DNA from: Lachnospiraceae bacterium
GTDB taxonomy: Bacteria > Bacillota > Clostridia > Lachnospirales > Lachnospiraceae
Direction: 5' to 3'
DNA length: 48,493 nucleotides
Assembly (NCBI GenBank): GCA_017617545.1
Contig: JAFZVZ010000003.1
Coordinates: 1-48,493 of the forward strand
Shown here one piece after another: positions 1-48,493 of the stretch. The first letter of the stretch is position 1, and each line of letters begins with the position of its first letter. A program made the position numbers and the translations under genes. Under the pieces are notes generated by a model, which searched no databases, had not been told where the DNA came from, and saw only the letters and a program-made list of their open reading frames with translations.

Positions 1-20
1 ATTGGTATGAATTTGTCAGG

Positions 21-59
21 GAGACCTGAGCGGGGAAAGAGACGGAAAGGTCTCTTTTT
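21..59 (+). terminator. Intrinsic terminator of an upstream unit
   Basis: GAGACCT (21-27) pairs with AGGTCTC (48-54) and is followed by a run of five T. It lies 10 bases before tRNA-Asn and probably ends a transcript that begins before the window. Confidence 0.6.
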
Positions 60-68
60 CGGCTATGA

Positions 69-141
69 TCCTCGATAGCTCAGTCGGTAGAGCATCCGGC
101 TGTTAACCGGAGTGTCGTAGGTTCGAGTCCTACTCGGGGAG
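69..141 (+). tRNA. tRNA-Asn (GTT)
   Basis: A full cloverleaf is visible. The 7-bp acceptor stem (TCCTCGA with TCGGGGA) has one G-T pair, and the anticodon loop CTGTTAA gives GTT. CCA is not encoded. A strong terminator follows directly. Confidence 0.95.
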
Positions 142-143
142 CT

Positions 144-181
144 GGACTATGCAGGCAATGCTTGCATAGTCCTTGTTTTTT
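144..181 (+). terminator. Terminator after tRNA-Asn
   Basis: A perfect 10-bp stem (144-153 with 163-172) is followed by a T-rich tail. It isolates the tRNA from mntP. Confidence 0.85.
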
Positions 182-213
182 ACCGTTGTGCATTACGAAA
201 CAGAGGACCTTCT

Positions 214-813
214 ATGAACTGGGGAATCGCTTTCTTTGTGAACAGCATCTTGCTGGGGATCGGACTTGCGATGGACGCATTTTCCGTATCACTGGCGAAA
301 GGACTTCAGGAACCTTCGATGCGACATCGGAAAATGGCCGGCATCGCCGGCGTCTTTGCAGGGTTCCAGGCGTTGATGCCGATGATCGGATGGGTGTGCA
401 TCCATACGATCGCGCAGAAGTTCCATGCGTTTGAAAAGTTTATCCCGTGGATCGCGTTGGCTTTGCTTGGATTTATCGGCGGCAGCATGCTCATAAGCGG
501 TATCCGGAGCGTGCGTGAGGGAAGCGAGGAGGACAGTGAGCAGGAGAGAAAGACCGGGCTTTGGTCGCTTCTGGCGCTTGGCGTGGCGACGTCCATCGAT
601 GCGCTTTCGGTAGGCTTCACCATCGCGGATTACGGCGCGGTGCAGGCGCTTGTGTGCGCGCTGATCATCGGTGTGCTGACCTTTCTCATCTGTGTTGCGG
701 GTATTCTGCTCGGGCGCAGGATCGGCACGAGGATCGGCGGGAGAGCGGAGATTTTCGGCGGTATCATTCTGATCGCGATCGGTCTGGAGATCTTCATCAC
801 GCACGTGTTTTAG
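214..813 (+). CDS. mntP: Putative manganese efflux pump MntP
   Basis: This 199-residue integral membrane protein matches the MntP (YebN) family, which exports Mn2+ from the cytoplasm. Six hydrophobic segments are visible. The family signature AMDAFSVSLAKG lies near residues 19-30, and a second, internally repeated half carries ATSIDALSVG near residue 126. The conserved aspartates in these two motifs are the expected metal-binding residues. Length is normal for the family. The start ATG at 214 has an AGAGGA ribosome binding site just upstream. The gene stands alone between two tRNA transcription units. I see no manganese riboswitch in the short upstream spacer. Confidence 0.93.
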   Translation: MNWGIAFFVNSILLGIGLAMDAFSVSLAKGLQEPSMRHRKMAGIAGVFAGFQALMPMIGWVCIHTIAQKFHAFEKFIPWIALALLGFIGGSMLISGIRSVREGSEEDSEQERKTGLWSLLALGVATSIDALSVGFTIADYGAVQALVCALIIGVLTFLICVAGILLGRRIGTRIGGRAEIFGGIILIAIGLEIFITHVF

Positions 814-876
814 TTCCCTGTGGCTCTATTTCCGTAAAATGTGGTGAATACGGCGCGGAAACGTGATATTTTGCTA

Positions 877-905
877 TTGACGAAGACGCGTTTTTCTATT
901 ATAAT
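877..905 (+). promoter_or_regulatory. Sigma-A promoter of the tRNA-Glu cluster
   Basis: TTGACG (877-882), a 17-bp spacer and a perfect TATAAT (900-905). It lies 13 bases before tRNA-Glu and should drive the Glu-Thr-CAT-Asp run. Confidence 0.85.
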
Positions 906-918
906 CATCAAGTGTTGC

Positions 919-990
919 GGCTCCATGGTCAAGTGGTTAAGACACCGCCCTTTCACGGCGGTAACAGGGGTCCGAATCCCCTTGGAGTCA
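919..990 (+). tRNA. tRNA-Glu (TTC)
   Basis: Acceptor stem GGCTCCA pairs with TGGAGTC. Anticodon loop CTTTCAC gives TTC. First tRNA after the promoter at 877-905. CCA is not encoded. Confidence 0.95.
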
Positions 991-1009
991 TCGTACGATA
1001 GTACGATTT

Positions 1010-1082
1010 GCCGACGTGGCTCAATTGGCAGAGCAGCTGACTTGTAATCAGCAGGTTATCGGTTCAAGTCCGATCGTCGGCT
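1010..1082 (+). tRNA. tRNA-Thr (TGT)
   Basis: Acceptor stem GCCGACG pairs with CGTCGGC. Anticodon loop CTTGTAA gives TGT. CCA is not encoded. A small hairpin (AGCC-TTC-GGCT) lies in the spacer that follows. Confidence 0.95.
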
Positions 1083-1112
1083 TTCTGCACAGCCTTCGGC
1101 TATGTATGATGC

Positions 1113-1186
1113 GGACCATTAGCTCAGTTGGTTAGAGCAGTCGGCTCATAACCGATCGGTCCTGGGTTCGAGTCCCCGATGGTCCA
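1113..1186 (+). tRNA. tRNA with CAT anticodon (tRNA-Met or tRNA-Ile2)
   Basis: Acceptor stem GGACCAT pairs with ATGGTCC. Anticodon loop CTCATAA gives CAT. The initiator signs (C1-A72 mismatch and three G-C pairs in the anticodon stem) are absent, so it is either elongator Met or the Ile2 tRNA whose C34 is changed to lysidine by TilS. The GGACC start and GGCTCATAACC anticodon arm resemble Firmicute Ile2, but sequence alone does not settle this. Confidence 0.9.
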
Positions 1187-1225
1187 TACCTTGAGGACCC
1201 GCCCTCAAGAAACAATTTCATATCC

Positions 1226-1299
1226 GGCCCGGTGGCTCAGTTGGTTAGAGCGCCGCCCTGTCACGGCGGAGGTCATGGGTTCGAGCCCCATTCGGGTCG
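1226..1299 (+). tRNA. tRNA-Asp (GTC)
   Basis: Acceptor stem GGCCCGG pairs with TCGGGTC using G-T wobbles. Anticodon loop CTGTCAC gives GTC. The discriminator base is G, as expected for Asp. CCA is not encoded. Confidence 0.95.
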
Positions 1300-1300
1300 T

Positions 1301-1336
1301 CGGGATTGTCTGGCTTCAGGCAATCCCGTAATTTTT
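1301..1336 (+). terminator. Terminator after tRNA-Asp
   Basis: CGGGATTG (1301-1308) pairs with CAATCCCG (1321-1328), followed by TAATTTTT. It separates tRNA-Asp from tRNA-Leu. Confidence 0.75.
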
Positions 1337-1364
1337 CCCTGCAGCTTTTGCAGGCATTTACCAC

Positions 1365-1450
1365 GTCGGCGTGGTGGAACTGGCAGACACACAGGACTTA
1401 AAATCCTGCGGGCTTAATCTCCCGTACGGGTTCGATCCCCGTCGCCGGCA
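1365..1450 (+). tRNA. tRNA-Leu (TAA)
   Basis: A class II tRNA with a long variable arm. Acceptor stem GTCGGCG pairs with CGCCGGC. Anticodon loop CTTAAAA gives TAA. CCA is not encoded. Confidence 0.95.
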
Positions 1451-1461
1451 ATAACGGAAAC

Positions 1462-1500
1462 GGGCAGCGGATCGCGATGCGGTCGGCTGCCCATTTTTTA
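1462..1500 (+). terminator. Terminator after tRNA-Leu
   Basis: GGGCAGC (1462-1468) pairs with GCTGCCC (1486-1492), followed by ATTTTTTA. Confidence 0.85.
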
Positions 1501-1551
1501 TCTATCGGGTCTTGCCCGTGAAACAACGATGATCAGAAAGGAACTTGTACC

Positions 1552-2775
1552 ATGTCGGGAGTTATTGATCGCTTTCTTACCTATGTAAAGATTGATACAC
1601 AGTCGTCGGAGATGTCGGAGGAATCGCCGACCACAGCGAAGCAGCATGATCTTGCCAAGTATCTGGCGGAGGAGCTGCGCAGCATGGGCGCGTCCGATGT
1701 GCGCTATGATGACCGGTATTGCTATGTCTACGCGAAGATCCCCGCGACGGACGGAGGCGCGCAGCCGAAGACGATCGGATTTCTCGCGCACATGGATACC
1801 TCGCCGGAGGTGAGCGACACGGACGTGAAGGCGCGGATCGTGGCCTACGAGGGCGGCGATATCGTGCTCAATGAGGAGGGACCGATCGTCCTGAGCGAGA
1901 AGGATTTTCCGGAGCTTGCGGACTATGTCGGGAAGCACCTGATCGTCACGGACGGAACGACGCTTCTCGGCGCCGATGACAAGGCCGGTGTCGCGGAGAT
2001 TATGACGATGGCGGATACCTTGCTGAAGCACCCGGAGATCAAGCATGGGCCGATCGCGCTGTGTTTTACGCCGGACGAGGAGGTCGGAGCGGGCGTCGAT
2101 TACATCGACCTGCAGGCGCTCGGCGCGGATTACGCGTACACGGTGGACGGCGGACGCCTCGGCGAGCTCGAGTACGAGTGCTTCAACGCGGCCGCGGCAA
2201 CGATCACCATCATCGGGCGCAGCGTGCATCCCGGTACTGCGAAGGGGAAAATGATCAACGCCATCCGTGTGGCGATGGAGCTTGACGCGATGATCCCGGC
2301 GACGGAGAGACCGGAGACGACCGAGAAATACGAGGGCTTCTTCCACGCGACAAGGATCGCCGGAGAGACCGAGGGTGCGGTGATGTCCTACATCATCCGC
2401 GACCACGACCGCGCGAAGTTTGAGGAAAAGAAGCAGCGCCTGACCGGGCTTGTCGCGGCGCTCAATGAGAAATACGGCGCCGAGATCGCGACGCTCACGA
2501 TGAAGGACCAGTATTACAATATGCGCGAGGTGATCGAGCAGGGAAATCAGTTCCTTGTCGACAACGCCGTTGAGGCGATGAAGAAGCTCGGGATCACGCC
2601 GATCGTGCAGCCGATCCGCGGTGGCACGGACGGGTCGAGACTCTCGTACATGGGTGTTCCGTGTCCGAACCTTTGCACGGGCGGTGAGAACTTCCACTCG
2701 CGCTACGAGTATGCGTGCGTGGAGTCGATGGAGCAGATCGTGAAGCTTCTGACGGCGCTCGCGATCGGCGAGTAA
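1552..2775 (+). CDS. pepT: Peptidase T (tripeptide aminopeptidase)
   Basis: This 407-residue cytoplasmic zinc exopeptidase of the M20B family removes the N-terminal residue from tripeptides. The metal and catalytic residues are all present: H80 and D82 in AHMDTSP, D142 in GADDKAG, E176/E177 in PDEEVG, D199 in TVDGG and H382 in GGENFHSRYE. Length and motif spacing match known PepT. The start at 1552 follows an AGAAAGGAAC ribosome binding site. No promoter is obvious in the short spacer after the tRNA-Leu terminator. The gene fits an amino-acid and peptide fermenting lifestyle. Confidence 0.96.
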   Translation: MSGVIDRFLTYVKIDTQSSEMSEESPTTAKQHDLAKYLAEELRSMGASDVRYDDRYCYVYAKIPATDGGAQPKTIGFLAHMDTSPEVSDTDVKARIVAYEGGDIVLNEEGPIVLSEKDFPELADYVGKHLIVTDGTTLLGADDKAGVAEIMTMADTLLKHPEIKHGPIALCFTPDEEVGAGVDYIDLQALGADYAYTVDGGRLGELEYECFNAAAATITIIGRSVHPGTAKGKMINAIRVAMELDAMIPATERPETTEKYEGFFHATRIAGETEGAVMSYIIRDHDRAKFEEKKQRLTGLVAALNEKYGAEIATLTMKDQYYNMREVIEQGNQFLVDNAVEAMKKLGITPIVQPIRGGTDGSRLSYMGVPCPNLCTGGENFHSRYEYACVESMEQIVKLLTALAIGE

Positions 2776-2818
2776 GACGTACCAGGGGTTAATCGGAACG
2801 GGTGACAGGAGAGAAGGT

Positions 2819-3235
2819 ATGGTTTGCAAGATTGTAAAGGATGCGATGTTCCTTGCGATGAAGTCGGAGCCGGCGAAAGACTGCCCGGAGGACCGCAAAG
2901 TCGTGCAGGATCTCTGTGATACGCTGAAGGCGCACGGCAGCGTCTGTGTCGGTATGGCCGCCAACATGATCGGCGTGCGGAAACAGATCATCGCCGTGAC
3001 GATGGGATTTTTTCAGGTGCCGATGATCAATCCGGTGATCGTGGAGCGGGAGGATCCGTATGAGACGGAGGAGGGCTGCCTGTCGCTGACCGGCGTCCGC
3101 CCGACAAAACGCTACCGGAAGATCACGGTGGAGTACCTGGACAGGGACTTTAAGCCGAGAAGGGATACATTTTCCGACCGCGTAGCGCAGATCATCCAGC
3201 ACGAGTATGATCACACGCGGGGCATTGTGATCTGA
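2819..3235 (+). CDS. Short peptide-deformylase-like protein
   Basis: This 138-residue protein belongs to the peptide deformylase family, which removes the formyl group from the initiator methionine of new proteins. Motif 2 (EGCLS, residues 85-89) and motif 3 (HEYDH, residues 128-132) are intact and supply the Cys and two His metal ligands and the catalytic Glu. Motif 1 is altered. It reads GMAANMIG (45-52) where classical enzymes have GLAAPQIG, so Met replaces the conserved Gln that stabilises the reaction intermediate. The protein is also shorter than the usual 150-190 residues. It may be a weak or specialised deformylase, or act on another substrate. The start has a good upstream AGGAGAGAAGG. 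Confidence 0.85.
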   Translation: MVCKIVKDAMFLAMKSEPAKDCPEDRKVVQDLCDTLKAHGSVCVGMAANMIGVRKQIIAVTMGFFQVPMINPVIVEREDPYETEEGCLSLTGVRPTKRYRKITVEYLDRDFKPRRDTFSDRVAQIIQHEYDHTRGIVI

Positions 3236-3306
3236 GAAAAAACGGGGCAACTATGAGGGAAAGCATAATAGGAATGCACCGCAGGAACCGGTGTGAAGGG
3301 GGAATT

Positions 3307-4887
3307 ATGCTTAGGAAAATAACAACAGCGATTTTTGTCTTAATAATTGTGTTTCAGTCAGTTGCGTGCAGCAAGGGCGGAAACAACGGAACCGTCGGGA
3401 ACAGGGAGGAGACGCCCACGGCAACACCGACGCCGGCGAAGAAGGCGTCGGGATTCCGCATGTACGAGCGCAGTATGAGCGGAACGATCAATGACCAGTT
3501 TCTGAAGGGAGAGTACGAAGATCTGATCACGGAACGCACATATAAGACGTATTCTTCGGATGGAGAGATATTGGAACTGAAGCAGTGGTACTATGATGAT
3601 ACCGGCGAGCATCTTCTGAAAATGGTCGAGTGGGAAGCCGCCGGCAATACTCCGTCCCGTACGTATGAATATGACCTGAAGGGACGCCTGGTCTGCTTCA
3701 CGGAGAAGTTTGAGGGCAAGCACACACGGTTTGACGGCGGCCTGGATCTCCCGAAGGAGTATTACGCATGTGCCGAAAAGGAATACATTTATGCCAGGGA
3801 TGATATGGTGGAGACGTTGGAGCCCGATATTTCGGAACTTCGTACCGAATACGCGTACAGGGAAGATACCGGCGAGCTCGTTTCCATCAAATCTTACGCG
3901 GATGAAGAACAGGTATGTTCCCTGGAACTCGGCGAAGGAGATATCATACTCTCGGAAAAACTCCGGGGCCGGCGTGGTTCCTCGTATGAGGAGACCTACA
4001 ACCCGGAGACGCGTAAGGGAACCTGGAGCGCACGGGAAGATGATAGCCGGGGCGAAAGGTATGTCCGGGAGTTCACCGGCGAGAAGGAGTATGATGAGAG
4101 CGGGCGCTGCACGCGGAACGTCACCTATGTGAATATCAACGGCGAAGAGAGTCTGATCGAAGATACGGTTATTGTCTATGACGAAGAGGGAGCACTGGCT
4201 ACGACTAATATTCCGAATGGAACACCCGGGTCGCTGGTTGGTATTCCTTACGACGTGACACTGTATGTAATGAAGACGGTGTCGAGGTACGATCATAACG
4301 GCAGGCAGATGAAAACGGAGGAGTACGTGATCTACGACGGGGAAATGGTCCCCTATGCTGCTGAAACGTGCACGCGGAATGCGGACGGAAGCGTTGCTTC
4401 GATCACCAGGGAGGTCTACAACTTCGATCAAATGAAAATGTGTGTGGTCGAGGAGGAAACATATAATGACGTCGGCGAACTGATCTGTCAGCGGTCTTAT
4501 GATCCTGACAATGGAGCCCTTTGTTATGATAAAACGATCAGTTATACCAGCGATCCGGAGGTTGCCGGAACGGTACGACTCGAGGTAGAGAACGGTTATG
4601 TCTCTCCGTACAGGGAGGAAAGCATGCGCGAGGAAGAATATCAGGTTTGTATGCGCGATGAATTCGGAAATGATCTGTGGGTTACCTACCTGTTTTCAGG
4701 CCCTGTCGGAGAAAGGAAGTACGGAACCTTTGACGCGGAAGGGCACATGATACGATACGAGGATGGTTACTGGGATATTAAGGAGTTCGACACACAGGGG
4801 AGAATCCTTCTCAAACATGCAAGTGATAGCGAAGGCATCATGCGCAAATACATCTACGAGTACTGGGAAGGCACGAAGCCGGAGTAG
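3307..4887 (+). CDS. Predicted lipoprotein with YD-like repeats
   Basis: This 526-residue protein has an N-terminal signal of the lipoprotein type, with hydrophobic residues 5-16 and a lipobox ending at C21 (SVAC). A Thr/Pro-rich linker follows (about 33-45), so it is probably anchored outside the cell membrane. The rest is an acidic, beta-rich array in which short units of the form Y/F-D-x-x-G-R/x recur (for example YDLKGR, YDESGR, YDHNGR, FDTQGR). These resemble RHS/YD repeats but are more divergent. I chose the start at 3307 rather than 3253 because AAGGGGGAA sits just before it and the signal peptide then begins at residue 1. No enzymatic motif is visible and the function is unknown. Confidence 0.75.
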   Translation: MLRKITTAIFVLIIVFQSVACSKGGNNGTVGNREETPTATPTPAKKASGFRMYERSMSGTINDQFLKGEYEDLITERTYKTYSSDGEILELKQWYYDDTGEHLLKMVEWEAAGNTPSRTYEYDLKGRLVCFTEKFEGKHTRFDGGLDLPKEYYACAEKEYIYARDDMVETLEPDISELRTEYAYREDTGELVSIKSYADEEQVCSLELGEGDIILSEKLRGRRGSSYEETYNPETRKGTWSAREDDSRGERYVREFTGEKEYDESGRCTRNVTYVNINGEESLIEDTVIVYDEEGALATTNIPNGTPGSLVGIPYDVTLYVMKTVSRYDHNGRQMKTEEYVIYDGEMVPYAAETCTRNADGSVASITREVYNFDQMKMCVVEEETYNDVGELICQRSYDPDNGALCYDKTISYTSDPEVAGTVRLEVENGYVSPYREESMREEEYQVCMRDEFGNDLWVTYLFSGPVGERKYGTFDAEGHMIRYEDGYWDIKEFDTQGRILLKHASDSEGIMRKYIYEYWEGTKPE

Positions 4888-5021
4888 GCATGTGCGGCGC
4901 AAACGGCGGGAAGGCGCGAGGCCGGAGCAGATGCCCGGCAGTTAACGGGAGAACCGTTCGGCGGCAGGAAAAATGAGACGCCGTGATTTGAAAAATAGAT
5001 GTATTTGTTTTGAAAAACTGC

Positions 5022-5050
5022 TTGACATTCCCGCATTGGGGCTGTACAAT
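5022..5050 (+). promoter_or_regulatory. Sigma-A promoter of tRNA-Arg
   Basis: Perfect TTGACA (5022-5027), a 17-bp spacer and TACAAT (5045-5050). It lies 20 bases before the tRNA. Confidence 0.9.
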
Positions 5051-5070
5051 AGCCATTGTCGTCAAGACGT

Positions 5071-5144
5071 GTGCGTGTAGCTCAGCTGGATAGAGCACTT
5101 GGCTACGGACCAAGGTGTCGGGAGTTCGAATCTTCTCACGCACG
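5071..5144 (+). tRNA. tRNA-Arg (ACG)
   Basis: Acceptor stem GTGCGTG pairs with CACGCAC. Anticodon loop CTACGGA gives ACG, whose A34 is normally edited to inosine by TadA. It has its own promoter and terminator. CCA is not encoded. Confidence 0.95.
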
Positions 5145-5148
5145 GAAC

Positions 5149-5175
5149 AGGGGATCGCTTCAGCGGTCCCCTTTA
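5149..5175 (+). terminator. Terminator after tRNA-Arg
   Basis: GGGGATCGC pairs with GCGGTCCCC around a TTCA loop, followed by a short T run. Confidence 0.65.
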
Positions 5176-5240
5176 TCGTTATACGTGCGGGAACCATTCC
5201 CGCGCGGTAGTCTGCGCCATAGGTATGGAGACTGAGGAAA

Positions 5241-6443
5241 ATGGGAGCATACGAATTTATCGCGCCGTGCCATTTCGGGCTTGAGGCGGTGCTGAAGGCC
5301 GAGATCATGAAACTCGGGTATGAGATCGTCCGGACAGAGGACGGAAAAGTCACCTTCGCAGGTGACGAGAGCGCGTTCGCGAGAGCGAATGTGTTCCTGC
5401 GGACAGCGGAGCGCGTGCTTTGGAAGGTCGGGGAGTTCACGGCGGAGACGTTCGAGGAGCTGTTCGACAGAACCGCGGAGATCCCGTGGGAGGAGTTCAT
5501 TCCTGCCGATGGTAAATTCTGGGTGACCAAGGCGACGTCCGTCAAGAGCAAGCTGTTCAGCACCTCGGACATTCAGTCGATCATGAAGAAGGCGATCGTT
5601 GAGCGCCTGAAGAAAAAGTATCGCATCTCGTGGTTCCCGGAGACCGGCAACGAGTATCCGATCCGCGTGTCGGTCATCAAGGACGTGTTCCTGCTCGGCA
5701 TCGACACCTCGGGTGAGTCGCTTCACAAGAGAGGCTACCGCAAGCTGGTAGGCAAGGCGCCCATCAGCGAGACACTCGCCGCGGCTTTGATCAGCCTGAC
5801 GCCGTGGAACGAGAGCCGCATCCTTGTCGATCCGTTCTGCGGAAGCGGCACGATCCCGATCGAGGCAGCGATGATCGGCCGCAATATCGCGCCGGGTGTG
5901 AGCCGCGCTTTCCGCGCGGAGCAGTACCGCGAACGCCTTTCGGAGGATCTCTGGAAGAGGGCGCGCGAAGAAGCGAGAGACGGGGAGCGTCACGACGGAG
6001 CGCTGACGATACAGGGATATGACATCGACCGCGACGCGATCTCCATCGCAAGGCAGAATGCCGCGGCTGCAGGCGTGGCGGACGATATTCATTTTCAGGT
6101 GCGCGCGGTGAAGGAGCTGCGGCATCCGAAGAAGTACGGGTTCCTGATCACCAATCCGCCGTACGGCGAGAGACTGGAGGACCGGAAGGATCTGCCGGAG
6201 CTGTACCGACAGATCGGGGAGGCGTACCGCGGGCTTGATTCGTGGTCGATGTTCCTGATCACCTCGTACGAGGAGGCGGAGAAGTATCTCGGACGCAAAG
6301 CCGACCGGAACCGCAAGATCTACAACGGAATGATCAAGACCTATTTCTATCAGTTCCTGGGGCCGAAGCCTCCGAAGCAGCCTGCGCAGGGCAGAGCGGA
6401 GGGCGACGCGGGATCGGATCAAGGATCGGGAGAGAAGAGATGA
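5241..6443 (+). CDS. THUMP-domain class I rRNA methyltransferase (RlmL N-terminal / YpsC type)
   Basis: This 400-residue protein combines an N-terminal THUMP RNA-binding region (about residues 45-155) with a C-terminal SAM-dependent methyltransferase domain. The SAM-binding loop is DPFCGSGT (197-204). The catalytic NPPYGER motif (from N305) is typical of N2-guanine rRNA methyltransferases, so it probably modifies 23S rRNA like the first half of RlmL. The last 20 or so residues are a low-complexity tail. Its stop overlaps the start of the next gene by four bases (ATGA), so translation of the two is probably coupled. Confidence 0.92.
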   Translation: MGAYEFIAPCHFGLEAVLKAEIMKLGYEIVRTEDGKVTFAGDESAFARANVFLRTAERVLWKVGEFTAETFEELFDRTAEIPWEEFIPADGKFWVTKATSVKSKLFSTSDIQSIMKKAIVERLKKKYRISWFPETGNEYPIRVSVIKDVFLLGIDTSGESLHKRGYRKLVGKAPISETLAAALISLTPWNESRILVDPFCGSGTIPIEAAMIGRNIAPGVSRAFRAEQYRERLSEDLWKRAREEARDGERHDGALTIQGYDIDRDAISIARQNAAAAGVADDIHFQVRAVKELRHPKKYGFLITNPPYGERLEDRKDLPELYRQIGEAYRGLDSWSMFLITSYEEAEKYLGRKADRNRKIYNGMIKTYFYQFLGPKPPKQPAQGRAEGDAGSDQGSGEKR

Positions 6444-7048
6444 GTGAGCGAGAGCGGCTGGTGTTTGCCACCGGCAACGAACATAAGATGGTTGAGATCC
6501 GCGCGATCCTCGGCGACCGTTATGATGTCGTCTTCATGAAGGAGGCGGGTGTTTCGGCACACATCGTGGAGGATGGGGACAGCTTTGAGGCCAACGCATT
6601 GATCAAGGCGCGCGCGGTGAGCAAGCTTGCGGGCTGCATGGCCATGGCGGATGATTCCGGGCTTGAGGTGGATTATCTCGGGAAAATGCCCGGCATTTAC
6701 TCGGCACGGTTTCTCGGAGAAAACACAAGCTATGACATAAAGAATCAGGTGATCATCGACATGGTGTCGAGGGCGAAGCCGGAGGAGAGGACTGCGCGCT
6801 TTGTGTGCGCGATCGCCTGCGCCTGGCCCGACGGCCGCGCGGAGGTTGTGCGCGGAACGTTCGAGGGCGAGGTCGCGAAGGCGCCGGCGGGACCGAACGG
6901 CTTCGGGTACGATCCGATCTTCTTCCTGCCGGAGATCGGCAAGACGAGCGCGGAGATCGCTCCCGAGGAGAAAAATGCGATCAGCCACCGCGGCAACGCG
7001 CTTCGTCTGATGCGCGCGCGTCTGGAGCAGATCGCGGAAGAGGGATGA
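6440..7048 (+). CDS. rdgB: XTP/dITP pyrophosphatase (RdgB/HAM1)
   Basis: This 202-residue nucleotide-pool sanitation enzyme hydrolyses dITP, ITP and XTP to monophosphates, keeping deaminated purines out of DNA and RNA. Family motifs are intact: ATGNEHKMVEI near the N-terminus, ADDSGLEV near residue 75, GFGYDPIFF near 155 and SHRGNA near 186. I placed the start at 6440, where the ATG overlaps the stop of the methyltransferase gene and the protein begins four residues before the conserved core. An upstream reading-frame extension has no homology to the family. It sits in an operon with the genes on either side. Confidence 0.95.
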   Translation: MSERERLVFATGNEHKMVEIRAILGDRYDVVFMKEAGVSAHIVEDGDSFEANALIKARAVSKLAGCMAMADDSGLEVDYLGKMPGIYSARFLGENTSYDIKNQVIIDMVSRAKPEERTARFVCAIACAWPDGRAEVVRGTFEGEVAKAPAGPNGFGYDPIFFLPEIGKTSAEIAPEEKNAISHRGNALRLMRARLEQIAEEG

Positions 7049-7073
7049 TGACTACGAAACAACGGGGGCTTGC

Positions 7074-7559
7074 ATGAAAATCCTTGTTATCAGCGATACA
7101 CACGACCGGAGAGAGCCGATCGAGCAGCTTCTGACACTGAAGGACGCGAAGACTGCGGACTGGCTGATCCACTGTGGTGACGTCGGGTACGATGACGACT
7201 GGCTGCGCAACGCGTTTCACGGTGCTGTATCGATCGTTGCGGGCAACTGCGACTACGGCTCGGATCTCCCGAGGGAGCTTGTGGTCGAGCGGGAGGGGAC
7301 GGACTTCCTGATCACACACGGGCACAGGTATCTGATGGGCGGACTTGACCGGCTGTCCTACCGCGCGCAGGAGCTTGGTTGCGGAGTTGTTCTGTTCGGA
7401 CACACGCACGCGCCGCTGGTGGAGGATGAGGGCGATATCCTCTTCGTAAATCCCGGAAGTCTCGCGCTGCCGAGGCAGGCAAACCGCAGAAAGACCTACG
7501 CGGTGATCACGGATGAGGACGGCGTGTGGAAAGCGAAGATCCGCGAGCTGCCGGAGTAA
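7074..7559 (+). CDS. YfcE/MJ0936-type metallophosphodiesterase
   Basis: This 161-residue calcineurin-like phosphoesterase shows all five metal-binding motifs in order: DTH (residues 8-10), GD, GNCD, THGH and GHTH. This is the short form related to E. coli YfcE, a phosphodiesterase of unknown natural substrate. It follows rdgB by 25 bases and the pair is often adjacent in Clostridia, so co-transcription is likely. The shared context suggests a role in nucleotide housekeeping, which is inference. Confidence 0.93.
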   Translation: MKILVISDTHDRREPIEQLLTLKDAKTADWLIHCGDVGYDDDWLRNAFHGAVSIVAGNCDYGSDLPRELVVEREGTDFLITHGHRYLMGGLDRLSYRAQELGCGVVLFGHTHAPLVEDEGDILFVNPGSLALPRQANRRKTYAVITDEDGVWKAKIRELPE

Positions 7560-7640
7560 TCCGGGCCGCGAAACGGCGGAACAGTGCGGCGAAAACAAGA
7601 CGCAGTAAACCGGTACACAATATTTTCCGAAACATCAAAA

Positions 7641-7681
7641 AACGGCTTCCGTCGACATACGTCTTCGGAAGCCGTTCGTTA
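7641..7681 (-). terminator. Bidirectional terminator between converging genes
   Basis: An 11-bp perfect stem (7641-7651 with 7666-7676). On the reverse strand it is followed by six T, so it chiefly ends the membrane-protein gene. It may also stop the rdgB operon. Confidence 0.8.
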
Positions 7682-7702
7682 TTCATTCCCTATGCGAAGA
7701 GG

Positions 7703-8488
7703 TTAATTTCCGGCAGCAGCCTTCTCAGCCTGAGCCTTCTCAAAACGCTCCTTGCATGTCTTGCATACATCGTTGCAGCCGTTCTCGAATGCGATGTCCA
7801 CGCACTCCTTGTCCTCCGGCTTGTCAAGAGCCGCATCGTAAATCGTGTTGCTCTGATTGATGTGCTGGCAGTCGAAATACAGGTGGTACTTCTTACCGAA
7901 CTGGGTGAAGTATACGGTGCCTTCCGGAAGCACCTTGTCGGCGAAGATGCCTTCCTGCTCAGCCTTCTGCTCTGCGGAGAGCGGGTTCCATTCAATACTG
8001 AAGAGACCGCCGATCAGCAGTGCCACAATACCGACAACCGTTGCAACGATCTTGGTCTTCTTGTCTGCCTTCTTGTTCGTCAGCGTGAGGATGATGAACG
8101 GAAGGAAAGCAGCGACACATACGATCAGACCCATGTTGTTCCATATCCAGAACAGTGTCTTGTTCTTCTCTGAGGCGGGATCGATGTGGTTGGCCTGCTT
8201 CCAGAGAAGGGAGCCTGCGATAACGCAGATCAGATCGAGCACAAGAAGAATGACGATCGCCGTGAGCGTGTTCATAAAGGTGATCTCAATCTTAGCGAAC
8301 AGAAGGAGAATAGCGAGAACCTCCAGAGCGATGGCGATAACCCAGAGGATTACGGCGCCGACGCGTCTTCCGGTAGCATTGCCCTTACTCTTCGCGGCTA
8401 CTACAGTTTGTCCGCTTTCCGTCTTCTTGGCGGGAGCAGCTTTCTTTCTTCCCGACTCAGCGGCGGAAACAGTTTTCTTTTCAGCCAT
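7703..8488 (-). CDS. Four-TM membrane protein with a C-terminal Cys/His domain
   Basis: This 261-residue protein begins with a Lys/Ala-rich cytoplasmic segment (1-40), followed by four hydrophobic helices near 41-64, 70-92, 110-135 and 142-163. It ends in a soluble domain (about 190-255) with the pattern YHLYFDC-x-H and then C-x-x-C in CKTCKERF. This layout recalls the small Ada-like zinc-binding modules found at the ends of many Firmicute membrane proteins, so metal binding is plausible but not proven. The start at 8488 has AAGGAG upstream, and a strong promoter lies at 8593-8621. I do not recognise a named family. Confidence 0.8.
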   Translation of the reverse strand: MAEKKTVSAAESGRKKAAPAKKTESGQTVVAAKSKGNATGRRVGAVILWVIAIALEVLAILLLFAKIEITFMNTLTAIVILLVLDLICVIAGSLLWKQANHIDPASEKNKTLFWIWNNMGLIVCVAAFLPFIILTLTNKKADKKTKIVATVVGIVALLIGGLFSIEWNPLSAEQKAEQEGIFADKVLPEGTVYFTQFGKKYHLYFDCQHINQSNTIYDAALDKPEDKECVDIAFENGCNDVCKTCKERFEKAQAEKAAAGN

Positions 8489-8592
8489 ATGGGTACACTC
8501 CTTTTCACTTGAATGCGGCAACCGGGCGCGGCCCGTGACCCGGCATGACACCCGTCCGGAAGGACATCGTCACACCGCTTGCCTATGATGTC

Positions 8593-8621
8593 ATTATAAA
8601 CGAATCTTTTTCCATTTTCAA
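8593..8621 (-). promoter_or_regulatory. Sigma-A promoter of the four-TM membrane protein
   Basis: On the reverse strand: TTGAAA (8621-8616), a 17-bp spacer and a perfect TATAAT (8598-8593). The leader is about 100 bases long. Confidence 0.8.
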
Positions 8622-8679
8622 TTGTAAATACTTTCATTTTTCGGTGCATTTTTATAGGAAAACTGACGGAAAATAGGGG

Positions 8680-8708
8680 TTGACTTTTGAAGTTGTTTAT
8701 GGTATCTT
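8680..8708 (+). promoter_or_regulatory. Promoter of the tRNA-Pro cluster
   Basis: TTGACT (8680-8685), a 17-bp spacer and TATCTT (8703-8708). It lies 17 bases before tRNA-Pro and diverges from the promoter at 8593-8621. Confidence 0.65.
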
Positions 8709-8725
8709 TTAATTCGTTTCTGATA

Positions 8726-8800
<75 letters not shown>

Positions 8801-8825
8801 TCCATAGTAGAAACCCCGTAACCGC

Positions 8826-8896
8826 GCGGGTGTAGTTCAATGGTAGAACACTAGCCTTCCAAGCTAGACACGTGGGTTCGATTCCCATCACCCGCT
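8826..8896 (+). tRNA. tRNA-Gly (TCC)
   Basis: A 71-nt tRNA. Acceptor stem GCGGGTG pairs with CACCCGC. Anticodon loop CTTCCAA gives TCC. The discriminator is U, as expected for Gly. Confidence 0.95.
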
Positions 8897-8900
8897 TCGT

Positions 8901-8932
8901 GCGAGCGGTCTGATACTGCTCGTATGTTTTTT
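8901..8932 (+). terminator. Terminator-like hairpin between tRNA-Gly and tRNA-Arg
   Basis: A 9-bp stem with G-T pairs (8901-8909 with 8915-8923), followed by ATG and six T. I see no clear new promoter before tRNA-Arg, so it may allow partial read-through. Confidence 0.6.
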
Positions 8933-8945
8933 GTCTGTTATATGT

Positions 8946-9019
8946 GTGCCAGTAGCTCAGCTGGATAGAGCAACGGCCTTCTAAGCCGTGTGTCGGGGGT
9001 TCGAATCCCTTCTGGCACA
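8946..9019 (+). tRNA. tRNA-Arg (TCT)
   Basis: Acceptor stem GTGCCAG pairs with CTGGCAC. Anticodon loop CTTCTAA gives TCT, so it reads AGA/AGG codons. CCA is not encoded. Confidence 0.95.
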
Positions 9020-9045
9020 TTTCCGGTAAGGAAACAAGTTGATAT

Positions 9046-9120
9046 GGTGGGTATAGCGCAGCTGGTTAGCGCGCCAGATTGTGGCTCTGGAGGCCTTGGG
9101 TTCGAATCCCAATATCCACC
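9046..9120 (+). tRNA. tRNA-His (GTG)
   Basis: Acceptor stem GTGGGTA pairs with TATCCAC. The extra G-1 (9046) faces discriminator C (9120), a histidine identity feature. Anticodon loop TTGTGGC gives GTG. Confidence 0.95.
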
Positions 9121-9126
9121 CTGCGG

Positions 9127-9155
9127 AAGCCTATCGGTTTACCGACAGGCTTTTC
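9127..9155 (+). terminator. Terminator after tRNA-His
   Basis: AAGCCTATCGGT pairs with ACCGACAGGCTT with one mismatch, followed by TT. A second hairpin (CGGACAAT with ATTGTCCG) sits just before tRNA-Gln. Confidence 0.6.
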
Positions 9156-9210
9156 GTTTATTTACGGACAATCATGCGGATTGTCCGGGACAGCATCATA
9201 TGTCCGGTCA

Positions 9211-9282
9211 TGGGCCATCGCCAAGCGGTAAGGCACAGGGTTTTGATCCCTGCAGTCGCTGGTTCGAATCCAGCTGGCCCAG
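9211..9282 (+). tRNA. tRNA-Gln (TTG)
   Basis: Acceptor stem TGGGCCA pairs with TGGCCCA. Anticodon loop TTTTGAT gives TTG. The discriminator is G. CCA is not encoded. Confidence 0.95.
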
Positions 9283-9319
9283 TCTTGACGGAGCACTTTG
9301 CCATGCGTGCTTCACGGGG

Positions 9320-9348
9320 CGCCTCACCTTGCGGTGGGGCGTTTTTTA
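9320..9348 (+). terminator. Terminator after tRNA-Gln
   Basis: A 9-bp stem CGCCTCACC / GGTGGGGCG around TTGC, followed by six T. Confidence 0.9.
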
Positions 9349-9463
9349 TTCGGAAAATGAGCGGTGCGCACGGTGCGTAAACGGCTCATTTACCGTGTTT
9401 TTTGCAGTTTGCGAAAAAAGAATGAAAAAATGTGAAAATAGTAGTGCATTTTGCGGATAATTG

Positions 9464-9472
9464 TGGTATGAT
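9464..9472 (+). promoter_or_regulatory. Extended -10 promoter of the SPFH operon
   Basis: TG-G-TATGAT is an extended -10 element. The -35 region is weak. It lies about 80 bases before the SPFH gene. Confidence 0.5.
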
Positions 9473-9554
9473 ATGCCATGGAATGTAATTCGTATTTACA
9501 TTTTCCGCATACTTCGGTGTGTGGGCAACTAAAAGGATAAAGGAGAAAAAGAGT

Positions 9555-10847
9555 ATGGGACTTATCAGTGCACTTGTTGGTTCTGCAGGCGGCGTACTTG
9601 CGGATCAGTGGAAGGAATTTTTCTATTGCGAAGCGATGCCTTTTGACGTTCTTATGAAGAAGGGCGAGAAGGTTGTCGGCGGCCGCAGCTCCAACACAAA
9701 GGGCTCGGACAATATTATTTCGGCCGGTTCGAAGATCGCGGTTGCGGACGGTCAGTGTATGATCATCGTTGAGCAGGGCAAGATCGTTGAGGTCTGCGCT
9801 GAGCCCGGTGAGTTCATCTATGATGCATCCAGCGAGCCGAGTATCTTCTACGGCGGTCTCGGCAAGGGTATCCTGAATACCTTCAAGCAGATCGGCAAGC
9901 GTTTCACCTTCGGCGGTGACACCGGCAAGGATCAGAGAGTTTACTATTTCAATACCAAGGAATTGATGGATAACAAGTTCGGTACGAACAACCCGATCCC
10001 GTTCCGTGTATGTGACGCGCGCGTCAACCTCGATATCGACGTTGACCTTCGTCTGAACGGTGTGTATTCCTACCGTATCGCAGACCCGCTTCTGTTCTAC
10101 ACGAACGTTTGCGCGAATGTTCCGAACGAGTTCCGTCGTTCCGAGATCGACACGCAGCTCAAGACCGAGTTCGTGAGCGCTCTTCAGCCCGCACTTGCGA
10201 AGCTGTCCGCTCTTCAGATGCGTCCGAGCGACATCCCGGCTCATGCTGAGGAACTGTCCGACGCGATGAACGAAGTTCTTTCGAAGAAGTGGGGCGAGAT
10301 CCGCGGTCTTGCTGTTGTCAACGTAGCTATGAACCCGATCACCCTGACTCCCGAGGATGCTCAGATGATCAAGGCTGCTCAGAGAGCTGCTATGTACACG
10401 GATCCTTCAATCGCGATCGCATCCCGTGTTGACGCTACGAACACCGCTATGGTCAACGCTTCGAACAACGCCGGCGGCGCTGCTGTCGGTATGGTCGGCG
10501 TAGGCATGGTCAACCAGATGGGCGGCAATGACATTGCTAACCTTCAGGCTGTGAATGCGGCGAAGCAGGCTGCTGCTCCCGCTGCAACCTGGACCTGCTC
10601 CTGCGGCAACAAGGTTGACGAGCAGTTCGGTTTCTGCCCGCAGTGCGGCAATAAGAAGCCCGCTCCGGCTGGTTCCTGGCTCTGTGGCAAGTGCGGCGCG
10701 CAGGTTGACGGAACGTTCAAGTTCTGCCCTCAGTGCGGTACCCAGAAGCCCGAGGCAGCGAAGTGCGCGAACTGCGGAGCTCCGGCTCCGGACCCGGCGA
10801 ACCCTCCGAAGTTCTGCCCGGCATGCGGTAAGCCTTTCAACGGCTGA
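9555..10847 (+). CDS. SPFH-domain protein with three C-terminal zinc ribbons (YdjI-like)
   Basis: This 430-residue protein has an SPFH/band-7 like body (about 1-290), then an Ala/Gly/Asn-rich linker and three zinc ribbons near 347-430. Their metal pairs read C-x-C with CPQC, CGKC with CPQC, and CANC with CPAC. It resembles Bacillus subtilis YdjI, a membrane-scaffold protein that works with YdjG, YdjH and PspA in the cell-envelope stress response. The start at 9555 has AAGGAG at 9539-9544, and an upstream in-frame ATG at 9519 lacks a good ribosome binding site. The next two genes match YdjG and YdjH, which supports the assignment. Confidence 0.88.
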   Translation: MGLISALVGSAGGVLADQWKEFFYCEAMPFDVLMKKGEKVVGGRSSNTKGSDNIISAGSKIAVADGQCMIIVEQGKIVEVCAEPGEFIYDASSEPSIFYGGLGKGILNTFKQIGKRFTFGGDTGKDQRVYYFNTKELMDNKFGTNNPIPFRVCDARVNLDIDVDLRLNGVYSYRIADPLLFYTNVCANVPNEFRRSEIDTQLKTEFVSALQPALAKLSALQMRPSDIPAHAEELSDAMNEVLSKKWGEIRGLAVVNVAMNPITLTPEDAQMIKAAQRAAMYTDPSIAIASRVDATNTAMVNASNNAGGAAVGMVGVGMVNQMGGNDIANLQAVNAAKQAAAPAATWTCSCGNKVDEQFGFCPQCGNKKPAPAGSWLCGKCGAQVDGTFKFCPQCGTQKPEAAKCANCGAPAPDPANPPKFCPACGKPFNG

Positions 10848-10875
10848 GCCTGAGCATTAGCGTAAGATAATAACT

Positions 10876-10916
10876 CTGCGGAAGCGCCGATCCTGTCGGT
10901 GCTTCCGCAGATGTTT
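10876..10916 (+). terminator. Long hairpin between the SPFH and zinc-ribbon genes
   Basis: A 10-bp perfect stem (10876-10885 with 10901-10910) has a further inner stem CCGA/TCGG. The T run after it is weak (ATGTTTG), so it is more likely an attenuator or an mRNA-stabilising structure than a full stop. Confidence 0.5.
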
Positions 10917-10942
10917 GAAAGATTACTATTTCGGAGGAAACT

Positions 10943-12028
10943 ATGGAGAACGTTCAGGGCTATAAATGCCTGTGCTGCGGATCGCCCCTTGTGTGGTACG
11001 CCGAGGGTCAGACCTGGAAGTGCACGAACTGCGACAACATGTACAGCCTCGAAACGTTGCAGGCCGCGCAGGTTTCGGACCAGGCTGCGCAGACGCAGAA
11101 CGATGTAATTAACTGGAACGAATACAATGTCAGCGAGACGATCAATGAGATGGTTTCCTACATGTGTCCCTCCTGCGGTGCCGAGATCGTTGTCGACGGT
11201 ACAGTAGCGGCGAGCCGCTGCCCGTACTGTGACAACGTTGCGATCATGCAGCCGCAGGTAACCGGTATGATCAAGCCGGATTACATCATTCCGTTCAAGT
11301 TGACGAAGGATGATGCGAAGAAGGCGCTTCTGAAATTTTACGAAGGAAAGAAGCTTCTTCCCGACCGGTTCTCTGAGGCGAACCATATGGATGAGATCAC
11401 CGGTATCTATGTTCCGTTCTGGCTGTTCGACTGCGAAACCAGCGCGGACATGACTTTTGATGCGACAATGGTCACCAAATGGCGCGACGCCGCGTACGAC
11501 AACACGAAGATCGACCACTACCTCCTGCAGAGAAGCGGAACGCTCCGCTTTGAGAAGGTGCCGGTGGACGGATCCGTGCGCATGGATGACGCGTTCATGG
11601 ATGCCATTGAACCGTTCGATTACTCGGGACTGGTTCCTTTCAACCAGGCCTATCTCTCCGGTTATGTGGCGAACAAGCCGGACGTTGACGTGAAGAGCAG
11701 TCTGCCACGTGCCAATGAGCGCGTCATTAACAGCACGGTGTCCGCTTTTCAGAAGACGGTCAGCGGGTATGTTACGATCACGCCGAAATCCCGCAGGGTA
11801 CAGGCACACGAAGGAACGATCAAGTACGCGATGTTCCCGGTATGGCTCCTGACGACGCGGTATCTGGATAAAGTGTACACATTTGCCATGAACGGACAGA
11901 CCGGCAAGCTTGTCGGTACGCTTCCGGTTGACGAGGGCAAATACAAGAAGGCTATGTACACGAGAGCAGGTATCATCGCTGCGATCGCCATCATCCTGAC
12001 GGCTTTGATAGGAGGTGTGTTCCGATGA
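10943..12028 (+). CDS. Zinc-ribbon membrane protein (YdjG-like)
   Basis: This 361-residue protein carries two zinc ribbons in the N-terminal third: CLCC with CTNC at about residues 9-33, and CPSC with CPYC at about 75-99. A middle beta-rich domain follows, and the protein ends in one transmembrane helix near 335-357. The layout and partners match YdjG of Bacillus subtilis, which recruits the SPFH protein YdjI to the membrane. Its stop overlaps the start of the TPM gene by four bases (ATGA), so translation is probably coupled. Ribosome binding site GGAGG at 10932. Confidence 0.85.
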   Translation: MENVQGYKCLCCGSPLVWYAEGQTWKCTNCDNMYSLETLQAAQVSDQAAQTQNDVINWNEYNVSETINEMVSYMCPSCGAEIVVDGTVAASRCPYCDNVAIMQPQVTGMIKPDYIIPFKLTKDDAKKALLKFYEGKKLLPDRFSEANHMDEITGIYVPFWLFDCETSADMTFDATMVTKWRDAAYDNTKIDHYLLQRSGTLRFEKVPVDGSVRMDDAFMDAIEPFDYSGLVPFNQAYLSGYVANKPDVDVKSSLPRANERVINSTVSAFQKTVSGYVTITPKSRRVQAHEGTIKYAMFPVWLLTTRYLDKVYTFAMNGQTGKLVGTLPVDEGKYKKAMYTRAGIIAAIAIILTALIGGVFR

Positions 12029-12885
12029 GAAAACGCTTATGGATACTCCTTCTCTGCCTGACGGCAGCCATGGTCCTGCTGCTTTCGTCCGTCGCTGCGG
12101 ACGGCAGTTCGGACGCGACCCGCGTGTTCGACGAGGACGGCATTCTCGATGATTCCGAGAAGGAAAAGCTTGAGAACCGCATCAAGGAAATCCGCCAGGA
12201 GTATGATTTTGATGTTGTCATCCGTGTCGTAAACATGGAGGACCTGAAGTACGAAATGCTTGAGGCATTTACCGACGACTACTATGACACCGGGATCAAC
12301 AGCAAGTATCATTTCGGCGAGGACGGCCTTCTGATCTTCCTCAACATGTGCAATGACGAGGACGGCCGTGACTACTGGTTCAACGGATGTGAGAAAGGTG
12401 CCGTATGGTTCGATAACTACTTCTTCGAGTTCATGCAGAAGCAGACGAACTTCATCAGCTATTTGAAGAGCGGTGATTACTACAAGGCGTTCGACGAAAC
12501 CCTCGACTACGTGAAGATCTTCCTTGAGGAAGCCACGAAGGGAGAGGAGCCGTACAGCTACAGTCATCCGTACAAGAAGCCGAAGGAGCCGATGTCCGGC
12601 ACGAAGTTCACGGTCCTTTCCCTCATTGAGGCAGGCGTGGCGCTTCTGTTCGGCAAGGGCTACGCGAAGAAGCTTCGCAACTCGATGAATACCGCGATCA
12701 AGCGCACGGAGGCAACGGAATATATCAACCAGGGCAGCTTCAATGTGACGCAGGCTTCGGATATGTTCCTGTATTCCAATGTGACGCGCACGCCGATCCC
12801 GACGGAGACACGGTCGAGCGGCGGCAGCAGTATTCACACCTCGAGCGGCGGTCATTCGCACAGCGGTGGCGGCGGCCATTTCTAG
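12025..12885 (+). CDS. Secreted or anchored TPM-domain protein (YdjH-like)
   Basis: This 286-residue protein has a signal peptide (about 1-25), a TPM domain (about 30-180, starting at VFDEDGILDDSEKEKLE) and a second hydrophobic stretch near 190-210. It ends in a Ser/Gly/His-rich tail of the kind seen in many TPM proteins. TPM domains occur in plant photosystem II repair factors and in YdjH, the third member of the ydjGHI group. It is the last gene of the trio and is followed by a strong bidirectional terminator. The His-rich tail could bind metal, which is inference. Confidence 0.85.
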   Translation: MRKRLWILLLCLTAAMVLLLSSVAADGSSDATRVFDEDGILDDSEKEKLENRIKEIRQEYDFDVVIRVVNMEDLKYEMLEAFTDDYYDTGINSKYHFGEDGLLIFLNMCNDEDGRDYWFNGCEKGAVWFDNYFFEFMQKQTNFISYLKSGDYYKAFDETLDYVKIFLEEATKGEEPYSYSHPYKKPKEPMSGTKFTVLSLIEAGVALLFGKGYAKKLRNSMNTAIKRTEATEYINQGSFNVTQASDMFLYSNVTRTPIPTETRSSGGSSIHTSSGGHSHSGGGGHF

Positions 12886-12968
12886 GAAAGCAGTTTTTTC
12901 TTAGCGCATTCGGCGGCGGTTGACGCAAGCGTAGATCGATTTTAATCCGGATTATTAAAGCAAAATAA

Positions 12969-13004
12969 ATCCCCCGACATTGTTGAAATGCCGGGGGATT
13001 TTTG
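12969..13004 (+). terminator. Bidirectional terminator between the TPM gene and tRNA-Leu
   Basis: ATCCCCCG (12969-12976) pairs with CGGGGGAT (12992-12999), with T-rich sequence on both sides. It can end both the plus-strand operon and the reverse-strand tRNA. Confidence 0.85.
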
Positions 13005-13009
13005 TGTGC

Positions 13010-13089
13010 TGCACCTGACAGGACTTGAACCTGCACCCTCGCGGACTGGAACCTAAATCCAGCGTGTCTGCCAATTCCACCACAGGTGC
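13010..13089 (-). tRNA. tRNA-Leu (TAG)
   Basis: Read on the reverse strand: acceptor stem GCACCTG pairs with CAGGTGC, and anticodon loop TTTAGGT gives TAG. The variable arm is short for a class II tRNA (80 nt in total). CCA is not encoded. Confidence 0.93.
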
Positions 13090-13114
13090 GAAGGCCGTCT
13101 GAAGCGGCTTTGTC

Positions 13115-13143
13115 ATTGTATCACGGCGGAGGGGGAAAGTCAA
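13115..13143 (-). promoter_or_regulatory. Promoter of tRNA-Leu (TAG)
   Basis: On the reverse strand: TTGACT (13143-13138), a 17-bp spacer and TACAAT (13120-13115). Its -35 box is only six bases from the -35 box of the divergent citrate synthase promoter. Confidence 0.85.
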
Positions 13144-13149
13144 TTTTCC

Positions 13150-13179
13150 TTGACACGGAATGTTGCGGTCGTGTATCAT
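13150..13179 (+). promoter_or_regulatory. Promoter of the citrate synthase unit
   Basis: TTGACA (13150-13155), an 18-bp spacer and TATCAT (13174-13179). The leader is about 45 bases and ends in GGAGGAGG before the start codon. Confidence 0.75.
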
Positions 13180-13233
13180 AATTACATATCTGTTAATGTA
13201 TGCTGGGGTGATTTTTAGTGGAGGAGGTGCCCT

Positions 13234-14604
13234 ATGGCGGGGAAGAAAATTGATTATTCGGCAATTACAAAGGAGATTACGGCCTATGCCGAACTGTGTC
13301 AGAACAACAGCAACATCGATCCGGCGCTGTACGAGCGCTATGACGTGAAGAGAGGGCTTCGCGACCTGAACGGCAAGGGTGTTCTGACCGGTCTCACGGA
13401 GATTTCGGAGATCCGTGCGACGGAGACCGTGGACGGGGAGAGTGTGCCCTGTCGCGGTTCGTTATTTTACAGAGGCTACAATGTGGAACAGCTGATCGGC
13501 GGCGCGAAGGCCGACGGACGGTTCGGTTTTGAGGAGGTTGTGTACCTGCTGCTGTTCGGCGAACTGCCGAACCGGGAGGAGCTTGATGAGTTTTGCAAGG
13601 TGCTTGTGAAATACCGCTCGCTGCCGTCTTCGTTCGTGCGCGACGTCATCATGAAGAAACCGAGCCCGGATATGATGAACATGCTCTCGAAGTGTGTGCT
13701 GACGCTGTATTCCTACGATACGAACGCGGACGACACGTCGCTTCCGAACGTGCTTCGTCAGTGTCTGCAGCTGATCTCCATGTTCCCGATGATCTCGGTC
13801 TACGGCTACATGGCGTACCAGTACTACAACAAGACGGGAGACCTCGTCATTCACAAGCCGAAGGCGAATCTCTCGATGGCGGAAAATATCCTGCACATGC
13901 TTCGCACGGACAGCCGATACACAGAACTCGAGGCGAAGGTCCTCGACGCCGCGCTCATACTGCACGCGGAGCACGGCGGCGGCAATAACTCGACCTTTAC
14001 AACGCACGTGGTCACGTCCTCGGGCACGGACACGTACTCCGCGATGGCAGCGGCGCTCGGGTCCTTGAAGGGACCGAAGCACGGCGGTGCCAACCGCAAG
14101 GTCGTGCAGATGTTCGCGGACATGAAGGACAAGGTCAACGACTGGACTGACGATGAGGAAGTCGGCACTTACCTAAAAGCACTTTTGCACAAGGAGGCAT
14201 TTGACAATGCCGGCCTGATCTACGGCATCGGCCACGCGATCTACTCGGTGTCCGATCCGAGAGCCGTGATCTTCCGGAACTTCGTTGAAAAGCTCTCGGT
14301 CGAGAAGGGGCGAGAGGAGGAGTTTGCGCTCTATGCAAAGGTGGAGGAGCTTGCTCCGAAGATCATCGCGGAGGAGCGGAAAATGTACAAGGGCGTCAGC
14401 GCCAACGTCGATTTCTTCAGCGGCTTCGCGTATGACATGCTCCGACTTCCGCAGGATCTGTACACGCCGATCTTCGCGATCGCGCGCGTTGCCGGTTGGA
14501 GCGCTCACCGCATGGAGGAGCTGATCAACACGAGCAAGATCATCCGCCCGGCGTACAAGAGCGTGTCCGAGGAGCGGGAGTATGTGCCGCTTAGCGACAG
14601 ATAA
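13234..14604 (+). CDS. Citrate synthase
   Basis: This 456-residue enzyme condenses acetyl-CoA and oxaloacetate to citrate, the entry step to the oxidative branch that makes glutamate in fermenters. The catalytic residues are present: H283 in PKHGGAN, H334 in GHAIYSVSDPR and D393 in NVDFFSG, with the oxaloacetate-site HAEHGGGNNSTF near 244-255. The GHRVY motif of classical enzymes reads GHAIY here. The N-terminal 60 residues are longer than in CitZ, as is usual in Clostridia. GGAGGAGG precedes the start. The next gene begins 15 bases after the stop, so it is probably co-transcribed with a membrane-signalling trio, which is unexpected. Confidence 0.94.
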   Translation: MAGKKIDYSAITKEITAYAELCQNNSNIDPALYERYDVKRGLRDLNGKGVLTGLTEISEIRATETVDGESVPCRGSLFYRGYNVEQLIGGAKADGRFGFEEVVYLLLFGELPNREELDEFCKVLVKYRSLPSSFVRDVIMKKPSPDMMNMLSKCVLTLYSYDTNADDTSLPNVLRQCLQLISMFPMISVYGYMAYQYYNKTGDLVIHKPKANLSMAENILHMLRTDSRYTELEAKVLDAALILHAEHGGGNNSTFTTHVVTSSGTDTYSAMAAALGSLKGPKHGGANRKVVQMFADMKDKVNDWTDDEEVGTYLKALLHKEAFDNAGLIYGIGHAIYSVSDPRAVIFRNFVEKLSVEKGREEEFALYAKVEELAPKIIAEERKMYKGVSANVDFFSGFAYDMLRLPQDLYTPIFAIARVAGWSAHRMEELINTSKIIRPAYKSVSEEREYVPLSDR

Positions 14605-14619
14605 AGAAGGTATGGGGTC

Positions 14620-16455
14620 ATGGTAGAGAAGTTTTTCTGGTACAGTGCGTTTGTGATCGGCCTGGGGCTGTTTGTGTACGGAATCGTGCGCCTGTTCCGG
14701 AAGAAGGAAACCCGGGAGGGACGCTTTGCGTGGGCAGCTTTGTTTGAGTTCCTGTCCTGCTGGGTTTTGTTCATTCCGGACGAGTTCTACAATGATGTTC
14801 CGAAGTCAAAACCGGTACTGCATGTGATCGAGACCGTAGTGACGGCACTTGTGAAGACCTTCAATATTTATTTCGGAGATGCTTTTAAAAGCGTCAAATG
14901 GGAAGGACACCCCGTATTTTCGTCGATCTACGGAATACTGGTGATGCTCACGAATGTCGTCATTCTTCTTTTGGTTGCAGGCTTCCTGGCCAGCTTTCTC
15001 GACGGAACGCTGCAACGGATCCGGTTGTACTTCAAGCGAAACAGAAGAATCGTGTTATTTTCCGTATGCAATGATAAGACGCTCACGATCGCCGAAAGCA
15101 TACCTTCCAAGGGGAAGAAGCCGGTGTTCGCGAATTGCGGAAAGAACACGGACGGAGCGTTGAAGGAACGGATCGAAGCGATCGGTGGTGTTCGGTTTGA
15201 CGCTTCCGTGTCGGAAGTGATGCGCAAGATTGTTGGTCACTCGAGGCGTGTAGAGGTGTTTCTGTTCGGCAACCGGGAGGAGGACAACCTCTCTGAACTG
15301 GAACGCGTTTGCAACTGTGTTGAAGGAGCGAGCAAGACGAAGACGCGAGTGTTCGTTGAGCTTTCGGAAACGCCGTGGAGTATGTACGATGAATATCTGA
15401 AGAGCCATAACTCCGCGGACGGGGAGAAGCTTGTGATCAACTTCGTGCGTACGGAGGAGAATTTTGCGTATAACAATCTGTTGAAATATTCGATCTTTGA
15501 GCATGCGAAGGTGAGCACTGTCGGTGCGGTAAGAGATATTCGGTTCCTTCTGGTCGGCATGAACGAGCGCAATCTGGAGATGCTCAAGGCGGTTCTGCAT
15601 CTGTCGCAGATGCCGGGATACCGGATTACCGTCATGGTTCTCGACCCGGGGGCAAATCGTGAGTTTCTGAAGGCGAAAATGCCGGAGATCTATGATGAAT
15701 GCAATATCCCGGGAGAAGCCGTGTACCGGATACTGTATCGGGAAAATGTCAAGACGGATACGGAACAGTTTGAAGGCATCATCGGGGAGGAGTTTCCGGA
15801 CTTTACGTTTGCGTTTATCGATGTCGGGGACGATATGCGGAATGCGGGCCTTGCGATGCGTCTGAACGCGCTGTGCTTTCGAATGAAGCGGGACGACGGT
15901 TACAGGATTCAGGTGAACATCGATGAGGACGGCGTGTGCGACCACTGGAATCCCGATCTGATGAGGCACGTGGATATTGTCGGCACGCGCAAGGCCACGT
16001 ACGACTACTCCTTCGTCACGATGTCGAACATCGAGAAGGGAACCGTGGCGATCCACAACGTGCGGTACCCGAAGGAGGATCCGAAGAGCCCGACGTGGAT
16101 CTCGTACTGCAACAACGAGTACAACCGTCATTCGGTCTATGCGAGAACGCTCAGTTTCAAGTACAAGGTACAGCTGATCGACGAGTTTTACGGTTCCGAC
16201 TATGGAATCACGCAGAGCGACCGGATATGGAAAATCTATGAGCATATGCGATGGAACGTGTACACGCGCACGCTCGGCTATGTCCGGGCGGACAGCAAGC
16301 TTCTGGACGAAGCCGGCAAGCTTGACCGGAAATCCCGGATGATCGGGCGTGTCCATCATGATCTGATCCCGTTTGATTCTCTGCCGCCGGAGGAACAGGA
16401 CAAGGATGCGCTGATCCTGACTCCGAAGATCGTGGAGATACTGAAGAGCATATAA
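14620..16455 (+). CDS. Membrane protein with two Rossmann/TrkA-like regions and a RyR domain
   Basis: This 611-residue protein has hydrophobic helices near 5-25, 38-55 and 105-128, then a long cytoplasmic part. A first Rossmann-like region starts near residue 142 (RRIVLFSVCND) and a second near 305 (IRFLLVGMNERNLEMLKAV), like the RCK/TrkA-N domains that gate ion channels by binding nucleotides. The C-terminal 100 residues match a bacterial RyR domain, with EHMRWNVYTRTLGY and later HHDLIPFDSLPPEEQDKD. RyR domains occur with TIR and other conflict-system proteins, and the next two genes encode TIR-domain proteins. An ion-channel or nucleotide-sensing role is inferred. I know no named family for the whole chain. 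Confidence 0.72.
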   Translation: MVEKFFWYSAFVIGLGLFVYGIVRLFRKKETREGRFAWAALFEFLSCWVLFIPDEFYNDVPKSKPVLHVIETVVTALVKTFNIYFGDAFKSVKWEGHPVFSSIYGILVMLTNVVILLLVAGFLASFLDGTLQRIRLYFKRNRRIVLFSVCNDKTLTIAESIPSKGKKPVFANCGKNTDGALKERIEAIGGVRFDASVSEVMRKIVGHSRRVEVFLFGNREEDNLSELERVCNCVEGASKTKTRVFVELSETPWSMYDEYLKSHNSADGEKLVINFVRTEENFAYNNLLKYSIFEHAKVSTVGAVRDIRFLLVGMNERNLEMLKAVLHLSQMPGYRITVMVLDPGANREFLKAKMPEIYDECNIPGEAVYRILYRENVKTDTEQFEGIIGEEFPDFTFAFIDVGDDMRNAGLAMRLNALCFRMKRDDGYRIQVNIDEDGVCDHWNPDLMRHVDIVGTRKATYDYSFVTMSNIEKGTVAIHNVRYPKEDPKSPTWISYCNNEYNRHSVYARTLSFKYKVQLIDEFYGSDYGITQSDRIWKIYEHMRWNVYTRTLGYVRADSKLLDEAGKLDRKSRMIGRVHHDLIPFDSLPPEEQDKDALILTPKIVEILKSI

Positions 16456-16532
16456 ACCGGCGCCTGATATGGATGAGACCGGACCGGCACCGGGTGTGAG
16501 GTCGCATTTTCCGACGGAGGAGGCGTTCTGAC

Positions 16533-17642
16533 ATGAAAAAGGGAGCACCGTTCCCCCCGTATATGGGAGGCGAAGACTATCTCTTTACAAGCTACGCGCA
16601 CAAGGACAGTGACCGCGTGTTTGAGATTATCACCGCGCTGCACCGCGACAAATACAGAGTGTGGTACGACGAGGGAATCGAGGTCGGCGTCAACTGGCCG
16701 ATGGTGGTGGCGGAGAAGCTTTTGCGCAGCGCGCGCGTGATGATCTTTATCTCCGCGAACGCGATCGCTTCGCAGAACTGTATGAGGGAGATCAACTACT
16801 CGGTCTCGCAGAGGAAGGAGATGCTCGTCATTCTCCTTGACGACTGCAAGATCCCGGCGGATCTCGAGCTGCAGCTGTCCGTGGTGAAGAAGATCCGGTA
16901 CAGCGACACCGCGCGCACAGTGGCCGAGATCGAAGCATGCCTTGACGATTCCCTGATCGGGGACGGTGTCAACGGCTACGGGACGACGGCGGCGAAAAAG
17001 AGGGGCTCGCTGTCTTTGTGGCATGTGCTGACCGTTGTGTTCTTGCTCCTGTTCGCGGCAGCGGTCGGATTTCTTTTGTACCGTATGAAAAATCAGCCTG
17101 CCGCGAAGCAGGCACCCGCGCAGAAGATCATATCCACCGAGACCAATCCCGAGGTGAACGTGAGCACCTTCAAGGACGCGACAGCGCTTACGATCGCTCT
17201 GAAGGCCTCGGAGGACAAATACATTTTCCTCTGCGGAAACAGCATGGTGTCAGATGCCTCCGCAATCGTGCGGAAGGGCGGTAAGTGGTACATCGGGGAG
17301 GATGCTGTCCCGACCGGAGGAATCACGGATCTTTCGGTGTTTCAGGGAAAAATGATAGAACAGCTCGCCGTGGTGAACGAGCAGATCACGACGATCGCGG
17401 AGCTTTCGGCGCTTACGGAGCTTACCTACCTTGACCTGTCAGGCAATCCGATCAAGGATCTCTCCGTGATCAGTACATTGCCGAAGCTTGAGACGCTGCG
17501 GATCGTCGGGATTTCCGCGGACGCGGATCTCTCGGTGCTCGCGGGGATGAAGTCGCTTGCAAAGGTGTACATCAGTTACGAGCTTGCTGCGTCCGCGAAG
17601 CCTCTGGTCGACGCGGGGATCGAAGTGATCCTGAAGCAGTGA
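16533..17642 (+). CDS. TIR - transmembrane - leucine-rich-repeat protein
   Basis: This 369-residue protein starts with a TIR domain (about 14-135). Box 1 is YLFTSYAHKD, the BB-loop region is YRVWYDEGIEVGVNW, and E86 lies in the N-C-x-x-E arrangement of the catalytic glutamate of NAD-cleaving TIR domains. One transmembrane helix follows (about 162-184), then an outer domain with leucine-rich-repeat units near 285-345 (LTYLDLSGNPIKDLSVI). The order TIR, membrane, LRR is that of an animal Toll-like receptor read backwards. Predicted topology puts TIR inside and LRR outside. It could signal by degrading NAD+ or making a cyclic ADP-ribose product, but neither is shown. It lies 77 bases after the RyR gene. 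Confidence 0.85.
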   Translation: MKKGAPFPPYMGGEDYLFTSYAHKDSDRVFEIITALHRDKYRVWYDEGIEVGVNWPMVVAEKLLRSARVMIFISANAIASQNCMREINYSVSQRKEMLVILLDDCKIPADLELQLSVVKKIRYSDTARTVAEIEACLDDSLIGDGVNGYGTTAAKKRGSLSLWHVLTVVFLLLFAAAVGFLLYRMKNQPAAKQAPAQKIISTETNPEVNVSTFKDATALTIALKASEDKYIFLCGNSMVSDASAIVRKGGKWYIGEDAVPTGGITDLSVFQGKMIEQLAVVNEQITTIAELSALTELTYLDLSGNPIKDLSVISTLPKLETLRIVGISADADLSVLAGMKSLAKVYISYELAASAKPLVDAGIEVILKQ

Positions 17643-17685
17643 GCGGATAACCGGGATTGATGCAGGAGAAGGGAGGACGTGTCAC

Positions 17686-19335
17686 ATGAAGAAGTACAGC
17701 GGAAACCGGAAAGCGTTCGTGATGGCCGTCTACGACGCGAAGAACGAGGCGGAGGCACTGAAAGCGATCGAGGAGCTCTCCGCGAAGGTGAACGTGTATT
17801 ACACGTCGGAGCTCGGCAACCGGGATAAGAAGATCATGAAGAAGGCCGCCGCGCTTGTGTGCTTCTTAAGCGAGGACACCATGCCTGCCATGCAGGAGGT
17901 CATCGCGTACGCGGCAACCCTGAACAAGGAGATCGTGCCGGTGTACTTCGACCGATTCACACTTGAACCGGGCATGCGCATGATCCTGGGCACCAAGCAG
18001 GGTGTATCGAAATACAAGTATGAGGACGAGACGGAATACCGCAGGGAACTGGCGGAGGCACCGTTGTTCAGCGGGTTGCAGATCACGCCGGAACAGAAAA
18101 AAAGCTTCAAACTGATCGTCGCGCTCTCGGCAATCGCGGCGGTTGCCGTCATCGCGGTCGCGTTGACGATCGCGTACATCAACTATTATTCGGCCAACAA
18201 GATCGATGAGACTTCCCTGTTAGGGCAGCTCGGCCTCTCGGGCAACGCCAAATCCATCAAGAAGGTGTATGTGTACGGCGCGGAGCTGCGCGACACGTTT
18301 GAGAAGGACGGCGTGCATCTGATCAGCTACGCCGGTTCCTACGATAAGTTCCATGTGATCCTGCCGAGCATCAACGGCACGGTGGAGGTGGGGGCCATCA
18401 CGGATGTCAGCGATTTTACGCAGCTGGAAAACCTGGAGGAGTTATCCATCGCCGGTAATCCGCTGTCGGACCCTGCTCCGCTGTGGGAGCTTAAGAAGTT
18501 GAGAAGGCTGGATATCTCCGCGAACCAGGCGGAGCTGAAGCTCGACGGGATCAGCGGCCTTACGAACCTGCAGTTTCTGAATATCGCGTATTGCAATGTC
18601 ACCTCGGGGCTTGAGGAACTGAAGACCATGTCATCCCTGAAGACGTTGTGCGTCAGCCACGAGATGGGAGAGCAGCTTGCGGCACTCAGCGAGGTCACGT
18701 TTGACATTGTTTATGTGGACGTGGCAGTGCATACATACGAGGAGCTGAAGGCAGCGAGCGAGAACGAGCACGTGTATTTTATTTTCGTGCAGAATCCGGA
18801 CTATCGTCCGGACGCAGAGTATGATGATGTGAAGGATCTTGTGATTGAGATCCCCGAGGGCGAGACGATCACGATCCGCCGCAATGTGCAGGTAGGCGGC
18901 GTCCGGATCCACCTGATCAACCGCGGTACGATGATCGTCTCCGGGGAGATCGAGATGGGCCTTACGACCATCGAAAACCGAGGGACTATCGATGTGTGTG
19001 AGGGCGGACTGTACCTCTGCGGAATGGCAGGGACCGAAAACTACGGCACGATGATCATCGAGAAGGGCGCGAGACAGCAGGTGGAGCGCGGCAACGAGAT
19101 CTGGCTGAAGGAAGGCAGCACCTATACGCTCAACGGAACGCTCGGACTGTACATCGGAGGCGCCTTCTACATCGAGGGCGGCGAGATGGTCAACAACGGG
19201 GAGATCGAGGTCGCGCATGCGGACAATTTTCAATGGTATCCGGATGATTCGAGAGATGAGTTTACGTCCCTTCCAGGCAGCGGGACGGTGAAGATCGTTG
19301 AGGTTGAGTTTGAAATGGATCCTGAAGCTGAGTGA
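17686..19335 (+). CDS. TIR-like - transmembrane - LRR - beta-repeat protein
   Basis: This 549-residue protein is a divergent paralogue of its neighbour. The N-terminal domain (1-120) keeps the TIR order of strands and a Glu (E71, in PAMQEV) at the catalytic place, but the BB-loop region is much shorter and the Cys before that Glu is gone. A strong transmembrane helix spans about 141-168. The outer part has LRR units (about 240-320: LEELSIAGNPLSD, LRRLDISANQAEL). It continues into a Gly/Asn-rich ladder (about 385-520: INRGTMIVSGE, ENRGTIDVCEGG, ENYGTMIIEKGA) that looks like a beta-helix or solenoid. It probably pairs with the TIR protein as sensor or regulator. It ends at a strong terminator. 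Confidence 0.8.
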   Translation: MKKYSGNRKAFVMAVYDAKNEAEALKAIEELSAKVNVYYTSELGNRDKKIMKKAAALVCFLSEDTMPAMQEVIAYAATLNKEIVPVYFDRFTLEPGMRMILGTKQGVSKYKYEDETEYRRELAEAPLFSGLQITPEQKKSFKLIVALSAIAAVAVIAVALTIAYINYYSANKIDETSLLGQLGLSGNAKSIKKVYVYGAELRDTFEKDGVHLISYAGSYDKFHVILPSINGTVEVGAITDVSDFTQLENLEELSIAGNPLSDPAPLWELKKLRRLDISANQAELKLDGISGLTNLQFLNIAYCNVTSGLEELKTMSSLKTLCVSHEMGEQLAALSEVTFDIVYVDVAVHTYEELKAASENEHVYFIFVQNPDYRPDAEYDDVKDLVIEIPEGETITIRRNVQVGGVRIHLINRGTMIVSGEIEMGLTTIENRGTIDVCEGGLYLCGMAGTENYGTMIIEKGARQQVERGNEIWLKEGSTYTLNGTLGLYIGGAFYIEGGEMVNNGEIEVAHADNFQWYPDDSRDEFTSLPGSGTVKIVEVEFEMDPEAE

Positions 19336-19355
19336 CAGGATACAGAAGAGCAAAA

Positions 19356-19393
19356 AAAAGAGCCGGCAGGAACAACTCCTGTCGGCTCTTTTG
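19356..19393 (+). terminator. Strong bidirectional terminator after the TIR trio
   Basis: A 16-bp stem (19356-19371 with 19377-19392, one G-T pair) has A-rich and T-rich arms, so it works on both strands. It also ends the reverse-strand arabinofuranosidase operon. Confidence 0.92.
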
Positions 19394-19419
19394 TATTGTG
19401 TTAACTTACGTCAGTTGTG

Positions 19420-19694
19420 TTACGTTGTGGTCTGGCTGCTCCACCGGTCCGGAATGTCGGGACAACCTGCAGCGGCCTTCGCCGCGCGGTAGAGCACGAA
19501 GCAGCCGCACAGACGGCACATGCCTCCCGAGAGCTGCGGGCACGTCTCACAGACCGCAAGCCTCTGCCCATAGATATCGTCGGGCGTTCGAAGTTCCGGC
19601 TCGATGGCGTCGATGTATTCCGTAAGCTTCGCCATGACCTCATCCTCGTTGAGACCTTCGATCAGGCAGCGGCGGCAGGGGATCTTCACGCCCA

Positions 19695-19695
<1 letters not shown>
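19420..19695 (-). CDS. Small cysteine-rich protein (DUF6171-like)
   Basis: This 91-residue protein has an N-terminal CRRC pair and a second cluster near residues 60-72 (CETCPQLSGGMCRLCGC), suggesting a small zinc-binding or zinc-ribbon fold. It resembles a short uncharacterised family seen in Lachnospiraceae. I placed the start at 19695 because its ATG overlaps the stop of the arabinofuranosidase gene (TAATG), implying translational coupling. An upstream in-frame ATG would lie inside that gene. Function is unknown. Confidence 0.7.
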
Positions 19696-21176
<1,481 letters not shown>

Positions 21177-21240
21177 GCTTTTTTCCTCCTTGTATTCCGA
21201 CGGTGCGCATCGGTCACGGCGCGCACCATCGTCTCTTTAC

Positions 21241-21269
21241 AGAATATCGTATCCCACCGAAAAAGACAA
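21241..21269 (-). promoter_or_regulatory. Possible promoter of the arabinofuranosidase gene
   Basis: On the reverse strand: TTGTCT (21269-21264), a 17-bp spacer and TATTCT (21246-21241). The -10 box is a moderate match. The 317-base gap 21177-21493 holds this promoter, the divergent promoter at 21404-21432 and an inverted pair of the CATTTTCCG motif. I see no gene in it. Confidence 0.45.
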
Positions 21270-21337
21270 TCGATTTTTGATAGTTTTTCGCGATCCGGCA
21301 TGGTTTATTTTTGCTTTTGCGAGGGGCGGTCGGGCTT

Positions 21338-21383
21338 CATTTTCCGAGGCCCTGAAAAAGTTGTGAAAAAGCGTCGGAAAATG
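21338..21383. repeat. Inverted pair of the CATTTTCCG motif
   Basis: CATTTTCCGA (21338-21347) is repeated inverted as TCGGAAAATG (21374-21383), 26 bases apart. It lies between two divergent promoters. Confidence 0.8.
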
Positions 21384-21403
21384 TGGAAAAACGCTCTGTT
21401 CGG

Positions 21404-21432
21404 TTGTTTTTCCCTGTTGATTATGATATAAT
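21404..21432 (+). promoter_or_regulatory. Promoter of the DJ-1/PfpI gene
   Basis: TTGTTT (21404-21409), a 17-bp spacer and a perfect TATAAT (21427-21432) with an extended -10 TGA. Confidence 0.85.
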
Positions 21433-21493
21433 TTTCGAACAATGATGAAACATGGAATGCGTTCTTTGGCGGGAACGCGACGGAGGTGTTGCA

Positions 21494-22054
21494 ATGGCAT
21501 TGGTTTACATTATGTTTGCCGACGGGGTAGAGGAGATCGAGGCGCTCACGGCTGTCGATATTCTTCGCCGCGGCGGGCAGGATGTGGTGATGGTGTCGGT
21601 GACGGGAAGACGGATGATCTACGGTTCCCACGGCATCGAGTTCGCCACGGACCGGCACTTTGAGGAGTGCGATTTCTCCGACGGGGACATGCTTGTGCTA
21701 CCGGGCGGGGGCAAGGGAACCCAGGCGCTTCTCGCGCACGACGGATTGCGTGAGCTTCTGCGGGAGTATGAGGCGGAGGACCGCTACATCGGAGCGATCT
21801 GCGCCGCGCCGAGCGTGCTCGGAGCAAACGGTCTTCTGGACGGACGCCGGGCGACCTGCTATCCGGGCTTCGAGGAGAAGCTTGAGGGCGCGACGGTGAC
21901 CGGCGAGTCGGTGGTTGTCGACGGAAAGATCATCACCGGCAAGGGCATGGGTGTATCCAATGAATTTGCGATCGCGCTGCTGCGGGAATTGAACGAGGAG
22001 GAAGCCGACAAGGTTGCCAAGGCAATCCAGATGCCGCAGGGAACGGAAGCGTAA
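21494..22054 (+). CDS. DJ-1/PfpI-family protein
   Basis: This 186-residue protein belongs to the DJ-1/ThiJ/PfpI superfamily. The nucleophile cysteine is C103 in GAICAAPSVLG, with the supporting glutamate in GVEEIEA near residue 14. Members act as glyoxalase-like or deglycase enzymes or as redox sensors, and the exact reaction cannot be told from sequence. The start at 21494 is chosen because GGAGGTG precedes it and the beta-strand ALVYIMFADG then begins at residue 2. It has its own strong promoter. Confidence 0.9.
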   Translation: MALVYIMFADGVEEIEALTAVDILRRGGQDVVMVSVTGRRMIYGSHGIEFATDRHFEECDFSDGDMLVLPGGGKGTQALLAHDGLRELLREYEAEDRYIGAICAAPSVLGANGLLDGRRATCYPGFEEKLEGATVTGESVVVDGKIITGKGMGVSNEFAIALLRELNEEEADKVAKAIQMPQGTEA

Positions 22055-22207
22055 GGGACACATTTTCCGGAAAGTGACAAGAGGAATGCCGTAAGGGGTT
22101 GCGGCAGGAACGGCGGGTCAGCCGCCGAGAGAAGAGATAACAGCCGTCTGCGCGGACGGACTACAGATACAGGACAGTCGGCATGAGCCGGCTGCCGGGA
22201 GGAAGGT

Positions 22208-25200
22208 ATGGAAGAGAACAGAGAGAGAACCGATCGGGAACGAATACGGGAGCTTGAGCAGGAACTGGAGCAGCAGAAGGCCAAATACCGTATCATCAGC
22301 GGTATGGTGCAGTGCGGTCTGTGGGAGTACGGCATTGCGACGGGCGAGCTTGTGCAGAGCAGGCGCGTGGAAGGCATGGCGCCGAGTGACCGGCTTCGCA
22401 TTCCGGATTTCCGACGCACGATGAGCGAGAGCGGACTGATCGCGAAGGAGGATGCGGAGATCTTCTCCGCGCTGTGCGACAGCATGGAACACGGCGACGA
22501 GGCATTCTCCTTTGACCTGCGCGCGTATGTCGACGAGAAGACGCGCATCTGGCTCCGCTACGAGGGCTACACGGTGTACTCGGACGACGGCGCGCCGCTG
22601 AAGGTCATCGGACGAACGCTCAACGTCAGCGATGAGAAGGAAGAGGAAAATGTCGTGATCCGCGAGGCGGAGACCGACCCCGTGACCGGTCTGTACACGC
22701 AGGTTTCGCTGCAGGACAGACTGGAGGAGATCATCCGCACGAGCGGTGAGAAGGAGAGATTTGCGCTGTACGTGCTCGATGTCGACGATTTTTCGGCGAT
22801 CACGGGCGAGTGGGGCCACGCGTACGGCGATTACGTTTTGGAGAAACTGGCGAAGGGCCTGCAGTCCGTGTTCATGGACAACGACGCGATGGCACGCATC
22901 GAGGACGATGTGTTTGTCATGATCAAGACCGGCGTCAAGGGGCCTGCGGATGTCTATTCCGCGGCGCGCGCGGTCGCGAAGGCGGCGGAGCGGATCGACT
23001 TAAAGAAGGGCAATGCTCTCAAGGTGAGCATGGGCGTCTCGATCTTCCCGCTCGACGGAAGGGATTACACGAGCCTGTACCGCAAGGCGGTGATCGCTCT
23101 CGAAGCTACGAAGAAGAACCCTGCCAATGTGTGCACGATGTACGAGGAGGCGCTGAGCCTTCACCAGCAGTACAAGCCGAAGCGCGAGAACGCGCCGCAG
23201 CCGCAGAAGACGGAGGCGCAGAAGGTCGTCGCCGCGCAGCAGAGTTCGAAGTACGGCCCGGTTGAGAAATACATCGTCAACAAGACGTTTGACATGCTTG
23301 CCGGCAGCGGCACCGGAGCCGAGGAGGTCGTGCAGATCTTCGAGGAGATCGGTAAGTACTACAAGTACCGCCGCATCTACACAATCCAGTACGATGTCCG
23401 CAAGCAGCTCGCGAAGGTGCGTTACGACTGGGAGTCGGAGAAGAACCCGTACTACCCGCAGTTCGACCGGGTTGTCCGTGACAACTACGATTCCATCCGC
23501 GCGAGATTTGCCAACGACAGATTGTTCCTGTCTCTCAACACGGCGCAGCTCGGCATCGTGATGCCGGAGGAGATCCGCGGACTGTACGGCAATTCCTCGC
23601 TGTTCCAGTACGTGATCATCGACAACGACGAAACCTTTGCCTGCATCTGCTTCGAGAAGGAGGCGGACCGCAGCTGGAGCAAGGAGGAACAGGATGTCCT
23701 GATCAACCTCTCGAAGCTCCTTGCCATATACATTGAGCGTGCGCGCACGAAGGAGATGCTCGCGGACGAGCTGAAGTATACGCACGCGATCATCGAGAAC
23801 CAGCAGATCACGAGCTACGCGGTCATCCCCGAGACGATGGAACTTGTGTATGTCGGGGATTTCACCGGAAGACAGTATCCGCTCGCGCACTCGGGCGAGC
23901 ACTGCTACTCGGCGATCATGGGACGCAACTCCGTGTGTCAGAACTGTCCTGTCGCCGCGCTCGGCGAGCGGGATAAGGTTCACACGACCGAGACGTACTA
24001 CACGAAACAGAAGCGCTGGATCAGCACGACGGCGTCGCGCGTGACCGGCGAGGACGGAGAGAAGCAGTGCCTTGTGTGCTGGTCCGATGTCACGGAGTTC
24101 GTGGAGCGCGTCCGCTCGAAGGATGCCCTCACGGGTCAGCTCACCGCCGAGAAGTTTGAGGCGGATGCCACGCGGTACGTGTCGGAACATCCGCGCGCGA
24201 GCCGCTGCATGGCATACTTCAGCTTTCCGCAGTTCCACGACCTGAACGAGGTCTGGGGCTATCAGGTGTGCAATGAGATCTTACGCGTATTCGCATCGAC
24301 CGTTGCGTCGATGCTCCGGACGGACGAGCTGCTGGCGAGGATCAGCGGAGCTGACTTCGTCATGATGCTCGACTACGAGGATCGCGAGCGCACGCAGGCG
24401 CGTGTCGAGATGATCCTGCAGAGCGCCAACACCGCGGTGCTCCGGCTCTACCCGGATCTGCAGCTCAACGTATGGTGCGGTCTGTACCGCTTCCAGAACA
24501 AGGAGGACACGGTATCCGCGGCAGTCGAGAAGGCAAACCGTGCGCGCAAGGCGGTCGGAAGCATGCAAAGCATCGCGACGATCGCAGTCAATTACGAGGC
24601 GGGCGACGCGGAGCAGAAGAACAGCTTCCGCGCGTTTGTCGAGAACTCGATGCGCGATGCTCTCACGAACCGCGAGTTCAAGGTGTTCTTCCAGCCGAAG
24701 AGAGACCCCGCGACGGACAAGGTCATCGGAGCGGAGGCGCTGGTGCGCTGGATCACCTCCGAGGGACAGGTGCTGGAGCCCGGATCGTTCATGCCGATCT
24801 TCGAGGAGAACGGCTTCGTCACGGAGCTTGACTACTATGTCCACAAGGAGACGTTCCGTCTCGTTCGCGAGTGGCTGGAGAACGGCGTCAACCCGCCGGT
24901 CATCTCCTTGGGAAGCTCGTGGCAGTACATGTTCAGCGCGGATTTCGTGAGCCGGATCAATTTCCTGCTGCAGCGCTACAATGTTCCCGCCGATCGGATC
25001 GAGCTTGTCATCCCGGACGGCATGAGCGAGGCCAACATGAACTCCGTCATGGAAGTGCTGACCGAACTGCAGGAGATCGGATTTGTCGTGGATATCGACA
25101 ACTATCTGGCAAGATGCTCGCTCAAGTCGCGCACGCGCGACCTGCCCGCGAACTACATCAAACAGAACCCGGAACTGGCGAGCAGGATCGCGGCTTTGGA

Positions 25201-25258
25201 GCGGAAACGCCTGAGCGGACCGATGGCGCCGGAGGATTTTACGAACCTGATCTCATAA
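22208..25258 (+). CDS. PAS-GGDEF-GAF-PAS-GGDEF-EAL protein with degenerate active sites
   Basis: This 1016-residue soluble protein starts with a coiled coil and PAS-like domain (1-145). Then come a first GGDEF domain (about 155-315), a GAF-like region (345-510), a second PAS-like region with C-x-x-C (520-635), a second GGDEF (635-790) and an EAL domain (808-1016). The first GGDEF signature is IEDDVF (231-236) and the second is SGADF (713-717), so both should be unable to make cyclic di-GMP. The EAL domain keeps EAL (843-845), but the later metal sites read SLGSSW, IPDG, DIDN and IKQN, and its C-terminal end is short. It is therefore probably a signal sensor or scaffold rather than an enzyme. 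Confidence 0.85.
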   Translation: MEENRERTDRERIRELEQELEQQKAKYRIISGMVQCGLWEYGIATGELVQSRRVEGMAPSDRLRIPDFRRTMSESGLIAKEDAEIFSALCDSMEHGDEAFSFDLRAYVDEKTRIWLRYEGYTVYSDDGAPLKVIGRTLNVSDEKEEENVVIREAETDPVTGLYTQVSLQDRLEEIIRTSGEKERFALYVLDVDDFSAITGEWGHAYGDYVLEKLAKGLQSVFMDNDAMARIEDDVFVMIKTGVKGPADVYSAARAVAKAAERIDLKKGNALKVSMGVSIFPLDGRDYTSLYRKAVIALEATKKNPANVCTMYEEALSLHQQYKPKRENAPQPQKTEAQKVVAAQQSSKYGPVEKYIVNKTFDMLAGSGTGAEEVVQIFEEIGKYYKYRRIYTIQYDVRKQLAKVRYDWESEKNPYYPQFDRVVRDNYDSIRARFANDRLFLSLNTAQLGIVMPEEIRGLYGNSSLFQYVIIDNDETFACICFEKEADRSWSKEEQDVLINLSKLLAIYIERARTKEMLADELKYTHAIIENQQITSYAVIPETMELVYVGDFTGRQYPLAHSGEHCYSAIMGRNSVCQNCPVAALGERDKVHTTETYYTKQKRWISTTASRVTGEDGEKQCLVCWSDVTEFVERVRSKDALTGQLTAEKFEADATRYVSEHPRASRCMAYFSFPQFHDLNEVWGYQVCNEILRVFASTVASMLRTDELLARISGADFVMMLDYEDRERTQARVEMILQSANTAVLRLYPDLQLNVWCGLYRFQNKEDTVSAAVEKANRARKAVGSMQSIATIAVNYEAGDAEQKNSFRAFVENSMRDALTNREFKVFFQPKRDPATDKVIGAEALVRWITSEGQVLEPGSFMPIFEENGFVTELDYYVHKETFRLVREWLENGVNPPVISLGSSWQYMFSADFVSRINFLLQRYNVPADRIELVIPDGMSEANMNSVMEVLTELQEIGFVVDIDNYLARCSLKSRTRDLPANYIKQNPELASRIAALERKRLSGPMAPEDFTNLIS

Positions 25259-25274
25259 GATTTTCGGGGTTTGA

Positions 25275-25306
25275 CGGAAAATGGGCGTCCGGAGACGCAT
25301 TTTCCG
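25275..25306. repeat. Hairpin built from two CATTTTCCG motifs
   Basis: CGGAAAATG (25275-25283) faces CATTTTCCG (25298-25306), with an inner CGTC/GACG stem and a two-base bulge. It starts 17 bases after the GGDEF-EAL stop. The tail is not T-rich, so it is not a classical terminator. Confidence 0.8.
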
Positions 25307-25336
25307 CATGAATAACGTACTTTCTGCAAGAATTTC

Positions 25337-25365
25337 TTGAAATGCGTATAAGGCTATGGTATACT
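25337..25365 (+). promoter_or_regulatory. Promoter of the tig operon
   Basis: TTGAAA (25337-25342), a 17-bp spacer and TATACT (25360-25365) with an extended -10 TGG. Confidence 0.85.
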
Positions 25366-25419
25366 ATACACTCGTTGAATTCTAACAAGATGAACCGACA
25401 ACAAGGAGGATATACCGCA

Positions 25420-26706
25420 ATGGGTTTTCAGGTTGAAGATTTAGGCAAGAATATGATGAAGCTTGTCATCGAGTCGACTCCGGAGGAGTTCGAGGAGGCT
25501 GTCAAGAAGGCTTACGAGAAGAACAAGAATAAGATCAGCATCCAGGGCTTCCGCAAGGGCAAGGCACCGTACGCGATGGTAGTCAAGATGTACGGCAAGG
25601 AGATGTTCTACGAGGAAGCTGCCAATCTTATCATTCCGGACGCTTACGAGGCGGCTGCGAAGGACTGCGGTTTCGAGATCGTTTCGAGACCGGAGATCGA
25701 CGTGACGCAGATCGGCGGAGACAAGCCGTTCATTTTCACCGCAACGGTTGCCAAGAAGCCGGAAGTAACGCTCGGCGAGTACAAGGGTCTCGAGGTTGCC
25801 AAGACGGAGATCGCGGCTACCGATGAGGAGATCGATGCCGAGATCAAGAAGGAGCAGGAGAAGAACGCGAAGGAGATCAACATCGAGGATCGCGCGATCG
25901 TTGAGGGCGACACCGCCACCATCGATTACGAGGGTTTCGTTGACGGCGTAGCGTTCGAAGGCGGCAAGGGTGAGAACCATCCGCTCGTGATCGGCTCCCA
26001 CAGCTTTATCCCGGGCTTCGAGGAAGGCCTGATCGGCAAGACGCTCGGCGAGGAGTGCGATGTCGAGGTTACATTCCCCGAGGAGTACCATGCGAAGGAG
26101 CTTGCAGGTAAGGCTGCAGTCTTCAAGTGCAAGGTGAACAAGATCACTGCGAAGGAGCTTCCGGAGATCGACGACGAGTTCGCTTCCGAAGTTTCCGATT
26201 ACGATACGCTTGCGGAGTACCGCGAGAGCATTGCCAAGACCATCTGCGAGAAGAAGGAAGCGGATGCGAAGACCGAGCGCGAGAACGAGCTTGTGAAGAA
26301 GGCGATCGAGAACGCTACGATGGAGATCCCGGATGCGATGATCGAGTCGACCGCACGCCAGATGGGTGAGGAGTTCGCACAGCGTCTGCAGATGCAGGGC
26401 ATGAACATCGGCCAGTACTTCCAGTACACCGGACTTACCTCTGAGAAGTACCTTGAGACGCTGAAGCCGCAGGCGAAGAACCGCATCGAGACGAGACTTG
26501 TTCTCGAGGCGATCGCCAAGGCTGAGAACATCGAGGTTTCCGAGGAGGAGACCGACGCTGAGATGCAGAAGATGGCGGATCAGTACTCGATGGAGCTGGC
26601 CAAGGTGAAGGAGCTGTTCGGCGAGGAGGAGCTTACGCAGCTGAAGCAGGATCTCTCCGTACAGAAGGCGATCAACGTACTTGTTGACAACGCAAAGGAA
26701 GCGTAA
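25420..26706 (+). CDS. tig: Trigger factor
   Basis: This 428-residue ribosome-associated chaperone and peptidyl-prolyl isomerase binds new chains at the exit tunnel. The N-terminal ribosome-binding signature GFRKGKAP is at about 48-55. The central FKBP-like domain (about 155-240) has VEGDTATIDYEGFVDG, and the helical C-terminal arms follow. The start at 25420 follows AAGGAGG at 25403. It is the first gene of the tig-clpP-clpX-lon-engB block, and this order is common in Firmicutes. Confidence 0.97.
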   Translation: MGFQVEDLGKNMMKLVIESTPEEFEEAVKKAYEKNKNKISIQGFRKGKAPYAMVVKMYGKEMFYEEAANLIIPDAYEAAAKDCGFEIVSRPEIDVTQIGGDKPFIFTATVAKKPEVTLGEYKGLEVAKTEIAATDEEIDAEIKKEQEKNAKEINIEDRAIVEGDTATIDYEGFVDGVAFEGGKGENHPLVIGSHSFIPGFEEGLIGKTLGEECDVEVTFPEEYHAKELAGKAAVFKCKVNKITAKELPEIDDEFASEVSDYDTLAEYRESIAKTICEKKEADAKTERENELVKKAIENATMEIPDAMIESTARQMGEEFAQRLQMQGMNIGQYFQYTGLTSEKYLETLKPQAKNRIETRLVLEAIAKAENIEVSEEETDAEMQKMADQYSMELAKVKELFGEEELTQLKQDLSVQKAINVLVDNAKEA

Positions 26707-26765
26707 TTGCGGTTTCTGCGAAATGGAAGATGAGGCTTCATTTTCCGAATAAACATAAGCAGTTC

Positions 26766-26798
26766 GAATGGCCCGGTCCCTTCGGTCGGGCCATTCTT
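26766..26798 (+). terminator. Terminator-like hairpin between tig and clpP
   Basis: GAATGGCCCG (26766-26775) pairs perfectly with CGGGCCATTC (26787-26796). The T run is very short, so it probably only reduces transcription into clpP, for which I see no separate promoter. Confidence 0.5.
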
Positions 26799-26831
26799 GA
26801 AAGTACAGAGTTTTGAAAGAGAGGGTTTACA

Positions 26832-27413
26832 ATGAGCTTAGTACCGTATGTCATTGAGCAGTCCAGCAGGGGTGAGCGTTCGTATGATATCTATTCCCGC
26901 CTTCTGAAGGATCGCATCATTTTCCTCGGGGAGGAAGTGAATGAGGTGACGGCGAGCCTTGTCGTCGCGCAGCTTCTGTTCCTTGAGTCGGAGGATCCGG
27001 GCAAGGACATCTGCCTTTACATCAACAGCCCCGGCGGCTCGGTTACCGCGGGACTTGCCATCTACGACACGATGCGCTACATCAAGTGCGATGTGTCCAC
27101 CATCTGCATCGGAATGGCAGCCAGCATGGGCGCGTTCCTGCTTGCGGGCGGAACGAAGGGCAAGCGGTATGCGCTCCCGAATGCCGAGATCATGATCCAC
27201 CAGCCTTTGGGCGGTGTGCAGGGTCAGGCGACCGAGATCGAGATCGCTGCCAAGCATATCCTGCAGACGAAGGAAAAACTCAACCGCATGCTTGCCGAGA
27301 ACTGCGACAAGCCGTATGAGACGGTTGCGGCGGACACCGACCGTGACAACTGGATGACGGCGGAGGAGGCTAAGGAGTACGGTCTGATCGACAAGGTGAT
27401 CGTTAGTCGATAA
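26832..27413 (+). CDS. clpP: ClpP, proteolytic subunit of the Clp protease
   Basis: This 193-residue serine peptidase forms the 14-subunit barrel that degrades proteins fed by ClpX or another Clp ATPase. The catalytic triad is S98 in GMAASMGA, H123 in IMIHQP and D172 in [14 protein letters not shown] and the handle helix are present. The start at 26832 follows an AGAGAGGG ribosome binding site. clpX begins 12 bases after the stop. Confidence 0.98.
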
Positions 27414-27425
27414 TCGGAGGTTACA

Positions 27426-28748
27426 ATGGCAAAAACCACGGGAAGCAGGATGCATCGCTGCTCCTTCTGCGGTCGTTCGGAGAAGGAGGTCAGCAAACTG
27501 ATCGGCGGTGCCATCGGCGATGTGTATATTTGCGATCGTTGCATTGACCAGTGCTACGAGATCATGTATGAGGGGTTTGAGAACGGCGACGCGGAGTACG
27601 GCTCGTCACAGGGCGACGGTGCTCAGGCCGGGATCAATCTTGTTACGCCGCGCGAGATGAAGGAGTTCCTGGACGAGTATGTTATCGGTCAGGACGAGGC
27701 CAAGCGCATGCTCTCGGTGGCGGTGTACAACCATTATAAGAGAGTATTTTCGGGCAAGGATTCGGATGTGGAGCTTCAGAAGAGCAACATCCTGATGATC
27801 GGACCGACCGGTTCGGGCAAGACGTATCTTGCGCAGAACCTTGCGAAGAAGCTGAGTGTGCCGTTCGCGATCGCGGATGCCACGACGCTCACGGAAGCCG
27901 GCTACGTCGGCGAGGATGTCGAGAATATCCTGCTGAAGCTGATCGTCGCTGCGGATTACGACATCGAGCGCGCGCAGTACGGCATCGTTTACATCGATGA
28001 GATCGATAAGATCTCGAAGAAGTCGGAAAATGTTTCCATCACCCGCGACGTTTCCGGCGAGGGCGTTCAGCAGGCACTGTTGAAGATCCTCGAGGGAACC
28101 GAGGCGAGCGTTCCGCCGCAGGGCGGCCGCAAGCACCCGCAGCAGGAGATGTACCATATTGACACGACGAACATTTTGTTCATCTGCGGCGGCGCGTTTG
28201 ACGGCCTCGAGAAGATCATCGAGAGCCGCGTCGGCCAGAAGATGATCGGTTTCAACGCCGAGCTGGAGACCCCGATGGACCAGAAGAACATCGGAGATGT
28301 GTTCCGCCAGGTGCTGCCGCAGGACCTTGTCAAATTCGGTTTGATCCCCGAGTTTGTCGGACGTGTGCCGGTAACGGTTTCGCTCGACCTTCTCACGGAG
28401 GATGATCTGATGCGGATCCTGAGCGAGCCGAAGAACGCACTCACGAAGCAGTACGCGAAGATGTTCGAGTTTGACGGCGTACAGCTGGAATTCGAGGAGG
28501 AAGCGCTCCGTGAGATCGCACGGAAGTCCGAGGAGAGGAAGACCGGTGCGCGAGGCCTGAGAGCCATCATGGAATCCATCATGATGAACACCATGTACCG
28601 CATACCGTCCGAGAAGGACATCGTGCGCTGCATCATCACCAAGGAGGCGGCGCAGGGAATCGAGGAACCCGTGCTGATCCGTGACGAGACATTTGCCGGT
28701 GAGACATCGGAGATGATCGCTGAAGAAAGCGGAGAGCAGGGCGCTTAA
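27426..28748 (+). CDS. clpX: ClpX, ATPase and unfoldase of the Clp protease
   Basis: This 440-residue AAA+ unfoldase recognises, unfolds and threads substrates into ClpP. The N-terminal zinc-binding domain (C12, C15, then CDRC near 37-40) binds adaptors. Walker A is GPTGSGKT (126-133), Walker B is VYIDEIDK, and the pore loop is GYVGED. The ClpP-docking loop with IGF-like sequence lies near 275 (KMIGFNAE). It is directly downstream of clpP, which fits a shared complex. Confidence 0.98.
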
Positions 28749-28761
28749 CGAAACAAGTTTA

Positions 28762-28793
28762 CGGCGGGGAGCGATGCTGCCCGCCGATTTTTC
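28762..28793 (+). terminator. Intrinsic terminator between clpX and lon
   Basis: CGGCGGG (28762-28768) pairs with CCCGCCG (28780-28786), followed by ATTTTTCC. Its T run ends only six bases before the lon ribosome binding site, so lon expression may depend on read-through or attenuation. Confidence 0.75.
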
Positions 28794-28809
28794 CTATTCG
28801 GGAGGGAAT

Positions 28810-31242
28810 ATGCCGAACAACGAGAAGAACAAAGCAAAACCGGTCCGGGTCCATGACAATGACGGCGATGTGTTTGACATGCTGCAGGATTCGTTCGACG
28901 AGCATGAGCAGACGGAATCCCGCCGGATGATCGTGATCCCGCAGAACAACAAGGTCGTATTTAACGAGATGGTTGCTGCTGTCGACCTGCCGGAAGGACC
29001 TGTGGTTGACGCGGTCAAGGAGGCCATGCTCAAGCATGAGAGCCTGTTCCTGGTGCTTCGCGTCGATCTTCAGGACGAGTCACTCTCGACCAATCTGTCC
29101 GAGTACCATGAAATGGGAAGCATCGTGGACATCCGCCAGATCATGAAGGCGCCGAGCGGCGCGATGCGGGCGTTTGTCTGCGGCATGAGCCGCGGCTCCA
29201 TCACATCGATCCGCAAGGTGGGCGGTGTCCTGTACGGCGAGATCGAGGAGATGCCGATGGATATCATCCCGATGCGCCGTGTGGAGAGGGAAGCGCTGCA
29301 GCGCGCGCTCCAGGACCTGATCGAGAGGTTCTTTGAGGTCGCCGACAAGAAGGTTCCTGAGGAAGTGTTCAAGCGTCTGCAGGGCATCCGCGAGCTGGAC
29401 CGCCTAGTGAACCAGACGATGATCCTGATGCCGATCCCGGTGGAACTCCGCCAGGCTCTTTTAGAGGCGAAAAATAACATCGAGCAGTACCAGACCTTAT
29501 CCCGCATCCTCGCCAACGAGACCGAGGTGATGCGCATCCGCCATCAGCTCAAGGAGAAGGTGCAGGAGGAGCTCGACAAAAACCAGAGGGACTACATTTT
29601 ACGAGAACAGCTCAAGGTCATCCGCACGGAACTCGGGGATAATGCCGAGTCCGCCGGCGACGAGTATACGAAACGCTTAGAGACGCTCGAGGCGTCCGAC
29701 TCCGTGAAGGAGGCGATCGCCAAGGAGATCAAGCGGTTCACCACGCTCGGGACCAACTCGAGCGAGTACGCGACGAGCCGCGATTACATTGAGACGCTTT
29801 TAAGCGTGCCGTGGGACCATGTGAGCGTGGACAACGAAAACCTGCTGCAGGCGAAGGATATCCTCGAGAGAGACCACTACGGACTCAAGGATGTCAAGGA
29901 GCGCGTGACCGAATTTCTGGCAGTGCACATGTATGCCAAGCAGGCGGATTCGCCGATCCTCTGCCTCGTGGGACCTCCCGGAACCGGCAAGACCTCGATC
30001 GCGAAGAGCATCGCGGAGGCCATGAACCGCCAGTACGTGCGCGTCTGCCTCGGCGGCGTGAGCGATGAGGCGGAGATCCGCGGACACCGCAGAACGTACG
30101 TCGCATCCCTGCCGGGACGCATCATCCAGGGAATGATCCAGGCGAAAACTGCCAACCCTCTGATGCTCCTCGATGAGGTGGATAAGCTCGGAAGCGACTA
30201 CAAGGGCGATCCTGCGTCGGCGCTTCTGGAGGTTTTGGACAGCGCGCAGAACAGCAGATTTGTCGACCATTACATTGAGATCCCGATGGATATGAGCCGT
30301 GTGATGTTCATCGCGACGGCGAACACGACGGAGACGATCCCGAAACCGCTTCTGGACCGCATGGAGATCATCGAGATCAACAGCTACCTGAGAACGGAGA
30401 AACATCATATCGCGAAGGAGCACCTGATCCCGAAGCAGATGAAGCGCCACGGGCTCACGTCCCGCCAGGTCGCGTGGAGCGACAAGGCGATCGACGATAT
30501 GATCGAGTACTATACGAGAGAAGCGGGCGTCCGCGAGCTGGAGCGCACGATCGGCAAGGTGTGCCGAAAGGTAGTTCTCGGCATTACGGAGGCGACCGCG
30601 GAGGGCAAAAAGCCTGCCAAGGCGAGCATCTCCGGCAAGAATTTGACCGAGTATCTCGGAAGACACCGTTTCCAGCCGGAAGACCGGATCGGTAAGGCTA
30701 CGGTCGGCGTCGTGCGCGGCCTTGCGTGGACGGCGGTCGGCGGCGCGACGATGGAGATTGAGGTGAATATATTCCCCGGAGGAGGCAAGCTTGCGCTGAC
30801 AGGCAATATCGGCAATGTCATGCGCGAATCCGCCATCACGGGTATCAACTACATCCGGTCACTGATCGGCGGGAAGCTTGAGGAAGGCTACTTCGACAAG
30901 AACAGCATCCACATTCATATTCCCGAGGGAGCCGTTCCGAAGGACGGTCCGTCCGCCGGCATCACGATGGCGACGGCGGTGTATTCCGCGATCACCGGCA
31001 AGCCAGTCGCGGCGGATGTCGCGATGACCGGCGAGATCACGCTGCGCGGGCGCGTGCTGCCAATCGGCGGACTGCGCGAGAAGCTCCTCGCTGCGAAGAG
31101 CGTGGGTATCCGCAAGGTGCTGATCCCGTTCGCGAACAAGGAGACGCTGTCGGAGATCCCCGAGGAAGTGACGGAGGGCATGGAGATCTGCCCTGTGAAG
31201 ACCATGGAGGAAGTGCTCCGGGAGGCGATAGTAACCAAGTGA
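28810..31242 (+). CDS. lon: Lon, ATP-dependent protease
   Basis: This 810-residue AAA+ protease degrades damaged and short-lived regulatory proteins in the cytoplasm. An N-terminal LON substrate-binding domain (about 35-240) and a coiled-coil linker come first. Walker A follows (GPPGTGKT from residue 388), then the C-terminal protease domain with the Ser-Lys dyad S715 (KDGPSAG) and K758. I prefer the start at 28810, which has GGGAGGG directly upstream. An in-frame ATG at 28774 would lie inside a terminator hairpin. The stop overlaps the engB start by three bases. Confidence 0.97.
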   Translation: MPNNEKNKAKPVRVHDNDGDVFDMLQDSFDEHEQTESRRMIVIPQNNKVVFNEMVAAVDLPEGPVVDAVKEAMLKHESLFLVLRVDLQDESLSTNLSEYHEMGSIVDIRQIMKAPSGAMRAFVCGMSRGSITSIRKVGGVLYGEIEEMPMDIIPMRRVEREALQRALQDLIERFFEVADKKVPEEVFKRLQGIRELDRLVNQTMILMPIPVELRQALLEAKNNIEQYQTLSRILANETEVMRIRHQLKEKVQEELDKNQRDYILREQLKVIRTELGDNAESAGDEYTKRLETLEASDSVKEAIAKEIKRFTTLGTNSSEYATSRDYIETLLSVPWDHVSVDNENLLQAKDILERDHYGLKDVKERVTEFLAVHMYAKQADSPILCLVGPPGTGKTSIAKSIAEAMNRQYVRVCLGGVSDEAEIRGHRRTYVASLPGRIIQGMIQAKTANPLMLLDEVDKLGSDYKGDPASALLEVLDSAQNSRFVDHYIEIPMDMSRVMFIATANTTETIPKPLLDRMEIIEINSYLRTEKHHIAKEHLIPKQMKRHGLTSRQVAWSDKAIDDMIEYYTREAGVRELERTIGKVCRKVVLGITEATAEGKKPAKASISGKNLTEYLGRHRFQPEDRIGKATVGVVRGLAWTAVGGATMEIEVNIFPGGGKLALTGNIGNVMRESAITGINYIRSLIGGKLEEGYFDKNSIHIHIPEGAVPKDGPSAGITMATAVYSAITGKPVAADVAMTGEITLRGRVLPIGGLREKLLAAKSVGIRKVLIPFANKETLSEIPEEVTEGMEICPVKTMEEVLREAIVTK

Positions 31243-31832
31243 ACATCAACAAAGCGGAATTGCAGACCGTGTGCGGTATCACGAGCAAGCTGCCCGTGAA
31301 CACACTCCCGGAATTTGCCTTTGCGGGGCGTTCCAATGTCGGCAAATCCTCACTGATCAACGCGCTTGTCAACCGCAAGGCGCTCGCGAGGACTTCCTCG
31401 CAGCCCGGCAAGACGCAGACCATCAATTTCTTCCTGCTCAACGACTCATTGTACTTCGTTGACCTTCCCGGCTACGGCTACGCGAAGGTGACAAAGGAGC
31501 TTGTCGCAAAGTGGGGGAAAATGATCGAGCGGTATCTGACCACAAGCAAGCAGCTCCGCAGGATTTTCCTGCTCGTGGATATCCGCCACGAGCCGAACGA
31601 CAACGATAAGGCGATGTACGCCTGGATCGTCGACCGCGGGCTGCAACCGGTGGTGATCGCCACAAAACTGGACAAAATAAACCGGAGTCAGCGTGACCGG
31701 CAGCTGGCGATGATCCGCCGAGCGCTCGGGATGACTCCGGAAGATGTATTGATACCCTGTTCCTCGGAAACGAAACAGGGGATCGAAGATGTATGGAAGG
31801 TTATGGAAGAGTGTCTGTCTGCTCCGCAGTAG
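31239..31832 (+). CDS. engB: Ribosome biogenesis GTPase EngB (YsxC/YihA)
   Basis: This 197-residue GTPase is needed for assembly of the 50S ribosomal subunit. G1 is GRSNVGKSS, G3 is DLPGYG and G4 is TKLDK. The start is GTG, overlapping the lon stop (GTGA), which implies translational coupling. Length is normal. Its 3' end overlaps the end of the convergent DUF4364 gene by 32 bases. Confidence 0.97.
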   Translation: MNINKAELQTVCGITSKLPVNTLPEFAFAGRSNVGKSSLINALVNRKALARTSSQPGKTQTINFFLLNDSLYFVDLPGYGYAKVTKELVAKWGKMIERYLTTSKQLRRIFLLVDIRHEPNDNDKAMYAWIVDRGLQPVVIATKLDKINRSQRDRQLAMIRRALGMTPEDVLIPCSSETKQGIEDVWKVMEECLSAPQ

Positions 31833-32361
31833 GCTGTTCCTTGTCGCCGAGAAGAGCGTTCAGCACGTACGCGTAGATGTCCGCGTTTTTCTTGCGCCAG
31901 TTGCGGCAGATGGTCTCGGCGTTGTCGCGGGACGGCATCGTGAGACGGATCTCGATCACGGGCGCGTCGCGCTCGAGGACCTTGAGCTCCACCGTGTACT
32001 CGCCCTTGCGAACCTCGTAGTAGTCAGCGACGTTCGAGGATTCCTCGCGGAGCGTGTACTGCTGCTCGGTCAGGTACATGTCGATATCGTCGCGGATGTT
32101 GCGGGAGATATTCTTGTAGAAGAAGGAGAGCGCTTCATGCCCGTCCGGTGTTATGCGGTAGAACGCGGCGTTGCGTTTCTGCTCAAGCGTGATATACCCG
32201 TCATCGACCAGATCCGCAAGCACCTGCTGAACATTGAAGTAGGACGTGTACTCACGCTCGGTGATGAAGGTCGCAAGCTGCGCGTTCGTCATCGGAAAAT
32301 CCACCCTGTCCAGGATGTAGAGGACGATCAGCTTGTAAAGCATCAGAGTTTCGGGCTGCAT
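31801..32361 (-). CDS. DUF4364 family winged-helix protein
   Basis: This 186-residue protein matches the DUF4364 family, common in Clostridia. Its first 80 residues look like a winged helix (KLIVLYILDRVDFPMTNAQLATFI, then DLVDDGYITLEQKRNAAFYRITPDG), as in PadR- or MarR-type regulators. The rest is a mixed alpha/beta domain of unknown role. The start at 32361 is chosen because AAAGGAG lies nine bases upstream. It follows the pspA terminator on the same strand, so it is either expressed by read-through or from a promoter I cannot see. Confidence 0.85.
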   Translation of the reverse strand: MQPETLMLYKLIVLYILDRVDFPMTNAQLATFITEREYTSYFNVQQVLADLVDDGYITLEQKRNAAFYRITPDGHEALSFFYKNISRNIRDDIDMYLTEQQYTLREESSNVADYYEVRKGEYTVELKVLERDAPVIEIRLTMPSRDNAETICRNWRKKNADIYAYVLNALLGDKEQPTAEQTDTLP

Positions 32362-32394
32362 GGCGGCGGCTCCTTTCAAAAGGAAATTCAAAAG

Positions 32395-32424
32395 AAAAGC
32401 GGTGTGGCTAACCACACCGCTTTT
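32395..32424 (-). terminator. Terminator between pspA and DUF4364
   Basis: A 13-bp perfect stem (32395-32407 with 32412-32424) around a four-base loop. On the reverse strand it ends in TTTTCTTTT. Confidence 0.88.
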
Positions 32425-32443
32425 GTAATCGACTGTAAATGAA

Positions 32444-33151
32444 TTACTCGGTAGCAGCAGGAGTGGGCTCTGAGGTTGTCATGCCGAGGCTTGCCTTGAG
32501 AGCTTCGAGTTCCTTGTCGACATCCGGATTCTGCTCGTACTTTGCAGTGAGGTCGCGGATCGTGCTGCCCGGACGCTGAGCGTTGAGCTCTGCCTCCGCC
32601 TGAGCCTTGTCGAGTTTCTTGTTAGCGAGCTGCTCAAGACGCTCGAAGCTTGCGATGGAGTCGTTCGCACCGGTAACGTTGGAGGTCATCTTGTTGATCT
32701 TCTCCTGAGCGTTCGCAACGGCGATCTTCGACTTGATGGTATCGCGGCGGCTCTCCAGCTCCTCGATGTCGTGCGTCAGCTTCGCATGCATGTCGCGCAT
32801 CTTCTGAGCATTGTCGGCAGCAACCGTATAGTTATCCTGAAGACCTGCGAGCTTCGCGGTCAGCTTAGCCTTCTCAGCGAGGAACTTCTTAGCGTCCTCC
32901 TCGTTGCCTGCTTCCAAAGCCTTGATCGCGTAGTTCTGCATCTTCGCAATGTCGTTCTCGCATGCGGTCAGATCACGCTTGCAAGCCTTCTCCTGAGCCA
33001 TAACACCGGCGGTCTCGGACTTTACTTTCGCGAGGTCGGAGTTGAGGTTGCGAAGGCACTGGTCGATCATCTTCTCCGGATCTTCCATCTTATCCAACAT
33101 GGCGTTGATGTTGGCAGCCATAATATCCTTGAATCTGGACAAAATACCCAT
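32444..33151 (-). CDS. pspA: PspA/IM30 family envelope-stress protein
   Basis: This 235-residue, almost wholly helical coiled-coil protein matches the PspA/IM30/LiaH family. These proteins form large oligomers on the inner face of the membrane and help keep it intact under stress. The N-terminal amphipathic helix (MGILSRFKDIMAANINAMLDK) would bind membrane, and the coiled coils span about 25-200. The acidic, Pro/Thr-rich C-terminus is unstructured. The SPFH/YdjG/TPM trio at 9555-12885 is its expected functional partner. It has a strong promoter on the reverse strand and GGAGG at 11 bases before the start. Confidence 0.93.
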   Translation of the reverse strand: MGILSRFKDIMAANINAMLDKMEDPEKMIDQCLRNLNSDLAKVKSETAGVMAQEKACKRDLTACENDIAKMQNYAIKALEAGNEEDAKKFLAEKAKLTAKLAGLQDNYTVAADNAQKMRDMHAKLTHDIEELESRRDTIKSKIAVANAQEKINKMTSNVTGANDSIASFERLEQLANKKLDKAQAEAELNAQRPGSTIRDLTAKYEQNPDVDKELEALKASLGMTTSEPTPAATE

Positions 33152-33212
33152 TTCCCAAAATCCTCCATATAATTATTCAGAATTGTACGCGATTATTCGC
33201 GCTCACAGAATC

Positions 33213-33241
33213 ATTCTATTACATTTCCATGGCTTCGTCAA
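33213..33241 (-). promoter_or_regulatory. Promoter of pspA
   Basis: On the reverse strand: TTGACG (33241-33236), a 17-bp spacer and TAGAAT (33218-33213). It is sigma-A like, with no clear SigW-type AAC motif. Confidence 0.8.
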
Positions 33242-33260
33242 GAGTTATAGGTCGGTTTGC

Positions 33261-33289
33261 TTGCCAAAACGCGCATGTTTTGCTACAAT
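33261..33289 (+). promoter_or_regulatory. Promoter of the methyltransferase gene at 33362
   Basis: TTGCCA (33261-33266), a 17-bp spacer and TACAAT (33284-33289) with an extended -10 TGC. It diverges from the pspA promoter. A CGGAAAATG motif (33296-33304) lies at the expected transcript start. Confidence 0.75.
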
Positions 33290-33361
33290 GTTACGCGGAA
33301 AATGAAAGATGTTACCGGCGGGCGGACTGCACCGCTTGCCGTTTTACGGAAAGGGTATCCT

Positions 33362-34246
33362 ATGTGGATTGCTGAGGATTGGAAAGATTACGAGGTTCTT
33401 GACGCGAGCGACCGCGAGAAACTGGAGCGCTGGGGCAAATTCATCCTGGTGCGCCCGGACCCGCAGGTGCTGTGGAAGACGGAGCGTGTTCATCCGGACT
33501 GGAAGAAACCGAACGCATGGTATCACCGCAGCAAGAGCGGCGGCGGAGAGTGGGAGTTCTTCGACCTTCCGCAGATGTGGAAGATCGGGTACAAGGGTCT
33601 TTCCTTCCGGCTGCAGCCGTTCGCGTTCAAGCACACGGGACTGTTCCCGGAGCAGGCGGTCAACTGGGACTGGTTCTCCGGACTGATCCGCGCGCGCAAG
33701 GCGGCGCAACCGGACAAACCGGTGCGCGTGCTGAACCTGTTCGCCTACACGGGCGGCGCGACGCTCGCAGCAGCATTGGCCGGAGCGCAGGTCACCCACG
33801 TGGATGCGGCGAAGGGCATGGTCGCATGGGCGAAGGAAAATGCCGCGGCCAGTGGTCTTTCGGACGCTCCGATCCGCTGGCTCGTCGATGACTGCCGGAA
33901 GTTTGTCGAGCGGGAGATCCGCCGCGGCAGCAAGTACGACGCGGTGATCATGGATCCGCCGTCGTACGGGCGGGGACCGAAGGGCGAGACCTGGATCATC
34001 GAGGACGCCATCTATGATTTTGTGAAGCTGACGGCAGGAGTACTGTCGGACGATCCGCTGTTCTTCCTGATCAACTCCTACACGACCGGACTTCAGCCCG
34101 CGATGATGGCCTACATCATGAACACGGTGCTGACGCCGGTGATCGGCGGTATCGTACGCGCGGACGAGATCGGACTGCCCGTGACACAGAGCGGACTGGT
34201 GCTTCCGTGCGGAGCGGCCGCGCGGTGGCAGAAGAGTGAGGACTGA
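33362..34246 (+). CDS. Class I SAM-dependent methyltransferase (RlmI/RlmK-like)
   Basis: This 294-residue methyltransferase has the SAM-binding motif LNLFAYTGGATLAAA and the DPPSYGRGPKGE motif, which place it near the RlmI/RlmK rRNA methyltransferases. The catalytic cysteine of the m5C enzymes would be expected in a TCSCS-like motif. Here the aligned segment reads LINSYTTGL with no cysteine, so it may methylate a different atom or act on a different RNA. I chose the start at 33362 because GAAAGGG precedes it. The longer upstream frame runs through the promoter. Confidence 0.87.
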   Translation: MWIAEDWKDYEVLDASDREKLERWGKFILVRPDPQVLWKTERVHPDWKKPNAWYHRSKSGGGEWEFFDLPQMWKIGYKGLSFRLQPFAFKHTGLFPEQAVNWDWFSGLIRARKAAQPDKPVRVLNLFAYTGGATLAAALAGAQVTHVDAAKGMVAWAKENAAASGLSDAPIRWLVDDCRKFVEREIRRGSKYDAVIMDPPSYGRGPKGETWIIEDAIYDFVKLTAGVLSDDPLFFLINSYTTGLQPAMMAYIMNTVLTPVIGGIVRADEIGLPVTQSGLVLPCGAAARWQKSED

Positions 34247-34282
34247 GACACACACCATTATATAAGGAAAGGAGAAGAAACC

Positions 34283-35038
34283 ATGGAAAAGCCGCTGCTT
34301 CGGCTGATGCCTTATTTTCTGCTTGTCGTCATGATGGCGGCGATCGGGTTCTTTCTCTTCTCCAGAGGAAACGACTCCGGATCGAAGGCGAAGTATACGA
34401 CGGGTACCACCGAGCTGGAGATGGACGGCACGAAGTACGTGATGATCAACGACATCCTCGCTGAGGAGTATGTCGGTTCGCAGGTGCAGGTGGTCGTCGG
34501 AGCAACGAGGGCAGAGCAGGTCGGCATTGTGAAGTCCGTGGGCATCACGCTCGCGAAGCTGTTCCGCGTGGAGGGCGACACGGAGGGACGCTTCCTTATA
34601 GATAATACCGGAAGGATCTACGCGCGATCGGACATCGCCGAGGAGACGAAGAACCGGTTATCAGCGGCGGACGGGTTTCCGGTGTTTAGGATCGTCGGAG
34701 CGGATCACGATCCGCTGACGGCGCGCGATCTGACAACGGAAGACATGGAAGTGATACTGGCTCTGGCGGCAGCAGTGACCGGAGGGAACGCCGGGGAGGC
34801 GGAGAGCGTGACGATCACGGACAAGGCGTTCGTCACGGATTACACGAACCGCCGCGAGATCTTCGCGTTCACGTCGGACAATCTCTTTTATAAGGTAACA
34901 ACGGAGCTGTTTCTCTACAAGGGATCCGTTTGGCTGACCACCGGGTTCACCGGCGACAAGAACACGTTGAAGGACCAGACACTCACGGGAGTGAAGCTCC
35001 CGGAGGAGCTGCAGCGCTACGCAGAATACTGGAAGTAA
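34283..35038 (+). CDS. Unknown protein with a single N-terminal membrane anchor
   Basis: This 251-residue protein has one hydrophobic helix (about 10-28) and no lipobox, so the rest is probably outside the membrane. The outer part is mixed alpha/beta with no cysteines and no motif I recognise. The N-terminal half is beta-rich (MDGTKYVMINDILAEEY, GRFLIDNTGRIYA). It follows the methyltransferase gene by 36 bases with AAGGAGA upstream and probably shares its promoter. It ends at a terminator. I can suggest no function. Confidence 0.78.
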   Translation: MEKPLLRLMPYFLLVVMMAAIGFFLFSRGNDSGSKAKYTTGTTELEMDGTKYVMINDILAEEYVGSQVQVVVGATRAEQVGIVKSVGITLAKLFRVEGDTEGRFLIDNTGRIYARSDIAEETKNRLSAADGFPVFRIVGADHDPLTARDLTTEDMEVILALAAAVTGGNAGEAESVTITDKAFVTDYTNRREIFAFTSDNLFYKVTTELFLYKGSVWLTTGFTGDKNTLKDQTLTGVKLPEELQRYAEYWK

Positions 35039-35044
35039 ACGGTG

Positions 35045-35070
35045 AGGGGCAGGAGACTGCCCCTTATTTT
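35045..35070 (+). terminator. Terminator after the anchored unknown protein
   Basis: AGGGGCAG (35045-35052) pairs with CTGCCCCT (35057-35064), followed by TATTTT. Confidence 0.8.
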
Positions 35071-35215
35071 GCGGCGTCGGTCACGGAACAGGAGCGGACG
35101 GTGCCTGCTTCGGGTCATTTTCCCGCGAAGATGTCGAAAACAGGGGCATTTTTCGCGGAAAACAGTGCATTTTCCCGAAAATGCGAAAAAAGTCGGAAAA
35201 TTCTAAAAATTTTCC

Positions 35216-35244
35216 TTGATTTTTATCTGAGCATGAATTATAAT
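35216..35244 (+). promoter_or_regulatory. Promoter of the S10 ribosomal operon
   Basis: TTGATT (35216-35221), a 17-bp spacer and a perfect TATAAT (35239-35244), with an A/T-rich upstream stretch that can serve as an UP element. The gap 35039-35523 has no gene. It holds a terminator, this promoter and the rpsJ leader. Confidence 0.88.
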
Positions 35245-35250
35245 CGCTGA

Positions 35251-35440
35251 TGTTGTGACTATGATAGCGGTGAAGCGTGAGGTTGCTGCCTTTGAGCAGG
35301 TAACTCCGTGGAGCGAATGTCATGTTATGAAACTGACGACAGGTCACTGTACCAGTGAAGTTCTGCCGATGGGCAGAGAACAACGTGCGCAACAGCGCCC
35401 GATGGTAACAGTAGCCAAGCACGTGTGCTTGGCTGTTTTT
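35251..35440 (+). ncRNA. Structured rpsJ leader ending in an intrinsic terminator
   Basis: This 5' leader of about 190 nt has a stem GTT-CTGC/GCAG-AAC near 35282-35306, TCACTG/CAGTGA (35344-35358) and TCTGCC/GGGCAGA (35362-35377). It ends in a terminator, AGCCAAGC (35413-35420) with GCTTGGCT (35427-35434) followed by GTTTTT. The terminator is 84 bases before the rpsJ start, so transcription of the whole cluster must pass it. Ribosomal leaders of the S10 operon have been predicted in Clostridia. Which protein binds here is unknown. Confidence 0.7.
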
Positions 35441-35523
35441 ACCGGAAGGCAGGAAACACACGGAAGCGTGTACAGTCACCGCTTGTCGTACTCAAACAAA
35501 GTGCGAAAAGGAGGCGGCTATTT

Positions 35524-35841
35524 ATGGCAACAAAAGTAATGAGAATCACCCTGAAGGCTTACGAGCATCAACTGATCGATGCGTCGGCAGCCAAGATCGT
35601 GGATGCGGCTAAGAAGGCTGGCAGCAAGGTCAGCGGTCCGGTGCCGTTGCCGACCAAGAAAGAGGTCATCACGATCCTGAGAGCTACTCACAAGTATAAG
35701 GATTCGCGTGAGCAGTTCGAGCAGAGAACTCACAAGAGACTGATCGATATCATTGCTCCGTCCCAGAAGACGGTAGATGTTCTTTCCGGTCTCGAGATGC
35801 CGGCCGGTGTATTCATCGGCATCAAGATGATCGACAAATAA
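35524..35841 (+). CDS. rpsJ: Ribosomal protein S10
   Basis: S10 of the 30S subunit (105 residues), also NusE in transcription antitermination. The family motifs [12 protein letters not shown] and [11 protein letters not shown] are present. The start at 35524 follows AAAAGGAGG. It heads the S10-spc cluster, downstream of the attenuator-like leader. Confidence 0.98.
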
Positions 35842-35910
35842 ATCATCTTGTTATTTTAGAATGACCCCCACGGGGGTCCGCTGTAGATGAAACAAGGAGG
35901 TATAGACAGC

Positions 35911-36546
35911 ATGAAGAAAGCTATTTTGGCTAAGAAAGTCGGAATGACGCAGATCTTCGACGAGAACGGTGCATTCGTACCGGTTACCGTGCTTCAGGCA
36001 GGTCCCTGCACGGTTGTTCAGAAGAAGACCGCGGACAAGGAAGGCTACGATGCGGTTCAGGTCGGTTTCGGTGAGATCCGCGAGAAGCTCGTCAACAAGC
36101 CGGTGAAGGGACATTTTGCTAAGGCCGGTGTTGCAGTTAAGAAGTATCTCAAGGAGTTCCGTTTTGAGGACGCTGCTTCCTATGAAGTAGGCCAGGAGAT
36201 CAAGGCGGACATCTTCGCTAACGGAGACAAGGTTGATGCAGTCGGTATCAGCAAGGGTAAAGGTTACCAGGGCGCGATCAAGCGTTTCGGCCTCTCCCGC
36301 GGACCGATGAAGCACGGTTCCAAGTATCACAGACATGCAGGTTCCAACGGCTCGAGCGCTTCGCCGTCCCGCGTATTCAAGGGCAAGCATATGCCCGGCC
36401 AGATGGGCCATGTACGCGTGACCGTACAGAACCTTGAGATCGTGCGTGTGGATGTTGAGAACAACATGATCCTTGTCAAGGGTGCAGTGCCCGGTGCAAA
36501 GAAGGCCCTGATCATCCTCAAGGAAACCGTTAAGAGTGCGAAGTAA
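35911..36546 (+). CDS. rplC: Ribosomal protein L3
   Basis: L3 of the 50S subunit (211 residues), an early assembly protein near the peptidyl-transferase centre. It begins [15 protein letters not shown], and [16 protein letters not shown] is the conserved internal loop. I chose the start at 35911, since AAGGAGG lies upstream. The frame is open to 35887. Confidence 0.98.
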
Positions 36547-36570
36547 TCTTGAGAAAGGAGGAACAACATC

Positions 36571-37191
36571 ATGGCAGAAGTTAAAGTTTACAATAAAGAA
36601 GGCGCTGCAGTAGGCTCCCTTGAACTTAACGACAGCGTATTCGGCGTTGAGATCAACGAGCACCTGATGCACCTGGCAGTTGTTGCACAGCTTGCAAACA
36701 AGCGTCAGGGAACGCAGAGCGCCCTTACCCGTTCGGAAGTCAGCGGCGGCGGCAAGAAGCCCTGGAGACAGAAGGGTACCGGTCATGCAAGACAGGGTTC
36801 CATCCGCGCTCCTCAGTGGACCGGCGGCGGTGTGGTTTTCGCTCCGAAGCCCCGTGATTATTCCGTAAAGATGAACAAGAAGGAGAAGGCAGGCGCTATC
36901 AAGTCCGCACTTTCCTCCAGAGTTGCCGAGGATAAGATCTTTGTTATGGAGGATCTTGCATTTGACGGCATCAAGACGAAGCAGGTTAAGGCTGTTCTTG
37001 ACGGCCTTAAGGTTGAGAAGGCGCTGATCGTGACCGCTGACAAGGATGAGAACGTGATCCTTTCCGCAAGAAACATCGCGGGCGTTCGCACGGTTACCTC
37101 TAACGCCATCAATGTATACGACATCCTCAAGTATAACAACCTCGTTATCACGAAGGACGCCGTTGCGAAGATCGAGGAGGTGTACGCATAA
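36571..37191 (+). CDS. rplD: Ribosomal protein L4
   Basis: L4 of the 50S subunit (206 residues). It lines the exit tunnel and represses the S10 operon in E. coli. The extended loop [18 protein letters not shown] is intact. The stop overlaps the rplW start by one base (TAATG). Confidence 0.98.
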
Positions 37192-37502
37192 TGGCTGATT
37201 TGAAATACTACGACGTCATTCTCCGTCCGGTTGTAACCGAGAAGAGCATGAACGCGATGGCTGACAAGAAGTATGCATTTTACGTTAATCCCGATGCTAC
37301 GAAGAGCCAGATTAAGGAAGCTGTTGAGAAGATGTTCGCAGGCGCCAAAGTTGCTTCCGTGAACACGATGAACCTCAGCGGCAAGACCCGCAGACGTAAT
37401 TCTGCGAACGGTATCGTTTCCGGCAAGACCGCCGAGCGCAAGAAGGCGATCGTACAGTTGACCGCAGACAGTGCAGAGATCGAACTCTTCACCGGTCTGT
37501 AA
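37191..37502 (+). CDS. rplW: Ribosomal protein L23
   Basis: L23 of the 50S subunit (103 residues), at the tunnel exit. It is the docking site for trigger factor, encoded 12 kb upstream. RPVVTEKS motif near the N-terminus. Translation is probably coupled to rplD. Confidence 0.97.
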   Translation: MADLKYYDVILRPVVTEKSMNAMADKKYAFYVNPDATKSQIKEAVEKMFAGAKVASVNTMNLSGKTRRRNSANGIVSGKTAERKKAIVQLTADSAEIELFTGL

Positions 37503-37530
37503 GATGCGTTGAACGAAAGGAGTTAACAAA

Positions 37531-38379
37531 ATGGGAATTAAGAAATACACTCCGTATACACCTTCGAGAAGAAACATGACCTGCTCGGATTTCGCTGAGA
37601 TCACCTGCAGCAAGCCGGAGAAGTCGCTGTGCGTTTCGCTGAAGAAGTCGGCGGGCCGCAACAGCCAGGGTAAGATCACCGTTCGCCACATCGGCGGCGG
37701 CTCGAGAAGACTGTACCGAGTTATCGATTTTAAGAGAAAGAAAGATGATGTACCCGCGGTTGTAAAGACCATCGAGTACGATCCGAACAGAACGGCCAAC
37801 ATCGCCCTGATCTGCTACGCAGACGGCGAGAAGGCTTACATCCTCGCACCGAACGGCCTCAAGGTCGGCATGAAGATCATGAACGGCGCTAACGCGGAAG
37901 TTCGTATCGGCAACTGCCTGCCGCTTGACAGAATTCCGATCGGTACGATGATCCACAACATTGAGCTTTATCCCGGCAAGGGCGGCCAGCTGGTCCGCGC
38001 AGCCGGCAACAGCGCTCAGCTGATGGCTAAGGAAGGCAAGTACGCTACGCTGCGTCTTCCGTCCGGCGAGATGCGCATGGTTCCGATCGTGTGCCGCGCA
38101 ACCATCGGCCAGCTTGGCAACATCGACCACGAGCTGATCAACATCGGCAAGGCCGGTCGTAAGCGCCATATGGGTATCCGTCCTACCGTTCGCGGTTCCG
38201 TAATGAACCCGAATGACCATCCTCACGGCGGTGGCGAAGGCAAGTGCGGTATCGGTCGTCCCGGTCCGAGCACTCCTTGGGGCAAGCCTGCTCTCGGTCT
38301 TAAGACCCGTATCAAGAACAAGCAGTCCAACAAGCTGATCATCCGCAGACGTGACGGAAGCACCATCAAGAACAAATAG
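37531..38379 (+). CDS. rplB: Ribosomal protein L2
   Basis: L2 of the 50S subunit (282 residues), at the peptidyl-transferase centre and subunit interface. The C-terminal motif [12 protein letters not shown], with the functionally important His, is intact. Ribosome binding site AAAGGAG upstream. Confidence 0.98.
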
Positions 38380-38392
38380 GAGGTAAACCATA

Positions 38393-38668
38393 ATGGCACG
38401 TTCTTTGAAGAAGGGACCTTTTGCAGACCAGTATCTGCTTGACAAGGTCAATGAGATGAATGAGAAAGGCGACAAGAGCGTCATCAAGACGTGGTCCCGC
38501 CGCTCCACCATTTTCCCTGCCTTCGTTGGTCACACGATTGCCGTATACGACGGCAAGAAGCATGTTCCGGTGTACGTGACTGAGGATATGGTTGGCCACA
38601 AACTCGGCGAGTTCGTTGCGACGAGAAACTTCCGTGGACACGGCAAGGATGAGAAGAAGTCCAGATAA
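38393..38668 (+). CDS. rpsS: Ribosomal protein S19
   Basis: S19 of the 30S head (91 residues). ARSLKKGPF start and [18 protein letters not shown] are typical. It is followed by an 81-base spacer, the longest within the early cluster, which contains a small hairpin AACGG/CCGTT near 38717-38731. Confidence 0.97.
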
Positions 38669-38749
38669 TACGGACTGACAGTATAATTTGCGTGAACGTT
38701 GCGCAGGAAGAATGAATAACGGAGAACCGTTAATTGAAAGGAGAATCTC

Positions 38750-39136
38750 ATGGCTAACGGACATAGATCCCAGATCAAGAGAGAAAGAAACGCCAATGCA
38801 GATACGAGACCTTCCGCGAAGCTTTCCTTCGCCCGCGTCTCGTCCCAGAAGGCCTGCTTCGTGCTTGACGCGATCCGCGGCAAGGATGTACAGACGGCAT
38901 TGGGAATTTTGGCATACAATCCCAGATACGCTTCGACGGTGATCGAGAAGCTTTTGAAGTCGGCAATCGCCAACGCCGAGAACAACAACGGCATGGACGT
39001 CAACAAGCTGTATATCGCCGAGTGCTACGCTAACAATGCTCCTACGATGAAGAGAATTCAGCCCAGAGCTCAGGGTCGTGCTTACCGCATCCTGAAGAGA
39101 ATGAGCCACATCACCGTAGTACTGGATGAGAGATAA
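38750..39136 (+). CDS. rplV: Ribosomal protein L22
   Basis: L22 of the 50S subunit (128 residues). It forms the tunnel constriction with L4. The beta-hairpin sequence [13 protein letters not shown], site of macrolide-resistance changes in other bacteria, looks normal. Ribosome binding site GAAAGGAG. Confidence 0.97.
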
Positions 39137-39147
39137 GGAGGTATCGC

Positions 39148-39804
39148 ATGGGACAGAAAGTAAATCCGCACGGATTAAGAGTCGGCATCATCAGTGATTG
39201 GGATTCCAAGTGGTATGCTGAGGCAGATTTTGCTGACAACCTCGTGGAGGACTACAAGATCCGCGAGTTCCTGAAGAAGAAATTGTACAACGCTGCAATC
39301 TCCAAGATTGAAATCGAGCGTACGACCGATAAGGTTAAGGTTTCGGTTTACACCGCTAAGCCCGGCGTAGTGATCGGCAAGGGCGGCACCGAGATCGAGA
39401 AGCTGAAGGCTCAGGTACAGAAGCTCTCGACCAAGAAGCTGAACCTCGAGATCAAGGAGATCAAGAGACCTGACAGCAATGCTCAGCTTGTAGCGGAGAA
39501 CATCGCAGCTCAGCTCGAGAACCGTATCGGTTTCCGTAGAGCAATGAAGTCCACGATGTCCCGCACGATGAAGACCGGCGTTAAGGGTATCAAGACCTGC
39601 TGCGCAGGACGTCTCGGCGGTGCTGACATGGCTCGTGTAGAGTTCTACAGCGAGGGTACCATCCCGCTGCAGACGCTCCGTGCCAATATCGACTACGGTT
39701 TCGCAGAGGCCAACACGACATACGGCAAGGTCGGTGTCAAGGTTTGGATCTACCTCGGCGAGGTACTCCCTGCGAAGGGAAAGAAAGAAGGGGGCGATAA
39801 ATAA
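39148..39804 (+). CDS. rpsC: Ribosomal protein S3
   Basis: S3 of the 30S subunit (218 residues), with the KH-domain loop [14 protein letters not shown]. It forms part of the mRNA entry site. The stop overlaps the rplP start by one base. Confidence 0.98.
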
Positions 39805-40235
39805 TGTTAATGCCGAAGAGAGTGAAACGGCGTAAGCAGTTTCGTGGAACGATGAGGGGTAAGGCGCTCCGTGGAAACACCATTTCCTACGGCGAGTACG
39901 GTATTGTCGCTGCCGAGCCCTGCTGGATCAAGTCGAATCAGATTGAAGCAGCCCGTATCGCCATGACGCGTTACATCAAGCGTGGCGGTCAGGTCTGGAT
40001 TAAGATTTTCCCCGACAAGCCCGTAACGGCGAAGCCCGCTGAGACCCGAATGGGTTCCGGTAAAGGAACGACCGAGTTCTGGGTTGCGGTAGTGAAGCCC
40101 GGTCGCGTAATGTTCGAGATCGCCGGCGTTTCCGAGGAGATTGCAAAGGAGGCTCTCCGTCTTGCAACGCACAAGCTGCCTTGCAAGTGCAAGATCGTGT
40201 CTCGCGAAGATTTGGAAGGAGGTAAAGAGCAGTGA
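39804..40235 (+). CDS. rplP: Ribosomal protein L16
   Basis: L16 of the 50S subunit (143 residues), which helps position A-site t[18 protein letters not shown] is the conserved N-terminus, so the first ATG is the likely start. The stop overlaps the rpmC start. Confidence 0.98.
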
Positions 40236-40438
40236 AATCCAAGAAGTATCTTGACGACCTGAAGTCGAAATCGGTTTCCGAGCTGAATAATGACCTGGTT
40301 GCCGCTAAGAAGGAGCTCTTCAACCTGCGCTTCCAGAACGCCACGAATCAGCTGACCAACACAAGCAGAATCAAAGAGGTTAGACGCAACATCGCGCGCA
40401 TTCAGACGCTGATTTCCGAGAAGGAAGCGGCCAACTAA
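40232..40438 (+). CDS. rpmC: Ribosomal protein L29
   Basis: L29 of the 50S subunit (68 residues), a two-helix protein near the tunnel exit. It starts with GTG, overlapping the rplP stop by four bases (GTGA), with AGGAGG inside rplP. Confidence 0.96.
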
Positions 40439-40464
40439 CCTGAGGCTCGGAAAGGAGAATTCAA

Positions 40465-40719
40465 GTGGAAAGAAATTTGAGAAAAGTACGTACCGGTAAG
40501 GTCGTGAGCGATAAGATGGATAAGACCATCGTGGTTGCTGTTGTCGACAACGTCAAGCACCCTCTCTACAACAAGATCGTGAAGAGAACGTACAAGCTGA
40601 AGGCGCATGACGAGAACAACGAGTGCAAGATCGGCGACCGTGTTAAGGTTATGGAGACGAGACCTCTGTCGAAGGACAAGAGATGGAGACTCATCGAGAT
40701 CGTAGAAAGAGCTAAGTAA
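40465..40719 (+). CDS. rpsQ: Ribosomal protein S17
   Basis: S17 of the 30S subunit (84 residues), an OB-fold rRNA-binding protein. [15 protein letters not shown] is typical. The start codon is GTG, after AAAGGAG. Confidence 0.97.
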
Positions 40720-40762
40720 TTCGCCGGCAAGCGTCGGATTACCATGAAAGGAGTTAAGCGCT

Positions 40763-41131
40763 ATGATACAAACAGAAACCAGACTGAAGGTTGCTGATAA
40801 CACCGGTGCCAAGGAACTTCTCTGCATCCGTGTTATGGGCGGTTCTGTGAGAAGATATGCCGGCATCGGCGACATTATCATCGCCTCCGTAAAGGACGCT
40901 ACCCCCGGTGGAGTAGTTAAGAAAGGCGATGTAGTCAAGGCCGTCGTAGTTCGTACGGTCAAGAGCGTTCGCCGCAGAGACGGTTCCTACATCCGTTTCG
41001 ATGAGAACGCAGCGGTGATTATTAAGGACGATTTGAACCCCAGAGGTACCCGTATCTTTGGACCGGTTGCTAGAGAGCTCCGTGACAAGAAGTTCACGAA
41101 GATTGTCTCCCTCGCTCCGGAAGTTCTGTAA
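40763..41131 (+). CDS. rplN: Ribosomal protein L14
   Basis: L14 of the 50S subunit (122 residues), at the subunit interface. [22 protein letters not shown] is the conserved N-terminus. Ribosome binding site AAAGGAG. The first gene of the spc part of the cluster. Confidence 0.98.
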
Positions 41132-41143
41132 GGAGGCGTCGAT

Positions 41144-41461
41144 ATGGCAATGACAAAAATCAAAAAGGGCGACACTGTCAAGATCATTACCGGCAAGGAC
41201 AAGGGCGCTGAGGGCAAGGTTCTTCGCGTCGAGGACGGTAAGGTTTTGGTACAGGGTTGCAACATGGTGAAGAAGCACCAGAAGGCAACACAGGCAAACC
41301 CTAAGGGCGGCATCGAGAACAGAGAAGCGATGATCGACGTTTCCAACGTGATGCTCGTGCACAACGGAAAGCCTACGAGAGTCGGTTTTAAGACCGTTGC
41401 AGACAAGGACAAGACGAAGAAGGTCCGCGTTGCAAAGTCTACCGGCGAAGTGATTGACTGA
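41144..41461 (+). CDS. rplX: Ribosomal protein L24
   Basis: L24 of the 50S subunit (105 residues), an assembly initiator with a KOW motif ([20 protein letters not shown]). Ribosome binding site AAGGAGG. Confidence 0.97.
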
Positions 41462-41484
41462 TTCTGGAGAGGAGGCTAACTACG

Positions 41485-42024
41485 TTGACTAGATTAAAAG
41501 AAACCTATTTGAACGAGATCGCGGACGCTATGCAGAAGAAGTTCGGTTACAAGAACGTGATGCAGATCCCGAAGCTCGACAAGATTGTGATCAACATGGG
41601 CGTAGGTGAGGCAAAGGAGAATGCCAAGGCTCTGGAGTCCGCCTGCAAGGATATGGAGATCATCTCCGGCCAGAAGCCCATTATTACGAAGGCAAAGAAG
41701 TCCGTCGCAAACTTCAAGATCCGTGAGGGTGTTGCAATCGGTTGCAAGGTAACTCTCCGCGGTGACAAGATGTACGAGTTTGCTGATCGTCTGATCAACC
41801 TCGCACTGCCTCGCGTGCGTGACTTCCGTGGTGTTAACCCGAACGCATTCGACGGCCGCGGCAACTATGCCGTAGGTATCAAGGAGCAGTTGATCTTCCC
41901 TGAGATCGAGTATGACAAGGTGGACAAGGTCCGCGGTATGGATGTCATTTTCGTTACGACGGCGAAGACCGATGAGGAAGCCCGCGAGCTGCTGAGACTG
42001 TTCGGCATGCCGTTTGCCAAGTAA
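41485..42024 (+). CDS. rplE: Ribosomal protein L5
   Basis: L5 of the 50S subunit (179 residues), which binds 5S rRNA. The conserved [20 protein letters not shown] is present. The start codon is TTG, after a strong GAGAGGAGG, which may limit its rate. Confidence 0.98.
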
Positions 42025-42042
42025 TAGGGAGGTACAGAATAC

Positions 42043-42228
42043 ATGGCTAAGTTATCGATGAAACTGAAGCAGCAGCGCGCTCCGAAGTTCTCGACAAGAG
42101 CGTACACCCGTTGCAGACTTTGCGGTCGTCCGCATGCTGTGCTGAGAAAGTACGGCATTTGCCGTGTCTGCTTCCGTGAGCTGGCATACAAGGGCCAGAT
42201 CCCGGGTGTTAAGAAAGCAAGCTGGTAA
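42043..42228 (+). CDS. rpsZ: Ribosomal protein S14, zinc type
   Basis: The 61-residue zinc-binding S14 form, with CRLC and CRVC as the metal site. Bacteria with this form often also carry a zinc-free S14 elsewhere for zinc shortage, and none is in this window. Confidence 0.97.
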
Positions 42229-42273
42229 GCGTTACGTTGCGAGTTTGCAAAGGATAATAGGAGGTTAAATCAT

Positions 42274-42675
42274 ATGACTATGAGTGATCCGATTGCAGAT
42301 ATGCTTACGAGAATCCGTAACGCCAATACTGCAAAGCACGATACGGTAGATGTTCCCGCTTCGAAAATCAAGGTTGCCATCGCTGACATCCTTGTGAAGG
42401 AAGGCTTCATCAACGGTTATAAGATGGTTGATGTCGGGAACTTCAAGGACATTCAGATTTCGCTGAAGTACGGCAAGGATAAGAATGTCAAGGCAATCAC
42501 CGGTATTAAGAGAATCTCGAAGCCCGGCCTTCGCGTTTACGCGAACAAGGAAGATCTTCCCCGTGTTCTCGGCGGTCTCGGTGTTGCGATCATTTCCACC
42601 AACAAGGGTATCATCACGGACAAGGAAGCACGTCAGCTCAATGTAGGCGGTGAAGTGCTTGCTTATGTCTGGTAA
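42274..42675 (+). CDS. rpsH: Ribosomal protein S8
   Basis: S8 of the 30S subunit (133 residues), a central-domain assembly protein and the regulator of the spc operon in E. coli. [14 protein letters not shown] is the conserved N-terminus. Ribosome binding site AGGAGG. Confidence 0.98.
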
Positions 42676-42696
42676 TCAGTCTAAGGAGGTACGGGC

Positions 42697-43239
42697 ATGT
42701 CACGTATAGGAAAAATGCCAATCGCCATTCCGGCCGGTGTTACGGTCGAGGTGGCAGAAAATAATAAAGTGACGGTTAAGGGGCCCAAGGGCACCCTGGA
42801 GAGAGTACTCGCTCCCGAGCTTACCATCAAGATGGAAGACGGGCAAATCGTTGTCGAGAGACCGAACGATCTGAAGAGAATCAAGTCGCTGCACGGTCTC
42901 ACGAGAACGCTCATCAACAACATGGTTGTGGGTGTTACGAACGGTTATGAGAAGGTCCTTGAGGTTAACGGTGTCGGTTACCGTGCCGCTAAGCAGGGCA
43001 AGACGCTCGCGCTTACGCTCGGTTACTCCCATCCGGTGAACATGGATGATCCCGATGGCATCACGACGGAAGTTGACGGCCAGAACAAGATCATCGTCAA
43101 GGGCATCGACAAGGAGAAAGTCGGACAGTACGCTGCCGAAATCAGAGACAAGAGAAGACCTGAGCCTTACAAGGGCAAGGGTATCAAGTACGCGGATGAA
43201 GTTATCCGTCGTAAAGTCGGCAAGACCGGTAAGAAGTAG
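42697..43239 (+). CDS. rplF: Ribosomal protein L6
   Basis: L6 of the 50S subunit (180 residues), near the GTPase-associated region. [15 protein letters not shown] and the C-terminal [13 protein letters not shown] are typical. Ribosome binding site AAGGAGG. Confidence 0.98.
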
Positions 43240-43253
43240 AAAGGAGAATAGAT

Positions 43254-43622
43254 ATGGTTAGTAAAGAATGCAGATCTGAAATTCGTGTCAAGAAGCACAT
43301 GAAGATTCGTAATCGTTTCTCCGGTACTGCAGAAAGACCGAGACTTGCTGTCTTCCGCAGCAACAACCACATGTATTGCCAGATCATCGATGATGTTGCA
43401 GGCAACACGCTCGTGGCTGCTTCCACCCTTGAGAAGGATGTGAAGGCACAGTGCGAGAAGACCAATGACGTAGAGGCCGCAAAGGTTCTCGGAGCGGCAA
43501 TCGCTAAGAAGGCTCTTGATAAGGGTATCGATACGGTTGTCTTTGACAGAGGCGGTTTCATATATGCAGGTAAGATTCAGGCTTTAGCTGACGCAGCTCG
43601 CGAAGCCGGTCTGAACTTTTAA
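43254..43622 (+). CDS. rplR: Ribosomal protein L18
   Basis: L18 of the 50S subunit (122 residues), which binds 5S rRNA with L5. [20 protein letters not shown] and [12 protein letters not shown] are typical. Ribosome binding site AAAGGAG. Confidence 0.97.
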
Positions 43623-43639
43623 TCGAGGAGGAATAAAGG

Positions 43640-44140
43640 ATGCGTACAATCATTGATACGAACCAGTTAGAGCTGGAAGACAAGGTTGTCGAGATCAAGC
43701 GTGTCACCAAGGTTGTTAAGGGCGGCCGTACCATGCGTATCAGCGCGTTGGTGGTTGTCGGTGACAAGAAGGGTCATGTAGGCGCAGGCCTCGGTAAGGC
43801 TGCCGAAGTTCCGGAAGCAATCCGCAAGGCTAAGGAAGACGCCATGAAGCACATGATCAACATCGCGATCGATGACAACGGTTCCGTTCCTCACGATTTC
43901 GTAGGTCAGTTCGGCAGCGCTGAGATCCTTCTCAAGAGAGCTTCCGAAGGTACCGGTATCATCGCCGGTGGTCCCGCGCGTATCGTGCTGGAGCTTGCAG
44001 GCTACAAGAATATTCGTACGAAGTCCCTCGGCTCGAACAACAAGCGCAACGTAGTTCTTGCTACGCTTGCAGGTCTCGGCGAGCTGAAGACTCCGGAGCA
44101 GGTTGCTGCACTTCGCGGCATTTCCGTAAGTGATCTGTAG
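43640..44140 (+). CDS. rpsE: Ribosomal protein S5
   Basis: S5 of the 30S subunit (166 residues), involved in decoding accuracy and mRNA unwinding. [22 protein letters not shown] and the GSNNKRNVV loop are intact. Ribosome binding site GAGGAGG. Confidence 0.98.
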
Positions 44141-44151
44141 GAGGTAGCGAA

Positions 44152-44334
44152 ATGGCAGAATTAAAAGTAACATTGGTGAAATCCACCATCGGTGCAATTC
44201 CGAAACATAAGAAAACCGTTGCAGCTCTCGGCCTTCACAAGCTCGGCAGCAGCAACACGCTTCCCGACAACGAGGGAACCAAGGGCATGATCGCTCAGGT
44301 TCGTCATCTTGTCAAAGTTGAAGAGATTCAGTAA
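44152..44334 (+). CDS. rpmD: Ribosomal protein L30
   Basis: L30 of the 50S subunit (60 residues). [19 protein letters not shown] and LGL-x-K-x-G are typical. Ribosome binding site TAGGAGG overlapping the rpsE stop region. Confidence 0.96.
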
Positions 44335-44350
44335 CAAGGAGGGGCATACG

Positions 44351-44791
44351 ATGAATTTGGCAGAGTTAAGACCGGCCGAAGGTTCCAAGCACAGCGACGC
44401 TTTCCGTCGCGGCCGCGGACACGGCTCGGGTAACGGCAAGACCGCAGGCAAGGGTCACAAGGGCCAGAAGGCTCGTTCCGGAGCTCCGAGAACTGGTTTC
44501 GAAGGTGGTCAGATGCCTTTGTACCGCCGCCTTCCCAAGAGAGGCTTCAAGTGCATCAACACGAAGAACATCGTTGCGATTAACGTTTCGATGCTGAATC
44601 GTTTTGATGACGGCGCAACGGTAACCGTTGAGTCTCTTATGGAGATCGGTCTGGTGAGCAATCCCAGAGACGGCGTTAAGATTCTCGGTAACGGTGAGCT
44701 TACCAAGAAGCTGAATGTTGCAGTTGACGCGTTTAGCGCATCTGCGATCGAGAAGATCACGGCTCTTGGTGGAACTGCTGAGGTGAAGTGA
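44351..44791 (+). CDS. rplO: Ribosomal protein L15
   Basis: L15 of the 50S subunit (146 residues), a late assembly protein. [12 protein letters not shown] is the conserved start, and the glycine-rich [20 protein letters not shown] follows. I chose 44351, which follows AAGGAGGGG. The frame is open upstream into rpmD. Confidence 0.97.
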
Positions 44792-44792
44792 A

Positions 44793-46127
44793 ATGTTAAC
44801 AATGTTCATCAACGCATTTAAGGTCAAGGATATCCGCAAAAAGCTGTTCTTCACCTTCTTGTGTTTGATCGTCATTCGGATCGGCTGTATGATCCAGTGC
44901 CCCGGCGTTACGAAAGCGGCGGCGGACTACATGAAGGGTCTCGGCTCGGATCTCGGATTTATCAGCGTGTTGACCGGCGGCTCTCTCGAGCAGCTTTCCA
45001 TCTTCGCGCTGAACGTGTCCCCGTACATCACATCGTCAATTATCATGCAGTTGTTGACGATCGCAATTCCCAGTCTTGCGGAGTTGCAGAAGGACGGAGA
45101 GACCGGACGCAAGAAGATTGCCGAGTACTCCCGTTATCTTACGGTTGTACTTGCCCTGATCGAAGGTACGGCAATCGCCATTGGTTTCAGCAGACAGACC
45201 GGATATCTGGTTGACAACAAGTTTACGACGATCGCGATCATCGTTCTGGCATTTACCGCTGGTTCCGCATTCCTCATGTGGCTCGGTGAGAACATCACGG
45301 AGCGGGGAGTAGGCAACGGTATCTCCATCATCCTGTTGATCAACATCGTTTCGGGTCTCCCGAGATCGTTCGTACAGATTTTCCAGCAGTTTGTATCCGA
45401 CAAGAAGAGCGAGCCCGTGAAGATGATCATCGCGATCATCATCATTGTGGCGATCATCCTGCTTACGCTTGTACTGGTTGTTCTTCTTCAGGATGCAGAG
45501 CGCAAGATCGCTGTTCAGTATTCGAAGAAAATGCAGGGCAGAAGACTGGTTGGCGGCAACTCGTCGTTCATTCCGCTGAAGGTTAACACCGCGGGCGTTA
45601 TCCCGGTTATCTTCGCGGCTTCAATCTTCCAGTTCCCGGCCATCATCAGCAGCTTCTTCGGTGTGCGCGGCAACGCGTCCGGATCTGTATGGCAGAAAAT
45701 CCTGTACGCATGCAACACAGGAAACTGGTTCAATTTCGATTCGATTAAGATGTTTGCGTTCACGATCGGCGCGGTATTGTATGTCGCAATGATCCTGTTC
45801 TTCGCTTACTTCTATACCAGTGTCACCTTCAACCCGATTGAGGTGTCCAACAACATGAAGAAGGACGGCGGCTTTATCCCGGGTATTCGTCCCGGCAAGC
45901 CTACGACCGACTATCTTGTGAAGGTTTTGAACTACATCGTGCTGATCGGTGCGATCGGACTTTCCATCGTCGCACTTATCCCGATCATCTGCGGCGGCGC
46001 GTTCAAGATCAGTCTCGGCTTCGGCGGTACCTCGCTGATCATCGTGGTCGGCGTTATCCTGGAGACGATGAAGCAGATCGAATCGCAGCTGCTGGTACGT
46101 CATTACAAGGGATTCCTGAATGACTGA
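44793..46127 (+). CDS. secY: Protein translocase subunit SecY
   Basis: The 444-residue channel protein of the Sec translocase, with ten transmembrane helices. It exports unfolded proteins and inserts membrane proteins with SecE and SecG. The plug region, the cytoplasmic loop with KMQGRRLVGGNSSFIPLKVN and the FFAYFYTSVTFNP segment are conserved. It begins one base after the rplO stop, and GAGGTGA inside rplO is the ribosome binding site. It is followed by a hairpin before adk. Confidence 0.98.
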   Translation: MLTMFINAFKVKDIRKKLFFTFLCLIVIRIGCMIQCPGVTKAAADYMKGLGSDLGFISVLTGGSLEQLSIFALNVSPYITSSIIMQLLTIAIPSLAELQKDGETGRKKIAEYSRYLTVVLALIEGTAIAIGFSRQTGYLVDNKFTTIAIIVLAFTAGSAFLMWLGENITERGVGNGISIILLINIVSGLPRSFVQIFQQFVSDKKSEPVKMIIAIIIIVAIILLTLVLVVLLQDAERKIAVQYSKKMQGRRLVGGNSSFIPLKVNTAGVIPVIFAASIFQFPAIISSFFGVRGNASGSVWQKILYACNTGNWFNFDSIKMFAFTIGAVLYVAMILFFAYFYTSVTFNPIEVSNNMKKDGGFIPGIRPGKPTTDYLVKVLNYIVLIGAIGLSIVALIPIICGGAFKISLGFGGTSLIIVVGVILETMKQIESQLLVRHYKGFLND

Positions 46128-46142
46128 TAAAACGAAGAGTAC

Positions 46143-46172
46143 GGGCGGGACGAAATCGTTCCGCCCTCTTTC
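46143..46172 (+). terminator. Hairpin between secY and adk
   Basis: GGGCGGGACG (46143-46152) pairs with CGTTCCGCCC (46157-46166) with a central G-T pair, followed by TCTTTCC. The weak T run suggests partial termination, so adk and map may be made less than the ribosomal genes. Confidence 0.55.
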
Positions 46173-46196
46173 CGTGTAACAACGTAGGAGGATGAC

Positions 46197-46838
46197 ATGA
46201 AAATAGTTATGCTGGGAGCGCCGGGGGCCGGCAAGGGCACGCAGGCGAAAATGATTGCCGCTAAATACGGCATCCCTCACATCTCGACGGGCGACATTTT
46301 CCGCGCCAACATCAAGAACGGCACGGAGCTCGGCGAGAAAGCAAAGCAGTATATGGACCAGGGCCTTCTGGTTCCGGACGAGCTGACGCTCGCGTTGATC
46401 ATGGACCGCTTCGCGCAGGATGACTGTGCCAACGGTTATGTGCTTGACGGTTTTCCGCGCACGATCGCGCAGGCTGAGGCTCTGACCGCAAGTCTGAAGG
46501 AGAACAGCGACGCGCTTGATATGGCGATCGACGTCGACGTTCCGGATGAGAACATCATTGAGCGTATGGGCGGCAGAAGAGCGTGCGTTGCATGCGGCGG
46601 CACATTCCACGTGCTGTACAACCCGCCGAGAGTATCCGGCAAATGCGACCTGTGCGGCGGCGAGCTGAGCATCCGCAAGGATGACCTTCCGGAGACCGTA
46701 AAGCGCCGTCTTACGGTGTATCATGAGCAGACGCAGCCGTTGATCGACTACTACACGAACGAGGGCATCCTCCGCACGGTAGACGGCACGAAGGACGTCA
46801 ACGCAGTGTTCGCGGAGATCACCGCGCTGTTTGAGTAA
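46197..46838 (+). CDS. adk: Adenylate kinase
   Basis: This 213-residue enzyme interconverts AMP, ADP and ATP. The P-loop is [10 protein letters not shown], the AMP site has STGDIFRAN, and DGFPRT is conserved. The long LID domain has four cysteines (CVAC and CDLC near 125-150), the zinc-binding form usual in Gram-positive bacteria. Ribosome binding site TAGGAGG. Confidence 0.98.
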
Positions 46839-46913
46839 GAAGAATATTTAGCCTGAGACTGAAAAGCCTGAGACTGGCGCGTACGAAGTGCGCGTATGGA
46901 AGGAGAGGCCACA

Positions 46914-47666
46914 ATGGCAATTACGATTAAATCGAAAAGTGAAATTGAGAAAATGCGGGAAGCCGGACGGCTGTTGTCCCTCGTCCACGACGAGATGGCA
47001 AAGTACGTGAAGCCCGGTGTCTCCACCATGGAACTGAACCGGATCGGCGAGGATATGATCCGCAGCTTCGGCTGCATTCCGTCGTTTTTGAACTACGACG
47101 GGTATCCGGCATCGATCTGCACGTCGGTCAACGACCGCGTCGTACACGGGATCCCGAACAAGCATGACATCCTCAAGGAGGGCGACATCGTCAGCCTTGA
47201 CGCGGGTCTGATCTACCAGGGATACCACTCGGATGCCGCGCGTACCTGGATGGTCGGCACGGTTTCACCGGAGGTGAAGAAGCTCGTCGAGGTTACGCAG
47301 GAGAGCTTCTTCGTCGGCATTAAGCTGGCGAAGGCAGGCAACCACCTCTACGATATCTCGGCTGCGATCGAGGAGTACGTGAATTCGTACGGATTTACGT
47401 GTGTCCGCGACCTAGTCGGCCACGGTATCGGCACGAGCATGCACGAGGACCCGCAGATCCCGAACTTCCGTCAGCACCGCCGCGGTGTGAAGCTGCAGGC
47501 AGGTATGACGCTCGCGATCGAGCCGATGGTCAACATGGGCGGATGGGAAGTACGCATTCTCGATGATGACTGGACGGTTGTCACGGAGGACGGAAGCTTC
47601 TCGTCCCACTATGAGAACACGATCCTCGTGACCGACGGGGAGCCCGAGATCCTGTCGCTCCGCTGA
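46914..47666 (+). CDS. map: Methionine aminopeptidase, type I
   Basis: This 251-residue metalloenzyme removes the initiator methionine after deformylation. The five metal ligands appear in SLDAGLIYQGYHSDAART, GHGIGTSMHEDP, AIEPMV and SHYENTI. I chose the start at 46914, with AAGGAG upstream, rather than the in-frame ATG at 46896, which overlaps that site. The spacer from adk contains the tandem repeat GCCTGAGACTG (two copies, 46851-46876). It works in the same pathway as the deformylase-like protein at 2819. Confidence 0.96.
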   Translation: MAITIKSKSEIEKMREAGRLLSLVHDEMAKYVKPGVSTMELNRIGEDMIRSFGCIPSFLNYDGYPASICTSVNDRVVHGIPNKHDILKEGDIVSLDAGLIYQGYHSDAARTWMVGTVSPEVKKLVEVTQESFFVGIKLAKAGNHLYDISAAIEEYVNSYGFTCVRDLVGHGIGTSMHEDPQIPNFRQHRRGVKLQAGMTLAIEPMVNMGGWEVRILDDDWTVVTEDGSFSSHYENTILVTDGEPEILSLR

Positions 47667-47749
47667 GTGTGACGGATGCGGAAAATGATGGTTTTCCGGG
47701 GGAAGACGTGTCAGGCTTCGGCCACCGCTGTTTTGCGAAAAGTTTCATA

Positions 47750-47778
47750 TTGTACAGCGGCACAAATCGTGCTATAAT
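47750..47778 (+). promoter_or_regulatory. Promoter of infA
   Basis: TTGTAC (47750-47755), a 17-bp spacer and a perfect TATAAT (47773-47778) with an extended -10 TGC. The short leader has a hairpin CGGACCG/CCGGTCCG. Confidence 0.85.
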
Positions 47779-47832
47779 GACGGCGGACCGAAGACCGGTC
47801 CGAGGTTAGGTTATATTTTACGGAGGAAGTTT

Positions 47833-48051
47833 ATGTCGAAATCGGATGTTCTTGAGATGGAAGGTACCGTGTTGGAGAAGTTGCCGAATGCAATGTTCCA
47901 GGTTCAGCTGGAGAACGGCATGAAGGTGCTCGCCCACATCAGCGGTAAGCTTCGCATGAACTACATCAAGATTGTTCCCGGAGACAAGGTTACGCTTGAG
48001 CTCTCGCCCTACGATCTGACCAAGGGTCGCATCATCTGGAGAGACAAGTAA
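47833..48051 (+). CDS. infA: Translation initiation factor IF-1
   Basis: The 72-residue S1/OB-fold factor binds the 30S A site during initiation. [22 protein letters not shown] and [19 protein letters not shown] are typical. The ribosome binding site is CGGAGG. It has its own promoter and terminator, so it is a single-gene unit inside the ribosomal cluster. Confidence 0.98.
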
Positions 48052-48074
48052 GTTACACAAGAACAAATTGCGGG

Positions 48075-48103
48075 AGCCTCCCCTTCGCGGGGAGGCTTTC
48101 TTC
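48075..48103 (+). terminator. Terminator after infA
   Basis: AGCCTCCCC (48075-48083) pairs with GGGGAGGCT (48089-48097), followed by TTCTTC. Confidence 0.8.
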
Positions 48104-48242
48104 GTCCCGGAGGGAGGCGGAACATGCCGTTTTTCCGCGGGGAAACTGGCTCATTTTCCGATAACGGGGGAACAAGAGAAGAGTTTTGGTAAAAAGAATC
48201 AAAAAAGACCGAAAAAACCTTGAAAATTCGGAAAATTGAGGG

Positions 48243-48270
48243 TTGCATTTTACACTAAGCATGCTATAAT
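48243..48270 (+). promoter_or_regulatory. Promoter of rpmJ
   Basis: TTGCAT (48243-48248), a 16-bp spacer and a perfect TATAAT (48265-48270) with an extended -10 TGC. Confidence 0.8.
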
Positions 48271-48306
48271 GTTAAACGGACTTTTTTCGAAGAAAGGAGT
48301 GAAACC

Positions 48307-48420
48307 ATGAAAGTAAGATCTTCAGTAAAGCCCATTTGCGAGAAATGCAAAGTCATCAAAAGAAAAGGGAACATCATGATCATTTGTGAGAACCCGAAGC
48401 ACAAACAGAGACAAGGCTGA
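48307..48420 (+). CDS. rpmJ: Ribosomal protein L36, zinc type
   Basis: The 37-residue L36 of the 50S subunit. The zinc site is C-x2-C (CEKC), then C and H in [11 protein letters not shown]. The start follows AAAGGAG. It is too short to stand out in ORF scans. It probably leads the next part of the cluster (rpsM onward), which lies outside the window. Confidence 0.97.
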
Positions 48421-48424
48421 TAAT

Positions 48425-48467
48425 CAACAATACTTGATTCGTTTTTTGTGAGTATTGTTGCTACTCA
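48425..48467 (+). other. Two mutually exclusive hairpins after rpmJ
   Basis: CAACAATACT (48425-48434) pairs perfectly with AGTATTGTTG (48451-48460). TGAGTA (48449-48454) can instead pair with TACTCA (48462-48467). The two stems share AGTA, so only one can form. The position suggests a switch upstream of the next ribosomal gene. Confidence 0.5.
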
Positions 48468-48493
48468 TAAAGAAACAGCACTTGCTTTTTGTG

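Follow-up and report, generated by a model that had tools for sequence, protein, structure and literature searches.

The cassette described here consists of three genes in a window of 48,493 nucleotides from a gut-type bacterium, which is the whole stretch of DNA that was analysed. It combines a membrane protein ending in a RyR domain with two TIR proteins, and its first gene is homologous to K+ channels that likewise carry this RyR domain at the end of their gating ring. We consider it reasonably probable that the cassette is a nucleotide signalling module in which TIR receptors make an ADP-ribose signal, a RyR domain reads it and a membrane effector is gated. The case for this module, as read from the sequences, draws on the domain anatomy, the frequent proximity of RyR genes to TIR genes, a conserved TIR glutamate, four conserved RyR residues, and the homology of gene 1 to RyR-ended K+ channels.

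Cassette organization and genomic context

A three-gene RyR / TIR-LRR membrane locus had been proposed by a sequence-only reading of this DNA. This locus was confirmed, with all three genes being real and under purifying selection (Table 1). The RCK/TrkA-like, RyR, TIR, transmembrane, LRR and beta-repeat domains named in that reading were recovered as well. Within the genus, the trio is present in just 3 of 22 genomes, which counts against the proposed module. In the other congeners the slot is empty or filled differently, for instance with a glycosyltransferase. Among the three cassette-bearing congeners, only the window's own genome combines a completeness above 90 % with a contamination below 5 %. 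Further points against the module are that the cassette had no match in the viral contigs and plasmids searched, and that PADLOC matched gene 2 only weakly and genes 1 and 3 not at all.

Table 1. Features of the cassette and its surroundings in window coordinates
Feature	Coordinates	Strand	Remarks
Citrate synthase	13234..14604	+	Flanks the slot upstream; outside the proposed mechanism
Gene 1, P0001, 611 aa	14620..16455	+	Membrane protein, tandem RCK-like Rossmann domains, C-terminal RyR domain
P0001 predicted membrane helices 2-25, 32-50, 65-91, 98-138 (residues 2-138)	14623..15033	+	Structure model, low confidence here
P0001 RCK/TrkA-like region 1, about residues 141-290	15040..15489	+	Fold search, structure model
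P0001 RCK/TrkA-like region 2, about residues 303-458	15526..15993	+	Fold search, structure model
P0001 RyR (R12) domain, residues 499-603	16114..16428	+	H542, W545, H579, D596
Gene 2, P0002, 369 aa	16533..17642	+	TIR-TM-LRR
P0002 TIR domain	16563..16910	+	Glu86 in a column that is Glu in 31/31 aligned TIR sequences
P0002 internalin-type LRR stretch, residues 264-359	17322..17609	+
Gene 3, P0003, 549 aa	17686..19335	+	Degenerate TIR-like domain, TM, LRR, beta-solenoid
P0003 TIR-like domain, residues 7-116	17704..18033	+	Shortened loop after second strand
P0003 beta-solenoid, about residues 340-540	18703..19305	+	Adhesin/tapirin-like
Terminator-like stem-loop, 16 pairs	19356..19392	+	Marks the cassette end

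RyR domain of gene 1

The assignment of the C-terminal RyR domain is based on profile comparisons. A profile of 21 rows, window included, matched 6uhi (E 3.2e-30) and 3nrt (E 4.3e-15) in the PDB, and a 17-row version without the window, L018, L033 and L034 recovered P0001 with 38.7 bits (best shuffle 8.5). At the PF02026 gathering score there was no match for P0001, and 16 of the 21 profile rows matched PF02026 at E <= 0.01. In the alignment with the phage protein RyDEP (DyoEdafos gp78), all four of its ADP-ribose-contacting residues are kept: H75, W78, H100 and D117 correspond to H542, W545, H579 and D596 of P0001. Across 61 aligned RyR regions, these positions are retained in 59 (H), 60 (W), 56 (H) and 39 (D) cases. 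Other proteins combine the domain with a kinase or with a nuclease domain of Card1-like type, which fits a sensor part.

According to a paper on phage RyR proteins directed against Thoeris, RyDEP is a glycosidase that binds and cleaves 2' and 3' cADPR, and six of eight tested phage homologues bind these molecules (PMC13232231). The same source reports human RyR3 R12 solved with AMP-PCP bound, and the ligand of the bacterial domain could therefore also be ATP or ADP. That the same residues serve to cleave the signal in RyDEP is another point against the proposed module. It is unlikely, in our view, that the RyR domain of gene 1 acts as an off-switch, hydrolysing or absorbing the TIR-made signal to limit self-harm while the ring and the membrane part merely anchor it near the TIR receptors. 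Although the glycosidase activity of RyDEP and the retention of its catalytic pair H75/D117 as H542/D596 would agree with such a role, cleavage was reported for none of the remaining phage homologues tested, highly conserved as they are (PMC13232231), and the aspartate is not displayed in 22 of the 61 RyR regions. This role also leaves unexplained why relatives have the RyR domain fused to a kinase, a Card1-like nuclease or a K+ pore.

Membrane part, gating ring and channel-type relatives

In P0001, a tandem RCK ring was found behind a membrane helix, in a model of low confidence. Residues 97-279 of this model superimposed on MthK (6oly) with an rmsd of 4.1 over 158 residues, and Foldseek gave TM-scores of 0.15-0.21 with KCC1 transporters at the top rank. 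A plain hydropathy scan found segments at 5 and 98 only. No K+ selectivity filter (TVGYG or similar) was recognisable in the P0001 sequence, which, together with the poorly modelled membrane part, counts against the proposed module.

Seven relatives, all of them K+ channels, have a ring that terminates in the RyR domain also present in gene 1. A pattern search found a TVGYGD pore before the ring and the RyR domain in the RyR proteins of six stretches of a 58-stretch set (see below); the seventh, L177, has SVGYGD, recognised by eye, and a Pfam Ion_trans_2 match. In a single profile, the relatives matched 1orq (K+ pore, E 4.4e-18) as well as 6uhi (RyR1-like domain, E 7.9e-20). The channel-type profile was homologous over ring and RyR domain to the P0001-type profile (hhalign E 5e-41); that the latter contains second RyR proteins of channel loci counts against the module. 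The earlier suggestion that the RyR protein acts as effector or channel is thus supported by homology.

TIR proteins of genes 2 and 3

Glu86 of P0002 lies in the column which we take to be catalytic, as known from SARM1-type TIR domains. P0002 would thus have the catalytic glutamate of a Thoeris-type TIR protein. The LRR part of gene 3 shares 30 % identity with gene 2 over 110 aa. The TIR fold of P0003 scored 25.2 bits compared to 7.4 for the best of 1000 shuffles, with an hhalign probability of 92; this assignment comes from sequence only, and the structure model is poor in that region. Glu71 aligned with the TIR glutamate in MAFFT and hhalign and lay one residue off in HMMER, with a shortened loop nearby. 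The gene 3 TIR domain is degenerate and may not be an enzyme.

Linkage of RyR and TIR genes

RyR genes are found near TIR genes outside the window as well. A TIR gene lies within 10 kb of a gene 1 relative at no fewer than 28 of 58 loci, covering at least 20 of 31 genera, in a count that excludes G282 (E 8.7e-4) and the genome of L018. The expected number was 1.18 with contig ends ignored, and none of 100000 simulations reached the observed count. In contrast, when ordinary K+ channels were taken from 19 of these genomes, none of their 28 loci had a TIR gene up to 10 kb away, and one had such a gene within 20 kb. In a set of 53 stretches (including the window, L005, L018 and L020), RyR and TIR genes are immediate same-strand neighbours in 14, which come from 10 genera and show gaps of 2-206 bases; L020 is an additional case, whose genes were missed by the gene caller, which takes the longest ORFs. 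Gene order is not constant between loci. A modified set of 58 stretches, lacking L005 and L020 and with seven stretches added, was used for the counts of TIR proteins and pore filters. It holds 31 TIR proteins (E <= 1e-7), of which 21 have a hydrophobic segment; the 10 without one count against the module. The non-TIR parts of the TIR proteins vary and comprise LRR, WD40/PQQ propeller, TPR and Sel1.

Among the matches listed, 30 of the 58 loci lack a TIR gene within 10 kb of the RyR gene, and 24 of these have none on the same contig. Examples are L033 and L034, as well as L018, which is outside the 58-locus count. Judged by the refuting condition of the sequence-only reading, separation of the genes in relatives, the exact trio is therefore not obligatory. 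These loci would also suit an energy or redox gauge, in which ion flux is adjusted by RCK and RyR parts that read ATP, ADP or NAD+, while the TIR proteins are structural receptors that cluster with the gauge and make no signal. Such a gauge could draw on the AMP-PCP in the human RyR3 R12 structure and on the dual-RCK K+ channel GsuK, which ADP and NAD+ activate (PMC3510474), but seems improbable given the TIR glutamate conserved in all aligned TIR domains and a linkage far over chance. That TIR and RyR genes, as accessory genes, just share variable slots and have no joint action is highly improbable, since the changing content of the window slot and the varying gene order are opposed by the closely spaced same-strand neighbours in 10 genera and by the absence of the window's citrate synthase flank from the other stretches searched.

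Proposed mechanism

The reading we prefer remains the TIR-to-RyR signalling module. Two single-pass proteins would place their sensor parts outside (LRR in one, LRR and beta-solenoid in the other) and their TIR domains inside. Engagement of the outer parts would bring the TIR domains together in pairs or clusters, and gene 2, with the catalytic TIR domain, would use NAD+ to make an ADP-ribose-type signal, which might be a cyclic isomer. This signal would be bound by the RyR domain of gene 1, whose RCK-like ring would then open or alter the membrane part and change ion flow. The outcome could be defence by dormancy or death, or an envelope-stress response. We infer the topology as well as all enzymatic, binding, gating and physiological steps. 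A more specific version, a bacterial channel axis in which membrane TIR receptors make a cADPR isomer and an RCK-ringed channel opens when its RyR domain binds this isomer, is conceivable, with the balance tipping somewhat against it. The signalling model of the sequence-only reading is partly supported, namely in the domains, the linkage and, by homology, the effector or channel; against it stand the non-obligatory trio, the lack of a K+ filter in P0001 and the degenerate TIR domain of gene 3, which may not be an enzyme.

To our knowledge, the TIR signalling effectors known to date read ADP-ribose signals via SLOG, Macro or caspase-like parts. No such effector was listed for P0001-P0003 in the Pfam, NCBIfam and PADLOC scans. 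The cassette, with RyR residues for ADP-ribose-type signals, suggests that bacteria may have their own form of signal-gated membrane control. If the module is real, a gating ring or K+ channel equipped with a RyR domain would represent a new class of TIR effector. It would also offer a reason for the presence in phages of RyR proteins that bind or cut cADPR, and the long-debated direct action of cADPR on RyR domains could be tested in a small bacterial channel. The more specific channel axis would be the cellular counterpart of these phage proteins, which would then be stolen or matched sensors, and a bacterial parallel, perhaps a forerunner, of animal cADPR-ryanodine receptor signalling. A literature search covering few subscription papers did not turn up any account of paired TIR and RyR genes in bacteria, and an earlier mention is possible; RyR is not mentioned in PMC9503650.

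Comparison with known systems

As in Thoeris, which pairs the TIR protein ThsB with a nucleotide-sensing effector, a TIR gene adjoins a gene with a sensor domain that appears suited to an ADP-ribose-type signal, and the TIR glutamate is retained. Unlike in Thoeris, the TIR proteins combine a membrane segment with LRR or solenoid parts, and their partner has RCK-like and RyR domains. P0001 shares with RyDEP and the RyR R12 domains (PF02026) the same domain with four ligand residues at matching places. However, RyDEP is a 138-residue phage counter-defence enzyme cleaving TIR-made cyclic ADP-ribose, whereas the RyR domain of P0001 is the tail of a membrane protein next to cellular TIR genes. The predicted tandem RCK gating ring resembles that of MthK, GsuK, CASTOR/DMI1 and TrkA-TrkH, to which P0001 adds a RyR domain while lacking the recognisable K+ filter found in its seven relatives.

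Regarding animal ryanodine receptors, the R12 repeats of RyR1 match the RyR profile, and the relatives likewise unite channel and RyR domain in one protein, although with a K+-type pore, an RCK ring and an otherwise different architecture. A review describes cADPR, a product of the SARM1 TIR domain, as targeting RyR, and handles this route in axons separately from Thoeris (PMC8295901). In contrast to the route proposed for axons, the TIR and RyR genes described here are adjacent in bacteria.

Linkage of RyR and TIR genes

Relatives of the gene 1 protein (P0001, with RCK-like regions and a C-terminal RyR domain) were sought with a 12-row profile in genome sets of the order and the phylum, which overlap by three genomes (the window's own, G251 and G305). 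The order set yielded them in 42 of 392 genomes and the phylum set in 4 of 299, and a single-sequence search of the family found them in 11 of 397, the window's own counted. Among the matches listed, at least 53 of the 55 genomes holding such relatives also had a TIR_2 match. Merging the hits gave 58 RyR loci in 54 genomes. No fewer than 28 of these had a TIR match on their contig at a distance of 10 kb or less, where 1.18 were expected, and this proximity was seen in at least 20 of 31 genera. Of 28 loci of ordinary K+ channels (pore-only matches) from 19 of the same genomes, none had a TIR match within 10 kb; at 20 kb there was one. The co-occurrence that the sequence-only reading had proposed to check thus holds in part, but among the matches listed no TIR match was found within 10 kb at 30 of the 58 loci, and 24 of these had none on the same contig.

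The RyR gene was recovered by script in 50 of the 53 stretches read, together with a TIR gene in 24. In 14 stretches from 10 genera the two adjoin on one strand, in either order, with gaps of 2-206 bases; L020, whose genes were missed by the gene caller, is a fifteenth side-by-side case. Both genes were likewise present in L179, L180 and L181, out of seven additional stretches. In one genome that is without TIR_2 among the matches listed, a DUF4062-STAND/NACHT-type NTPase with TPR adjoins the P0001 relative. The window's own genome (G000) has at least three more TIR_2 matches off the cassette.

Genomic setting of the cassette

Re-reading the window confirmed the three ORFs, their strand and their gaps as first described. 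The start of gene 1 lies 15 bases downstream of the stop codon of citrate synthase, and a terminator-like stem of 16 pairs lies 3' of gene 3; the three genes may therefore be co-read from the citrate synthase transcript. As for the same gene order in other genomes, three of the genus's 22 genomes carry the full set and the other 19 do not. Among the three, the window's own genome alone has >90% completeness and <5% contamination.

The site was compared in 19 citrate synthase stretches (L117-L135), the G020 slot being left out of scoring because its contig is cut there. P0001 follows citrate synthase in two (window, G014). An arabinofuranosidase region follows in ten, with P0001 absent (L119, L122-L126, L130, L133-L135); this region (Pfam Alpha-L-AF_C) also flanks the window cassette, with a DUF6171 gene in between. 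Since a glycosyltransferase occupies the place in two congeners, it is a variable slot; neighbours differ in the remaining five.

Purifying selection acts on each of the three genes (dN/dS 0.09-0.16 against G014 and G020). Against the window, dS is 1.35 for gene 1 of G014 and 0.70 and 0.54 for its genes 2 and 3. The G014 copies match the window's at 68%, 83% and 87%, respectively, and gene 1 diverges most within its first 100 residues.

Coordinates of the features discussed
Feature	Location	Remark
TIR_2 matches	G000 C41:111944, C32:109482, C8:9941	window's own genome
NTPase	L036:2414-6310
Gene 1 copy	L020:5521-7362	G014
Family 2 glycosyltransferase	L118:3060-4115	slot after citrate synthase
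Family 2 glycosyltransferase	L121:3010-4107	slot after citrate synthase
Large RyR protein, kinase and/or Card1-like match	L088:8219-11374
Large RyR protein, kinase and/or Card1-like match	L092:6551-10777
Large RyR protein, kinase and/or Card1-like match	L076:6899-10912
Small RyR-domain protein, 93-102 aa	L040:11034-11342
Small RyR-domain protein, 93-102 aa	L092:6262-6549
Small RyR-domain protein, 93-102 aa	L097:1-290	contig end
Small RyR-domain protein, 93-102 aa	L104:11230-11511

Anatomy of the RyR proteins

Scans of P0001 against Pfam, NCBIfam and PADLOC gave nothing above cut-off; its relatives have a common core at 17-68% identity. The RyR domain assigned to gene 1 was upheld by a 21-region profile that matched solved RyR structures (6uhi, E 3.2e-30; 3nrt, 'putative ryanodine receptor', 4.3e-15; 35tm, a 139-residue RyR-domain protein, 1.4e-9). 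With the window's row and the three closest to it taken out, the profile still recovered P0001 residues 500-598 at 38.7 bits; 1000 shuffles peaked at 8.5. The structure check of the remainder agreed in part. Gating-ring folds were matched, but the AlphaFold model is weak (pLDDT 54.3, built on three sequences) and Foldseek placed two KCC1 rows ahead of the CASTOR, GsuK and TrkA rings, all at low TM-scores. VIA ranked the TrkA, CASTOR and DMI1 rings first, and MthK aligned over 158 residues at 4.1 A, a span that includes the final membrane helix as well as the first RCK domain. P0001 is not classed as a K+ channel because the K+ filter is missing.

Such a filter occurs in RyR proteins of other loci, as TVGYGD in six (L084, L087, L093, L094, L095, L114) and SVGYGD in L177 (Pfam Ion_trans_2, 3.3e-13; RyR, 1.1e-5, slightly below cut-off). 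All seven channel proteins have an RCK-like ring and a C-terminal RyR domain. A six-row channel profile matched a K+ channel at its N-terminus (1orq, 4.4e-18) and RyR1 at its C-terminus (6uhi, 7.9e-20), and aligned through ring and RyR, from the last membrane helix on, with a 20-row P0001-type profile that takes in second RyR proteins from channel loci (E 5e-41). Within the stretches read, a TIR gene accompanies three of the six TVGYGD loci. A second RyR protein accompanies the channel in L087, L093, L094, L095 and L114; in the first four it is P0001-like in size, its RyR domain being without the last Asp, and this pairing hints at possible two-subunit assemblies.

Other arrangements were also seen. 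A CASTOR/Pollux-like protein (Pfam match under cut-off) adjoins the RyR gene in L035 and L040, and RyR proteins carry a kinase domain in L076 and L092 or a Card1-like nuclease match under the Pfam cut-off in L088 and L092. TIR genes lie in the stretches of L076 and L092, and the small RyR proteins share stretches with larger RyR genes.

Putative ligand site and TIR partners

In RyDEP, a phage RyR-domain enzyme that binds and cleaves 2'/3' cADPR, H75, W78, H100 and D117 touch the ADP-ribose product and H75/D117 is the catalytic pair (PMC13232231). Alignment with the RyDEP record places P0001 H542, W545, H579 and D596 at these positions, which are conserved in 59, 60, 56 and 39 of 61 RyR regions, respectively. 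In the same study, 6 of 8 tested phage homologues bound 2' or 3' cADPR, and cleavage was not found for those other than RyDEP (PMC13232231). By this analogy, ligand binding is a safer guess for the P0001 RyR domain than cleavage.

The TIR domain of gene 2 (P0002) was corroborated by an 11-row profile led by P0002, which matched the PDB entries for Cat1 (3.9e-14) and AbTIR (8g83, 1.4e-9). The P0002 E86 column, which we take from SARM1-type TIRs to be the catalytic position, holds Glu in 31 of 31 TIR sequences, P0002 and P0003 among them. The TIR-like domain claimed for gene 3 (P0003) is supported by sequence but shortened, and this protein may be a regulatory partner. L095 and L096 likewise have, close to an RyR gene, two TIR proteins bearing a membrane segment; the second one in L095 is a weak match (E 3e-3). 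A hydrophobic segment is present in 21 of 31 TIR proteins from the RyR-locus stretches, and their remaining parts vary (LRR, propeller, TPR, Sel1). The shared TIR end and varied other parts suggest a receptor pattern in which a common signalling end is combined with many different sensing ends.

Taken together, RyR-TIR linkage and gene anatomy are well supported, while we infer the biochemistry of the cassette. Signalling from TIR to RyR is a moderately probable reading; its boldest form, a channel opened by cADPR, is more tentative and somewhat doubtful. The known effector types of Thoeris were looked for in the cassette and not found, so it is not classed as Thoeris, although as proposed it would work like a Thoeris-type pathway.
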